Below the pieces are notes generated by a model. The model had not been told where the DNA came from. It made no database searches and was given only the letters and a program-made list of their open reading frames with translations. From Niabella soli DSM 19437 (GTDB lineage Bacteria > Bacteroidota > Bacteroidia > Chitinophagales > Chitinophagaceae): a stretch of 64,000 bases of DNA. Shown here in pieces: positions 1 to 64,000 of the stretch. Location of the stretch: positions 434,001 to 498,000 of the forward strand of contig NZ_CP007035.1 of the NCBI RefSeq assembly GCF_000243115.2, read 5' to 3'. Position numbers and translations under genes: made by a program. The number at the start of each line of letters is the position of its first letter. The stretch's first letter is position 1.

Positions 1-1
1 C

Positions 2-559
2 GGAGCCCCCCGCAACTGGAAAGCTCCTTTTATATTTGGCTGGTCGGGTATGCGGGGCGTTGTGTCACTGGCTGCGGCTTTATCGATACCCGCGGTTCTT
101 ACGGGAACAACGATTCCTTTTCCGCAGCGTAACCTGATCCTTTTTATCACTTTTATTGTTATCCTTCTTACGCTGATCGTTCAGGGGCTCACGATGCCCT
201 GGTTTATAAAAGTACTGCGGCTGGAAGATCCTGATCATCATCCTGCTTATGAAGAAGAACGCAAAATGATCAGTCAACGATTGGCCAGCAATAGTCTGAG
301 TTATATGCGGGAGCACTATGCGGACGAATTAACTGCACAGCCGGCGCTTCAAAAGATCTCACAGATCTGGGAAAGTAAAAAGGAGTTTACGGGAAATGAA
401 CAGCTAAACGTGGTTTGCCGCAATGTGTACCTGGAAGTGATCAATAAACAACGGGACTGGTTGCATGAATGGAATAAAGATCTGAAGACCAATGAAGAGA
501 TCATACGCGGGCAACTGATGCAGTTGGATCTGGAAGAAGAAAAACTGAAGCTCTCCTGA
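2..559 (+). CDS. Cation/proton antiporter (CPA1 type), C-terminal part
   Basis: The reading frame is open from base 2, so the gene starts before the window and only the last 185 codons are seen. The visible part begins inside a transmembrane region (WSGMRGVVSLAAALSIP, a typical CPA1 Na+/H+ exchanger helix near the transport core). One more strongly hydrophobic helix follows (LILFITFIVILLTLIVQGLTM), then a charged cytoplasmic tail of about 120 residues. In the family these inner-membrane proteins exchange Na+ or K+ for protons. The MRGVVSLA segment and the soluble tail are characteristic of NhaP/YjcE-like members. The ion cannot be told from this fragment. An internal ATG at 50 is not the start because the antiporter sequence clearly continues upstream. 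Confidence 0.85.
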   Translation, partial: GAPRNWKAPFIFGWSGMRGVVSLAAALSIPAVLTGTTIPFPQRNLILFITFIVILLTLIVQGLTMPWFIKVLRLEDPDHHPAYEEERKMISQRLASNSLSYMREHYADELTAQPALQKISQIWESKKEFTGNEQLNVVCRNVYLEVINKQRDWLHEWNKDLKTNEEIIRGQLMQLDLEEEKLKLS

Positions 560-784
560 GTATCCTGTGGTTCGGTAAGAACGACATTTTTATCCGGGCG
601 TAGCGTGCTTTTGAATTGGTTGTACTATTTAGTTCAGCAGGCAGGCGAGGGGCTTCAATATTACCCCCAAAGCGGTTGCAACCTTTATTTGGCAGGATCA
701 AAACAATAAAACAGATGGAAAAATATTTATTTCCGGTTGGCTGCGTTATTTAGGCGCATGTCTGCGTTCAAAAAATAAACATAT

Positions 785-1822
785 TTATTGACCTTGTGGC
801 CCGTTAACCAATGGGATCACTTTTGTACCGATCAGTTCTATTGATCGGTACACCTGTTCATGGGTAAGCCCGGGATTATCCATCTGGAAGGTGAACCTGG
901 AAATGCCCCCTAATGCTTCGCTGTGGCGCAGGATCTTTGTTGCTACCTCTCCGGGATCGCCTACGACATAGGCCCCGGTTGGCCCGGCCTGCGCTTCAAA
1001 TTGCGCGCGTGTGGGTACCGCCCAGCCCCGTTCCTTGCCGATCTTTCCCATCATTTGCTGGTATCCCGGGAAATACGCGTCCTTTGCCTGCTGCGTGGTT
1101 TCAGCTACATAGCCCAGGAAGTGCAATCCTACTTTTAGCTTTTCACGCGGGTGGCCGGCTTTTTTACCTGCCTCATAATACAGGTCGATCAAAGGACGGA
1201 AATTACGCGTCTCCCCGCCGATAACCGCTACCATCAGCGGCAGGCCCAGCATGCCGGCCCGCACAAAAGATTGCGGTGTTCCGCCAACGCCGATCCACAC
1301 AGGAAGAGATCCCTGGTAGGGCCGCGGGTAGATAGGCTGCTCCTGCAGTGCAGGGCGGAACCGGCCTTTCCAGGTTACTGTTTCCTGATCCCGGATGGCC
1401 AGCAGCAATTCGATCTTTTCGGCGAAGAGCGCATCATAATCGTCCAGATTCAACCCGAATAAAGGGTATGCATCTACAAAAGATCCCCTGCCGGCTACGA
1501 TCTCCGCACGGCCTTTGGAGATCAGATCCAACGTGGCGTATTCCTGGAACACCCGCACCGGATCCGCCGCACTTAATACCGTGACGGCGCTCGTCAGGCG
1601 TATGTTTTTAGTACGGGCAGCGGCGGCGGCCAGGATCACCGCAGGCGCTTCATCCAAAAACTCTTTGCGATGATGTTCGCCCAGTCCAAAGACATGCAAT
1701 CCAGACCGGTCGGCAAACTCGATCTTTGCCAATAATGCCTCCATGGCCTGCAGGCTCTCCCCGGGGCGCAGCGGACCATCATAGGCCCCGGTTGCAATAA
1801 AACTATCTATTCCTATTTCCAT
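785..1822 (-). CDS. LLM-class flavin-dependent oxidoreductase
   Basis: A 345-residue protein of the bacterial luciferase-like monooxygenase superfamily, normally cytosolic and dependent on FMN or F420. The N-terminus (MEIGIDSF), the segment FGLGEHHRKEF, the strand IRLTSAVTVLSAADPVRVFQEYATLDLIS, the GRAEIVAGRGSF loop and the later LPVWIGVGGTPQSFVRAG are the usual TIM-barrel landmarks. Length is normal for the single-domain group. The start ATG at 1822 gives the expected N-terminal beta strand with nothing missing. It stands alone, convergent with the antiporter and divergent from the reductase at 2050. The substrate cannot be predicted; annotations such as alkanal monooxygenase alpha chain are common for this group but not informative. 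Confidence 0.9.
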   Translation of the reverse strand: MEIGIDSFIATGAYDGPLRPGESLQAMEALLAKIEFADRSGLHVFGLGEHHRKEFLDEAPAVILAAAAARTKNIRLTSAVTVLSAADPVRVFQEYATLDLISKGRAEIVAGRGSFVDAYPLFGLNLDDYDALFAEKIELLLAIRDQETVTWKGRFRPALQEQPIYPRPYQGSLPVWIGVGGTPQSFVRAGMLGLPLMVAVIGGETRNFRPLIDLYYEAGKKAGHPREKLKVGLHFLGYVAETTQQAKDAYFPGYQQMMGKIGKERGWAVPTRAQFEAQAGPTGAYVVGDPGEVATKILRHSEALGGISRFTFQMDNPGLTHEQVYRSIELIGTKVIPLVNGPQGQ

Positions 1823-2049
1823 GATTTTTTAAATTGTAAAAACGCCGGATCCGGTTTGTTCCCCTCCCGTTACTGCGTCTTTGTCTTGTCAATTTAAATC
1901 ATAATGATCATTTTAAAAAGAATAATATGCAAAACGGTAGATTGTGGTAGCCTACCTTTAGTCTATCGCATTCGCAGCGTTCGTTGTATTCAATACTTGC
2001 ATAATTTAGCCTTGAAATAAGATCTGCTAAACAATAAAGAATAAAAATT

Positions 2050-2673
2050 ATGAGCAAAATTATTTTCGACAGCGCTATATCACTTGATGGTTTCTTTGCG
2101 GGGGACAACAGGGGCCCCGACAACCCAATGGGGGGCGTTTCCGGGAAAATTCATAGTTGGATGTTTAAACAAAAAGCATTTTGGAAAAATATCAATAGGG
2201 AAGGGGGCGAAGAATACGGCGCAGACAGCAAGTTAATTGATGAGGTGTTTGCAAGAACGGGTGCTTACATTATGGGAAAACGAATGTTTGAAGAAGGCGA
2301 AGTGCATTGGGCGGAAGATTTATACAAAACAGATGTGTATGTGCTGACGCACGAGCGACGGGAGCCCTGGGTTCAAAAGGGAACCACAACTTTCTATTTC
2401 ATCAACGACGGCATACAAAGTGCTTTGGAAAAGGCAAGACGATCCGCCGGCGGCAAAGACATAAGAATACAGGGCGGTGCTGATACGATCCGGCAATTTC
2501 TCAATGCAGGACTCGTGGAAGAATTTTTCATTCATATTGCTCCTGTTTTTTTAGAGAGCGGTATCCGGTTGTTTGATGGTATTGATAAAGACAAATATGA
2601 AATTCAAATTATTGAAGTAATACCCTCCGACCAGACAACGCACCTGAGATACCGGTTAACGAAGAAGGTATAG
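2050..2673 (+). CDS. Dihydrofolate reductase family protein (RibD C-terminal-like)
   Basis: A 207-residue protein with the fold shared by DHFR and the RibD reductase domain. It starts with the strand KIIFDSAISLDGFFAG, has GAYIMGKRMFEEGE in the middle (the family's 'GRrTye' position), and GGKDIRIQGGADTIRQFLNAGLVEEFFIHIAPV in the C-terminal half, which forms the NADPH-binding and closing strands. Such stand-alone proteins are probable NAD(P)H-dependent reductases of unknown substrate and usually do not supply folate. The ATG at 2050 is the only reasonable start. It lies 27 bp before a GNAT gene and may be co-transcribed with it. Confidence 0.88.
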   Translation: MSKIIFDSAISLDGFFAGDNRGPDNPMGGVSGKIHSWMFKQKAFWKNINREGGEEYGADSKLIDEVFARTGAYIMGKRMFEEGEVHWAEDLYKTDVYVLTHERREPWVQKGTTTFYFINDGIQSALEKARRSAGGKDIRIQGGADTIRQFLNAGLVEEFFIHIAPVFLESGIRLFDGIDKDKYEIQIIEVIPSDQTTHLRYRLTKKV

Positions 2674-2700
2674 GAATAATAACAATCAGAAGATAGTGCA

Positions 2701-3216
2701 ATGAAAATACAGAACAGCAACCATAAAGATATTGATGAGATTTTCAGGCTGTACCAGATTGCCACCGATTTTCAAAAGACCAAATTTAGCGTTCACTGGC
2801 CAGCATTTGAAAGAAGCCTCGTTGCCACCGAAATTGCCGAAAACCGGCAATGGAAAATGATCCTGGATGATACCATTGCCTGTGTTTGGGCTACAACCTT
2901 TGATGACCCTCAGATCTGGGAAGAACGCAATGCGGATCCTGCCGTATATATTCACCGGATAGCGACCCACCCTGATTTCAGGGGCAACAATTTTGTAGGA
3001 TCTATTGTAGAATGGGCAAAACAATACGCTTTGGAAAATAAGAAAAAATTTATCCGGTTGGATACTGTGGGCGATAACCCAGGGCTTATCGCATACTATA
3101 CCAGATCCGGCTTTGAGTTTTTAGGATTGTCAAAACTCAAAAACACAAAAGGGCTTCCCGCTCACTATGATAATGCAACCGTAAGCTTGTTTCAAATGGA
3201 AATTACTTTTGCTTAA
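2701..3216 (+). CDS. GNAT family N-acetyltransferase
   Basis: A 171-residue acetyltransferase-type protein. The acetyl-CoA-binding motif A region is visible as YIHRIATHPDFRGNNFVGSIVEWAK, followed by the motif B-like IRLDTVGDNPGLIAYYTRSGFEFLG, both typical of GNAT enzymes that transfer acetyl from acetyl-CoA to an amine. The pyrophosphate-binding loop here reads RGNNFVG instead of the common R-G-x-G-x-G/A, so it is slightly divergent. It lies 27 bp after the DHFR-family gene on the same strand. Its last 14 bases overlap the 3' end of the convergent HxlR gene. Substrate unknown. Confidence 0.88.
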   Translation: MKIQNSNHKDIDEIFRLYQIATDFQKTKFSVHWPAFERSLVATEIAENRQWKMILDDTIACVWATTFDDPQIWEERNADPAVYIHRIATHPDFRGNNFVGSIVEWAKQYALENKKKFIRLDTVGDNPGLIAYYTRSGFEFLGLSKLKNTKGLPAHYDNATVSLFQMEITFA

Positions 3217-3541
3217 GGATCTTAAGCCGGTGATTTTGTCCCCATTTGTTCATGGCTTCCAATACTTCTTTTAATGTTTCACTGTAAGGCGTCATGGCAT
3301 AGCGCACCGTAACCGGTTTGGTGTCGCAAACCGTGCGGCTTACCAGCCCGTTCATTTCCAGCTCCTGCAGTTCTTTTGACAGGATGCGGGGCGAGATCCC
3401 GGCTTCTTTTGCCAGCGTGTTAAACGTGCGCGGACCATCTATTAAAATGGAGGTGAGCACCAGTTTCCATTTGCCGCCCACCACATCCAGGGTATCCCGG
3501 ATGGCCAGCTTTGAAATTTTACAGGCTTCTGTTTTCTGCAT
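3203..3541 (-). CDS. HxlR-type winged helix transcriptional regulator
   Basis: A 112-residue single-domain DNA-binding protein. The HxlR landmarks are present: an N-terminal Cys (EACKI), DTLDVVGGKWKLVLTSIL, GPRTFNTLAKEAGISPRILSKELQELEMNGLVSRTV as the winged helix, and VRYAMTPYSETLKEVLEAM. HxlR regulators usually sense redox or electrophilic signals through the conserved N-terminal Cys and control a divergent neighbour. Here that neighbour is the DoxX-family gene at 3639, with a 97-bp shared promoter region carrying inverted and direct repeats. It probably represses itself and the DoxX gene (inference from gene arrangement). Confidence 0.9.
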   Translation of the reverse strand: MQKTEACKISKLAIRDTLDVVGGKWKLVLTSILIDGPRTFNTLAKEAGISPRILSKELQELEMNGLVSRTVCDTKPVTVRYAMTPYSETLKEVLEAMNKWGQNHRLKILKQK

Positions 3542-3551
3542 ACAATATTCT

Positions 3552-3598
3552 TTTTGTAACTACTATCCTTTTTGTAATAAGTAACAAAGGTATAGTAA
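3552..3598. promoter_or_regulatory. Putative HxlR operator in the hxlR/doxX divergent region
   Basis: The short intergenic region between the two divergent genes contains an imperfect inverted repeat. TACTATCCTTTTTGT (from 3561) faces ACAAAGGTATAGTA (ending at 3597). A direct repeat of TTTTTGTAA also occurs (about 3551 and 3571). HxlR proteins bind dyads in divergent promoters, so this is a natural operator candidate. The assignment is inferred from symmetry and position only. Confidence 0.4.
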
Positions 3599-3638
3599 TT
3601 AGTTGGACTTTTGTGGCTGATTAAAAAAAACAAAGATC

Positions 3639-4013
3639 ATGTCACAAAAAGCAATTAACATCACCGGATGGGTACTCACCATCATTTTAGGACTTTTATT
3701 CGCGATGAGCGCATCAATGAAACTCACACAAAACGCTTCAGCATTACAGCAGGCGGGCGCTATGGGGTTTTCACCCGAAACCTACCTGGCAATCGGGATT
3801 GTTGAGATCCTTTCGCTTATTCTTTTTATCATACCAAGAACCGCTATTATCGGGGCGTTGTTATTGGTGGCCTATATGGGCGGCGCTATTGCCACCCATG
3901 TACAACATCAACTACCCGCGGCAATGCCGGTTGCCATAGAAGCGCTGTTGTGGATTACGATCGCCATCCGCTTTCCGCGGGTAAGACAGCAACTGCTGTT
4001 ACAATCGAAGTAA
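3639..4013 (+). CDS. DoxX family membrane protein
   Basis: A 124-residue, highly hydrophobic protein with four predicted membrane segments: near residues 8-26 (GWVLTIILGLLFAMSASMKL), 48-65, 69-87 and 95-111. The FAMSASMKLTQ stretch after the first helix and the short loop with ATHVQHQ are typical of the DoxX/DoxD-like inner-membrane family, often linked to redox stress functions. The start ATG follows a short AT-rich leader. It is divergent from the HxlR regulator, a common pairing. The exact biochemical role is not known for this subgroup. Confidence 0.85.
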   Translation: MSQKAINITGWVLTIILGLLFAMSASMKLTQNASALQQAGAMGFSPETYLAIGIVEILSLILFIIPRTAIIGALLLVAYMGGAIATHVQHQLPAAMPVAIEALLWITIAIRFPRVRQQLLLQSK

Positions 4014-4368
4014 ATGCTATTCCGTCTCCTTTCGTATTTGAGTGGTAGCTGGTTGTGGTTCCCGGATGGGCTGCACTATTTTTTGGGCGATCCGGGATAC
4101 GTTGTATATAAGAAAGATGGTTACCCTGGCTGCGGCGAATTTTAATTAAATTAAACAGCGGTTTTAAATGAGGCCGTATCAAAAGCCGTCATTTCGAGCG
4201 AAACGTAGAGGAGTCGAGTAATCTTATCATATGTTTGGTATTGACCCTGAAATATCTCCGTTCCCTCAAATGCATTCGCGTGTGCGTCAAGATAAGGAAC
4301 ATGATTCAGGCGCTGTAAGCGCTGCGTGTTTATAGTATTCATGATTATCTACGCAACGTATCGGCTCT

Positions 4369-5112
4369 CCCGCCGCAGCCTATCGTGTGGACACAAAATA
4401 TTGCTTTTTATATTTTTCTACTTTTTCCCCGATCAATCGGGGCCAAAAAGTAGCGCAAAAAGGGCAGGGTCAAACGAACGCCTCTGGCCGTTTGACCGCC
4501 CACGCCCACGAACCTACATTACGAAAAGTGGCAGCAAGGCCTTTTTGAAGGGGTTGGTCGAAGCCCCCGCTGGTTGATTGTTGTTCAGCCTTCTCTGCGC
4601 TGATCTTTTCCCTGCATAATTTGTCTGGATACAAAACATCTGTTGGGTAAAAAATAGGCGCCCCGGATCCGTTGATTTCCGAAGTTGCAATTACGTAAAA
4701 GAAATACCCCCAATGAAAAACAGTTGTTTGTTCCGAACGGATGCGGCTTAGAAGGGGGTTCCGCCGGACAGTGAAAGGACAAATCAAGCGGAATGGCGGT
4801 TTTGACGCCGCAAGCGACTTTTCAAAAATAGAACTGCAGGAAGGTGTCATAACCAGGCCTGTAGCGCAGATTGGTTCGGTTCCGCCGCAGCCCGGCCACG
4901 AAACAGGCGGCGGAATTCACCTTCCGGCGGAAAAAGATTTTTTGCTCCACTTTTTTATCGATTGATAAAAAGTGGAAAATATGCAATTAGACAACACTCT
5001 ATTCATCTGTTTCGATGATTATTGGAAAGTGCGCACATCTAAATATCTCACCCACGGTTTTACTCTATTTATAAACTATTTGAAATGTGTCCACACGATA
5101 GGCCGCAGCGGG
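4369..5112. repeat. MITE-like non-coding element with 27-bp terminal inverted repeats
   Basis: CCCGCCGCAGCCTATCGTGT (from 4369, continuing GGACACA to 4395) and its reverse complement at 5086-5112 match over 27 bases with two mismatches. They enclose about 744 bp. Just inside are two long hairpins. At the left, CTACTTTTTCCCCGAT pairs with ATCGGGG plus AAAAAGTAG (4418-4453). At the right, TCCACTTTTTTATC pairs with GATAAAAAGTGGA (4946-4976). Short open frames inside on both strands look like read-through of repeat text and lack start-site or domain support. The layout fits a non-autonomous mobile or structured interspersed repeat. No target-site duplication was established. Confidence 0.6.
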
Positions 5113-5119
5113 ACCGCGT

Positions 5120-5190
5120 AAACACGGGGCGTCCTATGGAGCCTGAACAAATACCATTGCGATTGCTATAAACACAGCTCCTAATGGAGC
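5120..5190. repeat. GCTCC/GGAGC interspersed hairpin-type repeat
   Basis: This stretch carries GGGGCGTCCTATGGAGCC and, 45 bases on, CAGCTCCTAATGGAGCGG. The second is a small palindrome (GCTCC-taat-GGAGC). Similar text recurs at 22990-23085. It looks like a short dispersed repeat family, inserted beside the larger inverted-repeat element. No function can be read from it. Confidence 0.4.
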
Positions 5191-5467
5191 GGAAATGGCC
5201 CAAATACTAGTGTAGTTCCCTTTCCGGCAGATTGAATGTCGCACTTAGCTTGATGCGCATGCGATGGCTTTCGGGGCTCAGTCGATATGACGGCTCCTTT
5301 CTTTTGAGACAGCCTCATCTTCTTTTTAAAAATCAGAAAAATAGGGGAAAGTTTTCCCTGAATGATGGGTGCGTTTCCGGATGTTCCAGGTTGAAGCCAG
5401 TGTCTTTAAAATAAAAAAGGAGAAAATTTTTTTTATCAGAAATAAAATATTATGTTGTGCCTCGAAA

Positions 5468-5485
5468 GATTTAATCGATTAAATC
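5468..5485. promoter_or_regulatory. Putative LacI-family operator (perfect 18-bp palindrome)
   Basis: GATTTAATCGATTAAATC is a perfect 18-bp palindrome with the central CG typical of LacI/GalR-family operators. It lies about 80-100 bp upstream of the LacI-type gene's start. The core TTTAATCGATTAAA recurs upstream of susC at 15015-15028. Autoregulation and joint control of the locus are inferred from the shared site. Confidence 0.65.
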
Positions 5486-5507
5486 GACTGCTTTTAACGA
5501 ATCGCTC

Positions 5508-5542
5508 TTGCCGGTTATCCGGGTTAAGTATGTTTATTTTTG
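5508..5542 (+). promoter_or_regulatory. Candidate Bacteroidota-type promoter of the LacI/polyol operon
   Basis: TATTTTTG (5535-5542) matches the Bacteroidota -7 consensus TAnnTTTG exactly. A TTG at 5508-5510 could serve as the -33 element with a slightly long 24-base spacer. If real, transcription starts near 5549. That excludes the TTG at 5540 as the LacI start codon and favours GTG 5564 or ATG 5585. Confidence 0.4.
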
Positions 5543-5563
5543 GCGGGTCTAAAATTATGTAGT

Positions 5564-6583
5564 GTGAGTAGTAAAAAAGTTTCAATGAAGGATATTGCCA
5601 ACAGGCTGGGGGTCTCCGTGGCGTTGGTATCTTATGTATTGAACGGGAAAAAAACCGATAAGATTAATGACCGGACTGCTGCAAAAATCAAAGCACTTGC
5701 GGCAACAATGAATTATTCTCCCAACCAGATCGCCAAAAGTCTGAAAACAAACCGGACGCTCACTTTAGGACTGATTGTCGCAGACATCTCTAACCTGTTT
5801 TATTCATCAATAGCAAAGTATATTGAAGAAGAGGCCAACCGGCACGGGTACCAGGTGATCTATGGAAATGCATACGAAAGCCCCGATCGGTTTAATTCCA
5901 TCCTTAACCTGTTATTGTCACGCCAGGTAGATGGTTTTATTTTAGCCATTCCGGAGAAAGCAGAACATTGTATCCGGTTGCTTACCGATTTGAATCAACC
6001 CTTTGTGATCATCGATAGAAAGTTTAATGAATTTCCTGATGCGCCATCAATAATATTAAATAATCAGGAGGCATCGGGAGCTATTGTTGCACACCTGGTT
6101 CAAAATGGTTTTAAACGACCGGGATTGGTGACCATCAACAGGAACCTCGTTCATTTGCAGGAGCGGAAAACGGGCTATATGAATGCCTGTGCCCGGTTGC
6201 TCAACCGGAAAGCGTTTGTGTATGAACTGGAGGAAGAACATTTAGAACGGCAAATAAAAGCTGTAATTAAAAAAAGCGTATTCAAGGATAAGGTTGACAG
6301 TCTTTGCTTTTTTACGAACAAGGTTGCCATGGCAGGCCTCTCTGAAATTGCCTCTATGGATCTCCCTGTGCCCGGCGCGCTGGGGATTGTGTGTTTTGAT
6401 GAAGCAGAAGCCTATAAACTATTCAGGACCCCGGTAACCTATTTCAAACAGCCGTTGCAGGAAATGAGCAGGGCAGCGGTAGACTATTTGCTAAGTCAGA
6501 TGGAACCCGGTGATAATAATGAAAAAGAACGATTGGAAGAATTTAACGGAACGCTCGTTGTTCATCAATCTTCTATGCGATAA
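5564..6583 (+). CDS. LacI family transcriptional regulator
   Basis: About 339 residues from GTG 5564; ATG 5585 gives 332 and is equally plausible. The N-terminal helix-turn-helix with hinge is clear: MKDIANRLGVSVALVSYVLNG, then RTAAKIKALAATMNYSPNQIAKSLKTNRT. A periplasmic-binding-protein-like effector domain follows, from TLTLGLIVADISNLFYSSIA to the C-terminus. It should bind a sugar or polyol and switch the downstream genes. It is the first gene of a same-strand series reaching 14753. The palindrome at 5468 and its relative upstream of susC are the likely binding sites. The effector is unknown. Confidence 0.9.
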   Translation: MSSKKVSMKDIANRLGVSVALVSYVLNGKKTDKINDRTAAKIKALAATMNYSPNQIAKSLKTNRTLTLGLIVADISNLFYSSIAKYIEEEANRHGYQVIYGNAYESPDRFNSILNLLLSRQVDGFILAIPEKAEHCIRLLTDLNQPFVIIDRKFNEFPDAPSIILNNQEASGAIVAHLVQNGFKRPGLVTINRNLVHLQERKTGYMNACARLLNRKAFVYELEEEHLERQIKAVIKKSVFKDKVDSLCFFTNKVAMAGLSEIASMDLPVPGALGIVCFDEAEAYKLFRTPVTYFKQPLQEMSRAAVDYLLSQMEPGDNNEKERLEEFNGTLVVHQSSMR

Positions 6584-6598
6584 TATTAACTATTGATT

Positions 6599-8038
6599 AT
6601 GGATATAAGAATCACTCAATCACTAAAAAGAAGCGTACTCTTGTTGGTTGTTGCAGCAGTTTCCGGAACGAGCATGGCGCAGCTCACTATGCCGCATTTT
6701 TTTTCCGATCATATGGTGTTGAAAAGCGATTCCTCAACCGTGTTTTGGGGCTGGAGCAAACCGGGCCGCACGGTTCAAATAAAAGCCAGTTGGCTGCCAG
6801 ATACATTAACAACCGTGGCGGCAGGTACTTCTAAATGGAAAACAGTGCTGCCTACAGCCAAAGCCGGCGGCCCGTATCATATTGTAATTATTTCCGAAAA
6901 AGACACTTTGAAAATCGATGATGTGTTGATGGGCGAGGTCTGGATCTGCTCCGGTCAATCCAATATGCAGCGCAGTGCCAAAGAAAAATTGCCACAGATG
7001 CTCGATGCACTGCACGGGCCCTTCAATAACAATATCCGGATATTGAACGTAAGGGATATTGCTGCCCCGTGGCCACAGGAAAATATTTATGATCAGTGGT
7101 CGCTTTGTGATTCCCAGTCTTTACGGCCCTTTACGGCCATCGGCTATTTTTTTGCTCAAAAGCTGAATCAAAAACTAAATGTTCCGGTAGGTATTATCAA
7201 TGCCAGTTGGGGCGGCACTTGTGCCGAAGTATGGTTGCCTGCCGGCGAGGTACTGTCGGATTCCCTGCTGGCACAAAAAGCACGGTTGCAAACCATTGCC
7301 CCGCGTAAGCCCAACCTTCCGGGCCAGGCGTGGAATGCTATGGTCTATCCCTTTGTGGGTTATGGCATTTCCGGGGCCTTATGGTACCAGGGTGAGAATA
7401 ATACGGTCTCCTGGGATGGATATGCCGCCCTCTTCAGTAAACTGATTCAATCCTGGCGGAGCAACTGGAAGGCCGATTTTCCTTTTTTCTTTGCACAGAT
7501 AGCGCCTTACAATTATAAGAATAAAGGCATTCAGAAGGGGGCGCTGGTGCGCGAAGCGCAGGGCCAGGTGGCGCTTTCCGTTAAAAAAACAGGAATGGTA
7601 TTGACCTCGGACCTGGTAAATGATATCAATGATATTCACCCGTTGATGAAAAAAGAAGTGGCGCTGCGTATGGCGGATCTGGCCCTGGCTGATGTGTATC
7701 ATCAAACGGCAAAAAATGTGCAGTCGCCGGTGTATAAAGATTATACCATTGAGAAGGATAAAGTGATCATCTCGTTCCATCATATGGAGCAGGAGCGGTT
7801 ACTGGTAAAAGGTGGCCGCATTAATGACCTGTATATAGCGGGGGCCGATCAAAAATTCCTGCCAGCAGATTACAAGATAAAAGGGAACCGGCTGGTGGTA
7901 TTTAATTCCCGGATTAAAAAACCCGTTTCGGTGCGCTATGCTTTTTCGGATACCGCCCTAACCAACCTGTACTCAACCAACGGACTGCCCGTATCATTGT
8001 TCCGGTTGGATAAATGGGAGGTGCCCACAAATAATTAG
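6599..8038 (+). CDS. Sialate O-acetylesterase-like SGNH esterase
   Basis: A 479-residue exported esterase, starting at ATG 6599 (a TTG six bases upstream is less likely). A signal peptide ends at GTSMAQ. The SGNH/SASA blocks are visible: GEVWICSGQSNMQ with the nucleophile Ser, INASWGGTCAEVW, GALWYQGENN, and the late NDINDIHPLMKKEVA supplying Asp and His. In the family these enzymes remove acetyl groups from sialic acid or from acetylated plant and bacterial glycans. Next to a PUL and without sialidase or sialic-acid genes, a general glycan deacetylase is more likely than true sialate specificity. It starts just downstream of lacI and 4 bp before the binding-protein gene. Confidence 0.88.
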   Translation: MDIRITQSLKRSVLLLVVAAVSGTSMAQLTMPHFFSDHMVLKSDSSTVFWGWSKPGRTVQIKASWLPDTLTTVAAGTSKWKTVLPTAKAGGPYHIVIISEKDTLKIDDVLMGEVWICSGQSNMQRSAKEKLPQMLDALHGPFNNNIRILNVRDIAAPWPQENIYDQWSLCDSQSLRPFTAIGYFFAQKLNQKLNVPVGIINASWGGTCAEVWLPAGEVLSDSLLAQKARLQTIAPRKPNLPGQAWNAMVYPFVGYGISGALWYQGENNTVSWDGYAALFSKLIQSWRSNWKADFPFFFAQIAPYNYKNKGIQKGALVREAQGQVALSVKKTGMVLTSDLVNDINDIHPLMKKEVALRMADLALADVYHQTAKNVQSPVYKDYTIEKDKVIISFHHMEQERLLVKGGRINDLYIAGADQKFLPADYKIKGNRLVVFNSRIKKPVSVRYAFSDTALTNLYSTNGLPVSLFRLDKWEVPTNN

Positions 8039-8042
8039 AAAC

Positions 8043-9059
8043 ATGAGGATTATTTATTGTTTTTTATTTTGCCAGTTATTTTTTTCCTGTATTCCCAAGG
8101 ATCAGCGTACCCTTGCAACAGCTTCCGTTAAGGACAGCGCGCAAGCCTATGTTTCAAGGAAAGACCTTTCAAAAATAACGGTGGGCTATTGTACCCCCTC
8201 CCTGAATGCGCCTTTTTATGTTGCGTTAGAGCAGGCCGTAAGAACGAATGTTTTGCATTATGGAATGGGATACCTTTCCACAGATGGGCAGGGCGACATT
8301 AACAAACAGGTACTGGCGGTGGAAGACCTGCTGGCGAAGGGAATAAAGGTGCTCATCCTTAATCCCCTCGATCCCAAGGCATTGGTGCCCGTGGTTAAAA
8401 AAGCCAAACAGCAGGGGGTGCTGGTATTTATTGTGGATAGTTTTATTGATCCGGATGCGCCTTACATTTCCAGTGTTGTGGCCAACAACGAATTAAACGG
8501 AGAGCTGCTGGGCGAATGGGTGATAAATAATAGTAAGAAACCACATTTGAATATAGCCCTCATCAGCGGCAACCAGGGAAACCCGGTGGGCCGGGAAAAA
8601 CGATTAGGGTTTGTAAGGGGATTGGCGGATGCCCAGTTGCACAATGAAAACAGGGTGGACTTTACCATTCTGACCCAGGGTTGGGGCGGGTGGACCAATA
8701 ACGGTGGCCTTAAGGCAATGGAAGATATTTTGGTGGCACATAAAGAGGTAAATATTCTTTTTGCTGAAAACGATGCAATGGCCATTGGAGCGCTGAAAAC
8801 CATTAAGGAAATGGGGTTGCAGCAACAGATTGCTGTGGTGGGTGTGGACGGACAAAAAGAAGCGTATCAACTGATCAAACAGGGGGCATACAGCGTTACG
8901 GCGCAGAATAGCCCCGATATACTGGGTGGAGATATGGTGAGGGTTGTAGCCCGCTATTTAAATGGGGAACAAGGCATCAAACAGGTAAACTACACCAGGT
9001 CTGTTGTTATTGACCGGCAGAATGTGGATCAATTCTATAACCCCAACTCTTTATTCTGA
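8043..9059 (+). CDS. Ribose-type ABC transporter substrate-binding lipoprotein
   Basis: A 338-residue periplasmic-binding protein of the type 1 (RbsB/LacI-like) fold. It has a lipoprotein signal with lipobox LFFSC near residue 16. The mature part shows KITVGYCTPSLNAPFYVALEQAV, then KGIKVLILNPLDPKALVPVVKKAKQQGVLVFIVDS, NPVGREKRLGFVRGL, and FAENDAMAIGALKTIKEMG, all usual landmarks of sugar/polyol-binding members. It should deliver a monosaccharide or polyol to the ATPase and permease encoded immediately downstream (3 bp and 1.5 kb). The specificity is not readable; the neighbouring polyol dehydrogenase suggests a sugar alcohol (inference). Confidence 0.9.
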   Translation: MRIIYCFLFCQLFFSCIPKDQRTLATASVKDSAQAYVSRKDLSKITVGYCTPSLNAPFYVALEQAVRTNVLHYGMGYLSTDGQGDINKQVLAVEDLLAKGIKVLILNPLDPKALVPVVKKAKQQGVLVFIVDSFIDPDAPYISSVVANNELNGELLGEWVINNSKKPHLNIALISGNQGNPVGREKRLGFVRGLADAQLHNENRVDFTILTQGWGGWTNNGGLKAMEDILVAHKEVNILFAENDAMAIGALKTIKEMGLQQQIAVVGVDGQKEAYQLIKQGAYSVTAQNSPDILGGDMVRVVARYLNGEQGIKQVNYTRSVVIDRQNVDQFYNPNSLF

Positions 9060-9062
9060 GCA

Positions 9063-10553
9063 ATGATTGAGCTTAAAAATATCTCCAAATCATATGGCGG
9101 CGCCCGGGCGCTGGATGATGTTAGCCTGACCGTGGAATTTGGGAAAATACACGCTTTGCTGGGAGAGAACGGGGCCGGTAAATCTACCTTGATGAAGGTT
9201 CTTTCCGGCGCTATTCAAAAAGATTCGGGTTCCATTTATATAAACGGCGTGGAACGGGAGATCAGTACGCCTAAAGCTGCGCAGGACGAGGGAATAGGGA
9301 TCATTTACCAGGAATTTTCATTGGTGCCGGAACTGACCGCTTCCGAAAATATATTCTTAAATCAGTTGGGCCAATCCTTTTGGATCAATTGGAACCATTT
9401 GCATAAAAAGGCGGATGAACTGGTAAAAAGTTTGGGCTTCAGTCTGGACGTGAAAAAGAAAGTGGCAGCATTAAGTGTGGCCGAACAGCAGGTTGTAGAA
9501 ATCGCCAAAGCGCTTACTACGGATAGTAAGCTGATCATACTGGACGAACCTTCAGATGTACTGGGCCCACACGAGGTAACGATATTGTACAAGGTATTGG
9601 AACAACTGAAAAAGAAGAATATTGCTATTATTTATATCTCTCATCATCTTCATGAGATTTTACAGATCTCAGACAGTATAACGGTTTTAAGGGATGGAAA
9701 GACGATTGCAACGGTGGAGAACCGGGAGCTGAATAGCGACAAACTGATTTCGATGATGCTGGGTAAAGAGCTGCTGCGCACTGTTCGCAAGCCCGGAGAT
9801 ATTCCCGTTAATGGTTCGGTATTCAAAGTATCTGGCATAAAACTACCAATGGCCGCCGCAGCAATCGAGCTCACCGCCCGGTCCGGCGAAATACTGGGTA
9901 TTGCCGGGTTAGTAGGCTCAGGCAGAACAGAATTATTACGGGCCATTTTTGGAGCAGATGCGGCCGAGGGAAAGAGGATCTATATGAATGAGGATCGGAC
10001 TACGGCAACTTCGCCCAGGATCAGTGTGGCTAACGGTATCGGAATGGTGCCGGAAGACCGTAAAAAAGAAGGCGGGATACTCGATCAAAGTATCCGGAAT
10101 AACATATCTGTTACCAACTATAAAAGTATAAACAAAGGTTGGGGATTTATCAGGAGCAATGCCGAAGCGAAAAATGTACAAACGCTGATTGACCGGCTTA
10201 AAATAAAATGCACTTCTGCAGCGGCTGCGGTTAATTCCCTTAGCGGCGGGAACCAGCAAAAAGTGATCCTGGCAAAATGGATCAATAGCGGTGCTGATAT
10301 CCTTTTGATAGACGAACCTACCCGCGGGGTTGATGTGGGCGCGCGCGCGCAGATCTATGATATTTTATTTGAGCTGGCCAATAAGGGAAAAACATTGATT
10401 GTTGTTTCTTCTGATCTGGAAGAACTGATGACACTATGCGACCGGATTGTAGTGATGAAAAAAGGCGCACTGACCGGCGAGGTATTAAAAAAGGATTTTT
10501 CTGAAGAAAAACTACTCAGACTAGCGATAGAAGGAAGGAACCCTAATTTATAA
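9063..10553 (+). CDS. Sugar ABC transporter ATP-binding protein (RbsA-like, two NBDs)
   Basis: A 496-residue ATPase with two fused nucleotide-binding domains, as in RbsA/MglA/XylG. Domain 1 has Walker A GENGAGKST, signature LSVAEQQ and Walker B LIILDEP followed by SDVLGPHEV. Domain 2 has the degenerate P-loop GLVGSGRTEL, the strong signature LSGGNQQKVILAKW and DEPTRGVDVGA. The post-Walker-B segment of domain 1 differs from the common DEPTAAL text. The degenerate second P-loop is normal for this family. It energises import of the ligand bound by the preceding protein through the permease encoded 8 bp downstream. Confidence 0.93.
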   Translation: MIELKNISKSYGGARALDDVSLTVEFGKIHALLGENGAGKSTLMKVLSGAIQKDSGSIYINGVEREISTPKAAQDEGIGIIYQEFSLVPELTASENIFLNQLGQSFWINWNHLHKKADELVKSLGFSLDVKKKVAALSVAEQQVVEIAKALTTDSKLIILDEPSDVLGPHEVTILYKVLEQLKKKNIAIIYISHHLHEILQISDSITVLRDGKTIATVENRELNSDKLISMMLGKELLRTVRKPGDIPVNGSVFKVSGIKLPMAAAAIELTARSGEILGIAGLVGSGRTELLRAIFGADAAEGKRIYMNEDRTTATSPRISVANGIGMVPEDRKKEGGILDQSIRNNISVTNYKSINKGWGFIRSNAEAKNVQTLIDRLKIKCTSAAAAVNSLSGGNQQKVILAKWINSGADILLIDEPTRGVDVGARAQIYDILFELANKGKTLIVVSSDLEELMTLCDRIVVMKKGALTGEVLKKDFSEEKLLRLAIEGRNPNL

Positions 10554-10561
10554 ACGATTGA

Positions 10562-11494
10562 ATGATGAAAATGGAACGCATAAAAGGCGGCTTATCCCAA
10601 TATAATACGGTGCTCATTTTTGTATTAATGCTGATCGTATCGGGGCTGATAACGGAAAACTTTTTTACAGCAAATAATATTTCCAACCTCATCCGGCAAT
10701 CGGCTCCTATCGGGCTGGTTAGCATGGGCATGTTGTTGGTGATCCTTACAGGAGGGATCGATCTTTCGGTGGGTTCTGTTGTGGCAATGATCGGAGTCAC
10801 TTTTTCGCTTTTAAGCTATGTGGTTTATTTTCCCGCTGCGTTCCTTTTATCTCTTTTAATTGGCTGTGGCATAGGTTGCCTCTCGGGCTATCTGGTGGCC
10901 TACCGGAAGATTGCATCCTTTATTGTAACGCTTGCCCTGATGTCGATGGTCAGGGGGGGCGGGTACCTGCTTTCGAAAGGAGCACCCATCAGCGTTGGGC
11001 CCTATTCTGCAAAGATCCTGACGCTGGGCACCGGCAGCCTTTTGGGCGTTCCCGTGGCGGCTATTGTATTAATGGGCGTATTTATGGTGCTGTTTGTTTT
11101 ATTGAGGTATAATATTTTTGGAAGGCTCATACTGGCAATCGGATCTAATGAAGAGGCGGTGCGGTTATCCGGCGTAGCCGTAAAAAGAACAAAGTTTGCC
11201 GTGTATGTTATCTGTGCGGCATTAACAGCGTTAGCGGCCCTGTTAATGGTTGGACGAACAGGTGTGGGCACGCCTAATATAGGGGTGGGGCTGGAGCTGG
11301 ATGCCATAGCCGCGGTCGTAATAGGAGGCGCTGCGCTGGCAGGTGGAAAGGGATCGGTGCTGAACACACTGTTGGGGGTATTCATATTAAGCATGATCGG
11401 TAATGTGATGAACCTGCTGGATATTACTTCTTATCTCCAGCAGATCATTAAAGGCGTTATCATTATTGCCGCTGTATTGTTTCAAAGAAATTAA
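10562..11494 (+). CDS. Sugar/polyol ABC transporter permease (RbsC-like)
   Basis: A 310-residue inner-membrane protein of the BPD_transp_2 family. It has many hydrophobic helices and the family landmarks GMLLVILTGGIDLSVGSVVA and DAIAAVVIGGAALAGGKGS near the C-terminus, the latter being the ATPase-contact loop region. One permease is present, so a homodimer is expected, as in RbsC. Complete ribose-type ABC importers are less usual in Bacteroidota PULs, which more often use MFS transporters for the inner membrane. The gene is followed 7 bp later by the dehydrogenase start at 11502. Confidence 0.92.
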   Translation: MMKMERIKGGLSQYNTVLIFVLMLIVSGLITENFFTANNISNLIRQSAPIGLVSMGMLLVILTGGIDLSVGSVVAMIGVTFSLLSYVVYFPAAFLLSLLIGCGIGCLSGYLVAYRKIASFIVTLALMSMVRGGGYLLSKGAPISVGPYSAKILTLGTGSLLGVPVAAIVLMGVFMVLFVLLRYNIFGRLILAIGSNEEAVRLSGVAVKRTKFAVYVICAALTALAALLMVGRTGVGTPNIGVGLELDAIAAVVIGGAALAGGKGSVLNTLLGVFILSMIGNVMNLLDITSYLQQIIKGVIIIAAVLFQRN

Positions 11495-11501
11495 AAAAAG
11501 A

Positions 11502-12977
11502 ATGGAACTGAATTATAAAAACGCAGCGTTGCAGGAACCGTCGTTGCAGGCAGTTTTTGAAAAAACGACGCCCCCTTATCCCATATTACATTTTGGGGTG
11601 GGCGGGTTCCACCGGGCGCACCAGGCATGGGCCTTGCAAGGTTTGTTAAACGACCGGCGGCCGGAATTGGAACATTGGGGAATTACAGGAGTGGGCGTGT
11701 TGCCGCAGGATGCTGCTTTTGCAAAAACATTCCGCAACCAGGATTGCCTGTATTTTCTGCAACGCTTCGCCCCGGAAGGCTTGCGTGATACGCAATTGAT
11801 CTCATCAATCAAGGAAATGCTGCATGTTTCCGAAGATTATGAAACGATCTTAGCCCGCATAGCAGCGCCGGAAACCCGCATTATCAGTTTTACCATAACC
11901 GAGGGCGGCTATAATGTGGATTATACTACCAACACTTTTATATGGGATACCCCGGTTGTTCAGGAAGATCTATTACGAAGAGATGTTCCCAAAACGGTTT
12001 TTCGTGTTTTGGCAGAAGGGCTGAAAAAACGCAGCATGGCAGACGGCGGGGCGATTGTGCTAATGTCCTGCGATAATGTGCAGCATAACGGAGACATACT
12101 CCGGTTGGCATTGATAGAATTTTTAAAACGCTTTGATCCTTCCCTAATAGATTGGGTGGCGCAGCACGTTACTTTCGTTAAAACAATGGTAGACCGGATC
12201 ACGCCGGCAACCACCCGGGCGCAAAAGGAGGCATTTGAAAAAACCGGCGGCTTTCATGACCAGTGCCTGGTAGTTTGTGAAGAATATTTTCAATGGATTA
12301 TCGAAGAACATCCTGGCCTTGCCGGCCTCCCCTTGCGGGATATGGGAGCCACAGTGGTGAAAGAAGTAGCGCCTTATGAAAAGATGAAGCTGCGCCTGTT
12401 AAATGGCGGCCATTCACTGACCGGGCTTTTAGGAGAGGCATTAGGATATGACCGGATCCATACAGCTATAAAAGATGATAACATCAACGCTGTTTTTCAG
12501 CGCTATTGTTCCGAGGAGGTTATACCAACGCTTGATCCCATTGCCGCAGTTCATTACCCGGATTATGTGCAGCAACTGGTATACCGGTTCGGTAACCCTA
12601 TGATCAACGACAGCACCGCCCGCATCATCTCCGGCTCTACAGATAAATTGCCAAAGTTTGTATTGCCCGTTATCAGCGAGCAGTTGAAAAGGCAAACCCC
12701 CAAAATTAAATGCGGTGTGCTGATATTGGCTGCCTGGTATTATTATTTAGAGGAAGCGTTCAAAAAAGATCAGATGGAAGAAGTGCAGGACCTGAACAGG
12801 GAACTGTTGCTGGCTCTTTTTTCGGAACCCGACTGGGATGCCTGCCAGTTTATAACCCGGCTGCCTGTGCTGCATACGCTGCAGCGCGAGCCGGTAGTAC
12901 AAACCCTGTTTCTTGAGTATGTACAGGCTTTGAGGGTGGGGGAGATACATTTATTAATAAACCAATTGCTACATTGA
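11502..12977 (+). CDS. Mannitol dehydrogenase family polyol oxidoreductase
   Basis: A 491-residue long-chain polyol-specific dehydrogenase. The N-terminal NAD(P)-binding region shows ILHFGVGGFHRAHQAWALQ. The catalytic block reads YEKMKLRLLNGGHSLTGLLGEALGY, with the conserved Lys, Asn and His pattern of mannitol 2-dehydrogenase, arabinitol 4-dehydrogenase, fructuronate reductase and tagaturonate reductase. Family members interconvert a polyol (or aldonate) and the 2-keto sugar. With an ABC importer upstream and a PfkB kinase immediately downstream (its ATG overlaps this TGA), a pathway polyol to ketose to ketose phosphate is likely. ATG 11502 is preferred; an upstream TTG would run into the permease gene. 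Confidence 0.88.
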   Translation: MELNYKNAALQEPSLQAVFEKTTPPYPILHFGVGGFHRAHQAWALQGLLNDRRPELEHWGITGVGVLPQDAAFAKTFRNQDCLYFLQRFAPEGLRDTQLISSIKEMLHVSEDYETILARIAAPETRIISFTITEGGYNVDYTTNTFIWDTPVVQEDLLRRDVPKTVFRVLAEGLKKRSMADGGAIVLMSCDNVQHNGDILRLALIEFLKRFDPSLIDWVAQHVTFVKTMVDRITPATTRAQKEAFEKTGGFHDQCLVVCEEYFQWIIEEHPGLAGLPLRDMGATVVKEVAPYEKMKLRLLNGGHSLTGLLGEALGYDRIHTAIKDDNINAVFQRYCSEEVIPTLDPIAAVHYPDYVQQLVYRFGNPMINDSTARIISGSTDKLPKFVLPVISEQLKRQTPKIKCGVLILAAWYYYLEEAFKKDQMEEVQDLNRELLLALFSEPDWDACQFITRLPVLHTLQREPVVQTLFLEYVQALRVGEIHLLINQLLH

Positions 12978-13882
12978 TGAAAAATAAGGTCATTTGTTTT
13001 GGAGAGGTGTTGTGGGATGATTTTGGCACCACAAAAACGATTGGCGGGGCTCCGCTGAATGTAGGCTATCATCTTTCCAAATTAGCCATTGAGCCCGTCA
13101 TTGTTTCACAGGTAGGAAAGGATGAACCCGGCCGGGGCCTCCTGCAGCAATTAGATCAATGGCAATTAGTCGCTGATTATTGTGTGGTGTCTGATGTGCA
13201 TCCCACCTCAACCGTGAACGTGCAGCTCCTGGAAAACGGGGAAGTAACTTATACGATTACTGAAAATGTTGCATGGGATTTTGTTGAGTATGATAATGAA
13301 CTGGCGGGTAAAATAAAAGAAGCGGATGCGTTCATTTATGGCACGCTTGCCGCCAGGACCCCGTATACACGGGCTACGCTGCTCCGGTACCTGGAACATG
13401 CAAAATGGCGGGTGCTGGATCTGAACCTGAGACCTCCTTATACAGATAGGGAAACATTGTTATTGCTCATCCGGTCCTGTCATAGTTTAAAACTGAATCG
13501 GGGCGAATTAGATTTTATTGGATCATTTTTAGGGAAAGGAATAGAAACAGAGGCGGAGGGGGCGGCCCTTATTTTTGCTGCCTTTGACAATATAGAAGAG
13601 ATCATTCTTACAAAAGGAGAAAAGGGGGCGGCTTATTATAACAGGAAAGAACAATGGAGCATTGAGGGGCTTACCGTTCCGGTAATGGATACGGTTGGCA
13701 GCGGAGATGCTTTTCTTGCGGCGTTTGTAGGAGGAAAACTGAAGGGGCGTACCCATCGCCGGCAAATGGAAGATGCGGTTGTATTAAGTGCCTTCATCGC
13801 CACCCGGCAGGGAGCCTGCCCCTCCTACACGCCTGCAACGGTACAAAAATTTAAAGAAAAGTATTATGAGGCAAATGTTTAA
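12977..13882 (+). CDS. PfkB family carbohydrate kinase (fructokinase-like)
   Basis: A 301-residue ribokinase-fold kinase. The start ATG overlaps the stop codon of the dehydrogenase (ATGA arrangement), so translation is probably coupled. Landmarks are VICFGEVLWDDFG, the substrate loop IGGAPLNVGYHLSKL as in fructokinases, ILTKGEKGAAYY, and the PfkB signature DTVGSGDAFLAAFVGG with the catalytic Asp. It should phosphorylate a ketose such as fructose using ATP, completing the polyol route after the dehydrogenase. The true sugar (fructose, ribulose, xylulose and so on) cannot be fixed from sequence alone. Confidence 0.88.
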   Translation: MKNKVICFGEVLWDDFGTTKTIGGAPLNVGYHLSKLAIEPVIVSQVGKDEPGRGLLQQLDQWQLVADYCVVSDVHPTSTVNVQLLENGEVTYTITENVAWDFVEYDNELAGKIKEADAFIYGTLAARTPYTRATLLRYLEHAKWRVLDLNLRPPYTDRETLLLLIRSCHSLKLNRGELDFIGSFLGKGIETEAEGAALIFAAFDNIEEIILTKGEKGAAYYNRKEQWSIEGLTVPVMDTVGSGDAFLAAFVGGKLKGRTHRRQMEDAVVLSAFIATRQGACPSYTPATVQKFKEKYYEANV

Positions 13883-14753
13883 ACAGATCACAACTACGGT
13901 AGCAATGATAGCATTGCTCGTAACCGGACTTGCAGCGCAGAGCGGTCTTCATACAACGCCCATTAAAAGTATGGCAGCGTTGCAGCAATATTTTCATTAT
14001 GAGCCTGACAAGCCGGTGCTGATCTCCGGCCACCGGGGCGGGTTGTTGCCTGGTTTCCCTGAAAACAGTATTGAGGCTATGGAAAAGACCTTAAGCCTGA
14101 TGCCTTCGTTTTTTGAAATTGATCCCCGGTACACCAAGGACAGCGTAATGGTACTGATGCATGATGACGCAATGGAGCGCGTCACCAATATGAAGGGAAA
14201 AGTTAGCGAACTTACCTATGCGCAGTTGTCGAAAGCAAGGTTAAAAGACCGGCAGGGAAATATAACTTCTTATAAAATTCCGACACTCCGGGAGGCGTTG
14301 GATTGGGGAAAGGATAAAACCATTTTTAACCTGGATAATAAGAATATTCCGTGGTCAAAATATGTGGAGTTATTTAAAGGCGGCGCTTATCCGAATATTA
14401 TCCTCAGCGTTCGCTCCATGAAGGAAGCGTTCTATTATTATAAGAACCTGGATAATGTTTTATTATGCGTGGCGATAAAAAATCAGGAAGATCTGGAGGC
14501 CTTCAAAAAAACGGGGATACCGTATAACCGGATCATTGCCTATGTGGGGGATTCTGTTTCGCGTAATACGGATGAGATCTGCCGGTGGCTGCACCAGAAG
14601 GGGGTGATGTGCTTTTATTCTTTTCCACCCAGCTTTGATAAACTTAAAACAGAGGCGGAACGGTTGAAAGCCTATTGCGCAGAATTGATAAAACGACCGG
14701 ATATTATAGAGACCGACTATCCTGCCTTATTTTCCGGGGCAGGCGATAAATAG
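13866..14753 (+). CDS. Exported glycerophosphodiester phosphodiesterase family protein
   Basis: A 295-residue protein with a signal peptide (MIALLVTGLAAQ) and a GDPD TIM-barrel. The catalytic residues are visible: SGHRGG (His, Arg), PENSIEAMEKTL (Glu), FEIDPRYTKDSVMVLMHDDAMERVTN (Glu, Asp, His). GDPD enzymes hydrolyse glycerophosphodiesters; exported ones can also cut phosphodiesters in teichoic acids and modified glycans. The start at 13866 overlaps the kinase 3' end by 17 bp; a start inside the kinase gene was rejected because it would precede the signal peptide. It is the last gene of the LacI-headed series, before a 390-bp regulatory gap and susC. Confidence 0.88.
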   Translation: MRQMFKQITTTVAMIALLVTGLAAQSGLHTTPIKSMAALQQYFHYEPDKPVLISGHRGGLLPGFPENSIEAMEKTLSLMPSFFEIDPRYTKDSVMVLMHDDAMERVTNMKGKVSELTYAQLSKARLKDRQGNITSYKIPTLREALDWGKDKTIFNLDNKNIPWSKYVELFKGGAYPNIILSVRSMKEAFYYYKNLDNVLLCVAIKNQEDLEAFKKTGIPYNRIIAYVGDSVSRNTDEICRWLHQKGVMCFYSFPPSFDKLKTEAERLKAYCAELIKRPDIIETDYPALFSGAGDK

Positions 14754-14921
14754 CTGCTGTGAATTTTTCATCCGGCTCCTGGTGACCAGCTTCTGGCAGG
14801 GTACAATCGGGCTGTTGATTGACTAAAAATGTTTAATTGTCTTTAAATATTTTATTATTTATTATTTTTTGTAACAATTTTTTCATAATTTGGTAATAAT
14901 TTCTTTAAAATAGTTTTCTTT

Positions 14922-14954
14922 TTTTGTGACCGGTTTAAGATGGCGGTCACAAAA
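14922..14954. repeat. 11-bp inverted repeat upstream of susC
   Basis: TTTTGTGACCG and CGGTCACAAAA are perfect reverse complements separated by 11 bases. The symmetry could be a second operator or an RNA hairpin ending the upstream operon. The spacing does not fit the CRP site (TGTGA-N6-TCACA). Confidence 0.5.
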
Positions 14955-15001
14955 GGTTGCCGCTGCTTCAATATTTTAGAGGATTAAATCGTGCAGTTCG
15001 T

Positions 15002-15041
15002 TTTTATTAAAAAATTTAATCGATTAAATTTTTTAATAAAA
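15002..15041. promoter_or_regulatory. 40-bp perfect palindrome with LacI-type core upstream of susC
   Basis: Every base from 15002 to 15041 pairs with its symmetric partner around the central CG at 15021/15022. The core AATTTAATCGATTAAATT shares TTTAATCGATTAAA with the palindrome upstream of the LacI gene. It is the natural operator for that regulator at susC. The perfect symmetry beyond the normal operator length (about 18-20 bp) is unusual and may allow more than one dimer or cruciform extrusion. Confidence 0.65.
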
Positions 15042-15143
15042 TTCCGCGATGGAATATTTTAAAAAAAGATTTGAGGTTGCCATTAGATAAGATTATTTAA
15101 CAATAAAATCCCAAAACAATTCATCATTCAAAAAAGACATATT

Positions 15144-18100
15144 ATGGAAAGACCGACAAAAAGAGTAAATAAACCAGGGCGCTGCCTGTTGCTGTTCGTT
15201 TTGCTGCTTCAGTGTTTTAATTTGATGGCGCAAAAAGGATCCGGAACCATCCATGGGCGGGTCCTGGCAAACAAAGTGCCGCTTCAGGGAGCCACGGTAG
15301 CGGTTAAAGGCACTACTATCGCTGTAGTAACGGACCAGAATGGTGACTTTAGTTTAACAAGCAGGGAGGGAACTTATACACTGGTGGTTTCTTATGTAGG
15401 GCACACTACCGAGACGCGCGAGGTGCACGTTAAAAAAGGAGTATCACAGCCCCTTCAATTTGACCTGGTGTCTTCCGGGCAATTGGAGGAAGTGGTGGTA
15501 AGTTACGGTAAGCAAAGGGCGCGGGATGTAACCGGATCCATAGCCACCGTGGATGCTGCCAAATTGCAGGATCAACCGGTGAGCCAGTTTGCACAACAAT
15601 TACAAGGCCGCGTACCAGGCGTACAGATCTCCCAGTATAGCGGTCAGCCGGGAAGGGGCATTGGATTTATTGTGCGGGGGGCAGCCTCTTTTTATTCAAG
15701 TAATCAACCGCTGTTTGTTGTGGACGGCGCTCCGGTTACGGGAAGTATCAATAATATCAATCCTGCCGAAATAGAAAGTTTTAGTTTCCTCAAAGATGCA
15801 TCGGCTACGTCCCTGTACGGGTCAAGGGCTGCAAATGGGGTGGTGCTGATAACGACCAAACATGCAAAGAACGGCGACGCTAAAGTGGAGTTCACCGCCA
15901 ACTACGGCGTGCAAAAAATTCCGACGGGCCGGTTGCCCAAAATGATGAACGCCCGGCAATTTGCAGAATTTATGAAAGAGCGCGCAGACGACGGGCTGAA
16001 ATATGAGCCGGGATATAAAGTATCTGCCGATTATCAACAAGCATACGGTAACCCGGAAAAATATGGGGAAGGTACCAACTGGTTTGATCTGTTAACAAGG
16101 CCGGCGCCTATTCAAAGCTACGATCTTACCGTGCAGTCGGCACGCGAACGGTCCTCTTCTACCATTATGGTAGGTTATCAGGACCAAAAAGGGGTGATCA
16201 TTAATAACGGTACCAAACTATTCTCACTACGGTTTAATCAGGATTTCACCTCGCTCAACAAAAGGCTGAAGGTGGGATTTAATGTAGCGCCCAGCTACCG
16301 GGTAGATCATAACAATCGCTTTTCTACCGATGGAGTAAACGGATATTTTGAACGGTTTTTTGAAGCCAGCCCGCTGATTGCTCCTTATGACAGCGCCGGG
16401 AATTTTATATTGAATGTAACTTCTCCGGGCATGGTATCCTATGTGAACCCGCTGGCTATTTATACATTGACCAATGATGATTATTATACCACCCGTATTC
16501 TTGGTAACGGATATGTTGAGCTGGAATTGCTGAAAGGATTGTGGTCCAAAACCAATGTAGCGGTGGATAAAGGGGCTGAAACCCGTAAGTTCTTTCAGTC
16601 GGGATTTGTAACCTCCGCCGCTGCACAAGCACAGTCTAAAGGGATCAGTTCTGCCGTCGACAATGGCTCATGGACGGCGGAGTCAAACCTGGTATACAAT
16701 AAAACCTTTGGCGGTGATCACCATCTGGAAGCTTTAGCCGGGTATTCTGCTCAAAAATTCAGCACCTATAGCAATACATTAACGGGCATGGGATTTGCGA
16801 GCGATGATATTCCCTATTTAAAGGCTGCAACCAGCCTGACGGACGGAAGCAGCAGTGCAGGCGCTTATTCTATGCTTTCTGTCATCGGCCGTGTCAACTA
16901 TAATTACAAAGGAAAATATTTGTTGTCCGGAGCCTTTCGCCGGGATGGGTCGTCCAAATTTGGTATTGACCGCCAATGGGGAACTTTCCCTTCTGTGTCT
17001 GCCGGATGGGTAGTCAGCGATGAGAAGTTCTGGGATAATATTAAAGCAATCAACTTTTTTAAAATACGGGGCAGTTATGGTATTACCGGAAACAATTTTT
17101 TTGCGGGCAACTATGATCCGCAGGCGACCCTGGGCACCTATTATTATGATTTTAACAACGTAATTACACAGGGCCAGACTATTAACCGGTTGGCCAATAG
17201 TGATCTGGCGTGGGAACGTAATAAACAGCTTGATATTGGGGTGGACCTGGCATTTTTTAATAACCGCCTGAACTTTACCTACGATTATTATCATAAAACA
17301 ACCGACGGTCTTATTCAGCAAAGATCCATCCCGCGTTCATCCGGATTCTCACAGATTATATTCAACGTTGGGGAATTACAGATGTGGGGGCACGAGTTTA
17401 GCATCACCTCAAAAAATCTGGTAGACCGCCCGCTTACCTGGAGCACTACTTTAAATATGTCGTTCGACAGAAATATCATCACCAAGCTGGTAGATCCGGG
17501 TTTTATAAGAAGAAATACAGGTGTGTCATCCGACTATTATCGTCAGCAGGTAGGGCATCATTTGGGTGAGTTTTATGGGTTTGTTTTCGAGGGATTATAC
17601 AAGGATGCAGCGGATCTGGCAAACTCACCAAAATACAAGGCTACGTCCGCCAACCCCAACGGGGTTTCGGATGTGGGCACTATAAAAGTTAAAGACGTGA
17701 ACGGGGATGGCGTCATTGACGACGTTAACGACCGTACTTTTATCGGGGATCCGACACCCACTTTTAGCGGGGGGCTGTTTAATAGTTTCCAGTATAAAAA
17801 TTTTGATCTGAATCTTAATATGACCTATTCCGTTGGAGGAAAGATCCTGAATGCGGCTAAATGGGCTTACCAAACCAATATGGATGGTTCCCGGAATCTT
17901 TTGGCTGCGGCGTTAGACCATTGGCGTTCTCCGGAAAACCCCGGCTCTGGCGAGTTTCCGAGGACGAAGACCAATACTACCGCAATGGGGCGGCAGGTAA
18001 ATTCACAATGGATCGAAGATGGTTCGTATTTAACATTGAAAAATGTTTCATTGGGTTATACGTTGCCTCTGAAAAAATCTATGCTGAGTAATTTAAGGGT

Positions 18101-18263
18101 ATTTGCATCCGTTCAGCAGGCATTTGTATTAACCGGCTATACCGGAATGAACCCTGAAACAAATGTAGGCGCATCTGACCCTACTGCCGGTGTGGGAATT
18201 GATGAAAATGCATACCCCATACCCAGAACCTTCTCCATTGGATTTACAACAACGTTTAAATAA
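15144..18263 (+). CDS. SusC/RagA family TonB-linked outer membrane transporter
   Basis: A 1039-residue outer-membrane protein. After the signal peptide (to NLMAQKG) comes a carboxypeptidase-D regulatory-like domain (GTIHGRVLANKVPLQGATV, VTDQNGDFSL), then the TonB-box region LEEVVVSYGKQR, the plug (VPGVQISQYSGQPGRG, PLFVVDGAPV, LYGSRAANGVVLITTK) and a long beta-barrel ending in SIGFTTTFK with a C-terminal aromatic residue. It lacks the N-terminal STN domain seen in the second SusC of this window, so control by FecR signalling is unlikely; LacI control is proposed instead. It forms an import complex with the SusD encoded 17 bp downstream and takes up glycan fragments. Confidence 0.95.
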   Translation: MERPTKRVNKPGRCLLLFVLLLQCFNLMAQKGSGTIHGRVLANKVPLQGATVAVKGTTIAVVTDQNGDFSLTSREGTYTLVVSYVGHTTETREVHVKKGVSQPLQFDLVSSGQLEEVVVSYGKQRARDVTGSIATVDAAKLQDQPVSQFAQQLQGRVPGVQISQYSGQPGRGIGFIVRGAASFYSSNQPLFVVDGAPVTGSINNINPAEIESFSFLKDASATSLYGSRAANGVVLITTKHAKNGDAKVEFTANYGVQKIPTGRLPKMMNARQFAEFMKERADDGLKYEPGYKVSADYQQAYGNPEKYGEGTNWFDLLTRPAPIQSYDLTVQSARERSSSTIMVGYQDQKGVIINNGTKLFSLRFNQDFTSLNKRLKVGFNVAPSYRVDHNNRFSTDGVNGYFERFFEASPLIAPYDSAGNFILNVTSPGMVSYVNPLAIYTLTNDDYYTTRILGNGYVELELLKGLWSKTNVAVDKGAETRKFFQSGFVTSAAAQAQSKGISSAVDNGSWTAESNLVYNKTFGGDHHLEALAGYSAQKFSTYSNTLTGMGFASDDIPYLKAATSLTDGSSSAGAYSMLSVIGRVNYNYKGKYLLSGAFRRDGSSKFGIDRQWGTFPSVSAGWVVSDEKFWDNIKAINFFKIRGSYGITGNNFFAGNYDPQATLGTYYYDFNNVITQGQTINRLANSDLAWERNKQLDIGVDLAFFNNRLNFTYDYYHKTTDGLIQQRSIPRSSGFSQIIFNVGELQMWGHEFSITSKNLVDRPLTWSTTLNMSFDRNIITKLVDPGFIRRNTGVSSDYYRQQVGHHLGEFYGFVFEGLYKDAADLANSPKYKATSANPNGVSDVGTIKVKDVNGDGVIDDVNDRTFIGDPTPTFSGGLFNSFQYKNFDLNLNMTYSVGGKILNAAKWAYQTNMDGSRNLLAAALDHWRSPENPGSGEFPRTKTNTTAMGRQVNSQWIEDGSYLTLKNVSLGYTLPLKKSMLSNLRVFASVQQAFVLTGYTGMNPETNVGASDPTAGVGIDENAYPIPRTFSIGFTTTFK

Positions 18264-18280
18264 AATCAAATAAGTTAAAA

Positions 18281-19813
18281 ATGAAAAAGTTTTTTATATT
18301 ATATATTGCGATTTGCCTCACGCAGCTATCATGCAAAAAAGATTTTATTATACTTACGCCCCCCGATTCTTATACGGCCAATAACTATTATAAAACTGAG
18401 CCGCAGTTCAGATCGGCCCTGGTAGCGGCCTATGCGCCCCTGAGAGATGTTTTGGTTAATGATTATCTCACTTCAGAAATGCACTCGGATAATACGGTTT
18501 ACCAGCCCCTGCCCAGTAACAGGGGAACGGCAATAGTGGAGCGCGAAAACATATCCGATTTTCTCAGCACCTCTGTGAACGCTTATGTTGCCGCTACCTG
18601 GCAGCATTCGTACACCGGTATCTCCCGCAGCAATATCGTAATTGAACGGCTGCTGGATGCGAACATTCCGGATGCCGCAAAAAAGAATATCGACGGACAG
18701 GCGAAGTTTCTAAGGGCCCTAAATTATTTTAAACTGGTGCGGTTATTTGGCGGAGTTCCGCTGTTCTTAAAAGAAGTAAATAAGGCGGAGGACGCGTTTA
18801 AACCCAGGGCATCGGTTGATGAAGTGTATAATCAGATTATTGCTGATGCAAAAGACGCCATTGGAGAGCTGGGCGTACCGGCAAAATTTCCTCAAACCGG
18901 GGAAGCTACAAAAGGCGCGGCTTCGCTGCTTTTGGCTGAAGTGTATATGGTTCAGAAAAAATGGACGGATGCTGAAACCCTGCTCCGGTCGGTTACGCAA
19001 ATGGGCTATGACCTGCTGCCCGATTACGCAAGTGTTTTTAACCCGGCCAATAAAAACAGCAAGGAGTCGATTTTTGAGATTCAGTTTCTTGGCGGCACTA
19101 TATTGGGGGCCACCCCCAACCCCTTGTGCTTTCATTTTCTGCCTCGAAGCACTGATACCAAATTGCTTACCGGCGTGGTCATCAATAATACCGCTACCGG
19201 CGGCTGGAATACGCCTACTACAGACCTCATTGGCAGCTATGAATCCGGCGATAAAAGACTGGATGCCTCTATCGGAATAGTAGAGGGGGTGTATAATGGC
19301 AGCAATTATTTTGTATACTCTGCCGCAAAAAGCGTCCTGAACTATACGCCCGCTGCGGGCAAAATGGGTGTGCCTTACATTAAGAAGTATTTGCATACAG
19401 TGGAAGATGCAACGGGTTCCAGTGATGATTTTCCTATCTACCGCTATTCTGATGTATTGCTTTTGTTAGCAGAAGCATTGAATGAACAGGGTAAATCAAG
19501 CGATGCGCTTATTCCTTTAAACAAAGTGCGGACCCGGGCCGGATTGGTCGCCACTACCAGCACCGATCAAAGTGCGCTGCGGCAGATTATCTATCACGAA
19601 CGCCGGGTGGAACTTGCTTTTGAAAACCACCGGTGGACCGACCTGCTCCGGACCGGCACCGCTTTAAGTGTGATAAATGCATTTGGAGTGGCGATTAAAA
19701 AAGAGCTCCCTTTCCTGTCTTCGGATGCTTACGTTTTAAACGATAATAGTTTATTATATCCTATTCCGCAGACCGATATTGATTTGAATCCGGATATTAA
19801 ACAGAACCCGTAA
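18281..19813 (+). CDS. SusD/RagB family glycan-binding lipoprotein
   Basis: A 510-residue surface lipoprotein. The signal peptide with lipobox LTQLSC is followed by KKDFIILTPPDSYTANNYYKTEPQFRSAL, the standard SusD N-terminus. TPR-like helices (DGQAKFLRALNYFKLVRLFGGVPLF), ADAKDAIGEL and a C-terminal LAFENHRWTDLLRTG and YPIPQTDIDLNP complete the pattern. It sits on the SusC barrel as a lid and captures the glycan. It is translated just after susC and most likely shares its transcript. Confidence 0.95.
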   Translation: MKKFFILYIAICLTQLSCKKDFIILTPPDSYTANNYYKTEPQFRSALVAAYAPLRDVLVNDYLTSEMHSDNTVYQPLPSNRGTAIVERENISDFLSTSVNAYVAATWQHSYTGISRSNIVIERLLDANIPDAAKKNIDGQAKFLRALNYFKLVRLFGGVPLFLKEVNKAEDAFKPRASVDEVYNQIIADAKDAIGELGVPAKFPQTGEATKGAASLLLAEVYMVQKKWTDAETLLRSVTQMGYDLLPDYASVFNPANKNSKESIFEIQFLGGTILGATPNPLCFHFLPRSTDTKLLTGVVINNTATGGWNTPTTDLIGSYESGDKRLDASIGIVEGVYNGSNYFVYSAAKSVLNYTPAAGKMGVPYIKKYLHTVEDATGSSDDFPIYRYSDVLLLLAEALNEQGKSSDALIPLNKVRTRAGLVATTSTDQSALRQIIYHERRVELAFENHRWTDLLRTGTALSVINAFGVAIKKELPFLSSDAYVLNDNSLLYPIPQTDIDLNPDIKQNP

Positions 19814-19842
19814 TGCCGTCAACAGGCTTTCAACGTTTTGCG

Positions 19843-19860
19843 TTTTGGCACTAGCCAAAA
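19843..19860. repeat. Small hairpin between susD and the GH106 gene
   Basis: TTTTGGC-acta-GCCAAAA forms a 7-bp stem with a 4-base loop in the 88-bp gap after susD. It could be a processing site or weak attenuator that lowers expression of the downstream hydrolases relative to susCD. No T-run follows, so it is not a standard terminator. Confidence 0.35.
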
Positions 19861-19901
19861 GCATTGAAGTGAATAGCATTTTAAACTAAGCGTTTTATTT
19901 T

Positions 19902-22900
19902 ATGAAGCATTTACAACGCAGGGACTTTATCAGGATCAGCGGCCTGGTAGGTTTACAGCTTGCGGCGTTCAACGGTTATGGCGCTTTCGGGAGTAAGGCT
20001 GAAACCGCACTGGTCAATAATTTTATTAAACCACCGGAAACATCCCGGTCGGGCTGTTATTGGTGGTGGTTTAACGGTTTACTAAACAAAGAAGGTATTA
20101 CCCGCGATCTGGAAGCATTTAAGGATAAGGGAATTGGAACGGTTTTGATTATTAATACCAAGGGCGGGTTAGGCGGCGCGCAGTTTCCCGAGGGCGCCAA
20201 ACTGTTTTCTCCGGAATGGCGGGAGCTTTTCAGGTATGCACTTAAGGAAGCCGCGCGCTTAAATATCGAAGTGGGAATGAATTTAAGTTCCGGCTGGTGT
20301 ATGGGCGGCCCCTGGATACCTCCGCAGCATGCCGGGCGCTGGATGTTACAATCGAAAATAGCAATAAACGGTCCCAAAAAGTTTTCGGAGGCGCTGCCCC
20401 TGCCTGGTGGGCGGGAAGGATATGATAATGTGTTTAATCCGCCCGGGTATAAGGAATACTTAAACCTGCCCATTGAAAAATTGGATTACAGAGACACGAT
20501 TGTTGTAGCGGTTCCGGATAAGTATGGTTACCAGTCGCGCCTCCGCGATGAAAGAGGCGGTGAATCGCTCTCCGCAAAAACCAACCGGAAAGATATAAGC
20601 AACCAGGCCAAGGCAAGAGAAGTAATAGCCCCGGTAATAGTGGAATGGAAAGAGCACCCCGATGACATCGCGATTAAACAACAGGATGTAATCGATCTTA
20701 CAGATAAAGTAACGGCGGAAGGCATTTTGAATTGGGACGTGCCGCCGGGGCATTGGGCGGTTATCCGCACCGGGCATCGGATGACGGGCTCCAGGTTATT
20801 AATTGCCCAGCCCGAAGCGGATGGCCTTTCAGTAGACTGGTTTGCACCAGAAGGAGTGGACCTGCAGTTTGAAAACTTTGCTAAAATTATTTTAGAGGAT
20901 GCAAAGACGGTGCCGGGGAATACGTTGAAATATTTTCATGATGACAGCTTTGAAGATGGCTTCCCCAACTGGACGGAAAAAATACTGGAACGTTTTGAAC
21001 ACTACCGGGGATACGATCCGCGGCCCTATATACCCGTTTTCGCCGGGTTTATCATTGGCAGCGCCTCCCTGTCAGACCGGTTTTTAAATGACTATAGAAA
21101 AACCATTGCAGATTGCATGGCTGATTTGCACTATGGGCGGTTTGCCACGCTTACCCATCAGCATAATTTAAAAATGCAGAATGAGGCGGCCGGTCCCAGC
21201 CGGTCGGGCAGCATTAGCATGAATGGCTTACAAAACCTCGGCTATTCAGATTATCCGATGGGTGAGTTCTGGCTCGGCACCGATCCTGAAGATCAAAGTA
21301 CGCTGGCAGATAATGTGCCGTATGGTATATCCCGGTTAGACAATGGGCAGAATAAGGTTACAAAAATGACCGCTTCGGCAGCGCACATCTATGGCAGAAA
21401 CACCGCATCGGCAGAAGCCTTTACCAGTTTCAGGCATTGGAAAGACTGTCCCCGCACTATTAAGCAGGCATTGGACCGGGCGCTTTGCGAAGGCATCAAC
21501 CGCATCTTTATTCATACCTGTACCGCAACAAGACCTCAGGATGGTAAACCAGGATATGAGTATGGTGCCGGTACCCATTTTAACCCCAATGTAACCTGGT
21601 GGGAGTTGTCTGGTGCTTTTCTGACCTATGTGGCCAGGTGCCAATATCTGTTGCGCCTGGGAAAATTTGTGGCCGATGTTTTATACTACAACGGAGATGT
21701 TACGCCAAACCTGGTAGATCAAAAAACGATTTATCCGGATCTGGGCCCCGGGTATGATTACGACGTATGTAATGAAGAAGTGTTACTAACAAGATTGTCT
21801 GTAAAAAATGGTTGGATTGTTCTTCCGGATGGCATGCGGTACAGGGCGCTGGTTTTGCCGGACTATGATCGGATGCCCGTGCCGGTTCTGAAGAAAATTC
21901 AGGAACTGGTGAAAAACGGCGCCACTGTAGTGGGCAAGCCACCGGTTGCAGATTCAGGTTTGAAAAATTATCCTGACTGCGATAAAGAAATATCGGTTAT
22001 TGCCGGAGCAGTATGGGGCGATATAGCCGGGAAAACCGGGAAAAGAACTTATGGAAAGGGCCGGATCATAAATGGTATACCGGTAAGAGAAGTCTTACTG
22101 GGGGATGCTGTTTTACCGGATTTTGAGTATAAAAGCAGAACGGGCGCTAAGGTTTGGATCGATTTTATACATAGAACTACATCCGGTAGTGAAATTTATT
22201 TTATTACCAACCGGCTGAAAGAAAAAGCCGTTACACAATGCACCTTCAGAGTAAAAAACCGTCAGCCGCAATTGTGGGACGCCGTAACGGGGGCGATGCT
22301 GACACCCCGATTTAAAACCGTGGACAGCCGCATAGTAATTGATATTGACTTGGATGTTTTTCAATCGGTATTCGTTGTTTTCCCTGTTAAAAAAGAACGC
22401 CTTAAAAGCGCCGATTATTGGTTTCAAAAAACGGAAAATATAACTCCGAAAGGGGAGATCGCCGGCCCATGGAAAGTACGTTTTGATACGCAGTGGGGTG
22501 GACCGGAGCAGGTTACCTTTAATAAACTGGAAGATTGGAGCACGAGCACCGATGAACGGATCCGGTATTTTTCAGGCAAAGCCGTTTATGAAAAAACATT
22601 TGATATGCCGGGTAAGATACTACCTGAGGGCCCTTCGTTTATTGACCTGGGAACGGTAAGAGATATTTGCCGCGTATGGTTGAACGGTCAGGATCTGGGT
22701 ATCGTGTGGACGAGCCCCTGGCGGGTTGATATTTCAAAGTTTGCTAAAAAGGAAAATAATCTATTAAAAATTGAGGTGATCAATATGTGGCCCAACCGGC
22801 TGATAGGAGATGCAGCGCTTCCCGAAGAAAAACGGCTGACGCATACAAATATTGTATTTAAGGCTTCAGATAAATTGCTTCCGTCTGGTTTATTAGGACC

Positions 22901-22919
22901 GGTCGTTATATGTAGATAA
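19902..22919 (+). CDS. GH106-like glycoside hydrolase (alpha-L-rhamnosidase type) with Tat-like signal
   Basis: A 1005-residue exported enzyme. The N-terminus has a twin-arginine motif (QRRDFIRISGLVG). The GH106 pattern follows: KPPETSRSGCYWWWFNGLLNKEGITRDLEAFKDKGIGTVLI, NLSSGWCMGG, DDSFEDGFPNWT, then TASAEAFTSFRHWKDCPRTIKQALDRALCEGINRIFIHT around the active-site Glu-containing segment. The C-terminal beta-sandwich has FIDLGTVRDICRVWLNGQDLGIVWTSPWRVDIS and MWPNRLIGD, common in GH106-like proteins. Known GH106 enzymes release L-rhamnose from pectins and other glycans by inversion. It follows susD in the first locus and probably acts on the imported or surface-bound glycan. It is the most divergent of the three GH106-like proteins here. 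Confidence 0.85.
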   Translation: MKHLQRRDFIRISGLVGLQLAAFNGYGAFGSKAETALVNNFIKPPETSRSGCYWWWFNGLLNKEGITRDLEAFKDKGIGTVLIINTKGGLGGAQFPEGAKLFSPEWRELFRYALKEAARLNIEVGMNLSSGWCMGGPWIPPQHAGRWMLQSKIAINGPKKFSEALPLPGGREGYDNVFNPPGYKEYLNLPIEKLDYRDTIVVAVPDKYGYQSRLRDERGGESLSAKTNRKDISNQAKAREVIAPVIVEWKEHPDDIAIKQQDVIDLTDKVTAEGILNWDVPPGHWAVIRTGHRMTGSRLLIAQPEADGLSVDWFAPEGVDLQFENFAKIILEDAKTVPGNTLKYFHDDSFEDGFPNWTEKILERFEHYRGYDPRPYIPVFAGFIIGSASLSDRFLNDYRKTIADCMADLHYGRFATLTHQHNLKMQNEAAGPSRSGSISMNGLQNLGYSDYPMGEFWLGTDPEDQSTLADNVPYGISRLDNGQNKVTKMTASAAHIYGRNTASAEAFTSFRHWKDCPRTIKQALDRALCEGINRIFIHTCTATRPQDGKPGYEYGAGTHFNPNVTWWELSGAFLTYVARCQYLLRLGKFVADVLYYNGDVTPNLVDQKTIYPDLGPGYDYDVCNEEVLLTRLSVKNGWIVLPDGMRYRALVLPDYDRMPVPVLKKIQELVKNGATVVGKPPVADSGLKNYPDCDKEISVIAGAVWGDIAGKTGKRTYGKGRIINGIPVREVLLGDAVLPDFEYKSRTGAKVWIDFIHRTTSGSEIYFITNRLKEKAVTQCTFRVKNRQPQLWDAVTGAMLTPRFKTVDSRIVIDIDLDVFQSVFVVFPVKKERLKSADYWFQKTENITPKGEIAGPWKVRFDTQWGGPEQVTFNKLEDWSTSTDERIRYFSGKAVYEKTFDMPGKILPEGPSFIDLGTVRDICRVWLNGQDLGIVWTSPWRVDISKFAKKENNLLKIEVINMWPNRLIGDAALPEEKRLTHTNIVFKASDKLLPSGLLGPVVICR

Positions 22920-22948
22920 TGAATTTATTTAAACTTTCAACATATATC

Positions 22949-23085
22949 GCCCGCCGCGGCGGGCTCAAAAAGATAAATCGAACCGTCTACTACTGATATG
23001 TCGCCCCCATAGGGACGTAATATGGGTAGTAGTTAAATATAAATTTAGAATGAAGCTCCATAGGAGCGCCACATATACGCTGTTG
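22949..23085. repeat. Interspersed hairpin-rich repeat between the GH106 and EEP genes
   Basis: The 234-bp gap contains GCCCGCCGCGGCGGGC (22949-22964, a perfect palindrome), a long imperfect hairpin where CTACTACTGATATGTCGCCC faces GGGACGTAATATGGGTAGTAG (about 22987-23033), and GCTCCATAGGAGCG further on. The last recalls GCTCCTAATGGAGCG at 5173. This looks like a member of a dispersed non-coding repeat family and may also act as a transcript-end or stability structure. Confidence 0.5.
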
Positions 23086-23153
23086 CCAAAAGTCTAAATA
23101 AGTTCAATAGTAATACCAGAATCTTTTTTCCAAAAAAAATTAAAATTGTCATC

Positions 23154-25037
23154 ATGAAAAAGAACTCTTCCCTTTTACGTATATTTAAGGGTACAGCCCT
23201 CTTTGCAGGACTGATAGTAATTGGCTTCAGCGCCTGTAGAAAACCAGATATTCAATTAAGGAACGATAGCGGAATAGCATTAGCCGATAGTAATGCACCT
23301 AAGCTGATGGCGATTGCTGCTTCTCATACTTTTAAAGTAATGTCATTTAACATCCGGCATAATGATGCGAATGATCCGCAGTCGCTTACACAGCGGCGTG
23401 ACAATATCCGCCAGATCATAATTGACAACAGCCCGGATGTGTTTGGGCTACAGGAGGCATCTGACGCGGCTTTCAGAGATTGGTTTATATCCCAGATGCA
23501 ACCGCTTGGCTACGCCTACACTTCTATGGGTGCAGTAGCTTCTCCAAAGATCATCTTTTATAAAAGCGCTAGGTTTACAGCGCAAAGCCAGGGGTTGTTT
23601 CAGTTGGGCGCAGGGATGACCGGTTATAGCGGTACCTGGGTAGTGCTTACGGATGCAAATACTGCTGATAAATATCTGTTTTGTAACAGCCATTGGTACC
23701 CCGGAAGTTCGGCTACTGCCCAACAGAGCCGGTTGATCAATGCCCAGGCGGTGGTGGATAAGATAAATGAGGTGAATAGCGCCACCCAATATCCTGTGAT
23801 TGTTTTTGGCGATTTTAATGCCGAACCGGGTACTGCAGAAATAAATCTTCTAAAACAAAATCTGGACCTTATTGATGCCCTGGGTGATACAACCGGTGAC
23901 CCCACCTTCCACGGATGGGACGCCACCGGTGATGCAAAGATCGATTGGATGATGAGCAACCGGAAAATGGGTTTTACCTCATGGAAAGTAGTTACTACAA
24001 GCTACGGCGGCTATTGGCCTTCGGATCACTGGCCGGTTATGGCCACCTATGTGCCCGCAATTTTTGGGGAGCCTAATGTAGACATTCATGGTACCAGTGA
24101 AAGCGAAGCCACGCATTTTTATTTTGCAGATGTGAATGGAGATAATAAAGCGGATAAGGTTTACTGGAATACAGGTGTGGATGGAGGAACCCCAAAAGTA
24201 TGGCTGTCAAACGGAGACGGAACTTACACCTATGCGGCGGCACACACAGCAGGCCAGTCTGCATCGGGCGATACTCATTATTATTATGCCGACGTGAACG
24301 GGGATGGTAAAGCAGACGAAATTGTATGGAATGCCGCGGAATATAGTGGCCATACGAGAGTTTTTCTTGCTACCAGCGGCGGCAGTTTTAGCTCCACCGC
24401 TATAGAAAATAACGAAAATGGAAGTGCAACCACCAGTACGATTTATGGGTTTGCAGATGTAAATGGTGATGGCAAAGCCGATAAGATCAGGTGGACATCA
24501 GGCTTTGACGGGGGAAATACAAGAGTGAACCTGGCTACCAGCGGCGGCAATTTTAGTGCTGCAACAATTTCTGATCCCACGGGGGCTATTCAATTGTTGG
24601 GTACGGATATGTATTTTACTGACATGAATGCCGATGGAAAAGCCGATAAGATCGTTTGGAATAAAACCGTTAATTCAGGAATTCCGATGGTGTATTTGTC
24701 TGATGGCGACGGCACCTTTACTTACTCCTCTTCATTCAGCACAACCGGTGCAGGGGGAACAGCCGCTACTACCCGGTTTTATTTTGCCGACCTTGATGGT
24801 GATAACCGCGCGGAAAAAATTTACTGGAACCCCGAAAACTTTTTGGGCAAGATCAAAGTGTATTATGCGCAGTCAAATAATACTTTTTCTGGTCCTGTTT
24901 ATTCATTGCGCGGAACATCGGAAAGTGTAAATACGATTTTTTATTTTGAAGATGTGAACGGTGACGGAAAGAAAGACCAGATAAGATGGAACCGCACCTT
25001 ATCTGAAGGAAGGCTCTCGAATTATTTTTCAAAGTGA
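23154..25037 (+). CDS. EEP-family phosphatase/nuclease lipoprotein with FG-GAP/VCBS repeats
   Basis: A 627-residue two-part protein. A lipoprotein signal (GFSAC) is followed by an endonuclease/exonuclease/phosphatase domain at about residues 55-300 with KVMSFNIRHNDA (Asn), FGLQEA (Glu), IVFGDFNAEPGT (Asp, Asn) and WPSDHWPVMATY (Asp, His), the full metal-dependent catalytic set. The second half holds about six FG-GAP/VCBS-type repeats with calcium-loop text such as DVNGDGKADEIVWN. EEP proteins cut phosphodiesters or phosphomonoesters in nucleic acids, inositol phosphates or sphingolipids. In this locus, a role on a phosphorylated glycan or glycolipid is an inference. It should sit on the outer membrane, with the repeats as a beta-propeller binding domain. 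Confidence 0.85.
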   Translation: MKKNSSLLRIFKGTALFAGLIVIGFSACRKPDIQLRNDSGIALADSNAPKLMAIAASHTFKVMSFNIRHNDANDPQSLTQRRDNIRQIIIDNSPDVFGLQEASDAAFRDWFISQMQPLGYAYTSMGAVASPKIIFYKSARFTAQSQGLFQLGAGMTGYSGTWVVLTDANTADKYLFCNSHWYPGSSATAQQSRLINAQAVVDKINEVNSATQYPVIVFGDFNAEPGTAEINLLKQNLDLIDALGDTTGDPTFHGWDATGDAKIDWMMSNRKMGFTSWKVVTTSYGGYWPSDHWPVMATYVPAIFGEPNVDIHGTSESEATHFYFADVNGDNKADKVYWNTGVDGGTPKVWLSNGDGTYTYAAAHTAGQSASGDTHYYYADVNGDGKADEIVWNAAEYSGHTRVFLATSGGSFSSTAIENNENGSATTSTIYGFADVNGDGKADKIRWTSGFDGGNTRVNLATSGGNFSAATISDPTGAIQLLGTDMYFTDMNADGKADKIVWNKTVNSGIPMVYLSDGDGTFTYSSSFSTTGAGGTAATTRFYFADLDGDNRAEKIYWNPENFLGKIKVYYAQSNNTFSGPVYSLRGTSESVNTIFYFEDVNGDGKKDQIRWNRTLSEGRLSNYFSK

Positions 25038-25065
25038 GCCGGTTATTTGATAAAAGTAAAAAGTT

Positions 25066-27900
25066 ATGAAAAGGAGAAATTTCGTTAAAATATCAGGCAC
25101 TGGCATCATGGGTTTACCCTTGCTGAGCTCCCTGCCAAAACAAGCATTGGATTTCATTGATGCGGATACATTGTTTCGTGCCTTTCAGCATCCGGATACA
25201 CAGGCAAAACCTTTTGTGCGTTGGTGGTGGAACGGATTGAGAATAACAAAAAAAGAAATAGCCCGTGAGCTCGGCCTGCTGAAGCAGATCGGGGTTGGGG
25301 GAGTGGAGATCAATTCTATACGCTTCCCTGAAACTGCGGATCCGCTAAACTACGAGCCGGTACAATGGCTGAGCAGGGAGTGGCTGGATATTGTTTCGTT
25401 TACGGCAGATCAGGCAAAGAAGCTGGGGCTTATCTGCGATATAATCGTTGGATCAGGATGGCCGTTTGGAGGAAAATTTGTAAAAAGGGAAGACCAGACG
25501 ATGATCATGGCATTGGGAACAAGAGAACTGAAAGGCCCGCTTACCGTAACCTTGTCGAAGCAGGAGCTGGAGAAAAGCGTTGATCCGCCGATCGGATTTA
25601 AGTATGACGATCCGCAAAAAAAACTGATGTCCCTGCGGCTGGTTCCTTCGCAACTCAGGGAGCTAAAAGAAGTCGTTGATATGGATGGCGCCGCTCAAAA
25701 GGAGCAGATCACCATTAAAGTGCCTGAAGGAAATCATGTGCTATATTATTTGGTACAGATCACCGGATTTATGGCGGTAATACATGGAGCGCCGGGGGCG
25801 GATGGACCGGTGCTGAACCACTTTAACAAAAGCGCGGTAAGCAGCTATCTGAACCGGATGTCGGATGCTTTTGATGTATCTATGGGGAAAATTGGTACCC
25901 GTTTCCGGTCGGTTTTTGTGGATAGTCTTGAACTGGAAGGTGCCAATTGGGTGGATGATTTTTATTCAGAATTTGAAAAAAGGCGGCAGTATTCTCTAAA
26001 ACCGTATCTCCCTTTTATTCTTTTTAAAACAGGGAAGATGGGCAAAATACTGGACGAAAGATATGGATCGGAAATCGATGCAAAATTTAAGGAAGACCTG
26101 GACCGTGTGCGGTATGATTTTGAGCTTACGAAAATGGAATTGTTTCACGAGCGTTTCCTGGAAACCTATCTGGAATGGTGCAAACGTAATAAAGTGCGAT
26201 CCAGGATGCAGGCATACGGACAGGAAATGCATCCGCTGGACTCCGCCCTGCAATTGGATATACCAGAGTGTGAAACCTGGATCAGCCCCTCCATTGGACA
26301 GGATACTAAAGCATTCAATTTTACCTATGCCACTGCACCCTGTATGGTGAACCGTTTTGTTTCTTCTGCAGCCCGGCTGATGGGTAAAAAGCTGGTAAGT
26401 TGTGAAGAAATAACCAATACCTCTTTTGTTTTTAATGCCTCGCTCGAGCATATTAAAATAACCGGCGATCAAAGTAATCTGTCCGGCGTAACACATAGCA
26501 TCCTTCATGGATTTAATTACAGTCCGCCTGAAGCCCCTTTTCCCGGTTGGATCCGGTACGGCACTTTTTTTAACGAAAGAAATCCCTGGTGGCCGTATTT
26601 AAATAAGTGGATTCATTACAAATCGAGGCTTTCCGCCGTTTTTCAGCGCGCAACGCTTATGTCGGACGTAACGGTGTATCACCCGCTGGCTGATCTATGG
26701 AGCCGGCGGGGGCTGCAGCGCGATCCCTGGCCCGACCTGGCTTATCCGGATTATATATATAATATTTGGGAGGCAGTTCACCAATGCGGCAACGGCTGCG
26801 ATTATATAAGTGACCGGATTATTCAGCAGGCTGACTTGTCTGATGGAATGATCCGGTACAATAACAGAAGTTATTCTTTATTGTTGGTGGTTGAAACGGA
26901 AAGCATGCCGGAAGCCACAGCCAATGCGTTGAAGCAATACGCCCGCTCCGGAGGTCGCCTGGTTTTTATCGGAAAGGAGCCGGACAAAGCCCCCGGTTTT
27001 TATCAGTATGAGCAACGCAATGCAGCGGTAAGAAGCGCTGTCGGGGAGATAAAGAAGGGCGCAAAGGTAAGAGTGGTGCAACCGCCGGAAAAACAAGTTG
27101 GTTTGATCGAATGGTTTCGCAGCATACAAAAATTATACAACTTGCCGGTGTATGTACAATTTAGCAACCCCTCTTCTTTAGTCAGCCAGGTTTATTATCG
27201 GTATAATGACCTGGATCTGTTTTTCATCACCAACAGCAGTCTTACTTCCACAAAAGTTTTTTATTCAGAATTTAGTGTAGCCCCCGGTAAAACCGCCTGG
27301 CTCTGGGATCCCGAAACAGGGCAGCGGTTTATTTATAAGACGGAAGGCCCGTACAACCGGTTAAAAATAAGATTAGCCCCGGCCCAGTCTGTGCTGATCG
27401 TTTTTGACAAGCACAGGACGGGCGACACCTTTGCCGTGAAGGAACAAGCTGGAAAACTACGACAGGTGGTGGAAGGGCCCTGGAAACTTAGCCTGAACTT
27501 TATAGATGGCAGTAAAAAAACAATTCCGGATTTTCAGTTAAAAGATTTTAAAGACGATGGCAGTCTGAAAGATTTTGGAGGTGTCGCTTTGTATGAAACT
27601 GCTTTCACTTTAGATGGTATTGCCGGATATGAATACCTTAACCTGGGAAGCGTAATGGGCATTAGTGAAGTGTCACTGAATGGTCGTACGCTGGGTGTTC
27701 GCTGGTATGGAGACCATACCTATGAAGTAAAAGGCGCATTAAAGCAGGGACTGAATCAATTGTCAATAAAGCTCACTACCACATTGGGCAACTATATGCA
27801 TTCGATCCCCAATAATAAAGATGCCAAAAAATGGGTACTCGACAGGAAACAACCGTTGCAGTCAATAGGCGTCATGGGCCCCGTTTGTATGGGTGGTTGA
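25066..27900 (+). CDS. GH106-like glycoside hydrolase with Tat-like signal
   Basis: A 944-residue protein. The start MKRRNFVKISG is a twin-arginine-type signal. Body landmarks are FVRWWWNGLRITKKEIARELGLLKQIGVGGVEI, IVGSGWPFGGKF, FVDSLELEGANWVDDFYSEF, SCEEITNTSFVFNASLEHIKITGDQSNLSGVTHSILHGFNYSP and a C-terminal sandwich with NLGSVMGISEVSLNGRTLGVRWYG. It is closely similar along its length to the 944-residue protein at 53000 and less so to the one at 19902. It is the last gene of the first locus, 28 bp after the EEP gene, with about 100 bp before the TetR operator. L-rhamnosidase activity is the family expectation; the linkage is unknown. Confidence 0.85.
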   Translation: MKRRNFVKISGTGIMGLPLLSSLPKQALDFIDADTLFRAFQHPDTQAKPFVRWWWNGLRITKKEIARELGLLKQIGVGGVEINSIRFPETADPLNYEPVQWLSREWLDIVSFTADQAKKLGLICDIIVGSGWPFGGKFVKREDQTMIMALGTRELKGPLTVTLSKQELEKSVDPPIGFKYDDPQKKLMSLRLVPSQLRELKEVVDMDGAAQKEQITIKVPEGNHVLYYLVQITGFMAVIHGAPGADGPVLNHFNKSAVSSYLNRMSDAFDVSMGKIGTRFRSVFVDSLELEGANWVDDFYSEFEKRRQYSLKPYLPFILFKTGKMGKILDERYGSEIDAKFKEDLDRVRYDFELTKMELFHERFLETYLEWCKRNKVRSRMQAYGQEMHPLDSALQLDIPECETWISPSIGQDTKAFNFTYATAPCMVNRFVSSAARLMGKKLVSCEEITNTSFVFNASLEHIKITGDQSNLSGVTHSILHGFNYSPPEAPFPGWIRYGTFFNERNPWWPYLNKWIHYKSRLSAVFQRATLMSDVTVYHPLADLWSRRGLQRDPWPDLAYPDYIYNIWEAVHQCGNGCDYISDRIIQQADLSDGMIRYNNRSYSLLLVVETESMPEATANALKQYARSGGRLVFIGKEPDKAPGFYQYEQRNAAVRSAVGEIKKGAKVRVVQPPEKQVGLIEWFRSIQKLYNLPVYVQFSNPSSLVSQVYYRYNDLDLFFITNSSLTSTKVFYSEFSVAPGKTAWLWDPETGQRFIYKTEGPYNRLKIRLAPAQSVLIVFDKHRTGDTFAVKEQAGKLRQVVEGPWKLSLNFIDGSKKTIPDFQLKDFKDDGSLKDFGGVALYETAFTLDGIAGYEYLNLGSVMGISEVSLNGRTLGVRWYGDHTYEVKGALKQGLNQLSIKLTTTLGNYMHSIPNNKDAKKWVLDRKQPLQSIGVMGPVCMGG

Positions 27901-27958
27901 CAGGGGACCGTAAGGAAAGCTGATTTTAGGGGCGCTTCTTTTCAAAAAGAATATGATA

Positions 27959-27978
27959 TTTTAATCATTTGATTAAAA
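27959..27978. promoter_or_regulatory. Putative TetR operator upstream of the efflux operon regulator
   Basis: TTTTAATCATTTGATTAAAA is a 20-bp palindrome with only the two central bases asymmetric. It lies 60-80 bp upstream of the TetR gene's ATG. A related dyad, TTAATCAAACGATTAA, sits just before the tolC-like gene. Common half-site text TTAATC/GATTAA links them. Autoregulation by the TetR protein is inferred. Confidence 0.6.
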
Positions 27979-28037
27979 TATTTGGTTAAATCAAAAAACA
28001 GGTGTTACTTTTGTTCTCAAAAGATACCTCCGGTAAA

Positions 28038-28670
28038 ATGACGAAGAATAAAGAAATAAAAAAATTAGACACCACTACAGAGGAAAAAATAAAAGCGGCA
28101 GCCCGGGCAGTATTTCACAAAAAGGGTTATGCCGCTACCAGAACGAGGGATATCGCCAAAGAAGCGGACATTAACCTTGCCCTGCTCAATTATTATTTTC
28201 GTAGTAAAGAAAAACTGTTTGAGCTCATAATGTTTGAAACGCTTTTAGGCTTTATGCAGCATATGTCAACGGTGCTGAATAATGAAAAAACCACCCTCGA
28301 ACAAAAAGTTGAGCTTATTGCTTCAAGTTACATCGATCTTCTTATCAAAGATCCGAATGTTCCGATCTTTATGCTGAGCGAAATCCGCAACAACGCAGAG
28401 GGGCTGTTGGAAAAATTGCCCATCAGGCAATTGATAATCAATTCCGCTTTTTTTCGGCAACATCAAAAAGCGGTGGTCAATGGAAGAATTACCGAACCGA
28501 ATCCCCTGCATTTTTTTATGAATCTATTGGGCTTGGTTGTTTTTCCTTTTATTGGAAAACCGTTGTTGCAGGGAATTGGCGGCCTGAGTGAAGCACAGTT
28601 TGATAAACTGATGCAGGAGCGAAAAAAAGGCATCCCCGTCTGGATAAAAGCAATGATGAAAGCGAAATAA
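28038..28670 (+). CDS. TetR/AcrR family transcriptional regulator
   Basis: A 210-residue regulator from ATG 28038; an upstream GTG at 28002 would add 12 residues without support. The N-terminal HTH is clear: TEEKIKAAARAVFHKKGYAATRTRDIAKEADINLALLNYYFRSKEKLFELIM. The C-terminal ligand domain is alpha-helical and variable. It heads an efflux operon like E. coli ybhGFSR, whose regulator CecR (YbiH) is also TetR-type, so it probably represses this operon and releases it in the presence of a toxic compound. The dyads at 27959 and 28686 are likely operators. Confidence 0.92.
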   Translation: MTKNKEIKKLDTTTEEKIKAAARAVFHKKGYAATRTRDIAKEADINLALLNYYFRSKEKLFELIMFETLLGFMQHMSTVLNNEKTTLEQKVELIASSYIDLLIKDPNVPIFMLSEIRNNAEGLLEKLPIRQLIINSAFFRQHQKAVVNGRITEPNPLHFFMNLLGLVVFPFIGKPLLQGIGGLSEAQFDKLMQERKKGIPVWIKAMMKAK

Positions 28671-28685
28671 TTTTTTGCCCCGTTA

Positions 28686-28701
28686 TTAATCAAACGATTA
28701 A
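28686..28701. promoter_or_regulatory. Putative second TetR operator before the tolC-like gene
   Basis: TTAATCAAACGATTAA is a dyad with 6-base arms lying in the 34-bp gap between tetR and the TolC-family gene, ending 3 bp before its ATG. It shares half-sites with the palindrome at 27959. Its position would block transcription or translation start of the transporter genes (inference). Confidence 0.5.
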
Positions 28702-28704
28702 AAT

Positions 28705-30003
28705 ATGAAATTAAATGAAATGATTAAAGTGGTTTGCAAACGGAAATTAAAATGGTTGGTAGGTCTGTTGCTTGTATATACTTCATATGCTACAGCACAA
28801 ACGAAGACCTCATTAAGCCTTGATCATTGCTTTGAAATGGCGAAGCAGAACTATCCCCTGATAAAGCAAAATGCACTAATCGATAAAACAAAAGAGTATT
28901 CCATCGCCAATGCGCAGAAAGGCTATTTGCCCCAATTCAATATAGGCGGGCAGGCAACCTATCAATCGGATGTTACGCAAGTGCCCATCTCCCTGCCCAA
29001 TGTGAAGATGCCCGTGATCAGTAAGGATCAGTACCGGCTCTATGGCGAAGTGACACAGCCGCTTACGGATCTTTTCACGGTGAAAGACCAAAAGGAATAT
29101 ATTACTACCAATTCGGAAATAGAAACACAAAAAACAGCCGTAGCATTATACGAATTAAGAGCACGCATTAATAACCTCTATTTCGGAATACTGTTGATGG
29201 ACGCTCAGATTAGACAGACGGAGTTAGTTGGAAAAGATATTCAAACCGGCATCGACAAAACCAGTGTGGCCATTTCTAACGGAGTAGCCTTAAAAAGTGC
29301 CGCAGATAACCTGAAGGCCGAACTGCTGAAAGCCAGCCAGCGGACCATTGAACTGAACGCCACCCGAAAAGGTTATGCTGATATGCTGGCTTTGTTCATC
29401 GGCGAGCCGGTTGATCAAAGCACCATCCTCGAAAAGCCGCTGCAGCAGATGCTTCCCGGTACTATTAACCGCCCTGAGCTTCGATTATTCGACCTGCAGC
29501 AAAGATCTTTTGATGTGCAAAGCAAGCTGCTTACAGCTAAAAACCGCCCACATGTCAGTGCGTTTTTTCAGGGAGGCCTGGGCCGGCCGGGTTTAAATAT
29601 GCTGAACAACGATTTTCAGGGGTATTACATGGGCGGGCTTCGCCTGAACTGGAGCTTCACAGGTTTTTACACCTATAAAAATGAAAAGAAGATACTTACA
29701 CTCAGCCAAAGCGCCATAGGGATACAGCGGGAAACTTTTTTGTTCAACACCAACCTTACCTTAAAAAGGGAGCATGCTGACATAGCCAAAATGCAGGAAC
29801 TGATTGAAACAGACAAGAACATTATACTGCTTCGTGAAAGCGTAAAAAATACTACCCAAAATCAGCTTACCTATGGTACGGCAACCACCAACGATTATCT
29901 GATTGCTGTGAATGCCGAAGATCAGGCAAAACAAAACCTGGCCCTGCACGAAATACAACTTTTACTGACGGAGTACAACGCCCGGACAACTGCAGGAAAT
30001 TAA
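28705..30003 (+). CDS. TolC family outer membrane efflux protein
   Basis: A 432-residue protein with a signal peptide ending near SYATAQ. It shows the OEP pattern of alternating long helices and strands: LSLDHCFEMAKQNYPLIKQNALIDKTKEYSIANAQKGYLPQFNIGGQAT, then the repeat-half EYNARTT with QLTYGTATTNDYLIAVNAEDQAKQNLALHEIQLLLTEYN. It should trimerise into the outer-membrane exit duct for the membrane-fusion protein and ABC exporter encoded next. It is immediately downstream of tetR on the same strand. Confidence 0.88.
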   Translation: MKLNEMIKVVCKRKLKWLVGLLLVYTSYATAQTKTSLSLDHCFEMAKQNYPLIKQNALIDKTKEYSIANAQKGYLPQFNIGGQATYQSDVTQVPISLPNVKMPVISKDQYRLYGEVTQPLTDLFTVKDQKEYITTNSEIETQKTAVALYELRARINNLYFGILLMDAQIRQTELVGKDIQTGIDKTSVAISNGVALKSAADNLKAELLKASQRTIELNATRKGYADMLALFIGEPVDQSTILEKPLQQMLPGTINRPELRLFDLQQRSFDVQSKLLTAKNRPHVSAFFQGGLGRPGLNMLNNDFQGYYMGGLRLNWSFTGFYTYKNEKKILTLSQSAIGIQRETFLFNTNLTLKREHADIAKMQELIETDKNIILLRESVKNTTQNQLTYGTATTNDYLIAVNAEDQAKQNLALHEIQLLLTEYNARTTAGN

Positions 30004-30025
30004 TAACGATTAAAAGAAAAAGAAT

Positions 30026-30928
30026 ATGTATAAAATAACAATAGCAGCATTGATCGCCGGCTTGGCAATAGGGCTTGCGGCCTGCAATAACAGCATGGTT
30101 TCATTTGATGCATCGGGCGCCTTTGAAGCGGTGGAAACCATTATTTCATCCGAAGCAGCGGGAACCATCACCCAGTTGAATATCGAAGAAGGGCAAACCT
30201 TAAAAGCAGGGCAGGTTATTGGCTATATAGACAGCGTGCAGCTATATTTAAAGAAAAAGCAACTGGAAGCACAGGCCGTTGCTGTTTTGGGAAAAAGACC
30301 CAATATTCCTGTTCAATTATCTGCCCTGCAGGAGCAGCTTAGTACAAATGAAAGGGAGAAAATACGAATAACCAATTTGGTAAAAGGCAATGCGGCAACC
30401 CCAAAGCAATTGGACGATATCAACGCACAGATTGAAGTGCTGAAAAAACAGATCGGGGCACAGCGATCCACTTTGTATATTTCAAGCGAGGGATTGGGTA
30501 AAGACGCGGTACCATTGCAGGTACAAATTGAGCAATTGAACGACCAGCTTGCAAAATGCAAAATCATAAATACGGTAAACGGAACCGTGCTTACTAAATA
30601 TGCCGAAGCCAACGAAATGACTGCAACGGGGAAACCGCTTTACAAAATTGCCGATTTATCAAACATCATTTTGAGGGTGTACATTACCGGAGACCAATTG
30701 CCGCAGGTGCAACTGAACCAGCAGGTAAAAGTGCTTACGGACGACGGCAAAAATGGTTACAAAACAACTACTGGTACCATAACCTGGATAAGCGACGAGG
30801 CGGAATTTACACCCAAAACCATTCAGACCAGGAATGAACGGGCGGATAAGGTGTACGCCGTTAAGATAAAAGTTAAAAATGACGGATCATACAAGATTGG
30901 TATGTATGGCGAAATAAAATTCCGGTAG
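30026..30928 (+). CDS. HlyD/RND-type membrane fusion lipoprotein (YbhG-like)
   Basis: A 300-residue periplasmic adaptor. A lipoprotein-type signal (GLAIGLAAC) is followed by the biotinyl-lipoyl-like half SEAAGTITQLNIEEGQTLKAGQVIGYIDS, a coiled-coil hairpin (QLEAQAVAVLGK to ISSEGLGKDAVPLQVQIEQLNDQLAKCK), the second lipoyl half INTVNGTVLTKYAEANEMTATGKPLYKIADLS and a beta-barrel (ILRVYITGDQLPQVQLNQQVKV). It links the inner-membrane ABC exporter to the TolC-like protein. It is 22 bp after tolC and 2 bp before the first ATPase gene. Confidence 0.88.
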   Translation: MYKITIAALIAGLAIGLAACNNSMVSFDASGAFEAVETIISSEAAGTITQLNIEEGQTLKAGQVIGYIDSVQLYLKKKQLEAQAVAVLGKRPNIPVQLSALQEQLSTNEREKIRITNLVKGNAATPKQLDDINAQIEVLKKQIGAQRSTLYISSEGLGKDAVPLQVQIEQLNDQLAKCKIINTVNGTVLTKYAEANEMTATGKPLYKIADLSNIILRVYITGDQLPQVQLNQQVKVLTDDGKNGYKTTTGTITWISDEAEFTPKTIQTRNERADKVYAVKIKVKNDGSYKIGMYGEIKFR

Positions 30929-30930
30929 CG

Positions 30931-31911
30931 ATGGCAGACGTTATTGTACATAACATCGTAAAGACCTACAACAAGGGTAAAGTAAAGGCGGTAAACGATG
31001 TTTCCTTTGAAGTAAATAAAGGGGAGTTGTTTGGCTTAATAGGGCCTGATGGCGCGGGAAAAACAAGCCTGTTCCGGGTGCTCACCACCTTGCTGTTACC
31101 GGATAGCGGTGCCGCTTCTGTAAGCGGTTGTGATGTGGTAAAAGACTATAAGCGCATCCGGGAAACGGTAGGTTATATGCCAGGTAAATTCTCCTTATAT
31201 CAGGATCTGTCTGTAGAAGAGAATCTCAACTTCTTTGCAACAGTATTTAAAACAACTGTAAAAGAAAATTACGATCTGGTCCGGGATATTTATGTACAGT
31301 TGGAGCCTTTTAAAAATCGAAGGGCCGGGAAATTATCGGGAGGGATGAAACAGAAACTGGCCTTGTGCTGTGCTTTAATTCACCGCCCAACGGTTTTGTT
31401 TTTAGATGAACCTACCACGGGGGTAGATGTGGTTTCCAGGAAAGAATTTTGGGAAATGCTGAAAGGCCTGAGGCAACAGGGGATTACCATCCTGATGTCC
31501 ACCCCTTATATGGATGAGGCTACACTTTGCGAACGCATAGCCCTGATGCAGAACGGTAACATTATGACGATTGACAGGCCTGATACGATCATAAAGCAAT
31601 TTCCTGAAAAACTTTTTGCAATAAAAGCAAATGACATGGGCGGCTTGTTAAATGCTTTGCGGAGTAACAGCCAGGTAAAAAGCTGTTTTTCATTTGGTGC
31701 ATTTCATCATATCACTTTTAAAGACAGCTACGGGTCGTTGAAAAACGAAATAATAACAGGGGGGCAAGGTCCCGGGCCGTTTGAAAATGCAGCCCGCTAT
31801 CCGCAGGCGGCAGCATTGTTGCACGCATTGCAGGGGGCTGGTTTTAAAAATGTTGAAATCAAACTTATTACACCGGGTATTGAAGATTGTTTTATAGATC
31901 TGATGAATTAA
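30931..31911 (+). CDS. ABC exporter ATP-binding protein, first (N-terminal YbhF-like)
   Basis: A 326-residue ATPase with Walker A GPDGAGKTS, signature LSGGMKQKLALC and Walker B VLFLDEPTTGVDVVSR, followed by MSTPYMDEATLCERIALM with the H-loop position occupied by Pro/Tyr rather than His. The last ~90 residues are an extension. In E. coli YbhF both NBDs are fused; here they are separate genes, this one matching the first half. It is 2 bp after the adaptor and 1 bp before the second ATPase, so strongly co-expressed. Confidence 0.88.
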   Translation: MADVIVHNIVKTYNKGKVKAVNDVSFEVNKGELFGLIGPDGAGKTSLFRVLTTLLLPDSGAASVSGCDVVKDYKRIRETVGYMPGKFSLYQDLSVEENLNFFATVFKTTVKENYDLVRDIYVQLEPFKNRRAGKLSGGMKQKLALCCALIHRPTVLFLDEPTTGVDVVSRKEFWEMLKGLRQQGITILMSTPYMDEATLCERIALMQNGNIMTIDRPDTIIKQFPEKLFAIKANDMGGLLNALRSNSQVKSCFSFGAFHHITFKDSYGSLKNEIITGGQGPGPFENAARYPQAAALLHALQGAGFKNVEIKLITPGIEDCFIDLMN

Positions 31912-31912
31912 T

Positions 31913-32659
31913 ATGACAAACGAAGTTGTAATAAAAACAGATAAGCTCACAAAGCGTTTTGGAGATTTCACCGCTGTGGACGAAGTAACGTTTGAAGTAT
32001 ACGCTGGTGAAATTTTTGGCTTTCTGGGAGCGAACGGTGCCGGAAAAACAACCGCAATGAAAATGCTTTGCGGCCTTTCGATGCCCACATCGGGTACGGC
32101 CACTATTGCAGGTTATGACATTTACATGCAGACCGAAGCAATAAAGAAGAATATCGGTTATATGAGCCAGAAATTCTCATTGTATGAAGATCTGACGGTA
32201 ATGGAAAATATCAACTTTTTTGGCGGAATCTATGGCCTGTCAGATAAACAGCTTAAAATAAAGAGTCAGGAGTTGATTGAAATGCTGGGGTTAAAAAGCC
32301 AAGCAAAAAAAGTAGTGGCTTCATTGCCTTTGGGGTGGAAACAAAAATTAGCTTTTTCAGTAGCGGTGCTACACGAACCTAAAATTGTTTTTCTGGACGA
32401 GCCCACAGGGGGCGTTGACCCCGTTACGAGGCGACAATTCTGGGACCTCATTTATTCGGCTGCAGGCAGGGGTATTACCATTTTTGTAACAACGCACTAT
32501 ATGGACGAAGCCGAATACTGCAACCGTATTTCGATGATGGTCGACGGGGTAATAAAAGCATTGGATACGCCTGCAAACTTACAACAACACTATTCCGCAA
32601 CCTCAATGGATGATGTGTTTTATGCATTGGCAAGAGGGGCAAAGCGAAAATCAGATTAA
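31913..32659 (+). CDS. ABC exporter ATP-binding protein, second (C-terminal YbhF-like)
   Basis: A 248-residue ATPase. Walker A is GANGAGKTT and Walker B VFLDEPTGGVDPVTRRQFWDL, with the His of the H-loop in VTTHYMDEAEY. The signature motif reads LPLGWKQKLAFS instead of LSGGQ, a variation I associate with the second NBD of YbhF/drug-export pairs. A heterodimer with the preceding ATPase would therefore have non-equivalent ATP sites. It precedes the first permease by 2 bp. Confidence 0.88.
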   Translation: MTNEVVIKTDKLTKRFGDFTAVDEVTFEVYAGEIFGFLGANGAGKTTAMKMLCGLSMPTSGTATIAGYDIYMQTEAIKKNIGYMSQKFSLYEDLTVMENINFFGGIYGLSDKQLKIKSQELIEMLGLKSQAKKVVASLPLGWKQKLAFSVAVLHEPKIVFLDEPTGGVDPVTRRQFWDLIYSAAGRGITIFVTTHYMDEAEYCNRISMMVDGVIKALDTPANLQQHYSATSMDDVFYALARGAKRKSD

Positions 32660-32661
32660 AG

Positions 32662-33768
32662 ATGAAACAGTTTTTATCATTTGTAAGAAAAGAATTCTAT
32701 CATGTTTTTCGTGATAGTAAAACCTTATTAATGCTATTTGGTCTGCCGGTTGTATTGATCGTGCTGTTCGGTTTTGCCGTTACCAACGAGGTCAGGAATG
32801 CCAAAATTGTTGTTTGCGATTATGCCAAAGACCCTGCAACACAGGACATTATCAATAAGCTATCCGCCAATGAAACGTTTCATCTCACCAGGGCCTTACT
32901 TAGCCATTCGCAGATTGAGGACGCATTTAAAAAGGAGAATAGTAAACTGGCTATCATTTTTCCCGCCAATTTCAGCAAGGACCTGTTGCACCTGAACCAT
33001 GCACAGGTACAAATTATTGCCGATGCTTCGGACCCCAATACTGCTAACACGCTGGTCAATTACGCAACGGCAATTATTATGGAATATCAGCAGCAATTGA
33101 TACAAGGCAATAATATTCCTTACACTATTTCACCCCAGGTAAGAATGTTGTACAACCCGGAGCTGAAGGGGGCCACTAATTTTGTACCAGGTATCATGGC
33201 GCTGGTGTTGATGCTGGTTTGTGTGCTGATGACTTCCGTTTCCATCGTCAGGGAAAAAGAAATGGGCACCATGGAAGTCTTGCTGGTTTCGCCTTTCAGC
33301 CCCGTTATGGTGATTATTGCCAAGGCAATTCCTTATTTGTTTCTTTCCATTATAAATCTTTCGATAATTCTTATTTTAAGCGTAACGCTTTTGGATATGC
33401 CGGTTAACGGTAGTATTTTATTGCTCTTTGCAGAAAGTATACTGCTGATTATTACCGCCCTTTCCCTGGGTTTGCTTATTTCAAATGTAGCTGCGTCTCA
33501 ACAGTCGGCAATGCTCATTTCAATGATGGGTATGTTAGTGCCTACGATGTTGTTTACCGGCTTTATGTTCCCTATCGAAAATATGCCGCTTCCGTTACAG
33601 ATAATCTGCAACATCATTCCGTCTAAATGGTATTATACCATTGTAAAATCGATAATGATAAAGGGATTGGGTTTTAGCGCTATTTGGAAAGAAACACTGG
33701 TGCTTTTCGGAATGACCTGCTTTTTATTGGCCGTGAGTTTCAAAAAATTTAAAACCCGATTGGTATGA
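32662..33768 (+). CDS. ABC-2 type exporter permease (YbhS/YbhR-like), first
   Basis: A 368-residue inner-membrane protein with the ABC-2 layout. One N-terminal helix (LLMLFGLPVVLIVLFGFAV) is followed by a large periplasmic domain (residues ~45-170) and five C-terminal helices, including FVPGIMALVLMLVCVLMTSVSIVREKEMGTMEVLLVSP with the coupling-helix EKE-GT motif. It overlaps the second permease gene by 4 bp (ATGA). Together they form the heterodimeric membrane domain of the exporter. Cargo is unknown; the E. coli counterpart affects drug and Na+/Li+ tolerance. Confidence 0.88.
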   Translation: MKQFLSFVRKEFYHVFRDSKTLLMLFGLPVVLIVLFGFAVTNEVRNAKIVVCDYAKDPATQDIINKLSANETFHLTRALLSHSQIEDAFKKENSKLAIIFPANFSKDLLHLNHAQVQIIADASDPNTANTLVNYATAIIMEYQQQLIQGNNIPYTISPQVRMLYNPELKGATNFVPGIMALVLMLVCVLMTSVSIVREKEMGTMEVLLVSPFSPVMVIIAKAIPYLFLSIINLSIILILSVTLLDMPVNGSILLLFAESILLIITALSLGLLISNVAASQQSAMLISMMGMLVPTMLFTGFMFPIENMPLPLQIICNIIPSKWYYTIVKSIMIKGLGFSAIWKETLVLFGMTCFLLAVSFKKFKTRLV

Positions 33769-34886
33769 GAGTACTGAAATTTTTATTGCAGAAAGAGTTT
33801 AAGCAGATCTTTCGAAACAAAGCACTACTGCCGCTGATCTTCATTGTTCCGGTCATCCAACTGCTCATACTCCCGTTGGCTGCCGACTACGAAATAAAGA
33901 ACATTAACCTATCCATAGTGGATCACGATCATTCTACGTATGCCCGTCAGTTGATTTCAAAAATCACTGCTTCGGGATATTTTCATCTGGCGGACTATGG
34001 TAATTCATTCAGAAGTGCATTTAACCAGGTTGAAAAAGAAAAAGCTGATCTGATCCTGGAAATACCACAAGGTTTTGAGAAAAACCTGGTACGTGAAAAA
34101 AAGGAAAAACTGTTTATAGCCGTTAATGCCATCAATGGTGTAAAAGCCGGGTTGGGCGGTGCCTATCTCAACCAGATCATATCGGCATACAACAACGACA
34201 TTCGCTTAAAATGGATGCCCCGGCAAAAATACAATGCAGCACTCCAAATTGAAGTAACGGCATCCAACTGGTTCAATCCTCATTTGAACTATCGGCTTTT
34301 TATGGTTCCGGGTATATTGGTGGTGTTGGTAACAATGGTTGGCGCGTATATGTGTGCATTGAATATTGTAAAGGAAAAAGAAACAGGAACGATAGAGCAG
34401 ATCAATGTTACGCCTATCAAAAAGTACCAGTTTGTATTAGGTAAGCTGCTCCCGTTTTGGATTATCGGGATATTTATTTTTAGTATCGGCTTATTTGTTG
34501 TAGCGCGTTGGATTTACGGTATTGTTCCCGTGGGAAGTTTGCTTTTGTTGTACGGCTATCTGTTAATTTACTTAGTGGCGCTATTGGGGCTGGGCCTGCT
34601 CATTTCAACATTTGCCAATACACAACAGCAGGCCATGTCCATAACCTTCTTTTTTATTATGATTTTTATGCTGATGAGTGGTTTATTTACCGCTATTGAC
34701 AGCATGCCCCGCTGGGCGTATCTTATAGCAAGGTGCAGCCCCGTAACCTATTTTATTGAAGTGGTGCGAATGATCGTATTGAAAGGAAGCGGTTTTTCCG
34801 ATCTCAAAAATCATTTTTTGATTATGGCCGGGTTTGCAGTATTGCTGAATGGCTGGGCTATTATAAATTATAAAAAAACGAGTTGA
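33765..34886 (+). CDS. ABC-2 type exporter permease (YbhS/YbhR-like), second
   Basis: A 373-residue paralogue of the previous permease. The N-terminal helix is followed by a periplasmic domain and C-terminal helices containing MVPGILVVLVTMVGAYMCALNIVKEKETGTIEQINVTPI, again with the EKE-GT coupling motif. The start ATG overlaps the preceding stop, indicating translational coupling. It closes the TetR-headed operon; about 280 bp without a gene follow before the ECF sigma gene at 35171. Confidence 0.88.
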   Translation: MRVLKFLLQKEFKQIFRNKALLPLIFIVPVIQLLILPLAADYEIKNINLSIVDHDHSTYARQLISKITASGYFHLADYGNSFRSAFNQVEKEKADLILEIPQGFEKNLVREKKEKLFIAVNAINGVKAGLGGAYLNQIISAYNNDIRLKWMPRQKYNAALQIEVTASNWFNPHLNYRLFMVPGILVVLVTMVGAYMCALNIVKEKETGTIEQINVTPIKKYQFVLGKLLPFWIIGIFIFSIGLFVVARWIYGIVPVGSLLLLYGYLLIYLVALLGLGLLISTFANTQQQAMSITFFFIMIFMLMSGLFTAIDSMPRWAYLIARCSPVTYFIEVVRMIVLKGSGFSDLKNHFLIMAGFAVLLNGWAIINYKKTS

Positions 34887-35170
34887 TTAAAAGTCATAGG
34901 CGGTGAGCCTGCTTATTTTTAATTTATCTCTTTTTAAAAGTATAAAATGTACTAAGCGCTCAATGGAGATGTTAAATATAGGTAGTTATTTTGATACCAG
35001 TATAGATAACAGGGGGCGTGGGTTACGAACCGGAAGCAAATAGAACGCGCTTATAAAGCAGGATTTAGTCCAGGTTTATAAGACCGCGGAAATAAAATTT
35101 CAATGTTGAGTAGCAAAAACAATGTAAATTCGGTTTTTGGACTTTTTGGAAGTTTAGAATCTTCATTTTT

Positions 35171-35779
35171 TTGACTGACAAAATACCTGCGAATTTGAAA
35201 ACGATTGAGAAGCTGGTTGTCCTGATTGCAGAGAAGGATGACCAGACGGCCTTTAATGAATTGTTCAGACATTTTTTCCCGGGTCTTCTGCCTTTTGCAT
35301 TTGCAATAGTTAAGGACCGGCAAAAGGCGGAGGAAGTGATACATGATGTGTTCCTGAAACTTTGGGAAAACAGGAAAATGCTGACAGCCATAGAAAATAT
35401 TTCGAGTTATATTTTTATTGCGTCAAAAAATGCCTGCATCAATTTTATGCGGAAAAAAAAGCGGGTGTTTACAAATGTGCCGGAGGATGAACTTGTTTAT
35501 ACAGTTGTTACGCCGGAGACGCACCTTGTTTCAGCGGAAAATGTGTTGCTGATACAGGAGGCCATCCGCTCACTTCCGCCTAAATGCCTGCTGATATTCA
35601 GATTGATTAAAGAAGAGCAGTTGAAATACAGTGAAGTAGCCAAATTACTGGACATTTCAGTAAAAACAGTAGAAACACAAATGACGATCGCCAATAAAAG
35701 AGTGGCGGAAGCGCTTCTCAAATTTCTGCCGGAATACGATTCTCTCATCCCATTAAAAGCCAGAACGGGGTATAAATAA
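35171..35779 (+). CDS. ECF RNA polymerase sigma factor (Bacteroidota PUL type)
   Basis: A 202-residue sigma-70 family factor. Region 2 is AFNELFRHFFPGLLPFAFAIVKDRQKAEEVIHDVFLKLWENR and region 4 is LPPKCLLIFRLIKEEQLKYSEVAKLLDISVKTVETQMTIANKRV, with the HTH. The only usable start in this frame is TTG 35171; no ATG lies between it and the upstream stop at 35111. Such factors drive the SusC/SusD operon when released by the FecR anti-sigma factor, encoded 177 bp downstream. Start-codon confidence is moderate. Confidence 0.9.
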   Translation: MTDKIPANLKTIEKLVVLIAEKDDQTAFNELFRHFFPGLLPFAFAIVKDRQKAEEVIHDVFLKLWENRKMLTAIENISSYIFIASKNACINFMRKKKRVFTNVPEDELVYTVVTPETHLVSAENVLLIQEAIRSLPPKCLLIFRLIKEEQLKYSEVAKLLDISVKTVETQMTIANKRVAEALLKFLPEYDSLIPLKARTGYK

Positions 35780-35956
35780 TAACAGTTGAGCCGTTTTACC
35801 GGTAGGGGCTAATACACAAATGTTTTCGGCGCTTCGTCTGCGCAGGACGATGCCTGTTCATACATTGGGGCTATTTTTTTCAAATAATAAAAAAAACGGA
35901 TTTGCTTTCAGGGTATCGGCAACCGGGAAGCGTCTTTATTACAGAACGGTATTCAA

Positions 35957-37000
35957 ATGGAACAAACCAGATTGTTCGAGTTATTGTTAAAAAAGAAAGA
36001 AAGGATCATTAACCTGGATGAACAACTAGAGTTAAAAAGATTGGTAGGCACATATGCACCTACGGAAGATGTAGAAGCATACCTGGATGTTCTCTTTGAC
36101 TATCGTTTGATAGCGGAAGGCTTCACCGACAGGGAGGCTGTTGAACAATCACTTGAAGCGCTCAACAGAAAGCTGGAGGGGGCCAATAAAGTAAAGAAAC
36201 TAAACCGATGGCGCTTAACGGGGATTGCTGCTTCTGTAATTTTTCTTATAGGTATTGGATTATTAGGAATGCATTATTACAAGGGCAGCCCGGGGGCGAT
36301 GCAGGTGGTAGCTACAACGGGCAAATCAAAAACGGCTCTTGTGTTGCCGGATGGAAGTAAAGTGTGGCTGAATGAACAAACAGAACTGCGGTTCAGCAAC
36401 GAGCTGGGAAGGGAGCAGCGGGAAGTATACCTGGACGGAGAGGCTTTTTTTGATATAGTAAAAGATAAGCACCGCCCCTTTTTGGTACATACAAAGGATA
36501 TGGATGTGCGGGTGCTGGGTACAGCGTTTAATGTAAGAGCGTATAAAACAGAACATAGCTCAGAAACAACGTTGATAAGAGGCCGGGTGGAAGTGTTGTT
36601 CAGGCAGAAAGACAGGGAAAAAGTGATACTGCATCCGAGTGAGAAACTGGTAATCAAAAATAACGATAAACAAAGCGGAGCCGTGGTTGCGAAAAATGAA
36701 AAAGAAGAAATGCCCGATATTGTAGTAAGCAAGGTACTTCCCAATGTGATTGATTCGGGGCTGTTGGAAACGCAATGGTTAAAAACGCTTATACATTTTG
36801 AGCATCAGCCGCTGAAAATAATTGTTCCCATGCTGGAAAAATGGTACGGGGTAAAAATACTCCTGGCATCCCCTTCGCTGGGGGCCATGCGGTTCAGCGG
36901 AAAAATAGACAAAGAGCCACTGGAGGAAGTGCTGGAGTCTTTTAAACTATCAGGAGGAATACAATACCGGGTAACCGGCGATTCGGTCACTATTAAATAA
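35957..37000 (+). CDS. FecR family anti-sigma factor
   Basis: A 347-residue inner-membrane regulator. A cytoplasmic anti-sigma part (residues ~1-80), a single membrane helix (LTGIAASVIFLIGIGLLGMHYY, about 85-106), the FecR domain (TGKSKTALVLPDGSKVWLNEQTELRF, VYLDGEAFFDIVKDKHRPFLVHTKDMDVRVLGTAFNVRAY) and a C-terminal DUF4974 STN-like domain (FSGKIDKEPLEEVLESF) are all visible. It relays the contact of the STN domain of the downstream SusC across the periplasm and frees the sigma factor. Complete and canonical. Confidence 0.93.
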   Translation: MEQTRLFELLLKKKERIINLDEQLELKRLVGTYAPTEDVEAYLDVLFDYRLIAEGFTDREAVEQSLEALNRKLEGANKVKKLNRWRLTGIAASVIFLIGIGLLGMHYYKGSPGAMQVVATTGKSKTALVLPDGSKVWLNEQTELRFSNELGREQREVYLDGEAFFDIVKDKHRPFLVHTKDMDVRVLGTAFNVRAYKTEHSSETTLIRGRVEVLFRQKDREKVILHPSEKLVIKNNDKQSGAVVAKNEKEEMPDIVVSKVLPNVIDSGLLETQWLKTLIHFEHQPLKIIVPMLEKWYGVKILLASPSLGAMRFSGKIDKEPLEEVLESFKLSGGIQYRVTGDSVTIK

Positions 37001-37133
37001 TCACTAAAAAAAAGATGCGTATGTAGGTATAAAAAAAAGTGGAAATGCGGGAACATCTCCACTCAAATTAAACAATTGAAAAATTGCAAAAATGCAATTT
37101 GCTGGTATCAATTATTAATTCAAACTCAAATGT

Positions 37134-40100
37134 ATGAAAAAAAATGATTGCCCTGCTAAAGGTGGGTTAGGGTTGTTATGTGCGAAATTTTTTCTGATAA
37201 TGAATGGCTCCATTTTATTAATTCTGCTCAGTTCGTTGCAGGTATTTGCGCTGGAAGGACGCTCCCAGCAAAAAATAGATCTTGATCTGAAGGGGAAGAC
37301 AATCGTTTCCGTAATAAAGTATATTGAAAACCGCTATCAATATCGTTTTTTTTATAACGATAATGAAGAATTAAACAGCCGGAAAGTAGATATTTATGCC
37401 CGGAAGGCTACGATTGATGATGTAATGGATAACCTGCTTCAGCATTCCACCCTTTCTTATAAGAAGATGAACAGTGGAATGGTGGTTATTGTAGGCCATC
37501 CGAGCGAGCTGGTTTCTTTAAGCGTAATGGGAATGGTGACGGATGAAACGGGCATGCCTTTGTCCGGGGTGAATATTGTGGAGAAAGGCACTACCAACGG
37601 AACAACAACAGGAGAGGACGGTTCCTTTTCAATTAAGGTAGCCAATGATGATGCCATCCTTATTGTTTCAATTGTGGGCTATACAAGCCGCGAAATTTCT
37701 GTTAAAGACAAAGATATAAAAAGCATTGCGCTGCAGAAGGAAGTGAACAAGCTGGAGGAGGTAGTGGTAGTGGGCTATGGCACACAGCGTAAAAAAGATC
37801 TTACCGGTTCTGTGGCGCAGGTTTCCAATAAAGACCTGCAGGCGGTTCCTGTTTATAATGTGGGAGAGGCGCTCCAGGGAAGGGCCAGCGGTGTGTCTGT
37901 AGCGCATAATTCCGGAGCGCCGGGCTCCAGGGTACAGGTAAGGGTGCGCGGAGGAAACTCTATGATCGGGAGCAATGATCCTTTGTATGTGGTAGACGGG
38001 TTTCCTATTGCCGGGGGAATTAATTTCCTGAACCCTGCGGATATTGAATCCATCGACATCTTAAAAGACGCTTCTGCAACGGCAATCTACGGAGCCCGGG
38101 GGGCAAACGGAGTGGTAATGGTAAGTACCAAACGCGGCAAAGGCGGCGCACGCAATGAGATCGGCGTTAACAGCTATTATGGGGTTCAGCAAACGGCAAA
38201 GCGGTTTGATATGCTGGACGCCACGCACTATGCGATTGTGGTAAATGAATTTCTGAAAAACGACGGCAAGGCACCTTACTTTAATTTAGGCGATATACAG
38301 GGACCGGGAACCAATTGGCAGGATGCCATTTTCAGGGATGCCCCGGTACAGAATCATACACTGAGTTTCTCTGGTTTGAATGACCGGACCAACTATTCCA
38401 TGTCGGGCAACTATTATCAGCAGGACGGGATCATTATTAATTCAGGAGTGAAGAAGGGCTCCTTCCGGTTGAACCTTGATCATGAAATTAAGAGCTGGTT
38501 AAAAATAGCGGTGAACCTTAATTTATCCCGGCGCGAGCAGTTTACTGTACCGGTGGATAACGGCAGAAGAGGAAATAATATGTTTTCGGGAGCCCTGTCG
38601 GCCCCGCCAACCAGCCCTGTTTATGATGACAACGGACTTCCGGTTCGCATCGGCGAAGCCTATCCGTTTACGGACCCGGGTGATATGAGAAACCCGATGC
38701 TGTGGGCAAAACCCTACAAGAACCGGACGCTTGCCAATACTATATTGCTGAACAATGCCTTTACTTTTAAATTAACAAAAGAGCTTTCCTTTGTATCCAG
38801 GATCGGACTGGAATATGAAAATTCCATCAACGACCAGTTTTCGCCCATTATATATCCTAATGACCGTGGAGGCGCTTCTAACAGTAATACCTATTGGAAC
38901 TCTGTTTTGAATGAAGAGGTGCTGACGTATGAAAAATTATTTTCCGGCGGGCATAAATTAACGGCCACCGGCGGGTTTACCTATCAAACCTATATGACCC
39001 GGAACGCAGGGATCTCGGTTTCCGGTTTTACCAATAATAACACGGAGAATTATAACCTGGGGTCAGCAGAAACGATCAACCCGCCTTCTTCCGATATCTC
39101 TCAATGGAGCCTGGTTTCGGGTTTGGGAAGAGTGAATTATTCCTTTTTAGACCGTTATTTTTTAACAGCGAGTATTCGCTCCGATGGATCTTCCCGGTTT
39201 GGGAAAGATAATAAATGGGGCGTGTTCCCTTCCGGTGCATTGGCGTGGAGAATCTCGGAAGAACGGTTCATAAAGGATCAGCTCCCCTTTATAAATAACT
39301 TGAAGTTAAGGGCCAGCTATGGTGTTACCGGTAACACCGCGCTTTCTCCCTACCAGTCGCTGGACCGGCTGTCCCCTGTAAAATATATTTATAGCGGCAA
39401 TACAGAAAGTGTGGGGTATGCACCATCCGGTATCTCTAACAGCCAGTTGAAATGGGAAACCAGTAATGAGCTGGATCTGGGGCTGGACCTGGGAGTATTC
39501 AATAACCGACTGGGTGTTACCTTCGACTATTATAAGAAAAATACCAAAGACCTTTTAGCGTCGGTGCCGCTCCCTCCGTCTTCGGGTTTTGGCTTCATCC
39601 TTCAGAATTTGGGTGAGATCGAGAACCAGGGGCTTGAGTTCAGCGTAAATGCCGATGTGCTTACCGGTGGATTCAAGTGGAACGCAGCCGCGCAGGTATC
39701 AACAAACCGGAACAAAGTACTGAAGATCGCGGGAGGAAGTGATATTGTTACAGCAGGACAAACCTCAGGATTGCCCGGTTATAACTTAGCAAGGGTAGGA
39801 CAGCCACTCGGCGTATTTTATGGCTATCTCGAAGATGGCCTGGATGATAAGGGAATGATCAAGTTTGTAGATGTAAATAAGGATAATGCCATTACCCCGC
39901 TGGATCGCGTGATCCTGGGAACGCCCTATCCAAAATTTGAGTACGGATTTAATTCCAATTTTTCCTATAAAGATGTTAGCCTCACCGTGTTTTTACAAGG
40001 GGTAAAGGGGAATGACATCTTCTTTGCTACTGCGTTTACAAACCTGAACTCATTTCAGCGTACCCAGAATCAATTTGCCGACCTGTTTGGTAATTACTGG

Positions 40101-40451
40101 ACGGCTGATAATCCTAACCCGAACGCGAAATATCCTAAGCTGAGCTCGTTAACCCAAATGCGCCCGTCGAACCGGTTTATTGAGGATGGCAGTTATCTGC
40201 GGGTGAAATCGGTACAGTTATCCTATAGCCTGCCCGTTAAAAGGATGAAGTTGGGTTGGTTAAATTATGCCAGCATTTATGTAAAGGCAACCAACCTGTT
40301 TACGTTTACCAAATATCCGGGTCTTGATCCGGAGGTAAACACCAGGGGCAGCGACTCTCAATCAATAGAAGACCGCTTGTTCATAGGTACGGACGAAAGC
40401 GGGTATCCTAATGCCCGTGTTTTTGGAGCAGGGATCGAACTTCGGTTTTAA
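37134..40451 (+). CDS. SusC/RagA TonB-dependent transporter with N-terminal STN domain
   Basis: A 1105-residue outer-membrane transporter. Its signal peptide ends near VFALEG. An STN signalling domain follows (IDLDLKGKTIVSVIKYIENRYQYRFFYNDNEEL to SGMVVI), then a carboxypeptidase-D-like domain (VTDETGMPLSGVNIVEKGTTNGT), the TonB box LEEVVVVGYGTQRKKDLTGSV, the plug (ALQGRASGVSV, DPLYVVDGFPIAGG, IYGARGANGVVMVSTK) and a barrel ending in FGAGIELRF. The STN domain touches FecR, coupling substrate arrival to sigma release. Substrate unknown; the neighbours are FAD enzymes, not classic hydrolases. Confidence 0.95.
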   Translation: MKKNDCPAKGGLGLLCAKFFLIMNGSILLILLSSLQVFALEGRSQQKIDLDLKGKTIVSVIKYIENRYQYRFFYNDNEELNSRKVDIYARKATIDDVMDNLLQHSTLSYKKMNSGMVVIVGHPSELVSLSVMGMVTDETGMPLSGVNIVEKGTTNGTTTGEDGSFSIKVANDDAILIVSIVGYTSREISVKDKDIKSIALQKEVNKLEEVVVVGYGTQRKKDLTGSVAQVSNKDLQAVPVYNVGEALQGRASGVSVAHNSGAPGSRVQVRVRGGNSMIGSNDPLYVVDGFPIAGGINFLNPADIESIDILKDASATAIYGARGANGVVMVSTKRGKGGARNEIGVNSYYGVQQTAKRFDMLDATHYAIVVNEFLKNDGKAPYFNLGDIQGPGTNWQDAIFRDAPVQNHTLSFSGLNDRTNYSMSGNYYQQDGIIINSGVKKGSFRLNLDHEIKSWLKIAVNLNLSRREQFTVPVDNGRRGNNMFSGALSAPPTSPVYDDNGLPVRIGEAYPFTDPGDMRNPMLWAKPYKNRTLANTILLNNAFTFKLTKELSFVSRIGLEYENSINDQFSPIIYPNDRGGASNSNTYWNSVLNEEVLTYEKLFSGGHKLTATGGFTYQTYMTRNAGISVSGFTNNNTENYNLGSAETINPPSSDISQWSLVSGLGRVNYSFLDRYFLTASIRSDGSSRFGKDNKWGVFPSGALAWRISEERFIKDQLPFINNLKLRASYGVTGNTALSPYQSLDRLSPVKYIYSGNTESVGYAPSGISNSQLKWETSNELDLGLDLGVFNNRLGVTFDYYKKNTKDLLASVPLPPSSGFGFILQNLGEIENQGLEFSVNADVLTGGFKWNAAAQVSTNRNKVLKIAGGSDIVTAGQTSGLPGYNLARVGQPLGVFYGYLEDGLDDKGMIKFVDVNKDNAITPLDRVILGTPYPKFEYGFNSNFSYKDVSLTVFLQGVKGNDIFFATAFTNLNSFQRTQNQFADLFGNYWTADNPNPNAKYPKLSSLTQMRPSNRFIEDGSYLRVKSVQLSYSLPVKRMKLGWLNYASIYVKATNLFTFTKYPGLDPEVNTRGSDSQSIEDRLFIGTDESGYPNARVFGAGIELRF

Positions 40452-40529
40452 CGAAGCATGGTATTGTTGTTAGGGTGCAGATGATCATTGCAAAATTCCA
40501 TGTGGCTGAAATCAATAAAAAATACTCAC

Positions 40530-41975
40530 ATGAAAAAATTATTTATATATATTGGATTTATTGCTTTATTGGCTGGTTGTCAAAAGCAATTAACGGAAGT
40601 TCCCAAAAGTTTTATTTCAAAGGCAAACTATTATAAAAATGCCTCTGACGCGCAAACCGCCATTACAGGTGCTTACGCCGCCCTGGCAGATAATTATGGG
40701 ATTAATTACTGGTTGTTTTTGGTGAATCATGCTGATTACGAAGAGGGGCGCGGTTCCCAGGCGCCCATATCGGTGTTCAGCCAGATCCTGGATGTTGCCA
40801 ACATCGGTCGTGCCGGCGATGTGTGGTCTACTTTTTATCGTACCATCAACCGGGCCAATTCTATTCTGGAAAATGTTCCCGGTATTACTATGGACGACGC
40901 CGTAAAAAACAGGATCCTGGCGGAGGCGCATTTTTTAAGAGCGCAAGCCTATTTTAACCTGGTGCGGGGATTTGGCCCCGTTCCTTTAAAAATAAAGGAA
41001 AGCGTGGATGTGAGCCAGATCAATGCGCCGCGGTCATCTGAGAATGATGTATACGCGCTTATCATTGACGATGCAACGGCTGCCGTAAACGGACTGCCGG
41101 CCGCTGTAGGTGCAGAAACAGGCAAGGCGTCAAAATGGGCGGCAAAAATGCTGCTGGCCAATGTATACCTTACCAGGGAAAAATGGGCGGAGGCTGCAAA
41201 AGAAGCGGATGATATTATCAAGAGCGGCGTTTATACCCTGGTAGGGGTGCAAAAGCCTGATGATTTCTATAAGATCTTTGCGGCAGTAACCAGTTCGGAG
41301 GATGTGTTATCCATTCATCATTCAGACTCTCGGCAATCCACGCTGCCCAGTTACCTGCACCGCCCCAATACCCCGCCTTATAATTACAGCAGCGGGGGTG
41401 TTTATGCCTGGCTCCCGAACATGAAATCCTTTCTTGCTACCTGGGATGATAAGGATCTCCGGAAAAACTTTAACCTGTACCGGAAGTATCTTGGCCCAAC
41501 AGGCGACTCTGTTGCGCTTCCTTCGGCAACGCCGGTGCTGTTCAAAAAATTTATTACCGGTACTTCCGGCCTGGCCACATTCAGTGATCCCATTTATCGT
41601 TATGCAGAAGCCTTCCTGATTTTTGCGGAAGCGGATTGTATGGCTAATGGCGGACCTACCCCGTTGGGATTGGAACGCCTGAACTGGATCCGCAGAAGAG
41701 GCTATGGATACACGCCATCGGCTCCATCGCCTATTGATTTTACCGCCGGCATGAACCAGGAACAGTTCCGGGATACGGTTTTAAAAGAGCGGGCACTGGA
41801 ATTTATTGTTGAGGGAAAACGCTGGCACGATCTGAAGAGAACCGGAACGGTAAAGAAAGCAATGGGCTTAGTGGGGCGTACGGTTATTGATGCCCGGTTG
41901 TTGTGGCCAATTCCCCAGGAGGAAATTGAAAATAACGACGCTATTTCCCAGGCGGACCAGAACCCCGGATATTAA
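40530..41975 (+). CDS. SusD/RagB family lipoprotein
   Basis: A 481-residue surface lipoprotein from ATG 40530; upstream in-frame starts at 40488 and 40500 would put extra residues before the signal peptide. The lipobox is LLAGC. The mature N-terminus (QKQLTEVPKSFISKANYYKNASDAQTAITGAYAAL), the helix AEAHFLRAQAYFNLVRGFGPVPL and the C-terminal FIVEGKRWHDLKRTG and LWPIPQEEIENN are standard SusD text. It partners the SusC encoded upstream. Confidence 0.95.
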   Translation: MKKLFIYIGFIALLAGCQKQLTEVPKSFISKANYYKNASDAQTAITGAYAALADNYGINYWLFLVNHADYEEGRGSQAPISVFSQILDVANIGRAGDVWSTFYRTINRANSILENVPGITMDDAVKNRILAEAHFLRAQAYFNLVRGFGPVPLKIKESVDVSQINAPRSSENDVYALIIDDATAAVNGLPAAVGAETGKASKWAAKMLLANVYLTREKWAEAAKEADDIIKSGVYTLVGVQKPDDFYKIFAAVTSSEDVLSIHHSDSRQSTLPSYLHRPNTPPYNYSSGGVYAWLPNMKSFLATWDDKDLRKNFNLYRKYLGPTGDSVALPSATPVLFKKFITGTSGLATFSDPIYRYAEAFLIFAEADCMANGGPTPLGLERLNWIRRRGYGYTPSAPSPIDFTAGMNQEQFRDTVLKERALEFIVEGKRWHDLKRTGTVKKAMGLVGRTVIDARLLWPIPQEEIENNDAISQADQNPGY

Positions 41976-42034
41976 TCCCGTGCAACCGGCTGCGTGCTTC
42001 TACGTGAATTATTCAATAATAAAATGCTTAAGCA

Positions 42035-43657
42035 ATGAAGAATAAAACGATCGGACTTTTGATTTTAATGATGGGGTATTTTTTTACAGGGTATGCCCAT
42101 AACGGCCAGGAGGGAGATCCCCCGCCGTATACGGTAGATATATGTGTATATGGGGGAACGGCGGCAGGTGTGATTGCGGCGTATACTGCCGCCCGCTGCG
42201 GCAATACTGTTCTGTTGATTGAACCCGGGAACTGGATTGGCGGATTAACGACCGGCGGACTTGGGCAAACCGATGCCGGTATAAAAGATGCGATCACCGG
42301 ATTCTCCCGGCAATTTTACCAGAGGGTGGGTAAACAATACGGGCAAACGGGGGAGCAATGGACATTTGAGCCCAGCGTTGCCTCAGGTATAATGAGTGAT
42401 TTTTTAAGAGAAGGAAATATTAAAGTATTGATGCAAACACAGGTGACGGCGCTTACAAAACAAGGCGCTTCCATAACAGAAGCCCGGTTTTTACAGCCGG
42501 GGAAGTCGAAGAGCCAGCAGGTGGTGGTGCGGTCGAAACAATTTATCGATTGTACGTATGAGGGCGATCTGATGGCTAAAGCCGGTGTTTCTTACTTCAT
42601 TGGCCGGGAGGACAATTCGGTATACAAGGAAACGCTGAATGGGTTTCAGTTGCCGGAATATCATAAACAATCCGGCTATCACCAGTTTCCTGATGGGATC
42701 AGTCCTTACAAAACGCCCGGTGCACCTCAAAGCGGGCTGCTCTGGGGCATCTCCGGCAACAAGGGTGTTCCGGCAGGAACGGGTGATAAAAAAGTACAGG
42801 CCTATAATTTCCGGATCTGCCTTACAGACAGTGCGGCCAACCGTATTCCCATTACACGCCCCGCCGGTTATGATCCATCAAAATATGAATTGTTGATCCG
42901 TCTTATTGAAGCACAACCTGAAATGAGAGGCATCAATCAATATTTTATCTGGAGCAAAATGCCCAACCGCAAAACGGATATCAACAACCGCGGAGGCTTT
43001 TCTACAGATATGATCGGGATGAACCAGCACTGGGCAGAAGCAAGTTATGCAGAGCGGCAGGCCATGATCCGCCAAAGCATCGCTTATACCAAGGGATTGC
43101 TGTACTTTATATCTACCGATAAAAGAGTTCCGGATACCTTAAGAAATTTTATCCGCAATTGGGGATACCCAAAAGATGAATATAAAAATACGGACCATTT
43201 TACGCCGCAGCTTTATGTAAGAGAAGCCCGGCGGATGATTGGCGCTTACGTAATGACCGAGCATAATTGTACCGGTGCAACAACAGTGGATGATGGTATT
43301 GGCCTGGCTTCGTATGGAATGGATAGTCATAACTGCGACCGGATTGTGGTAAATGGAATGGTAAAGAATGAGGGTAATGTGGAAGTGCATGTGAAGCAGC
43401 CCTACGCCATTGCGTATCGTTCCATTACGCCAAAAGCAGCAGAATGCACCAACTTGCTGGTACCCGTTTGCTTATCTTCCAGCCATATAGCCTATGGTTC
43501 CATACGCATGGAACCTGTGTTTATGGTACTGGGGCAATCGGCTGCAATGGCCGCGTCTATGGCCATCCGGCAGAAAAAGCCGGTTCAGGAAATTGATGTG
43601 CCGGGCCTGAAAAAATGGCTGCAGGACGATCCCTTCCTGGAAAAAGGAAAAAAGTAA
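42035..43657 (+). CDS. FAD-dependent oxidoreductase (PF12831-like), first of three
   Basis: A 540-residue exported flavoprotein with a Sec-type signal peptide (MKNKTIGLLILMMGYFFTGYAHN). The dinucleotide-binding segment is VCVYGGTAAGVIAAYTAARCGNTVLLIEPG, followed by WIGGLTTGGLGQTDAG. Other landmarks are VDCTYEG-like FIDCTYEGDLMAKAGVSY, LYVREARRMIGAYVMTEHN and CLSSSHIAYGSIRMEPVFMVLGQSAAMAA near the C-terminus, closing the FAD site. Members are common in Bacteroidota PULs, sometimes labelled xanthan lyase-like, but their reactions are largely unknown. The next gene is its close paralogue, 81 bp downstream. Confidence 0.85.
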   Translation: MKNKTIGLLILMMGYFFTGYAHNGQEGDPPPYTVDICVYGGTAAGVIAAYTAARCGNTVLLIEPGNWIGGLTTGGLGQTDAGIKDAITGFSRQFYQRVGKQYGQTGEQWTFEPSVASGIMSDFLREGNIKVLMQTQVTALTKQGASITEARFLQPGKSKSQQVVVRSKQFIDCTYEGDLMAKAGVSYFIGREDNSVYKETLNGFQLPEYHKQSGYHQFPDGISPYKTPGAPQSGLLWGISGNKGVPAGTGDKKVQAYNFRICLTDSAANRIPITRPAGYDPSKYELLIRLIEAQPEMRGINQYFIWSKMPNRKTDINNRGGFSTDMIGMNQHWAEASYAERQAMIRQSIAYTKGLLYFISTDKRVPDTLRNFIRNWGYPKDEYKNTDHFTPQLYVREARRMIGAYVMTEHNCTGATTVDDGIGLASYGMDSHNCDRIVVNGMVKNEGNVEVHVKQPYAIAYRSITPKAAECTNLLVPVCLSSSHIAYGSIRMEPVFMVLGQSAAMAASMAIRQKKPVQEIDVPGLKKWLQDDPFLEKGKK

Positions 43658-43738
43658 AATAGATTAAAACCCGTCCGTGGGTTTACCAACTGGTATCTGG
43701 AGTCCGGATATTAGTATTCCTCTTCAAAAACGATATTC

Positions 43739-45409
43739 ATGCAAAGAAGAAAATTCATCCAATCATTGGCAATAGGTAGTGGTGCCGTTGTTTCCGGAAG
43801 CATTCCCGGTTTAAAAGTGTCAGGTAAATCCAGGGGAGAACGGACGGCCGATGTCATTATCTATGGTGGTACGGCGGCCGCGGTTACGGCTGCGGTAAAA
43901 GCAAAACAGCTAGGAAAAACGGTGCTGATCGTATGCCCCGAAATGCATTTGGGAGGTATGACTTCCGGAGGGCTGGGGTTTACGGATACCGGGAACAAAT
44001 CGGTGATTGGCGGGTTGGCGCGGGAGTTCTACCACCGGGTATGGTTGCACTATGAAGATCCCCGGTCCTGGCGATGGCAAAAAAAAGAGGCATACGGAAA
44101 TAAAGGCCAGGGCACGCCTGCAATAGACGGTGCCAACAGAACCATGTGGATCTTTGAACCTCATGCTGCCGAACAGATTTTTGAAGCGTTTATTAAGGAG
44201 CATCATATCACGGTGTACCGGGATGAATGGCTTGATCGTTCTGCCGGAGTACAGCGGAAAGATAACCAGATCGTTTCTATCAATACATTGAAGGGAAACC
44301 GGTATGCCGGTAAAATGTTTATCGATGCCACTTATGAGGGGGATCTGATGGCGGCGGCCGGTGTCAGCTTTACCGTGGGGAGGGAAGCCGCTGCTGCTTA
44401 CGGTGAAAAATGGGCGGGGGTGCTTACCGGTGTGTTTCATCACGGCCATTATTTTAAGTCACTGGTTGATCCGTATAAAATTCCCGGTAAGCCTTCAAGC
44501 GGGCTGCTGGCGGGCATTTCCGGCGAACCGCCCGGGGCCTATAATGCAGGCGATAAAAAGGTGCAGGCCTATTGTTACCGGATGTGTTTTTCATCGCACC
44601 CCGAAAACAGGGTTGCATTTCCGAAACCTCCAGGATATGATCCGGCACAATATGAACTGCTGATAAGGGTTTTTAACAGTGGCTGGCGCGAGTTGTTTCA
44701 TAAATTTGATCCAATCCCCAATTTTAAAACGGATACCAACAATCACGGACCTTTTAGTACGGATTATATCGGGATGAATTATCAATATCCGGAAGCCTCC
44801 TATGCGCTGCGTCAACAAATTATCAACAATCATAAAAGGTATCAGCAAGGACTGTTTTATTTTATTGCCACAGACCCGCGTATACCCCGTGAGGTGCAGC
44901 AGGAATTTAATAAATGGGGATTGGCCAGGGATGAGTTTAAAGACAATGGCAACTGGCCATCTCAGTTGTATATAAGAGAGGCCCGGAGGATGGTGAGTGA
45001 TTTTGTGATGACGGAGCATGAAATCCTTGGGGAGCGGGGCATTCCGGATGCTGTTGGGATGGGTTCCTATACCCTGGATTCTCATAACGTTCAGCGCTAT
45101 GTAACCAGCGAAGGTTTTGTTCAGAATGAGGGCGATTTTGGAGTGTCTGTTCCAAAGCCTTATCATATTTCTTATAAATCGATCGTCCCGAAAGAAAAGG
45201 AATGCCGGAATTTACTGGTGCCGGTTTGTTTATCCAGTTCGCATGTGGCCTATGGCTCCATACGTATGGAACCGGTGTTTATGATCCTGGGAGAATCGGC
45301 TGCCACAGCTGCAGTTATGGCTATAGATCATAAAGTAAGCGTACAAAAAATAGATTATGCGGAATTAAAAAACAATCTGCAGAAACAGGAGCAAAAAATA
45401 GATTCGTAA
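43739..45409 (+). CDS. FAD-dependent oxidoreductase (PF12831-like), second of three
   Basis: A 556-residue flavoprotein closely related to the one encoded just upstream. Its start MQRRKFIQSLAIGSGAVV is a twin-arginine signal, unlike the Sec-type first copy, and implies export in folded, FAD-loaded form. The Rossmann segment is VIIYGGTAAAVTAAVKAKQLGKTVLIV, then LGGMTSGGLGFTDTGNKSV, FIDATYEGDLMAAAGVSF, LYIREARRMVSDFVMTEHEI and CLSSSHVAYGSIRMEPVFMILGESAATAA. Differences in signal type and the HGHYFKSLVDPY region suggest the copies are not redundant. Reaction unknown; dehydrogenation of a sugar or glycoside is an inference from context. Confidence 0.85.
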   Translation: MQRRKFIQSLAIGSGAVVSGSIPGLKVSGKSRGERTADVIIYGGTAAAVTAAVKAKQLGKTVLIVCPEMHLGGMTSGGLGFTDTGNKSVIGGLAREFYHRVWLHYEDPRSWRWQKKEAYGNKGQGTPAIDGANRTMWIFEPHAAEQIFEAFIKEHHITVYRDEWLDRSAGVQRKDNQIVSINTLKGNRYAGKMFIDATYEGDLMAAAGVSFTVGREAAAAYGEKWAGVLTGVFHHGHYFKSLVDPYKIPGKPSSGLLAGISGEPPGAYNAGDKKVQAYCYRMCFSSHPENRVAFPKPPGYDPAQYELLIRVFNSGWRELFHKFDPIPNFKTDTNNHGPFSTDYIGMNYQYPEASYALRQQIINNHKRYQQGLFYFIATDPRIPREVQQEFNKWGLARDEFKDNGNWPSQLYIREARRMVSDFVMTEHEILGERGIPDAVGMGSYTLDSHNVQRYVTSEGFVQNEGDFGVSVPKPYHISYKSIVPKEKECRNLLVPVCLSSSHVAYGSIRMEPVFMILGESAATAAVMAIDHKVSVQKIDYAELKNNLQKQEQKIDS

Positions 45410-45431
45410 ACGGGAACAGATTGCGTGAAAT

Positions 45432-47156
45432 ATGAAGAGAAAGCATTTTATAAGATCGTTAGGCGCAGGGGCCGGAGCATTGGTGAGTTTCGGAAGTGGG
45501 GCTTCAGGTACTGCTGCTTCAAAATCGTTAACGGCTCCTGTGGGCGGAGAAATAAGATCAGACCTGGTGATCATTGGCGGCGGAATGGGGGGCTGCGCCG
45601 CTGCGCTGGCGGCATTGAGGAACGGATGCTCGGTTACCATGACGGAGGAAACAGACTGGATTGGCGGGCAATTGACGCAACAGGGCGTGAGCTGCCCGGA
45701 TGAAAACCCCTGGATTGAATTATTTGGCGCCACCCGGTCGTACCTGGATCTGCGGGTGCAGATCCGCTCATTTTATACCCGTTTTTATCCGTTAAGCGCA
45801 CAGGCAAAAGCAGCTCTGTTTTTTAATCCGGGCAATGGCTCGGTTTCAAAATTGTGTCATGAGCCGCGTGTGGCGCTGATGGTGCTGAACAGTCTCTTAT
45901 TACCCTATGTGCAGGCAGGAAAGCTTACGATCCTGTTACAAACTAAAGCAGTGGCGGCGGACCCTGGCGCCGATAAGGTGCATTTTGTAAAATGCAGGAA
46001 CCGGCAAACGGGCAAAGAGTGCGTGCTGAAGGGAACCTACTTTGTGGATGCAACAGAGTTGGGCGATTTACTGCCATTGGCCGGTGTTGAATATGTTACC
46101 GGCGCTGAATCGAAAAAACAAACAAAAGAGCTACATGCGGCCGAGGTTGCCAATCCCAAAAATAACCAGGCGTTCACCAGCTGTTTTGTGCTGGAGTACC
46201 GGGAGGGGGAGGATCACCGTATCCGCAAACCGGATAACTACAACTTCTGGAGGGATTTTGTTCCGCCGTTAACCCCCGCCTGGTCGGGGCAGTTGTTATC
46301 GCTCTATTATTCCACCCCGTCCACGTTAAAACCCAAAAAGCTGGGTTTTGATCCAACCGGTAAAGCAACGGCTGGTGCATTAAATCTCTGGAACTACCGG
46401 CGCATTATTGATCATAACAATTTCAGTGAAGGACTTTATAAAGGCAACCTGAGCCTGATCAACTGGCCCCAGAATGATTATTTTTTGGGAAATATTATTG
46501 ATGTGGATGCTGCGGTATTTAACCGGCATGTTGCAAAAGCAAAAGAGCTTAGTCTATCCCTGCTTTACTGGCTGCAAACAGCCGTAGAGCGGCCTGATGG
46601 CGGGCAGGGTTGGCCGGGACTGCTGCTGCGTCCCGATATGCTGGGCACGGCGGATGGATTGGCGCAATACCCTTATATACGCGAGTCGCGCAGGATCAAA
46701 CCTGTATTCAGAATACTGGAAGAACATGTAGGAAAGGAGAACCGGAAGCTGGTTGCTTCGGGACCAGCAGCGGAGAAAGCGGCTCCTTTTTCCGATAGCG
46801 TGGGTATTGGCTATTATCATATTGATCTGCATCCCGGTACCGGCGGTAATAATTACATCGACTTTGATTCCCTGCCGTTCCAGATTCCTTTGGGGGCGCT
46901 GTTACCGCAGCGGGTCCGGAATTTGTTACCGGCCAATAAAAATATAGGCACCACGCATATTACCAATGGCTGTTACCGTGAGCATCCGGTGGAGTGGGGT
47001 ATTGGTGAGGCCGCTGGCATGGCGGTTGCTTTTTCACTTCAAAAAAAGACAGAGCCACATGCCATTCGTGAAAATAAAAAATTGCTGGCGGAATTTCAGG
47101 AACTCCTTCAGGCGCAGGGTATGGCGCTGCAATGGCCTGCGGAGCTATATAAATAA
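45432..47156 (+). CDS. FAD-dependent oxidoreductase (PF12831-like), third of three
   Basis: A 574-residue flavoprotein, the most distant of the three. The N-terminus MKRKHFIRSLGAGAGALVS looks like a Tat signal with Arg-Lys instead of Arg-Arg. The FAD-binding segment has the classical glycines: LVIIGGGMGGCAAALAALRNGCSVTMTEETDWIGGQLT. Later come FVDATELGDLLPLAGVEYVTG, PYIRESRRIKPVFRILEEHVG and NIGTTHITNGCYREHPVEWGIGEAAGMA. It starts 22 bp after the second copy. Shared architecture and tight spacing argue for a joint pathway. Confidence 0.83.
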   Translation: MKRKHFIRSLGAGAGALVSFGSGASGTAASKSLTAPVGGEIRSDLVIIGGGMGGCAAALAALRNGCSVTMTEETDWIGGQLTQQGVSCPDENPWIELFGATRSYLDLRVQIRSFYTRFYPLSAQAKAALFFNPGNGSVSKLCHEPRVALMVLNSLLLPYVQAGKLTILLQTKAVAADPGADKVHFVKCRNRQTGKECVLKGTYFVDATELGDLLPLAGVEYVTGAESKKQTKELHAAEVANPKNNQAFTSCFVLEYREGEDHRIRKPDNYNFWRDFVPPLTPAWSGQLLSLYYSTPSTLKPKKLGFDPTGKATAGALNLWNYRRIIDHNNFSEGLYKGNLSLINWPQNDYFLGNIIDVDAAVFNRHVAKAKELSLSLLYWLQTAVERPDGGQGWPGLLLRPDMLGTADGLAQYPYIRESRRIKPVFRILEEHVGKENRKLVASGPAAEKAAPFSDSVGIGYYHIDLHPGTGGNNYIDFDSLPFQIPLGALLPQRVRNLLPANKNIGTTHITNGCYREHPVEWGIGEAAGMAVAFSLQKKTEPHAIRENKKLLAEFQELLQAQGMALQWPAELYK

Positions 47157-47212
47157 CAGCGCCTTCTATTCAATAATAAAAGTGGTGAAAGCTTTTTAAA
47201 CTATCAAGCGAT

Positions 47213-49054
47213 ATGGAATTTCTGAATGGAGTAAATGCGCTCACCTTAATTTTTGCGGGGTTGCTGCTGTTTGCGATAGCGTACCGGTTCTATGGTATTT
47301 TTATTGCGCAAAAAGTGCTGCACATCAATGCAAAAAATACCACACCCGCTTATGAGTTCTCCAATGGTAAAGACTATGTGCCAACAAACAAAAATGTACT
47401 TTTCGGACACCATTTTGCAGCCATTGCGGCGGCAGGGCCGCTGGTAGGGCCGGTGTTGGCAGCCCAGTTCGGATACCTGCCCGGAACGCTTTGGATCCTG
47501 ATCGGCTGCGTGCTGGCGGGCGGGGTGCATGATATGGTGGTGCTTTTTGCTTCGGTGAGACATAAAGGCGAGAGCCTGGCCTCCATTGCAGGTAAAGAGA
47601 TTGGCAAAACCACCGGCCTGATCGCAGGTATTGCCATTTTGTTTATCCTGATTCTGACATTAGCGGGTCTTTCCCTTGCCTGTATCAGCGCCATGTATGA
47701 GGCGCCCTGGTCTTTGTTTACGGTGATTTCCACATTGCCCATTGCCGTCATTATGGGGCTTATTATGCGGTATAAAAAAAACAGCATCACAATGGCCAGT
47801 ATTTTGGGCGGGGTATTGCTGATTGCGGCAATCGTGGGCGGGCACCGACTGATGGAATTTAAAGAAATAGGAGAGCTGTTTCACTGGAAGATGGGAACGA
47901 TTGTAGTAGCCATCACCATCTATGGGTTCCTGGCATCTGTGCTGCCGGTATGGCTGTTGCTGGTGCCGAGGGATTATTTATCAACCTATTTGAAAATAGG
48001 GACGATCATTATGCTCACCGTTGGGGTGGTGATCATTCATCCGGATCTGCAAATGCCGGCGCTCACGAAGTTTATACATGGCGGCGGACCTATTATAGGT
48101 GGTCCTGTATTGCCCTTTATATTTATTGTAATTGCCTGTGGAGCCATTTCGGGTTTTCATGCGGTGATTGCCACGGGAACCACACCAAAGATGCTGGGTA
48201 ATGAAAAAGAGATCCTTTTTGTAGGATATGGGGCAATGCTGGTGGAGGGTTTTGTGGCACTGATGGCGCTGATAGCAGCATGTACCCTAATGCCCGGCGA
48301 CTACTTTGGCATCAATACACCAAAGGAATTGTACCAGGATTTTATCCTGCAAAACCCAGGGCTTGTTACCGTAGACCTAAATCATATCGGTGCTAAAATA
48401 GGTGTAGACCTGATGGGAAGAACGGGCGGCGCGGTGTCGCTGGCGGTGGGAATGGCCCATATTTTTGACAAGATCCCATTTATGGATGATGTAATGGCCT
48501 ATTGGTACAATTTCGCCATCATGTTTGAGGCGGTATTTATTTTAACGGCTATTGATGCGGGAACAAGAGTCGGCCGTTTTTTTCTGCAGGAGATGATGGG
48601 TACTGTTTTTCCAAGGTTCAGGGATAAAGACTGGCTGCCGGGGATCATCATCACCAGTTTTATTTTTACGCTGTCCTGGGGCTACCTGGTTTACACCGGG
48701 AACATCAGTTCGATCTGGCCGCTGTTTGGGATCAGCAACCAACTGCTGGCCGCCTGCGGACTGATTGTTTGTACTACTATGCTGATCCGTCTGGACCGGA
48801 AGAAGTATGCGTTGTGTGCGGCCATTCCGGGGCTCTTTATGGCGGTTATTACTTTCTGGGCGGGTTATGAACAGATTGTATCAATCTATTTGCCCAAGGG
48901 ACAATATTTGCTGGCTGTTCTGGCACTTACTGCCATGCTGCTGATGCTGATTGTTTTTTTAAATACGTTCAGAAGATGGCGGGTGTTATTGAGCCGCCAG
49001 ACATTGGAGCTGGATTACTATGGCGATTGTGTAAAGGAAGTGATTGAAAGATAA
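47213..49054 (+). CDS. cstA: Carbon starvation protein CstA family transporter
   Basis: A 613-residue inner-membrane protein with many hydrophobic helices. The CstA text is clear at the N-terminus: RFYGIFIAQKVLHINAKNTTPAYEFSNGKDYVPTNKNVLFGHHFAAIAAAGPLVGPVLAAQFGYLPGTLWILIGCVLAGGVHDMV. Family members import peptides or pyruvate during carbon limitation. Its 3' end overlaps the convergent cytochrome peroxidase gene by 37 bp. Here it closes the sigma/FecR-SusCD-FAD series, so it may carry the small acid product of the oxidative pathway (inference). Confidence 0.92.
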   Translation: MEFLNGVNALTLIFAGLLLFAIAYRFYGIFIAQKVLHINAKNTTPAYEFSNGKDYVPTNKNVLFGHHFAAIAAAGPLVGPVLAAQFGYLPGTLWILIGCVLAGGVHDMVVLFASVRHKGESLASIAGKEIGKTTGLIAGIAILFILILTLAGLSLACISAMYEAPWSLFTVISTLPIAVIMGLIMRYKKNSITMASILGGVLLIAAIVGGHRLMEFKEIGELFHWKMGTIVVAITIYGFLASVLPVWLLLVPRDYLSTYLKIGTIIMLTVGVVIIHPDLQMPALTKFIHGGGPIIGGPVLPFIFIVIACGAISGFHAVIATGTTPKMLGNEKEILFVGYGAMLVEGFVALMALIAACTLMPGDYFGINTPKELYQDFILQNPGLVTVDLNHIGAKIGVDLMGRTGGAVSLAVGMAHIFDKIPFMDDVMAYWYNFAIMFEAVFILTAIDAGTRVGRFFLQEMMGTVFPRFRDKDWLPGIIITSFIFTLSWGYLVYTGNISSIWPLFGISNQLLAACGLIVCTTMLIRLDRKKYALCAAIPGLFMAVITFWAGYEQIVSIYLPKGQYLLAVLALTAMLLMLIVFLNTFRRWRVLLSRQTLELDYYGDCVKEVIER

Positions 49055-51006
49055 TAGCTGTTTCTTCTTTTGTTGTCACTACCTAAATAAAAAGAGATAT
49101 TGAATGGTATGCTTAAAGAGTAATGGGTTTCAGCGGGAGGTGCTCCTGTTGCCGTTTGGGTTTTGCTTTCCAAACTCTTAACAAAAGCAATAATGTCTTC
49201 TTTTTCTTTTTCGGTCAGGTTCAGTTTCTCCTCAGGCAGTGTCTGGTTCGGAAGATTCATTCGCAGGCCCACGGCCCCGGCATTATTATAAAATTCCATT
49301 ACCTGGTCTAAGGTCTGATATACGCCATTGTGCATATAGGGCGCTGTTCTTTGGATATTGCGGATGGTAGGGATTTTGAAGGCGTATTTGTAAGATTCAA
49401 CGCCAATTACATCGTAATAACCTGCGTCCGGGTCCAGCGTGGAGTCTGTCAATGACCGGGGAACGCCCTGTACCTCTGTTTCGCTTGCGACATACTTAGG
49501 AGGCGTAACTCCGTTAAACAAGGGGATAAAATGACAGGTGCCACATTTGGCCTTTCCGGCGAACAAATTGAATCCGTTCAATTCTTGTTTTGTCAGCGCG
49601 TTGTCATTGCCGCGCATGTATGCATCAAACCTGCTGTTGAGCCGGGCAAGACTGCGCACATAAGAAGCAAGCGCATTGGTTACCTCGTCCGGCCGGATGC
49701 TGTTTCCTGTTTTAGCGGGAAATGCCTTTGCAAATAACGACTTGTATATTTTATTTGCGGAAACATACTGTACGACCCGCTCCATCGAACCGTCCATCTC
49801 CGCTTTGTTGGTGATGACATCGCGGGTCTGATCCTCCAGTGTCAACGCCCGCATATCGTAGAAATAATTTGACTGAAAGGCAGCGTTGAGTAGGGTGGGT
49901 ACGTTTCTTTTTAGCAGTTTTGTGCCATCGTGAATATCCGTATTTTTAACCAGGCCGTCCGTAAACGCCAGATCAGGGCGGTGACAGGAAGCGCAACTTC
50001 TCGTGCCGGTGCCGGATAAGGAAGCGTCATAAAAAAGTTTTTCCCCCAGCGCTGCTTTAGCTTCAGTAGTATGAAATTCAGGTCCGGGAATAAAAGCATC
50101 AACGTTGAAAGCATCCGTATCGAAGAGGGTCTTTGCTTCCTGGCGCAGCAATCTGTTGTATTTGATTTTCTGACCGGGCAGGTCTTGTTCCAACTGCGCT
50201 ATGCCGGTACTGATCTTGTTGGCGAAACGGGTAATAAATACAGCTCTGTTGAAGGAGGCAAAATCAGGATGGTGCTGCAGATAATTAATGGCGGTATCAA
50301 GGTGCTGTAATAAGGTTGCTTTTTTATTTTTACCCGTGTAGTAGGAAAGTACTTCCTGCAGGCTTTTTAGGGATACAGCCGATTCTTCCATACTATTCAG
50401 GGAAAGTCCGTTGTCGAACCCGGTAATGCCTAAAGTGATGATCCTGAATACCTCTAACTTGGCAGCATCCAGAATGCGCCAGTCGGCAAGCTGGTGGTCT
50501 GAAAAATACGCGATCAGGTATTTTGTATTCGTTAGTAAATGCCTGACCTGGCTGATCAGTTGCTCTTTGTTGGCAGCATCATACCTGGGATAGATCAACG
50601 GTTCTATTACCTGCAAACCCATTGGATCAATAGCACGTGCCATTGAAGAGTCCAGCAGGTCTACGTTCTCGATCTCCTGCACGGGCGGCCCGTTTAACCG
50701 ATCGGTCAGCTCCGCATTGAAATAGGCTGCCGCCCATTCAAATTCCTTGAACAGCAATCTTGATTTTAAGAAAGCACTGCGAACCATTAAAGTATCTGCC
50801 CGCGCTTTGCTGACTGCCAGCAAAAGACTGTCTTTTACATAGTCTCTAAAAGATACTATCTGGTTAAATACTTTTTCCCGGATTTTATGTTCACGCTGGC
50901 TATAGTGCGTTTGTACTGAATGACCGGGTATTGCATAAAAGGAGCTAAGGCCTGCAACAAATAATACGGTAAACAGTAGTACGACTATGCCCGTCTTCTT
51001 ATACAT
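49018..51006 (-). CDS. Di-heme cytochrome c peroxidase with long N-terminal extension
   Basis: A 662-residue exported protein from ATG 51006; an upstream in-frame ATG at 51069 would add residues before the signal peptide MYKKTGIVVLLFTVLFVAGL and overlap the preceding gene. Residues ~30-300 are a mostly helical domain of no clear family. Residues ~320-640 are a CcpA/MauG-like module with two heme-binding CxxCH sites: CASCH near residue 338 and CGTCH near residue 487. Such proteins reduce peroxide with electrons from cytochrome c in the periplasm, or modify substrates as MauG does. It lies 25 bp downstream of the PF04185 phosphoesterase gene, on the same strand. Confidence 0.88.
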   Translation of the reverse strand: MYKKTGIVVLLFTVLFVAGLSSFYAIPGHSVQTHYSQREHKIREKVFNQIVSFRDYVKDSLLLAVSKARADTLMVRSAFLKSRLLFKEFEWAAAYFNAELTDRLNGPPVQEIENVDLLDSSMARAIDPMGLQVIEPLIYPRYDAANKEQLISQVRHLLTNTKYLIAYFSDHQLADWRILDAAKLEVFRIITLGITGFDNGLSLNSMEESAVSLKSLQEVLSYYTGKNKKATLLQHLDTAINYLQHHPDFASFNRAVFITRFANKISTGIAQLEQDLPGQKIKYNRLLRQEAKTLFDTDAFNVDAFIPGPEFHTTEAKAALGEKLFYDASLSGTGTRSCASCHRPDLAFTDGLVKNTDIHDGTKLLKRNVPTLLNAAFQSNYFYDMRALTLEDQTRDVITNKAEMDGSMERVVQYVSANKIYKSLFAKAFPAKTGNSIRPDEVTNALASYVRSLARLNSRFDAYMRGNDNALTKQELNGFNLFAGKAKCGTCHFIPLFNGVTPPKYVASETEVQGVPRSLTDSTLDPDAGYYDVIGVESYKYAFKIPTIRNIQRTAPYMHNGVYQTLDQVMEFYNNAGAVGLRMNLPNQTLPEEKLNLTEKEKEDIIAFVKSLESKTQTATGAPPAETHYSLSIPFNISFYLGSDNKRRNSYYLSITSFTQSP

Positions 51007-51031
51007 ACCTGTTTTACTCCGTTTTCGCGGG

Positions 51032-52378
51032 TTATTTGAATAGTAAGGCGTTCCGGAATGGGTTTGCATTTTTATCCCGCTCGGCTAATGGTTTTATTCC
51101 CCATCGATGCTCAATAAAGGAAAGAATGCTGACGGTTTCGTATTGCGTATGATCCACATGATTTTTTTTGGCAAACGGCCCGATCACAATTGCAGGAATA
51201 CGGCTCCCGGGGCCCCATCTATCAATAACAGGAGGATTGACATGATCAAAAAAACCGCCAAATTCGTCGTAAGTCAGCACTATCAGGGCATCCTTTGCAT
51301 TAGGGCCTTCTAATACGGCATTGATCAGATTCACCGCCAGTTGCTCGGAGGAGTAGACGGCAGATGCGCCCGGGTGCTCATCATTGCCGCCGCCGGGTTT
51401 CACAAAAGAGACAGAGGGGAGCGTACCCACTTTCGCAGCCGCAATAAAGTCGCTCTGATCTTTCATGTGCTTTCTGCCTTCAGTACCTTCCTGGTACCGG
51501 GTAAAATACAAAAAGGGTTCGTGGTTATAGGCAAAGTTATTTTTTCTCCCGGCTACTGCATCATCCCATCCTTCAGAATACCAGGCCCAGGATATATTCT
51601 TTTCACTAAGGCGGTCGCCGATAGTTATCATAGTCTGCGATGGCAATAGTTCGGAGGTATCTGACTTTGCAGGATAAGGTTTGTTCCTGGAAAGCACATG
51701 ATTGACCGCATAGCCATCGGGAGTAACAATACCATCTTTTACCATTTTGCCATCGGCACCCATCTTCGCTATTAATTTTTCAGGGGCGTTCGGCCATACC
51801 GGCACGGCGGCTGAGATCAGGTAAACATGGTTAAAGTAGGAGCCGCCAAAGACGCTCTGAAAAAAGTTGTCGCACAAGGTATATTGTTTAGCCAGTGGAT
51901 ACAAAGGAAGTTTCTCCGTTGTATAATAACCCATTGCCAATCCTTTAGAGTCATTATATGCTGCAAATTTGTCCATCTTTCCACCGTCAATCTGTAGCTG
52001 ATTGTGAAAAAAGCGGTGTGTTACATCGGGTGTTTTCTTGTCAGACGTAACGTACTGGTCAATGTTGAAGAGTTTGTTAGGCAGGTTAGTAGGGAAGGAG
52101 TTGTTTCTCGGAATTGCAGGGAGGTATTCATAAGGAATACCCTTTTCGTTAACTTGTATAAAATTTCCTTTCCGGGCATTCTTTAAGCCATTTGCTCCTT
52201 TGAACTCACCATACAGGTTATCAAAGCTGCGGTTTTCCATATAGACCACCACCAGGTGCTTGATCTTGCCAATGCCTTCATCAAAGGAAACTTCCTGTCG
52301 TTGGGCTTTTTTGCTGGTCCCACAACTACTGATCCCAAAAATGATTAAGAAGATTAAAAAAAAGCGTTGAGCAGACAT
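51032..52378 (-). CDS. PF04185 phosphoesterase lipoprotein (acid phosphatase/phospholipase C type)
   Basis: A 448-residue lipoprotein (lipobox ISSC). The family landmarks are KIKHLVVVYMENRSFDNLYGEF near the N-terminus, GSYFNHVYLISA, LPSVSFVKPGGGNDEHPG and VLTYDEFGGFFDHVNPP with the metal ligands. Such enzymes cleave phosphomono- or phosphodiesters of lipids and other substrates. The gene is the first of a reverse-strand pair with the cytochrome peroxidase and starts next to a 620-bp non-coding stretch. Substrate is unknown. Confidence 0.88.
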   Translation of the reverse strand: MSAQRFFLIFLIIFGISSCGTSKKAQRQEVSFDEGIGKIKHLVVVYMENRSFDNLYGEFKGANGLKNARKGNFIQVNEKGIPYEYLPAIPRNNSFPTNLPNKLFNIDQYVTSDKKTPDVTHRFFHNQLQIDGGKMDKFAAYNDSKGLAMGYYTTEKLPLYPLAKQYTLCDNFFQSVFGGSYFNHVYLISAAVPVWPNAPEKLIAKMGADGKMVKDGIVTPDGYAVNHVLSRNKPYPAKSDTSELLPSQTMITIGDRLSEKNISWAWYSEGWDDAVAGRKNNFAYNHEPFLYFTRYQEGTEGRKHMKDQSDFIAAAKVGTLPSVSFVKPGGGNDEHPGASAVYSSEQLAVNLINAVLEGPNAKDALIVLTYDEFGGFFDHVNPPVIDRWGPGSRIPAIVIGPFAKKNHVDHTQYETVSILSFIEHRWGIKPLAERDKNANPFRNALLFK

Positions 52379-52629
52379 TTAGTAATGTTTTTTAAAGATT
52401 TACTGATGTATTAAATGTATGGACGCCAATCGAAAGCGTTTATACGGGTTAAATATAAAATCATTCTCTCACTAAACCACAAATTTTAAAGAAAATTAAA
52501 GGGCCCACGAAAATAACTGGTGCTCTATTTTTTGCAGACGCCGGCTATACGGGTATAATACCGCTCATACAGGACTTGCAAATAGCTTGTACTTGACAAC
52601 CATCGGCCGGGGTGCTTATTACCCGGGCG

Positions 52630-52692
52630 ATGTACGGAAAGGAACTAAGCTTTGAGCGGGATGACGAGCATGCCTTTCGGGTATTGAGTGGG
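52630..52692 (+). pseudogene. Fragment of the small conserved protein family encoded at 62621
   Basis: Bases 52636-52692 match bases 62729-62785 with 6 differences in 57 by direct comparison. The frame reads GKELSFERDDEHAFRVLSG, as against GKELTFERDDERVFRVLSG in the intact gene. The reading frame starts at an ATG (52630) but lacks the N-terminal 40 residues of the intact protein, and after the match it runs into unrelated hydrophobic text to a stop at 52771. It appears to be a truncated duplicate inside the 620-bp gap between the phosphoesterase and GH106 genes. The rest of that gap (52379-52999) is AT-rich with no further gene I can support. Confidence 0.65.
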
Positions 52693-52999
52693 TTCCAGAT
52701 AATTTCTCAACTTGTCATTTTTTTTGAATGTACATCTTTAATAGTATTAATTTTTGTTATTTTATTTTTTTAAAAATAACTTATATTCACTTTATTATTA
52801 TTTAAAAAAAATTAAAAAATAGTACAGATACGGGACGGTGCGGAATAGTTATGTGGCCGGGCTGGATCAATTTCAGGCAGTATTAATGAGAAAACGATCC
52901 CCGCATTTGCAAGCCATGTCATTCGGTTGTAATTACAAATTTAGTGAAGAAGGTAACGGAGGGCTACCAGGATTTATTATGTACTTTAAATGATTATAT

Positions 53000-55834
53000 A
53001 TGAAACTTTCCAGAAAACAATTTGTTCGATTAAGCGCTCTTGCCCCCCTGGCATATACTTTTCCTTTTGATAAAACACCCGCTCAAACACGTAAGAATAA
53101 TGAATTCGCAGATTTGTTCCGATTATTTCAGAACCCGCCACCACAGGCACGACCCTTTGTGCGCTGGTGGTGGAACGGCTGTCGTGTAACGGAGCCGGAA
53201 ATCCTGCGGGAACTGGATGTGCTGAAGGCGATGGGCATCTCTGGTGTGGAAATCAATTCGATCGCTTTCCCTGAGGATAATGATGCCATGGGGTATAAAC
53301 CGCTTACCTGGCTAAGTGATGAATGGTTGCAGGTACTGAAAGCTACCGTCACAGGCGCCCGGGAAAGAGGGCTCCTCTGCGATATCATTGTGGGGTCGGG
53401 CTGGCCTTTCGGAGGAGAGTTCCTGGAAAGACCGGAGCAAATAAAAATGGTGGCACTAGGAACAAGGAAACTGGCGGGCGGGCAGCGCTATACCCTTAAA
53501 AAAGAAGATCTGTTGGAAGAGTTGGCATTCATAAAAACATATGAGCAGGGAACTGCCGAGTTGTATGAAATACGGCTGGCCCCCGCTCATATGGCGGATT
53601 TCGATGCCGGCCGGTCGATAAAAATGGACGGAGAAAGTACAGTACTGGAAGTGCCGGAAGGAGATCATATCCTGTATTTCCTGGTAAAATTCACGGGGTA
53701 TACGGCAGTAACCCACGGGGCGCCTGGTGCAGCGGGGCCGCTGCTGGATCACTATAACGGGCCTGCAGTAGAAAAATACCTGAACCGCATGTCCGATGCC
53801 ATTAATGCGAAAGTGGGCGCTATGGGGGATTATTTCCGCGCGGTATTTATCGACAGCCTGGAACTGCGCGGATCGAACTGGTGCGATGATTTGCCGGCAG
53901 CATTCAAAAAGCGCCGCGGGTACGACCTGGCTCCTTACCTGCCTTACATATTATTTAAGATCAATAAAAAAAGCACGTATAATGGGGGGCAGGTTATCGG
54001 CGGGGATGACCTGGTGCAGTTTTCCACGGCCGTTCAGGAGGAAATAGATCGCGTACGGTATGATTTTGAAATAACCCGCCTGGAATTATTTGATGAGCGG
54101 TTTTTAAAAACCTTTACTGCCTGGTGCCGTAAGAATAAAGTGAAATCAAGAGTACAGGCCTATGGCCGCGAATATTATACGATAGAGTCGGCCATGCAGC
54201 TCGATATTCCCGAATGTGAAACCTGGCTGCGACCCGATGTGGGAACAGACTTTGAAGAGAATACCTTTAAAACAGGACGAGCTTACCGGCCCGTAAATAA
54301 GTTTGTGGCATCAGCCGCACACCTTACCGGTAAAAAAATAGTGAGCTGTGAGGAAATTACCAATACTTCAATGGTCTTTAATGCCACGCTGGAACGCATC
54401 AAGATCACCGGCGATCAAAGCAACCTTTCCGGTGTTACGCATTCCATTCTTCATGGCTTCAATTTCAGTCCAAAGGATATTCCGTTTCCCGGCTGGGTGC
54501 GCTATGGTACTTTTTTTAACGAAAGAAATACGTGGTGGCCTTATTTGAAACGTTGGGTCGATTACAAAGCCCGGCTGTCGGCTCTGTTTCAGGCAGCCGA
54601 TATGCAGGCGGATATAGCAATACTATTTCCCGAAGCAGATATGTGGTCCCGTGTGGGGCTGCAGTATCAGCAGTATCCGCAAACAGTACAACCTGTCTAT
54701 GCCAATAATGTTTGGGAAGCCATTCACCAAAATGGAGGCGGTTGTGATTATATTACCGAGTCCGTCTTAAACCGAAGTCACTTTAATAACCCGGGCTTAC
54801 AATTTGGAAGCAGAAAGTACAAGCTGCTGCTGCTGTTGGAGGTAGCCTCAATTGCGCCTGCAACCGCTGCCTCCCTGGAACAATTTGTGAAAGCCGGCGG
54901 CCGTGTGATCTTTGTGGGTAAAGACCCTCATCAAACATATGGAAAGCTGCGGCACCAGCCAAAGGATGAAGCCGTGGCAACGGCCATTCAAAAACTTAAA
55001 AGGGATTATCCCCGGCAGGTAATTTCATACCCTGCACCTACTGCTGTTATTGGCCGTTGGTTTGAGAAAATGAAAAGAGACCTGTTGATCGATACGTTTG
55101 TAACATTTGACGGGCCTGTGGAACATGTAAGCCAGGTGTATTATAAATCAGGAGCGACCGATATCTTTTTTATCAGCAATTATCATCTTACCAAATCCTA
55201 TACGGGTACCGCGGTTTTTCATGTCCCCGGCAAAACGGCCTGGTTATGGGATCCCGAAACGGGCAGGAAGTACAGGTATCCTACCAATGGCGCCGCAAAC
55301 AGGTTATACTTACAGATGGATCCTGCGGCCTCCCTGCTGATTATTTTTACGGATGAAAAAGGTGGTGATTTGTTTGCTTTGAGAAAGCCATTTGGTATAC
55401 AGCCACAGGAAATTACAGGCCCCTGGAGTTTAAAGCTCGAAAAAGTGTATGAAAGCCCTGCAACGCTGCAGTTGCCCCGATTGATCGATTTTAAAGAGGA
55501 TGCGCAGCTCAAAAATTTCGCGGGCGTTATTCATTACGAGACCCGTTTTAAAGTTGTGGACCCAAAAGCCTTTCATTCGCTGGACCTGGGCGTTGTGCAG
55601 GGCATATCGGAAGTGACGCTCAATGGCAGTCCTATCGGTGTGCGTTGGTATGGCCGTCATATTTACACACTTGACGGTACGCTCAAAAAAGGAGAAAACC
55701 AGCTAAACGTAAAAATCACCACGGTTTTGGGCAACTATGCCCGGTCGCTGCAGAAAAATAAAGTAACAGAAAAATGGATGAAAGGGCAGCCGTTGTATTC
55801 CATGGGTATGTTGGGACCGGTGCGTTTGGGGTAA
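53000..55834 (+). CDS. GH106-like glycoside hydrolase
   Basis: A 944-residue protein, the same length as and closely similar to the one at 25066. The N-terminus MKLSRKQFVRLSALAPLAY resembles a Tat signal with Arg-Lys in place of Arg-Arg. Landmarks are FVRWWWNGCRVTEPEILREL, IVGSGWPFGGEF, FIDSLELRGSNWCDDL, SCEEITNTSMVFNATLERIKITGDQSNLSGVTHSILHGFNFSP and the C-terminal DLGVVQGISEVTLNGSPIGVRWYG. It stands alone on the plus strand after the reverse-strand pair, with AT-rich sequence upstream. It probably serves the same kind of rhamnose-containing substrate as the locus at 15144 or the sigma/FecR locus; which one is open. Confidence 0.85.
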   Translation: MKLSRKQFVRLSALAPLAYTFPFDKTPAQTRKNNEFADLFRLFQNPPPQARPFVRWWWNGCRVTEPEILRELDVLKAMGISGVEINSIAFPEDNDAMGYKPLTWLSDEWLQVLKATVTGARERGLLCDIIVGSGWPFGGEFLERPEQIKMVALGTRKLAGGQRYTLKKEDLLEELAFIKTYEQGTAELYEIRLAPAHMADFDAGRSIKMDGESTVLEVPEGDHILYFLVKFTGYTAVTHGAPGAAGPLLDHYNGPAVEKYLNRMSDAINAKVGAMGDYFRAVFIDSLELRGSNWCDDLPAAFKKRRGYDLAPYLPYILFKINKKSTYNGGQVIGGDDLVQFSTAVQEEIDRVRYDFEITRLELFDERFLKTFTAWCRKNKVKSRVQAYGREYYTIESAMQLDIPECETWLRPDVGTDFEENTFKTGRAYRPVNKFVASAAHLTGKKIVSCEEITNTSMVFNATLERIKITGDQSNLSGVTHSILHGFNFSPKDIPFPGWVRYGTFFNERNTWWPYLKRWVDYKARLSALFQAADMQADIAILFPEADMWSRVGLQYQQYPQTVQPVYANNVWEAIHQNGGGCDYITESVLNRSHFNNPGLQFGSRKYKLLLLLEVASIAPATAASLEQFVKAGGRVIFVGKDPHQTYGKLRHQPKDEAVATAIQKLKRDYPRQVISYPAPTAVIGRWFEKMKRDLLIDTFVTFDGPVEHVSQVYYKSGATDIFFISNYHLTKSYTGTAVFHVPGKTAWLWDPETGRKYRYPTNGAANRLYLQMDPAASLLIIFTDEKGGDLFALRKPFGIQPQEITGPWSLKLEKVYESPATLQLPRLIDFKEDAQLKNFAGVIHYETRFKVVDPKAFHSLDLGVVQGISEVTLNGSPIGVRWYGRHIYTLDGTLKKGENQLNVKITTVLGNYARSLQKNKVTEKWMKGQPLYSMGMLGPVRLG

Positions 55835-56285
55835 AAAGGAAATGGTATGAGGCTTTTATTATAGAGCGCTCCTGCGGTTTAGATCGAATAAAAATGATTT
55901 ATTAAATATTCAGGTCAGATATCGCCCGCGCCTTTGTAACTTTTTTATTTGCGGGCCCCTGATCCGTTTTGCCGGTATGCCCCGGTTATTAAAAAAACAC
56001 TGAATTTTAAAGAAGAAGATCCGGCGTTTACGGAAATGATCACCGCCTTTTTCCGGGATTTCTTTATGCTTACCTGCCGGTTCATATAACTGGAATGACA
56101 AAAACCCAGCCATTTTGCTACTGTTTTTTTAAAACACCATTGGGCAGCTTGTGTTGATCGTTTTCTTCAGTTGCGAAAAGAAATCCACACATTTATTATA
56201 AAGCAGTGCGATTGAACGAATAGGCGCGCTTATTGAGTATAAATATAGTATCAATTGGCCTTATACTTCTTTTAAAACTTTTTTT
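55835..56285. other. Non-coding gap without supported gene
   Basis: About 450 bp between the GH106 gene and the alpha/beta hydrolase. It contains a GAGCGCTCC palindrome near 55866 that recalls the short interspersed repeats. A weak open segment (KEEDPAFTEMITAFF, near 56015) has no start or domain and may be a decayed gene. I see nothing else. Confidence 0.4.
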
Positions 56286-57185
56286 ATGAGTTCAATTTTA
56301 TATAAAGACGCTGTATTGAACGAGGATATATCCATCGCCTACAGTGATTATGGACACGGTCAGCCGGTGCTTCTTATTCATGGCTGGCCGTTGAGTAAGG
56401 AAATGTGGGAATATCAATTGCCGGATATCATCAGTAATGGTAACCGTGTTATTGCCTATGATCGCCGCGGTTTTGGCGACAGTAGTAAGCCGTGGGAAGG
56501 ATATGGTTATGATTTACTGGCAGCGGATCTGAATCAGTTGATCGGGCAGTTGGATCTGAGAGATGTAATATTGGTCGGCTTTTCTATGGGAGGGGGAGAA
56601 ATTGCGCGATACCTGAAAAAATATGGCCGAAGCCGGATTGCACGTGTGGTCTTGATCAGTTCCATCCTTCCGTTTCTCCAGAAAACTGCTGAAAATTCCT
56701 CTGGGGTTGAAGCGGATGTTTTTAAGGAGATGGTGTTAAAAATAAAAACAGACCGTATGTTGTTCCTGGAAGAATTTTTAAAGCAGTTTTTTGATGTATC
56801 TGTTCTTAACAGGCCCGTGAGCCACCCCATGCTCAATTACTATCTGGGCCTTGCATCAAAGGCGGCCATGCATGCCACGATCAGTTGTATTACCAGCTTT
56901 TCAGCAACAGACTTTAGCAATGATCTTGATGCCCTGGAGGAACTGCCACTCCTCCTGATACACGGTGATGAAGACCGGATTGTACCAAAGGAAGCGAGCA
57001 CGGATCTGCTTGCAGGCACGGTTGCGCAGGCACAATATAGCGTGTATGCCGATGCCCCACATGGATTGTTTTATACGCATCGCGGACGACTGAACCGGGA
57101 CCTGATTAATTTTATTAAAGGGATGCCCTACCAGAAGATGGATGAGGAATTGATGCCCCCTGTCATCCCGCCGTTTCTTTTCTAG
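56286..57185 (+). CDS. Alpha/beta hydrolase (non-heme chloroperoxidase-like)
   Basis: A 299-residue cytosolic hydrolase-fold protein. The strand/oxyanion text PVLLIHGWPLSKEMWEYQ, the YDRRGFGDSSKP loop, the nucleophile elbow GFSMGGGE (Ser), the acid in LIHGDEDRIVP (Asp) and the His in ADAPHGLFYTH form the full triad. The subgroup with MSSILYKDA... and YDRRGFG is often annotated as chloroperoxidase-like or aryl esterase. The natural substrate is unknown. The SAM-methyltransferase gene begins 39 bp downstream on the same strand. Confidence 0.9.
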   Translation: MSSILYKDAVLNEDISIAYSDYGHGQPVLLIHGWPLSKEMWEYQLPDIISNGNRVIAYDRRGFGDSSKPWEGYGYDLLAADLNQLIGQLDLRDVILVGFSMGGGEIARYLKKYGRSRIARVVLISSILPFLQKTAENSSGVEADVFKEMVLKIKTDRMLFLEEFLKQFFDVSVLNRPVSHPMLNYYLGLASKAAMHATISCITSFSATDFSNDLDALEELPLLLIHGDEDRIVPKEASTDLLAGTVAQAQYSVYADAPHGLFYTHRGRLNRDLINFIKGMPYQKMDEELMPPVIPPFLF

Positions 57186-57224
57186 ATTAAACAACGAAAA
57201 AGATTCTTTGCCTTTACATCTGAT

Positions 57225-58337
57225 ATGGAACTTGCTGAGCTGATCATACAAAAAATCAAAAGTACAGGGCCTGTTAATTTTGAAGAATTTATGGAAATGT
57301 GCCTGTATTATCCGGGTCTTGGATATTACACGGCTGCACAGGACCGGATCGGGACTAATGGCGATTTTTATACCAGTGTTACCCTTACGCCTGCTTTTGG
57401 CATCTCTATAGCTAAGCAAATTGAGGAGATGTGGCACCATTTAGGTGAAGGGGTTTTTACCATAGTAGAGTATGGAGGCGGTGGTGGTGACCTGTGCCGG
57501 GCTATATTATCAGCGCTAAAAAACAACAAAGAGTTGTATGAACAACTACAATACCGCATCATTGAAAAATGCGGCATAAAGGACCGGGATAATAACAGGC
57601 GGCTGCATGAAAAAGTGACCTGGCATCATTGCATAGATGAATTTACAATGACAAAGGGCTGTATTTTATCCAATGAATTACTGGATAATTTTCCGGTTCA
57701 CCAGGTGGTCATGGAAGATGAATTAATGGAAGTCTTCGTCGATTTTCAAAATGGCTTTGTTGAAACGACGCGTCCGGCCGGGCAACCACTTATAGATTAT
57801 TTCCTGGAATTAAACATTGAACTTCCAAAGGGCTTTCGCGCAGAGATCAGCCTTCGGGTTATTTCCTGGATACAGGAACTGGCGAATGCAATGAAGCAGG
57901 GATACCTGATCACTATAGATTACGGATATACTTTAGCGGAATTTTATAAACCCCACAGAAGTCGGGGTACGCTGCTGGCGTATTACCAGCATTCCGTTTC
58001 CGATGATCTGTATAACCATATCGGGCAACAGGATATTACCGCGCACGTTAATTTTTCGGCCTTAAGCCATTGGGGCCGTAAAAATGGTTTAACCGATTGT
58101 GGTTTTACTGATCAATGTCATTTTCTTTTATCGCTGGGTGCTCCGGATATTATTAAAAGGATTATGGAGGAGAAAGCAGATGTAGTTACTGCTGCAAGAA
58201 AAGCTGCATTGTTGAACTATACGTTGTTGATGGATATGGGGTACAAATTTAAAGTATTGATCCAGGAAAAGGGCGGGTGCAATAAAGATCTTTGTGGGCT
58301 AAGCGTTTTACGGCCGGATACGAAAAAGCAGGGATGA
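57225..58337 (+). CDS. MidA/NDUFAF7-like SAM-dependent methyltransferase
   Basis: A 370-residue protein of the family that includes human NDUFAF7, which methylates an Arg of respiratory complex I. Text such as INFEEFMEMCLYYPGLGYYTAAQDRIGTNGDFYTSVTLTPAFG is the standard N-terminus. The SAM loop is IVEYGGGGGDLCRAIL, with ILSNELLDNFPVHQVVMED and YLITIDYGYTLAEFYKPHRSRGTLLAYYQH following. Length is normal. The bacterial target is not established. Next to it is the TPP riboswitch, on the same strand but probably a separate transcript. Confidence 0.88.
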   Translation: MELAELIIQKIKSTGPVNFEEFMEMCLYYPGLGYYTAAQDRIGTNGDFYTSVTLTPAFGISIAKQIEEMWHHLGEGVFTIVEYGGGGGDLCRAILSALKNNKELYEQLQYRIIEKCGIKDRDNNRRLHEKVTWHHCIDEFTMTKGCILSNELLDNFPVHQVVMEDELMEVFVDFQNGFVETTRPAGQPLIDYFLELNIELPKGFRAEISLRVISWIQELANAMKQGYLITIDYGYTLAEFYKPHRSRGTLLAYYQHSVSDDLYNHIGQQDITAHVNFSALSHWGRKNGLTDCGFTDQCHFLLSLGAPDIIKRIMEEKADVVTAARKAALLNYTLLMDMGYKFKVLIQEKGGCNKDLCGLSVLRPDTKKQG

Positions 58338-58489
58338 GTTTTTTCAAAATATTTATAGTCGCAAATAATAAGCTTTGAATAAGGGAACAGGATTACACAT
58401 TTCGTACAATAAAGTCCACAAAAAATAATAAGAAATAAGAGGGTGCCCTGCTTTTTATTTGGCATAATTATTTGAACTCTTTTTATAGA

Positions 58490-58580
58490 TTTTCTACCGG
58501 GGTGTTAAAATGTATCGAAAGATATATACTGAGAAAAACCCGCTGAACCTGAACTGGATAATGCCAGCGCAGGAAGAAAA
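58490..58580 (+). ncRNA. TPP riboswitch (THI element)
   Basis: The conserved thi-box text is all present in order: CCGGGGTG (58497-58504), a variable P3 stem with GTATC-GAAA-GATAT, CTGAGA (58529-58534), ACCCGCTGAACCTG, then AACTGGATAATGCCAGCGCAGG. P1 can form from TTTTCT (58490-58495) and AGAAAA (58575-58580). P2 forms from GGGGT and ACCC, P4 from CCTG and CAGG, and P5 from CTGG and CCAG. It matches the E. coli thiM-type consensus in sequence and pairing. A strong hairpin follows (58591-58616). In known cases the aptamer binds thiamine pyrophosphate and turns downstream expression off. Confidence 0.92.
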
Positions 58581-58590
58581 GAAATTTATT

Positions 58591-58616
58591 GTCCCCCGCA
58601 ACGCGGGGGGCTTTTA
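58591..58616 (+). terminator. Intrinsic terminator hairpin following the TPP aptamer
   Basis: CCCCCGC-aac-GCGGGGG is a perfect 7-bp stem (58593-58609), extended by G-C and T-G pairs at its base, and is followed by CTTTTAGTT. It lies 10 bases after the aptamer. The 5' arm CCCCG could pair instead with CGGGG of P2 (58498-58502), a possible antiterminator when ligand is absent (inference). The T-run is short. Confidence 0.65.
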
Positions 58617-58635
58617 GTTAAAAAACCTTGATAAT

Positions 58636-58983
58636 ATGAAAGAACAACCTTTTGAACGAGCAGCCCATGACCTGGTCGGTTATGCGGCGTTAGATCTAAA
58701 ATACGGTATGAACGCATTCCTGGTGGCCGAATTTTTAACGTATAGTCCCGACCGGTTTACGCCGGTAAGTATTAAGATTTCATTTGGAAAAGAAGGCTTT
58801 GTTTTAACACTATATGCGCATGAAAAAGACAAGCCTGCCGTTGCAGATAAAAAGGAATTGCCGGTCAAAAAGTTTAAGAAAGTAATACAACCCGGAACAT
58901 TTGCTGCCTATGTGGCCCATTTTGCAGTGGCGCTGCCCTGCAATGGGTTTAACCTGGAAGCAATGCGGGTAACAAACAAATAA
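58636..58983 (+). CDS. Small unrecognised protein downstream of a TPP riboswitch
   Basis: A 115-residue protein with no family I recognise. It is soluble-looking, with a helix-like start (ERAAHDLVGYAALDLKYGMNAFLVAEFL), beta-like middle (VSIKISFGKEGFVLTLYAHEK) and a Lys-rich segment (KKELPVKKFKKVIQ); no signal peptide is seen. The ATG at 58636 begins 20 bases after the terminator hairpin, so it is the gene controlled by the TPP riboswitch. No thiamine biosynthesis or transport gene lies nearby. Thiamine-linked expression is the only functional clue. A 29-codon ORF follows at 59013. Confidence 0.75.
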   Translation: MKEQPFERAAHDLVGYAALDLKYGMNAFLVAEFLTYSPDRFTPVSIKISFGKEGFVLTLYAHEKDKPAVADKKELPVKKFKKVIQPGTFAAYVAHFAVALPCNGFNLEAMRVTNK

Positions 58984-59012
58984 AACGGACATATGATTAA
59001 ACAGTGTAGTGT

Positions 59013-59102
59013 ATGAAAGATAAACGTATCCGGATATTGGTTCCCGGCACTTTGATATTTCTGATGGTGTTTTATATACTGTTGTTTATTTTTTATCGCT
59101 GA
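59013..59102 (+). CDS. Putative 29-residue single-span membrane peptide
   Basis: An ATG frame of 29 codons: a short basic N-terminus (MKDKRIRILVPG) and a hydrophobic helix (TLIFLMVFYILLFIFYR) with a final Arg. This is the form of real bacterial single-pass small membrane proteins. It lies 29 bp after the riboswitch-controlled gene, on the same strand. Support is only the composition and position; no RBS stands out. Confidence 0.4.
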   Translation: MKDKRIRILVPGTLIFLMVFYILLFIFYR

Positions 59103-59324
59103 CTGTAATTTATCGCCTTTGAGGTACCTTTTCTACAGTTTGTGTTGCAATATTTACCTTTTTATAAAATAAACGGTCGGCTTCACCGATAAATACCGTT
59201 GTTTGCTCCGTCCGGCTTGCGGGAGAAAAAGATTGGCTTGTTGGTTGTTTTCTTTACAAAAGTGCTAGCATGAATTATACTGTTGATTATAAACCAGCTT
59301 AAATAGTTGCTAAAACAGACAATA

Positions 59325-60098
59325 ATGAAAACGGAAGAATGGTTGCATCGGATGTATTCATGGATGATCACCCACCGGCCGGCAATATTGCTGGCGCTGG
59401 TGGTGTTGTTTGCGGGATTATGGCTGATACGGCTCTTTTCCGGCTATCTGGGCCGCATGATGCAGAAGAAGCAGATCGATCCTTCCCTGAAACCCTTTCT
59501 TCAAAGTATGGTGGTAATCCTGCTCCGGGTGCTGCTGCTGCTGGCGGTTATGCAAATTGCGGGTATTGCCATGACACTGTTTGCTGCACTGGTAGCGTCC
59601 TTTGGTGTGGCGGCGGGGTTGGCGCTTTCCGGTACCTTACAGAATTTTGCCAGCGGGGTGCTTATTCTTTTTTTAAAGCCGTTCCGGTCAGGTGACTCCA
59701 TCGTTGCGCAGGGGCAGGAGGGTATAGTGACCGAGATCCGGATTTTTTATACTGTCGTTACTACTTTTGATAATCGCATCGTGGTGATCCCCAACAGCAA
59801 GCTATCAAACGAAGTGATCATCAATGTTAGTGCTTCGGGTAACCGCCGGCTGGACATTGAAATGAAGTTCCCTGATGGTATTGATTATGAACAGGTGAAA
59901 CGGATTGTCGGCCAGGCAATTGAAGATTCCGGAGCTATTCTTCATGACCCGCCCAAACGGATGGGGATATCGTCCCTGGAACCCGATGGCTATAAGGTGA
60001 TGCTGAACCTTTGGATCAATGCACATGGGTTTATTGATACCAAGTTTCAATTCCAGGAAAAGCTGCTCCAGCAACTGAAACAATCGGGGTTGCTGTAG
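59325..60098 (+). CDS. MscS-type small-conductance mechanosensitive channel
   Basis: A 257-residue inner-membrane channel from ATG 59325. Three membrane helices lie at about residues 20-38, 55-75 and 80-110. The third is the pore helix (GVAAGLALSGTLQNFASGVLILFLKPF), with the Gly/Ala packing pattern of MscS TM3. The beta domain follows: GDSIVAQGQEGIVTEIRIFYTVVTTFDNRIVVIPNSKLSNEVIIN. Length is near the 286 of E. coli MscS. It releases solutes during hypo-osmotic shock. It is convergent with the ClC gene, 24 bp apart. Confidence 0.92.
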   Translation: MKTEEWLHRMYSWMITHRPAILLALVVLFAGLWLIRLFSGYLGRMMQKKQIDPSLKPFLQSMVVILLRVLLLLAVMQIAGIAMTLFAALVASFGVAAGLALSGTLQNFASGVLILFLKPFRSGDSIVAQGQEGIVTEIRIFYTVVTTFDNRIVVIPNSKLSNEVIINVSASGNRRLDIEMKFPDGIDYEQVKRIVGQAIEDSGAILHDPPKRMGISSLEPDGYKVMLNLWINAHGFIDTKFQFQEKLLQQLKQSGLL

Positions 60099-60122
60099 CC
60101 AGCGGTTTGGCATACTGCGCCA

Positions 60123-61997
60123 TCAGGCAGAGTATTCTTTTAATAGCTGACGGTAGCTGGTAAGGATAGTGGACTTGGAAATAAATCCAATAAATTCATC
60201 GTTGTCATTTACCACCGGCAGATGCCAGACGCCGGTATCGTCAAATAGTTTAATTACCTCGGGTAATGCCTGCGTAGGATGTACAATAGCTATGGGCGGT
60301 TTCATAAGTTGCTGCACCGTGCCGGTACCTCCCATATCCGTATTAAAAAGCAATGGCCGTATATCATCAAGGGTAAGTATGCCTTTCAAATGCCTGCGGG
60401 CGTCTAATACGGCGAAAATATTTTTTTTACCATGCTTTATCATCTCCTGCAGGTCGGTAACAGTGCTTTCACTATTTATTATTTGCGAATCCCTGTCAAT
60501 AAGATCTTTCGTATGCAGGGTCGATAACAGGTTCCGGTCGTGTTCGTGGGTAAATATCTTTCCTTCCGCTGCCAGTGTTCTGAAATCGGGCGGAACAACT
60601 GAAAACCACCGGGCAATAAGATAAGACATGACCGACACGATCATTAGCGGAATAAACAGGTCAAATCCCATACTTGATTCTGCTATCAGGAAAATAGCAG
60701 TAAGCGGTGCATACATAACGCCGCTCATTACGCCCGCCATGCCTACTAAAACAAGATTTGAAACCGGTACTTCTGTAAAACCGATCTGCTTGCAGATAAT
60801 TGCAAATAAAAAACCAAGCGTACCTCCGGCAAACAGCGAGGGGGCGAAATTACCCCCATTACCACCACTGTAAATGGTTATGGACGTGGCAAAAACCTTT
60901 AGCAGGCAGATCAATGCCAAAAAAAGAATAAGACTCCACTCGTCAATTTTAAAGTATCTGAAAAAACTGTTATGAATAATAACCTGGGCATTGCCATCTG
61001 CAAAGGCCTTTATAACATTGTATCCCTCGCCAAATAAAGGAGGCAGTAACAGGCATAATATTGAAAGAGCCGCGCCTCCCAGCATTGCTATTCTCATTCG
61101 GGACAGGTGCAGCCTTTTAATAAAGTGCTCCACCTTTTGGGAAATAAGCACGAAATAGCGCGCGTACAGGCCCGCAATAAGACCCAACACCAGGTAGTAA
61201 GGAATATTATGATAGTTAAATGATTCCCGGGCATAAAACCGGAACAGCACCTCTTCTTGCAACAGGATCCGGGAAAGTAAACTGCCGCAAACGGCGGCAA
61301 CCACTAAGGGTATAAAATCAGAGAAAACCACTCCGGTAAGCAGTATCTCAAATGCAAACATAATACCGGCTACCGGCGCATTAAATGCAGAGGCAATACC
61401 GGCCGTGGCGCCGGCGGCAAGCAACAGCGTGCGCTCCTTATAGTCCAGTTTATAAGTTTGTGCATAATTAGATCCGATGGCCGCTCCTGAAACGGCTATG
61501 GGGCTTTCCAAACCGGCAGAGCCGCCCAGCCCCACCGTTATAGCGCTTTGAATGATCTGTGAATACATTTTTACGCCGGAAACGATACTGGAGTTTTGGG
61601 CGATTTCATATAAGATAGCGCCAATGCCTTTACGGTCCTGCCCCTTGAATACGGTCAAAACGATTAAAGTAGTAAGGACAATACCCAAAAAAGGAAAAAC
61701 AATATAAAATAGGATCTGGTATTCAAAATGCACCTTGGTTACAATAAAATAATGAATATAGTGAACCAATGCTTTTAATAATACACCGGCCAGGCCTGCC
61801 GTACATCCTACTAAAATGCCTGAGAGGATGAGGAACTGGTTACGGTTGAGCCGGTTCTTGAGCCAGTGTAGAACAAGCTCATAACTGCGCACTTTTCCCA
61901 GTCCGTACTTTTGAAAATTTCTTTTGAACTTTAAAAAACTAAGGTATTTTCTTTTATTATGAATTTCCACTAAATCTCTTGTACTTGTAAAGCGCAA
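60123..61997 (-). CDS. ClC-family chloride channel/transporter with two CBS domains
   Basis: A 624-residue protein. The ClC core shows GSAGLESPIAVSGAAIGSNYAQ (the selectivity-region Glu, with GLESP in place of GREGP), AGATAGIASAFNAPVAGIMFAFE, and GGNGGNFAPSLFAGGTLGFLFA (the GxFxP region). Two CBS domains fill the C-terminus (from about residue 500: HTKDLIDRDSQIINSESTVTDLQEMI, and later MKPPIAIVHPTQALPEVIKLFDDTGVWHLPVVND). A GLESP Glu is compatible with Cl-/H+ exchange or fluoride-insensitive transport; the mode cannot be settled here. CBS domains usually sense adenine nucleotides. Confidence 0.92.
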   Translation of the reverse strand: MRFTSTRDLVEIHNKRKYLSFLKFKRNFQKYGLGKVRSYELVLHWLKNRLNRNQFLILSGILVGCTAGLAGVLLKALVHYIHYFIVTKVHFEYQILFYIVFPFLGIVLTTLIVLTVFKGQDRKGIGAILYEIAQNSSIVSGVKMYSQIIQSAITVGLGGSAGLESPIAVSGAAIGSNYAQTYKLDYKERTLLLAAGATAGIASAFNAPVAGIMFAFEILLTGVVFSDFIPLVVAAVCGSLLSRILLQEEVLFRFYARESFNYHNIPYYLVLGLIAGLYARYFVLISQKVEHFIKRLHLSRMRIAMLGGAALSILCLLLPPLFGEGYNVIKAFADGNAQVIIHNSFFRYFKIDEWSLILFLALICLLKVFATSITIYSGGNGGNFAPSLFAGGTLGFLFAIICKQIGFTEVPVSNLVLVGMAGVMSGVMYAPLTAIFLIAESSMGFDLFIPLMIVSVMSYLIARWFSVVPPDFRTLAAEGKIFTHEHDRNLLSTLHTKDLIDRDSQIINSESTVTDLQEMIKHGKKNIFAVLDARRHLKGILTLDDIRPLLFNTDMGGTGTVQQLMKPPIAIVHPTQALPEVIKLFDDTGVWHLPVVNDNDEFIGFISKSTILTSYRQLLKEYSA

Positions 61998-62501
61998 AAT
62001 TCTACTTAATTTATATAATGGCCTACTTTTTTTCCGGTTTTTCCTGTTGGCTTTTTTCTGCTAATAGTTTTTTTCAGATTTTATATAAAAGAAGGCCGTT
62101 TAATTTGATTGAAAAAACAACAAATGCCTTTTGATCGAAGGCTGCATCAATGCGGGAAAAATAAATGCTCAGCTTTTGCGGCTTTTCAGGGCGATTAAGA
62201 TCCGGATGCCGCTGGGCAATAATTCCTCATCATGAGGAAACGCCTTAGGTAGGGGTGCATAGATTCCCCCAGATCTTACGCAATAAACAGCCGGTTTCAG
62301 ATAAATATTGATCAAAAAGTAACCACCAATGCTTTTAGCAGGGGATATCAGGCAATTTTAAGTTTTAACCCAGCCGGGTATAACAGGGTTGTAGTTGTAC
62401 CTATTATTTTCTGGCTTAATAATGGTGTTCCCAGGTTGTTGCAAAAAATCTAAAAGATTGTCCCCTGTGAAAACAGGGGACTCAACCAAAACTAACTGCT
62501 T
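61998..62501. other. Non-coding region upstream of ClC and the small protein cluster
   Basis: About 500 bp without a supported gene. It holds the ClC promoter on the reverse strand and, near its end, a perfect 8-bp hairpin GTCCCCTG-tgaaaa-CAGGGGAC (62460-62481). The hairpin has no T-run directly after it. Otherwise nothing recognisable. Confidence 0.5.
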
Positions 62502-62576
62502 ATGAGAAATTTGCCTATTCTATTTGATATTCTTCTTAATTCAAACATTGTGCCATTAAATTCATTCTTTAAATAG
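62502..62576 (+). CDS. Putative 24-residue leader peptide or micro-ORF
   Basis: ATG 62502 opens 24 codons reading MRNLPILFDILLNSNIV and ending PLNSFFK, with a stop at 62574. It begins 20 bases after the hairpin at 62460-62481 and ends 44 bases before the conserved small protein at 62621. The hairpin-short ORF-gene order resembles a leader arrangement. It has no known family and could be chance. Confidence 0.3.
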   Translation: MRNLPILFDILLNSNIVPLNSFFK

Positions 62577-62620
62577 GTTATGATAAGGAAACTCCTGAAA
62601 TTTGCGGCCGATTATCTTAT

Positions 62621-62857
62621 ATGGAGCATTTTTTTGACTTACCGGTATTATATAAAGGGGAGGAGTTGTTGTTAAAAGGCCGTTTAGTGACCTTTGCCTA
62701 TTCTTACAAGTTTTTTGTAGTAGTAAATGGAAAGGAGCTAACCTTTGAGCGCGATGATGAGCGTGTCTTTCGGGTATTGAGTGGGGCAGGAGAAGACGTG
62801 TCAACGATTGACAGGGAGCTGGTACAACAGATCATATCGGCGCTTAATAAAATATAG
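62621..62857 (+). CDS. Small conserved protein of unknown function
   Basis: A 78-residue soluble protein, MEHFFDLPVLYKGEELLLKG followed by RLVTFAYSYKFFVVVNGKELTFERDDERVFRVL and an acidic/helical tail. The pattern suggests a small mixed beta-sheet with a charged loop; no catalytic residues are evident. A fragment of a relative is at 52630-52692, which shows that the family is present more than once in this genome and makes it more likely to be a real gene. Function unknown. Confidence 0.75.
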   Translation: MEHFFDLPVLYKGEELLLKGRLVTFAYSYKFFVVVNGKELTFERDDERVFRVLSGAGEDVSTIDRELVQQIISALNKI

Positions 62858-62961
62858 TTGATATAGGGTTTACAATTTCGGGGCACCTATAAATTCAAAA
62901 ATCACTCTTATCGACAAATCAACTGGCAGCAGCGGGAAATCTGCTATTTGTTTCATTTGTC

Positions 62962-63528
62962 TTAAATTGATTTAATAAATTTTGCGGGTACTCCACCTAC
63001 GATTGTATTATCGGGAACGTCTTTTGAAACCACAGCTCCGGCAGCCACAACCGCATTTTCGCCAATGGTTACTCCCGGCAGGATAGTCGCATTTGCGCCG
63101 ATCCACGCATTTTTTTTGATATGAATGCGTCCCGGAACAAGTGATTGCCTGTTCTCGGGTGCGATGGGATGCCCCTCTGACAGCAAACTGACTTTTGGAG
63201 CAATCAGCACATTATCTTCTATGGTTATACCACCCAAATCCAAAAAAGTGCAATCAAAATTGATAAATACATTTTTGCCTATTTGGGTATGCTTACCGTA
63301 ATTAATATAAAACGGCGTAAATACGGCAACACTTTCATCAATTTCGCTGTCCGTTATTTTACTTAACAGACTTCTTATTTCCGCTGGGTCAGTGGAGTTA
63401 TTCATTTGAACAAGCAGTTCCTTTGTGGCGTAGGAAGCCTCCCGCAGTTTATAGGCTTGCGGGTCATGGGAAGATAGGATTTCTCCGTTTCGTAGCCGTT
63501 CAAAAATAGCTGTTGCATTTGTTTCCAT
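62962..63528 (-). CDS. Sugar O-acetyltransferase (left-handed beta-helix, maltose/galactoside type)
   Basis: A 188-residue hexapeptide-repeat acetyltransferase. An N-terminal helical cap ([32 protein letters not shown]) is followed by LbH coils: [46 protein letters not shown], where the His is the usual catalytic residue, then [51 protein letters not shown]. It transfers acetyl from acetyl-CoA to a sugar. The SDR gene lies upstream on the same strand, 55 bp away, so they may form an operon. Confidence 0.92.
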
Positions 63529-63583
63529 TATTATTGAGAGCGATTTTAGTTTTTTAATTCAAAGCCATAACAACAGGCTTTTT

Positions 63584-64000
63584 TTATTTTACGGTGTAGC
63601 CGCCATCTACAGCAATTGCCTGACCAACAACCAAACTTGCCAAAGGACTGCAAAGCCATAACACCACATGGGCAACTTCCTCCGGCCGGCCTAATCTTTT
63701 GTTCGGCAATTCATTGATAAGTTCGTTCATCGCCTGGGGTTCGCGCTCTAACATTTCTTCCACCATAGGTGTGGAAATAATACCCGGACATACGGCGTTA
63801 ATGTTAATTCCGCGCGCAGCATATTCAAGCGCAGCACTTTTTGTTAGTCCGATTACACCGTGTTTGGATGCATGATAAACGCCCCTTTCGGCAATACCTA
63901 TCAATCCGCCAATAGAGGAGCAATTGACAATAGCCCCGTTGCCTTGTTTCCGCATTTGCTGCAGCTCATATTTCATACAGTTCCATACACCCCGTAAATT
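63584..64000 (-). CDS. SDR family oxidoreductase, C-terminal part
   Basis: The frame stays open to the window edge, so the N-terminal Rossmann part with the TGxxxGxG motif is outside. The visible 138 residues include NLRGVWNCMKYELQQM, GAIVNCSSIGGLIG (catalytic Ser), VYHASKHGVIGLTKSAALEYA (catalytic Tyr and Lys), INAVCPGIISTPMVEEML and the C-terminal PEEVAHVVLWLCSPLASLVVGQAIAVDGGYTV. These classify it as a classical short-chain dehydrogenase/reductase. The ATG at 63976 is internal. Substrate unknown. Confidence 0.9.
   Translation of the reverse strand, partial: NLRGVWNCMKYELQQMRKQGNGAIVNCSSIGGLIGIAERGVYHASKHGVIGLTKSAALEYAARGININAVCPGIISTPMVEEMLEREPQAMNELINELPNKRLGRPEEVAHVVLWLCSPLASLVVGQAIAVDGGYTVK

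Follow-up and report, generated by a model that had tools for sequence, protein, structure and literature searches.

The TPP aptamer in the window, by which we mean the whole 64,000-nt stretch of Niabella soli DNA analysed here, probably belongs (we would put this at about 60%) to a sigma54-driven, free-standing TPP-aptamer small RNA that sits among stress genes and sometimes also serves as a leader. More tentatively, and at slightly under even odds, we propose that such a TPP-sensing small RNA is widespread in the Chitinophagaceae and some other Bacteroidia, is transcribed by sigma54 and links the TPP level to the stress response in trans. Sequence comparison shows the promoter motif, the fold and its covariation, the terminator, the constant length, the independence from downstream genes and the near-single origin that are described below.

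The element in the window

The features that matter for the argument are these:

57225-58337, forward strand: upstream gene with a Methyltransf_28 domain (PF02636, E 1e-55)
58460-58476, forward strand: sigma54-type -24/-12 promoter, TGGCATAATTATTTGAA, recognised by the conservation of class S columns (18.7 bits)
58486-58487 (+/-3 nt), forward strand: predicted transcription start, placed 25 nt after the first G of the promoter's GG
58488-58592, forward strand: TPP aptamer (RF00059), full-length cmscan match (E 3.2e-10) scoring 63.9 bits where the cut-off is 54.3, and alignable to the family consensus
58591-58615, forward strand: intrinsic terminator, a 21-nt hairpin at 58591-58611 (-16.2 kcal/mol) followed by TTTT at 58612-58615, present in the minimum free energy (MFE) fold of the transcript
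58636-58983, forward strand: open reading frame for a 115-residue protein of no known family, with expression by read-through possible

The first-pass annotation had called a TPP aptamer here and suggested an Infernal search with the Rfam model; that search confirms the call well above the cut-off, and RF00059 is the sole Rfam match at the gathering score in the whole window. The coordinates first given to the aptamer, 58490-58580, were correct to within about 12 nt of the cmscan span, and the terminator said to follow it is there as a strong hairpin with a T run. The same annotation described the element as aptamer, terminator and reading frame, all of which stand; it overlooked the promoter and the membership of a family. 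That promoter ranks first of the six window sites of at least 11 bits, where shuffles average 4.6 such sites, and its 18.7 bits come from a motif whose training set included this very sequence. A second sigma54-type site, TGGCACAATGTTTGAAT, lies on the minus strand at 62555 (16.7 bits), some 560 nt upstream of where a CLC-channel gene on that strand is called to start.

A distinct class of TPP aptamers

Two models, R1 from seven copies of the genus and without the promoter, and R2 from eight copies of other genera with the promoter and without the terminator, were searched over 394 genomes of the family. Reading of the loci reveals two kinds of TPP element, which we call ordinary and class S. 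Class S elements have a TGGCAY-N5-TT promoter whose TGGCAY lies 30-54 nt upstream of the aptamer's GGGG, and they have a terminator close behind the aptamer, whereas ordinary elements lack this promoter and terminator and precede genes that by eye encode TonB receptors, PnuT, ThiM, ThiS/ThiC-like and similar proteins. Class S is present in at least 42 of the 394 genomes, from 23 genera, with 47 R2 rows at 79 bits or more, a score below which the two kinds overlap (ordinary elements reach 78.7 in two cases). Simple rules divide 117 distinct cores into 43 with motif and terminator, three with the motif only, six with the terminator only and 65 with neither; several of the nine mixed cores are misses of the rules while others are not, and the loci were partly selected by the models. 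When TPP loci of the genus were fetched by Rfam alone (n=30), seven had promoter and terminator, 23 had neither and none was mixed.

A scan for the pattern gave named class S members in Flavihumibacter petaseus (Flavihumibacter being a member of the Chitinophagaceae), in Terrimonas pollutisoli and in a bin called Chitinophaga niabensis; eight of the 11 stretches from the scan match R2 and three do not. Outside the family, three of the 29 loci inspected in a class-level sample of 395 genomes are class S (G444, G656, G746), and a locus in G804 (L190) has a terminator together with a TGGTAC-like site. None of the four new loci found at E <=1e-15 in a phylum sample of 247 genomes is class S by eye. 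In a tree built from 64 aptamer cores of class S and 64 others, for which both classes were trimmed equally and four of the 68 class S rows were dropped, two changes of class label suffice, where each of 200 shuffles needs 33 or more; an earlier tree with eight label changes, in which the two classes had been trimmed differently, is superseded. As judged from these cores, class S forms almost a single clade, separate from the ordinary TPP riboswitches, which points to a near-single origin.

Some genomes contain several TPP elements: G034 has loci L061, L151, L152 and L153 with five R1 matches, of which two were read and belong to class S; G053 and G265 each contain as many as three class S copies. 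Among ordinary elements, those at L012, L013, L014 and L159 precede what by eye is a methyltransferase-like gene and then a ThiL-like gene, and in several genomes (L003, L015, L016) an acyl-CoA-dehydrogenase-like gene, also by eye, comes after a TPP-preceded PnuT-like gene.

Fold and promoter of class S

Across 68 distinct class S sequences, 17 of the 20 base pairs show changes in both partners, and 89.5% of cells are paired. Not one of 500 shuffles matches this; the model had guided the alignment, but slid controls drop to 37-63% pairing. CTGAGA is found in 66 of the 68, and both CG columns of J4-5 are 100% conserved. A terminator is detected by a simple rule in 60 of the 68, 9-27 nt after the aptamer, which gives predicted transcripts of 117-171 nt; in MFE folds it forms in all 60, together with P1 in 59. 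Outside the genus of the window the terminator arm CTCCGG recurs across genera and is more alike than termination alone needs, so it might be functional or merely inherited. We infer that class S RNA would bind TPP.

Sigma54 promoters have a -24/-12 consensus of characteristic spacing. In the 65 of 68 distinct class S sequences used for promoter statistics, GG (65/65), A4 (65/65), T11 (63/65) and T12 (60/65) are kept at this spacing, although among R2 hits such conservation is partly a matter of selection, as R2 includes promoter columns. The GC dinucleotide of the -12 element is poorly kept, with G13 in 11/65 and C14 in 23/65, and for this reason we call the promoter sigma54-type and not proven sigma54. 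The 5' end of P1 falls a median of 27 nt after the first G of GG (middle half 25-30, in 65 of 68 rows), which is approximately where a sigma54 transcript starts, so that the closing helix of the RNA seems to lie at its very start. A whole-duplex measure of P1 was set aside because long loops blurred it (of 1300 mismatched controls, 249 were as strong as the median), and its replacement gave 155 of 1300.

The sigma54 gene (PF04552) is present in all 12 genomes tested. Proteins with a sigma54-activator domain occur in 20 of 20 genomes, yet also in 14 of 14 controls, and only high-scoring matches are meaningful; one such putative activator, of 463-466 aa in each of the six genus genomes compared, lies 9-23 kb from the RNA in five genomes and 64 kb from it in the genome of the window. 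Further sigma54-type sites are weakly enriched near class S, where 10 sites of at least 15 bits in 182 kb (one of them an unmasked own promoter) compare with four in 208 kb of ordinary loci. We infer that class S would be transcribed by sigma54 and induced by stress.

Downstream genes and alternative explanations

Of 55 class S copies defined by strict rules, 34 are followed by a gene on their own strand, and 21 face a convergent gene on the opposite strand. Ordinary TPP elements have 62 same-strand and two opposite cases out of 64 (Fisher p 9e-7 for the comparison); both opposite calls in this set look like calling errors, and by eye the set includes a single class S element, L112. The 34:21 split is not different from 1:1 (p 0.10), with related genomes counted as separate in these figures. 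By genus (n=29), 16 have any opposite case, 18 have any same-strand case and five have both. The gene calls are our own and some are wrong, as in G010, which was scored as opposite despite an apparent same-strand DUF6766-like frame; a Pfam domain was found in eight of the 10 opposite-strand genes scanned. Thirteen loci with an imperfect motif or no simple-rule terminator were left out of the strict set, and several of these (L095, L103, L104, L111, L116, L131) are class S by eye. A first neighbour table (43 same, 26 opposite and two with none, of 71) contained ordinary TPP loci and weak calls and was dropped.

The neighbours themselves are varied. Thirty were scanned, and they include Usp, erythromycin esterase-like, DinB, OsmC, DUF892, DUF72, DUF763 and pyrophosphatase proteins, as well as KGG stress repeat, YtxH, DUF2383, SDR, Methyltransf_28, GT9, TetR, MFS and others; many of these families we take to be stress genes, and no thiamine gene is among the scanned neighbours. 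Within the genus of the window, sequence identity is 0.71 over the promoter and 0.81 over the RNA, with both flanks at the shuffled level, and within genus g103 it is 0.61-0.64 upstream and 0.76 over the RNA, falling to the shuffled level after the terminator, such that homology stops at the terminator in both genera tested. Class S, as compared here, is independent of the downstream gene and has no fixed one.

The strongest competing explanation, which we nonetheless consider unlikely, is an ordinary cis riboswitch that has been recruited to various stress genes, in which TPP would favour the terminator and repress the next gene, here that of the 115-residue protein. Aptamer and terminator are indeed adjacent, the gene in the window begins 24 nt 3' of the hairpin, and in 22 of the 55 copies a same-strand gene is no more than 120 nt away, as such a switch would need. 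But the 21 copies with no same-strand next gene are equally conserved, with mean scores of 84.2 bits against 87.7 for the 22 with a close same-strand gene and 87.2 for the 12 with a distant one (p 0.29), and the end of homology at the terminator also speaks against control of what follows. In G011, G015 and G034 the pairing of a CCGGGG with the terminator arm nearly equals the hairpin in strength, so that an antiterminator is possible in these single copies; overall, however, the terminator arm pairs no better with sequence upstream of it than mismatched controls do (-9.63, against -9.71), and a general antiterminator was rejected, as 533 of 900 controls were at or below the observed median.

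A second explanation, to which we give little credence, is that read-through is conditional everywhere: when TPP is scarce, the extended RNA would be an mRNA where a same-strand gene follows and an antisense RNA where the gene is convergent. Convergent genes do end within 25 nt of the terminator in G230 (2 nt), G390 (6 nt), G338 (4 nt), G168 (4 nt) and G122 (22 nt), and AspocR, reported for a Listeria B12 riboswitch, offers a precedent (PMC8079631). Yet the convergent gene varies (Usp, GT9, TetR, erythromycin esterase and others), even within genus g103, and the lack of a general antiterminator counts against this idea too. Least probable is that the aptamer is a variant which recognises a related ligand, for instance a different thiamine phosphate. 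The neighbours are unusual, and in J4-5 the copies of the window's genus have GAA in place of the GAU of the Rfam consensus. Most class S elements outside that genus retain GAU, however, and GAA also occurs in ordinary TonB-type TPP elements elsewhere, for which reasons an altered ligand was rejected as a feature of the class on this basis; the nucleotides taken to be the ligand contacts are nearly invariant in class S.

The 115-residue gene

The small protein was first described as having no recognised family, and neither Pfam nor NCBIfam offers a match for it up to E 1. Its AlphaFold model has a mean pLDDT of 65.5 and matches no PDB structure at E <=0.001 (best E-value 1.2), and on these figures we dropped any assignment of function from fold. 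The gene is found in seven of the 99 genomes searched, all of the same genus (G000, which is the genome of the window, and G005, G006, G009, G010, G011 and G015), and in no other genus among the 99; the six homologues are 41-63% identical over the matched stretches, and that of G015 is split over two frames. Elsewhere in the window, reading frames at 52612-52773 and 62621-62857, both on the forward strand, have a stretch in common (GKELSFERDDEHAFRVLSG / GKELTFERDDERVFRVLSG) and form a two-copy small-protein family; the frame at 62621-62857 has no Pfam match.

The first-pass annotation offered two readings, that the protein is a new member of the thiamine regulon or that the aptamer has a role outside it, and it pointed out that no thiamine gene is near, which agrees with finding none among seven proteins scanned around the reading frame. 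It also asked whether homologues follow TPP riboswitches and named homologues lacking such an element as a refutation, which the comparison bears out in part. Homologues do follow the element in G011 and G015, where the element precedes the gene as it does in the window, whereas in four of the seven genus genomes that have the gene (G005, G006, G009, G010) it has no TPP element, and the same variant aptamer with its terminator lies 20-35 kb away. What follows the displaced element is a gene for a membrane protein, DUF6766 in G006 and by eye the same in G005 and G009; only the start of a DUF6766-type gene is recognisable in G010. Upstream of the RNA, G005, G006, G009, G010, G011 and G015 all have one kind of gene, without a Pfam match. 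The genome of the window differs in having the Methyltransf_28 gene at this place, a domain that also adjoins class S RNA in G371, G102 and G138.

By this comparison the link between aptamer and gene is weak. Because the element is separable from the gene and has no fixed downstream gene across the family, and as four of the six other homologues lack it, its presence here is not evidence that the protein belongs to the thiamine regulon. The other reading, a role of the aptamer outside that regulon, gains support, though not chiefly as a switch of this gene. In G000, G011 and G015 the gene begins within about 50 nt of the terminator, which leaves scant space for a separate promoter. In the window, where the distance is 24 nt, the gene probably depends on read-through, and an effect in cis is possible there.

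A proposed mechanism

The layout of class S, with a sigma54-type promoter, an aptamer from the first nucleotide on and then a terminator, agrees with that of an RNA gene. We propose that, under stress, an enhancer-binding activator fires the sigma54 promoter, with transcription starting at the foot of P1. The RNA would fold as a full TPP aptamer, with an extended P1 to close it, and end about 130 nt on, at its own terminator. The main product would be free RNA whose aptamer senses TPP and whose action lies elsewhere than at the locus that encodes it, perhaps by pairing with something or titrating it according to how much TPP there is. If there is a gene just behind on the same strand, as with the 115-residue gene here, read-through could make the RNA its leader too.

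The genome of the window has no ThiC match (0/1), whereas 13 of 14 controls do, and the species may rely on thiamine salvage; with such a dependence, the TPP level would be a plausible signal. Besides the element in the window, this genome has two TPP elements, which by eye precede TonB-receptor-like and PnuT-like genes.

Comparison with known systems

The known role of TPP aptamers is to switch thiamine genes in cis. Class S resembles the riboswitches of RF00059 in its full aptamer match above the cut-off and in its conserved core. In Bacteroidota, the known TPP riboswitch operons are thiSEGCHF-tenI, OMthi and pnuT-tnr3 (PMC5613172). Compared with the riboswitches described there, class S differs in its sigma54-type promoter and near terminator. 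It also adjoins no thiamine gene at any of the loci inspected, and 21 of 55 copies have no next gene on their own strand. No description of a sigma54-driven or stand-alone TPP-aptamer RNA was found in the literature searched, which largely excluded subscription papers.

The promoter class itself has a counterpart in the same phylum, as the sigma54 motif SM4 of Flavobacterium psychrophilum is of the -24/-12 class and is linked with the quality control of proteins and with stress of the envelope (PMC9723704). The main text of that paper does not use the term TPP, and no TPP-aptamer RNA is mentioned there for the regulon. If our preferred reading of class S as a free-standing, sigma54-driven RNA is true, an old aptamer has been put to small-RNA use in a single lineage by way of a stress-type promoter and its own terminator, and cofactor status would be linked to the sigma54 stress response in soil Bacteroidota. 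It would also mean that RF00059 hits in these bacteria are not necessarily leaders of the next gene.

There are precedents for riboswitches that act in trans. EutX/Rli55 is a B12-riboswitch small RNA whose action in trans frees it from gene orientation, and like class S it holds a riboswitch aptamer within a stand-alone RNA (PMC5821096). The ligand is different, and in class S no second, protein-binding part was seen, homology ending at the proximal terminator in the two genera tested. What class S has in common with stand-alone RNAs of this kind is a promoter of its own (by motif), a terminator and a position independent of genes. SreA, a SAM riboswitch of Listeria, also acts in trans (PMC8079631). 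It sits before its own transporter operon, whereas class S has no fixed downstream gene. In both cases, however, a terminated leader RNA could be a stable product in its own right, and by analogy with SreA it is possible that class S plays a dual role, as a free RNA and, where a gene lies close behind the terminator, as its leader.
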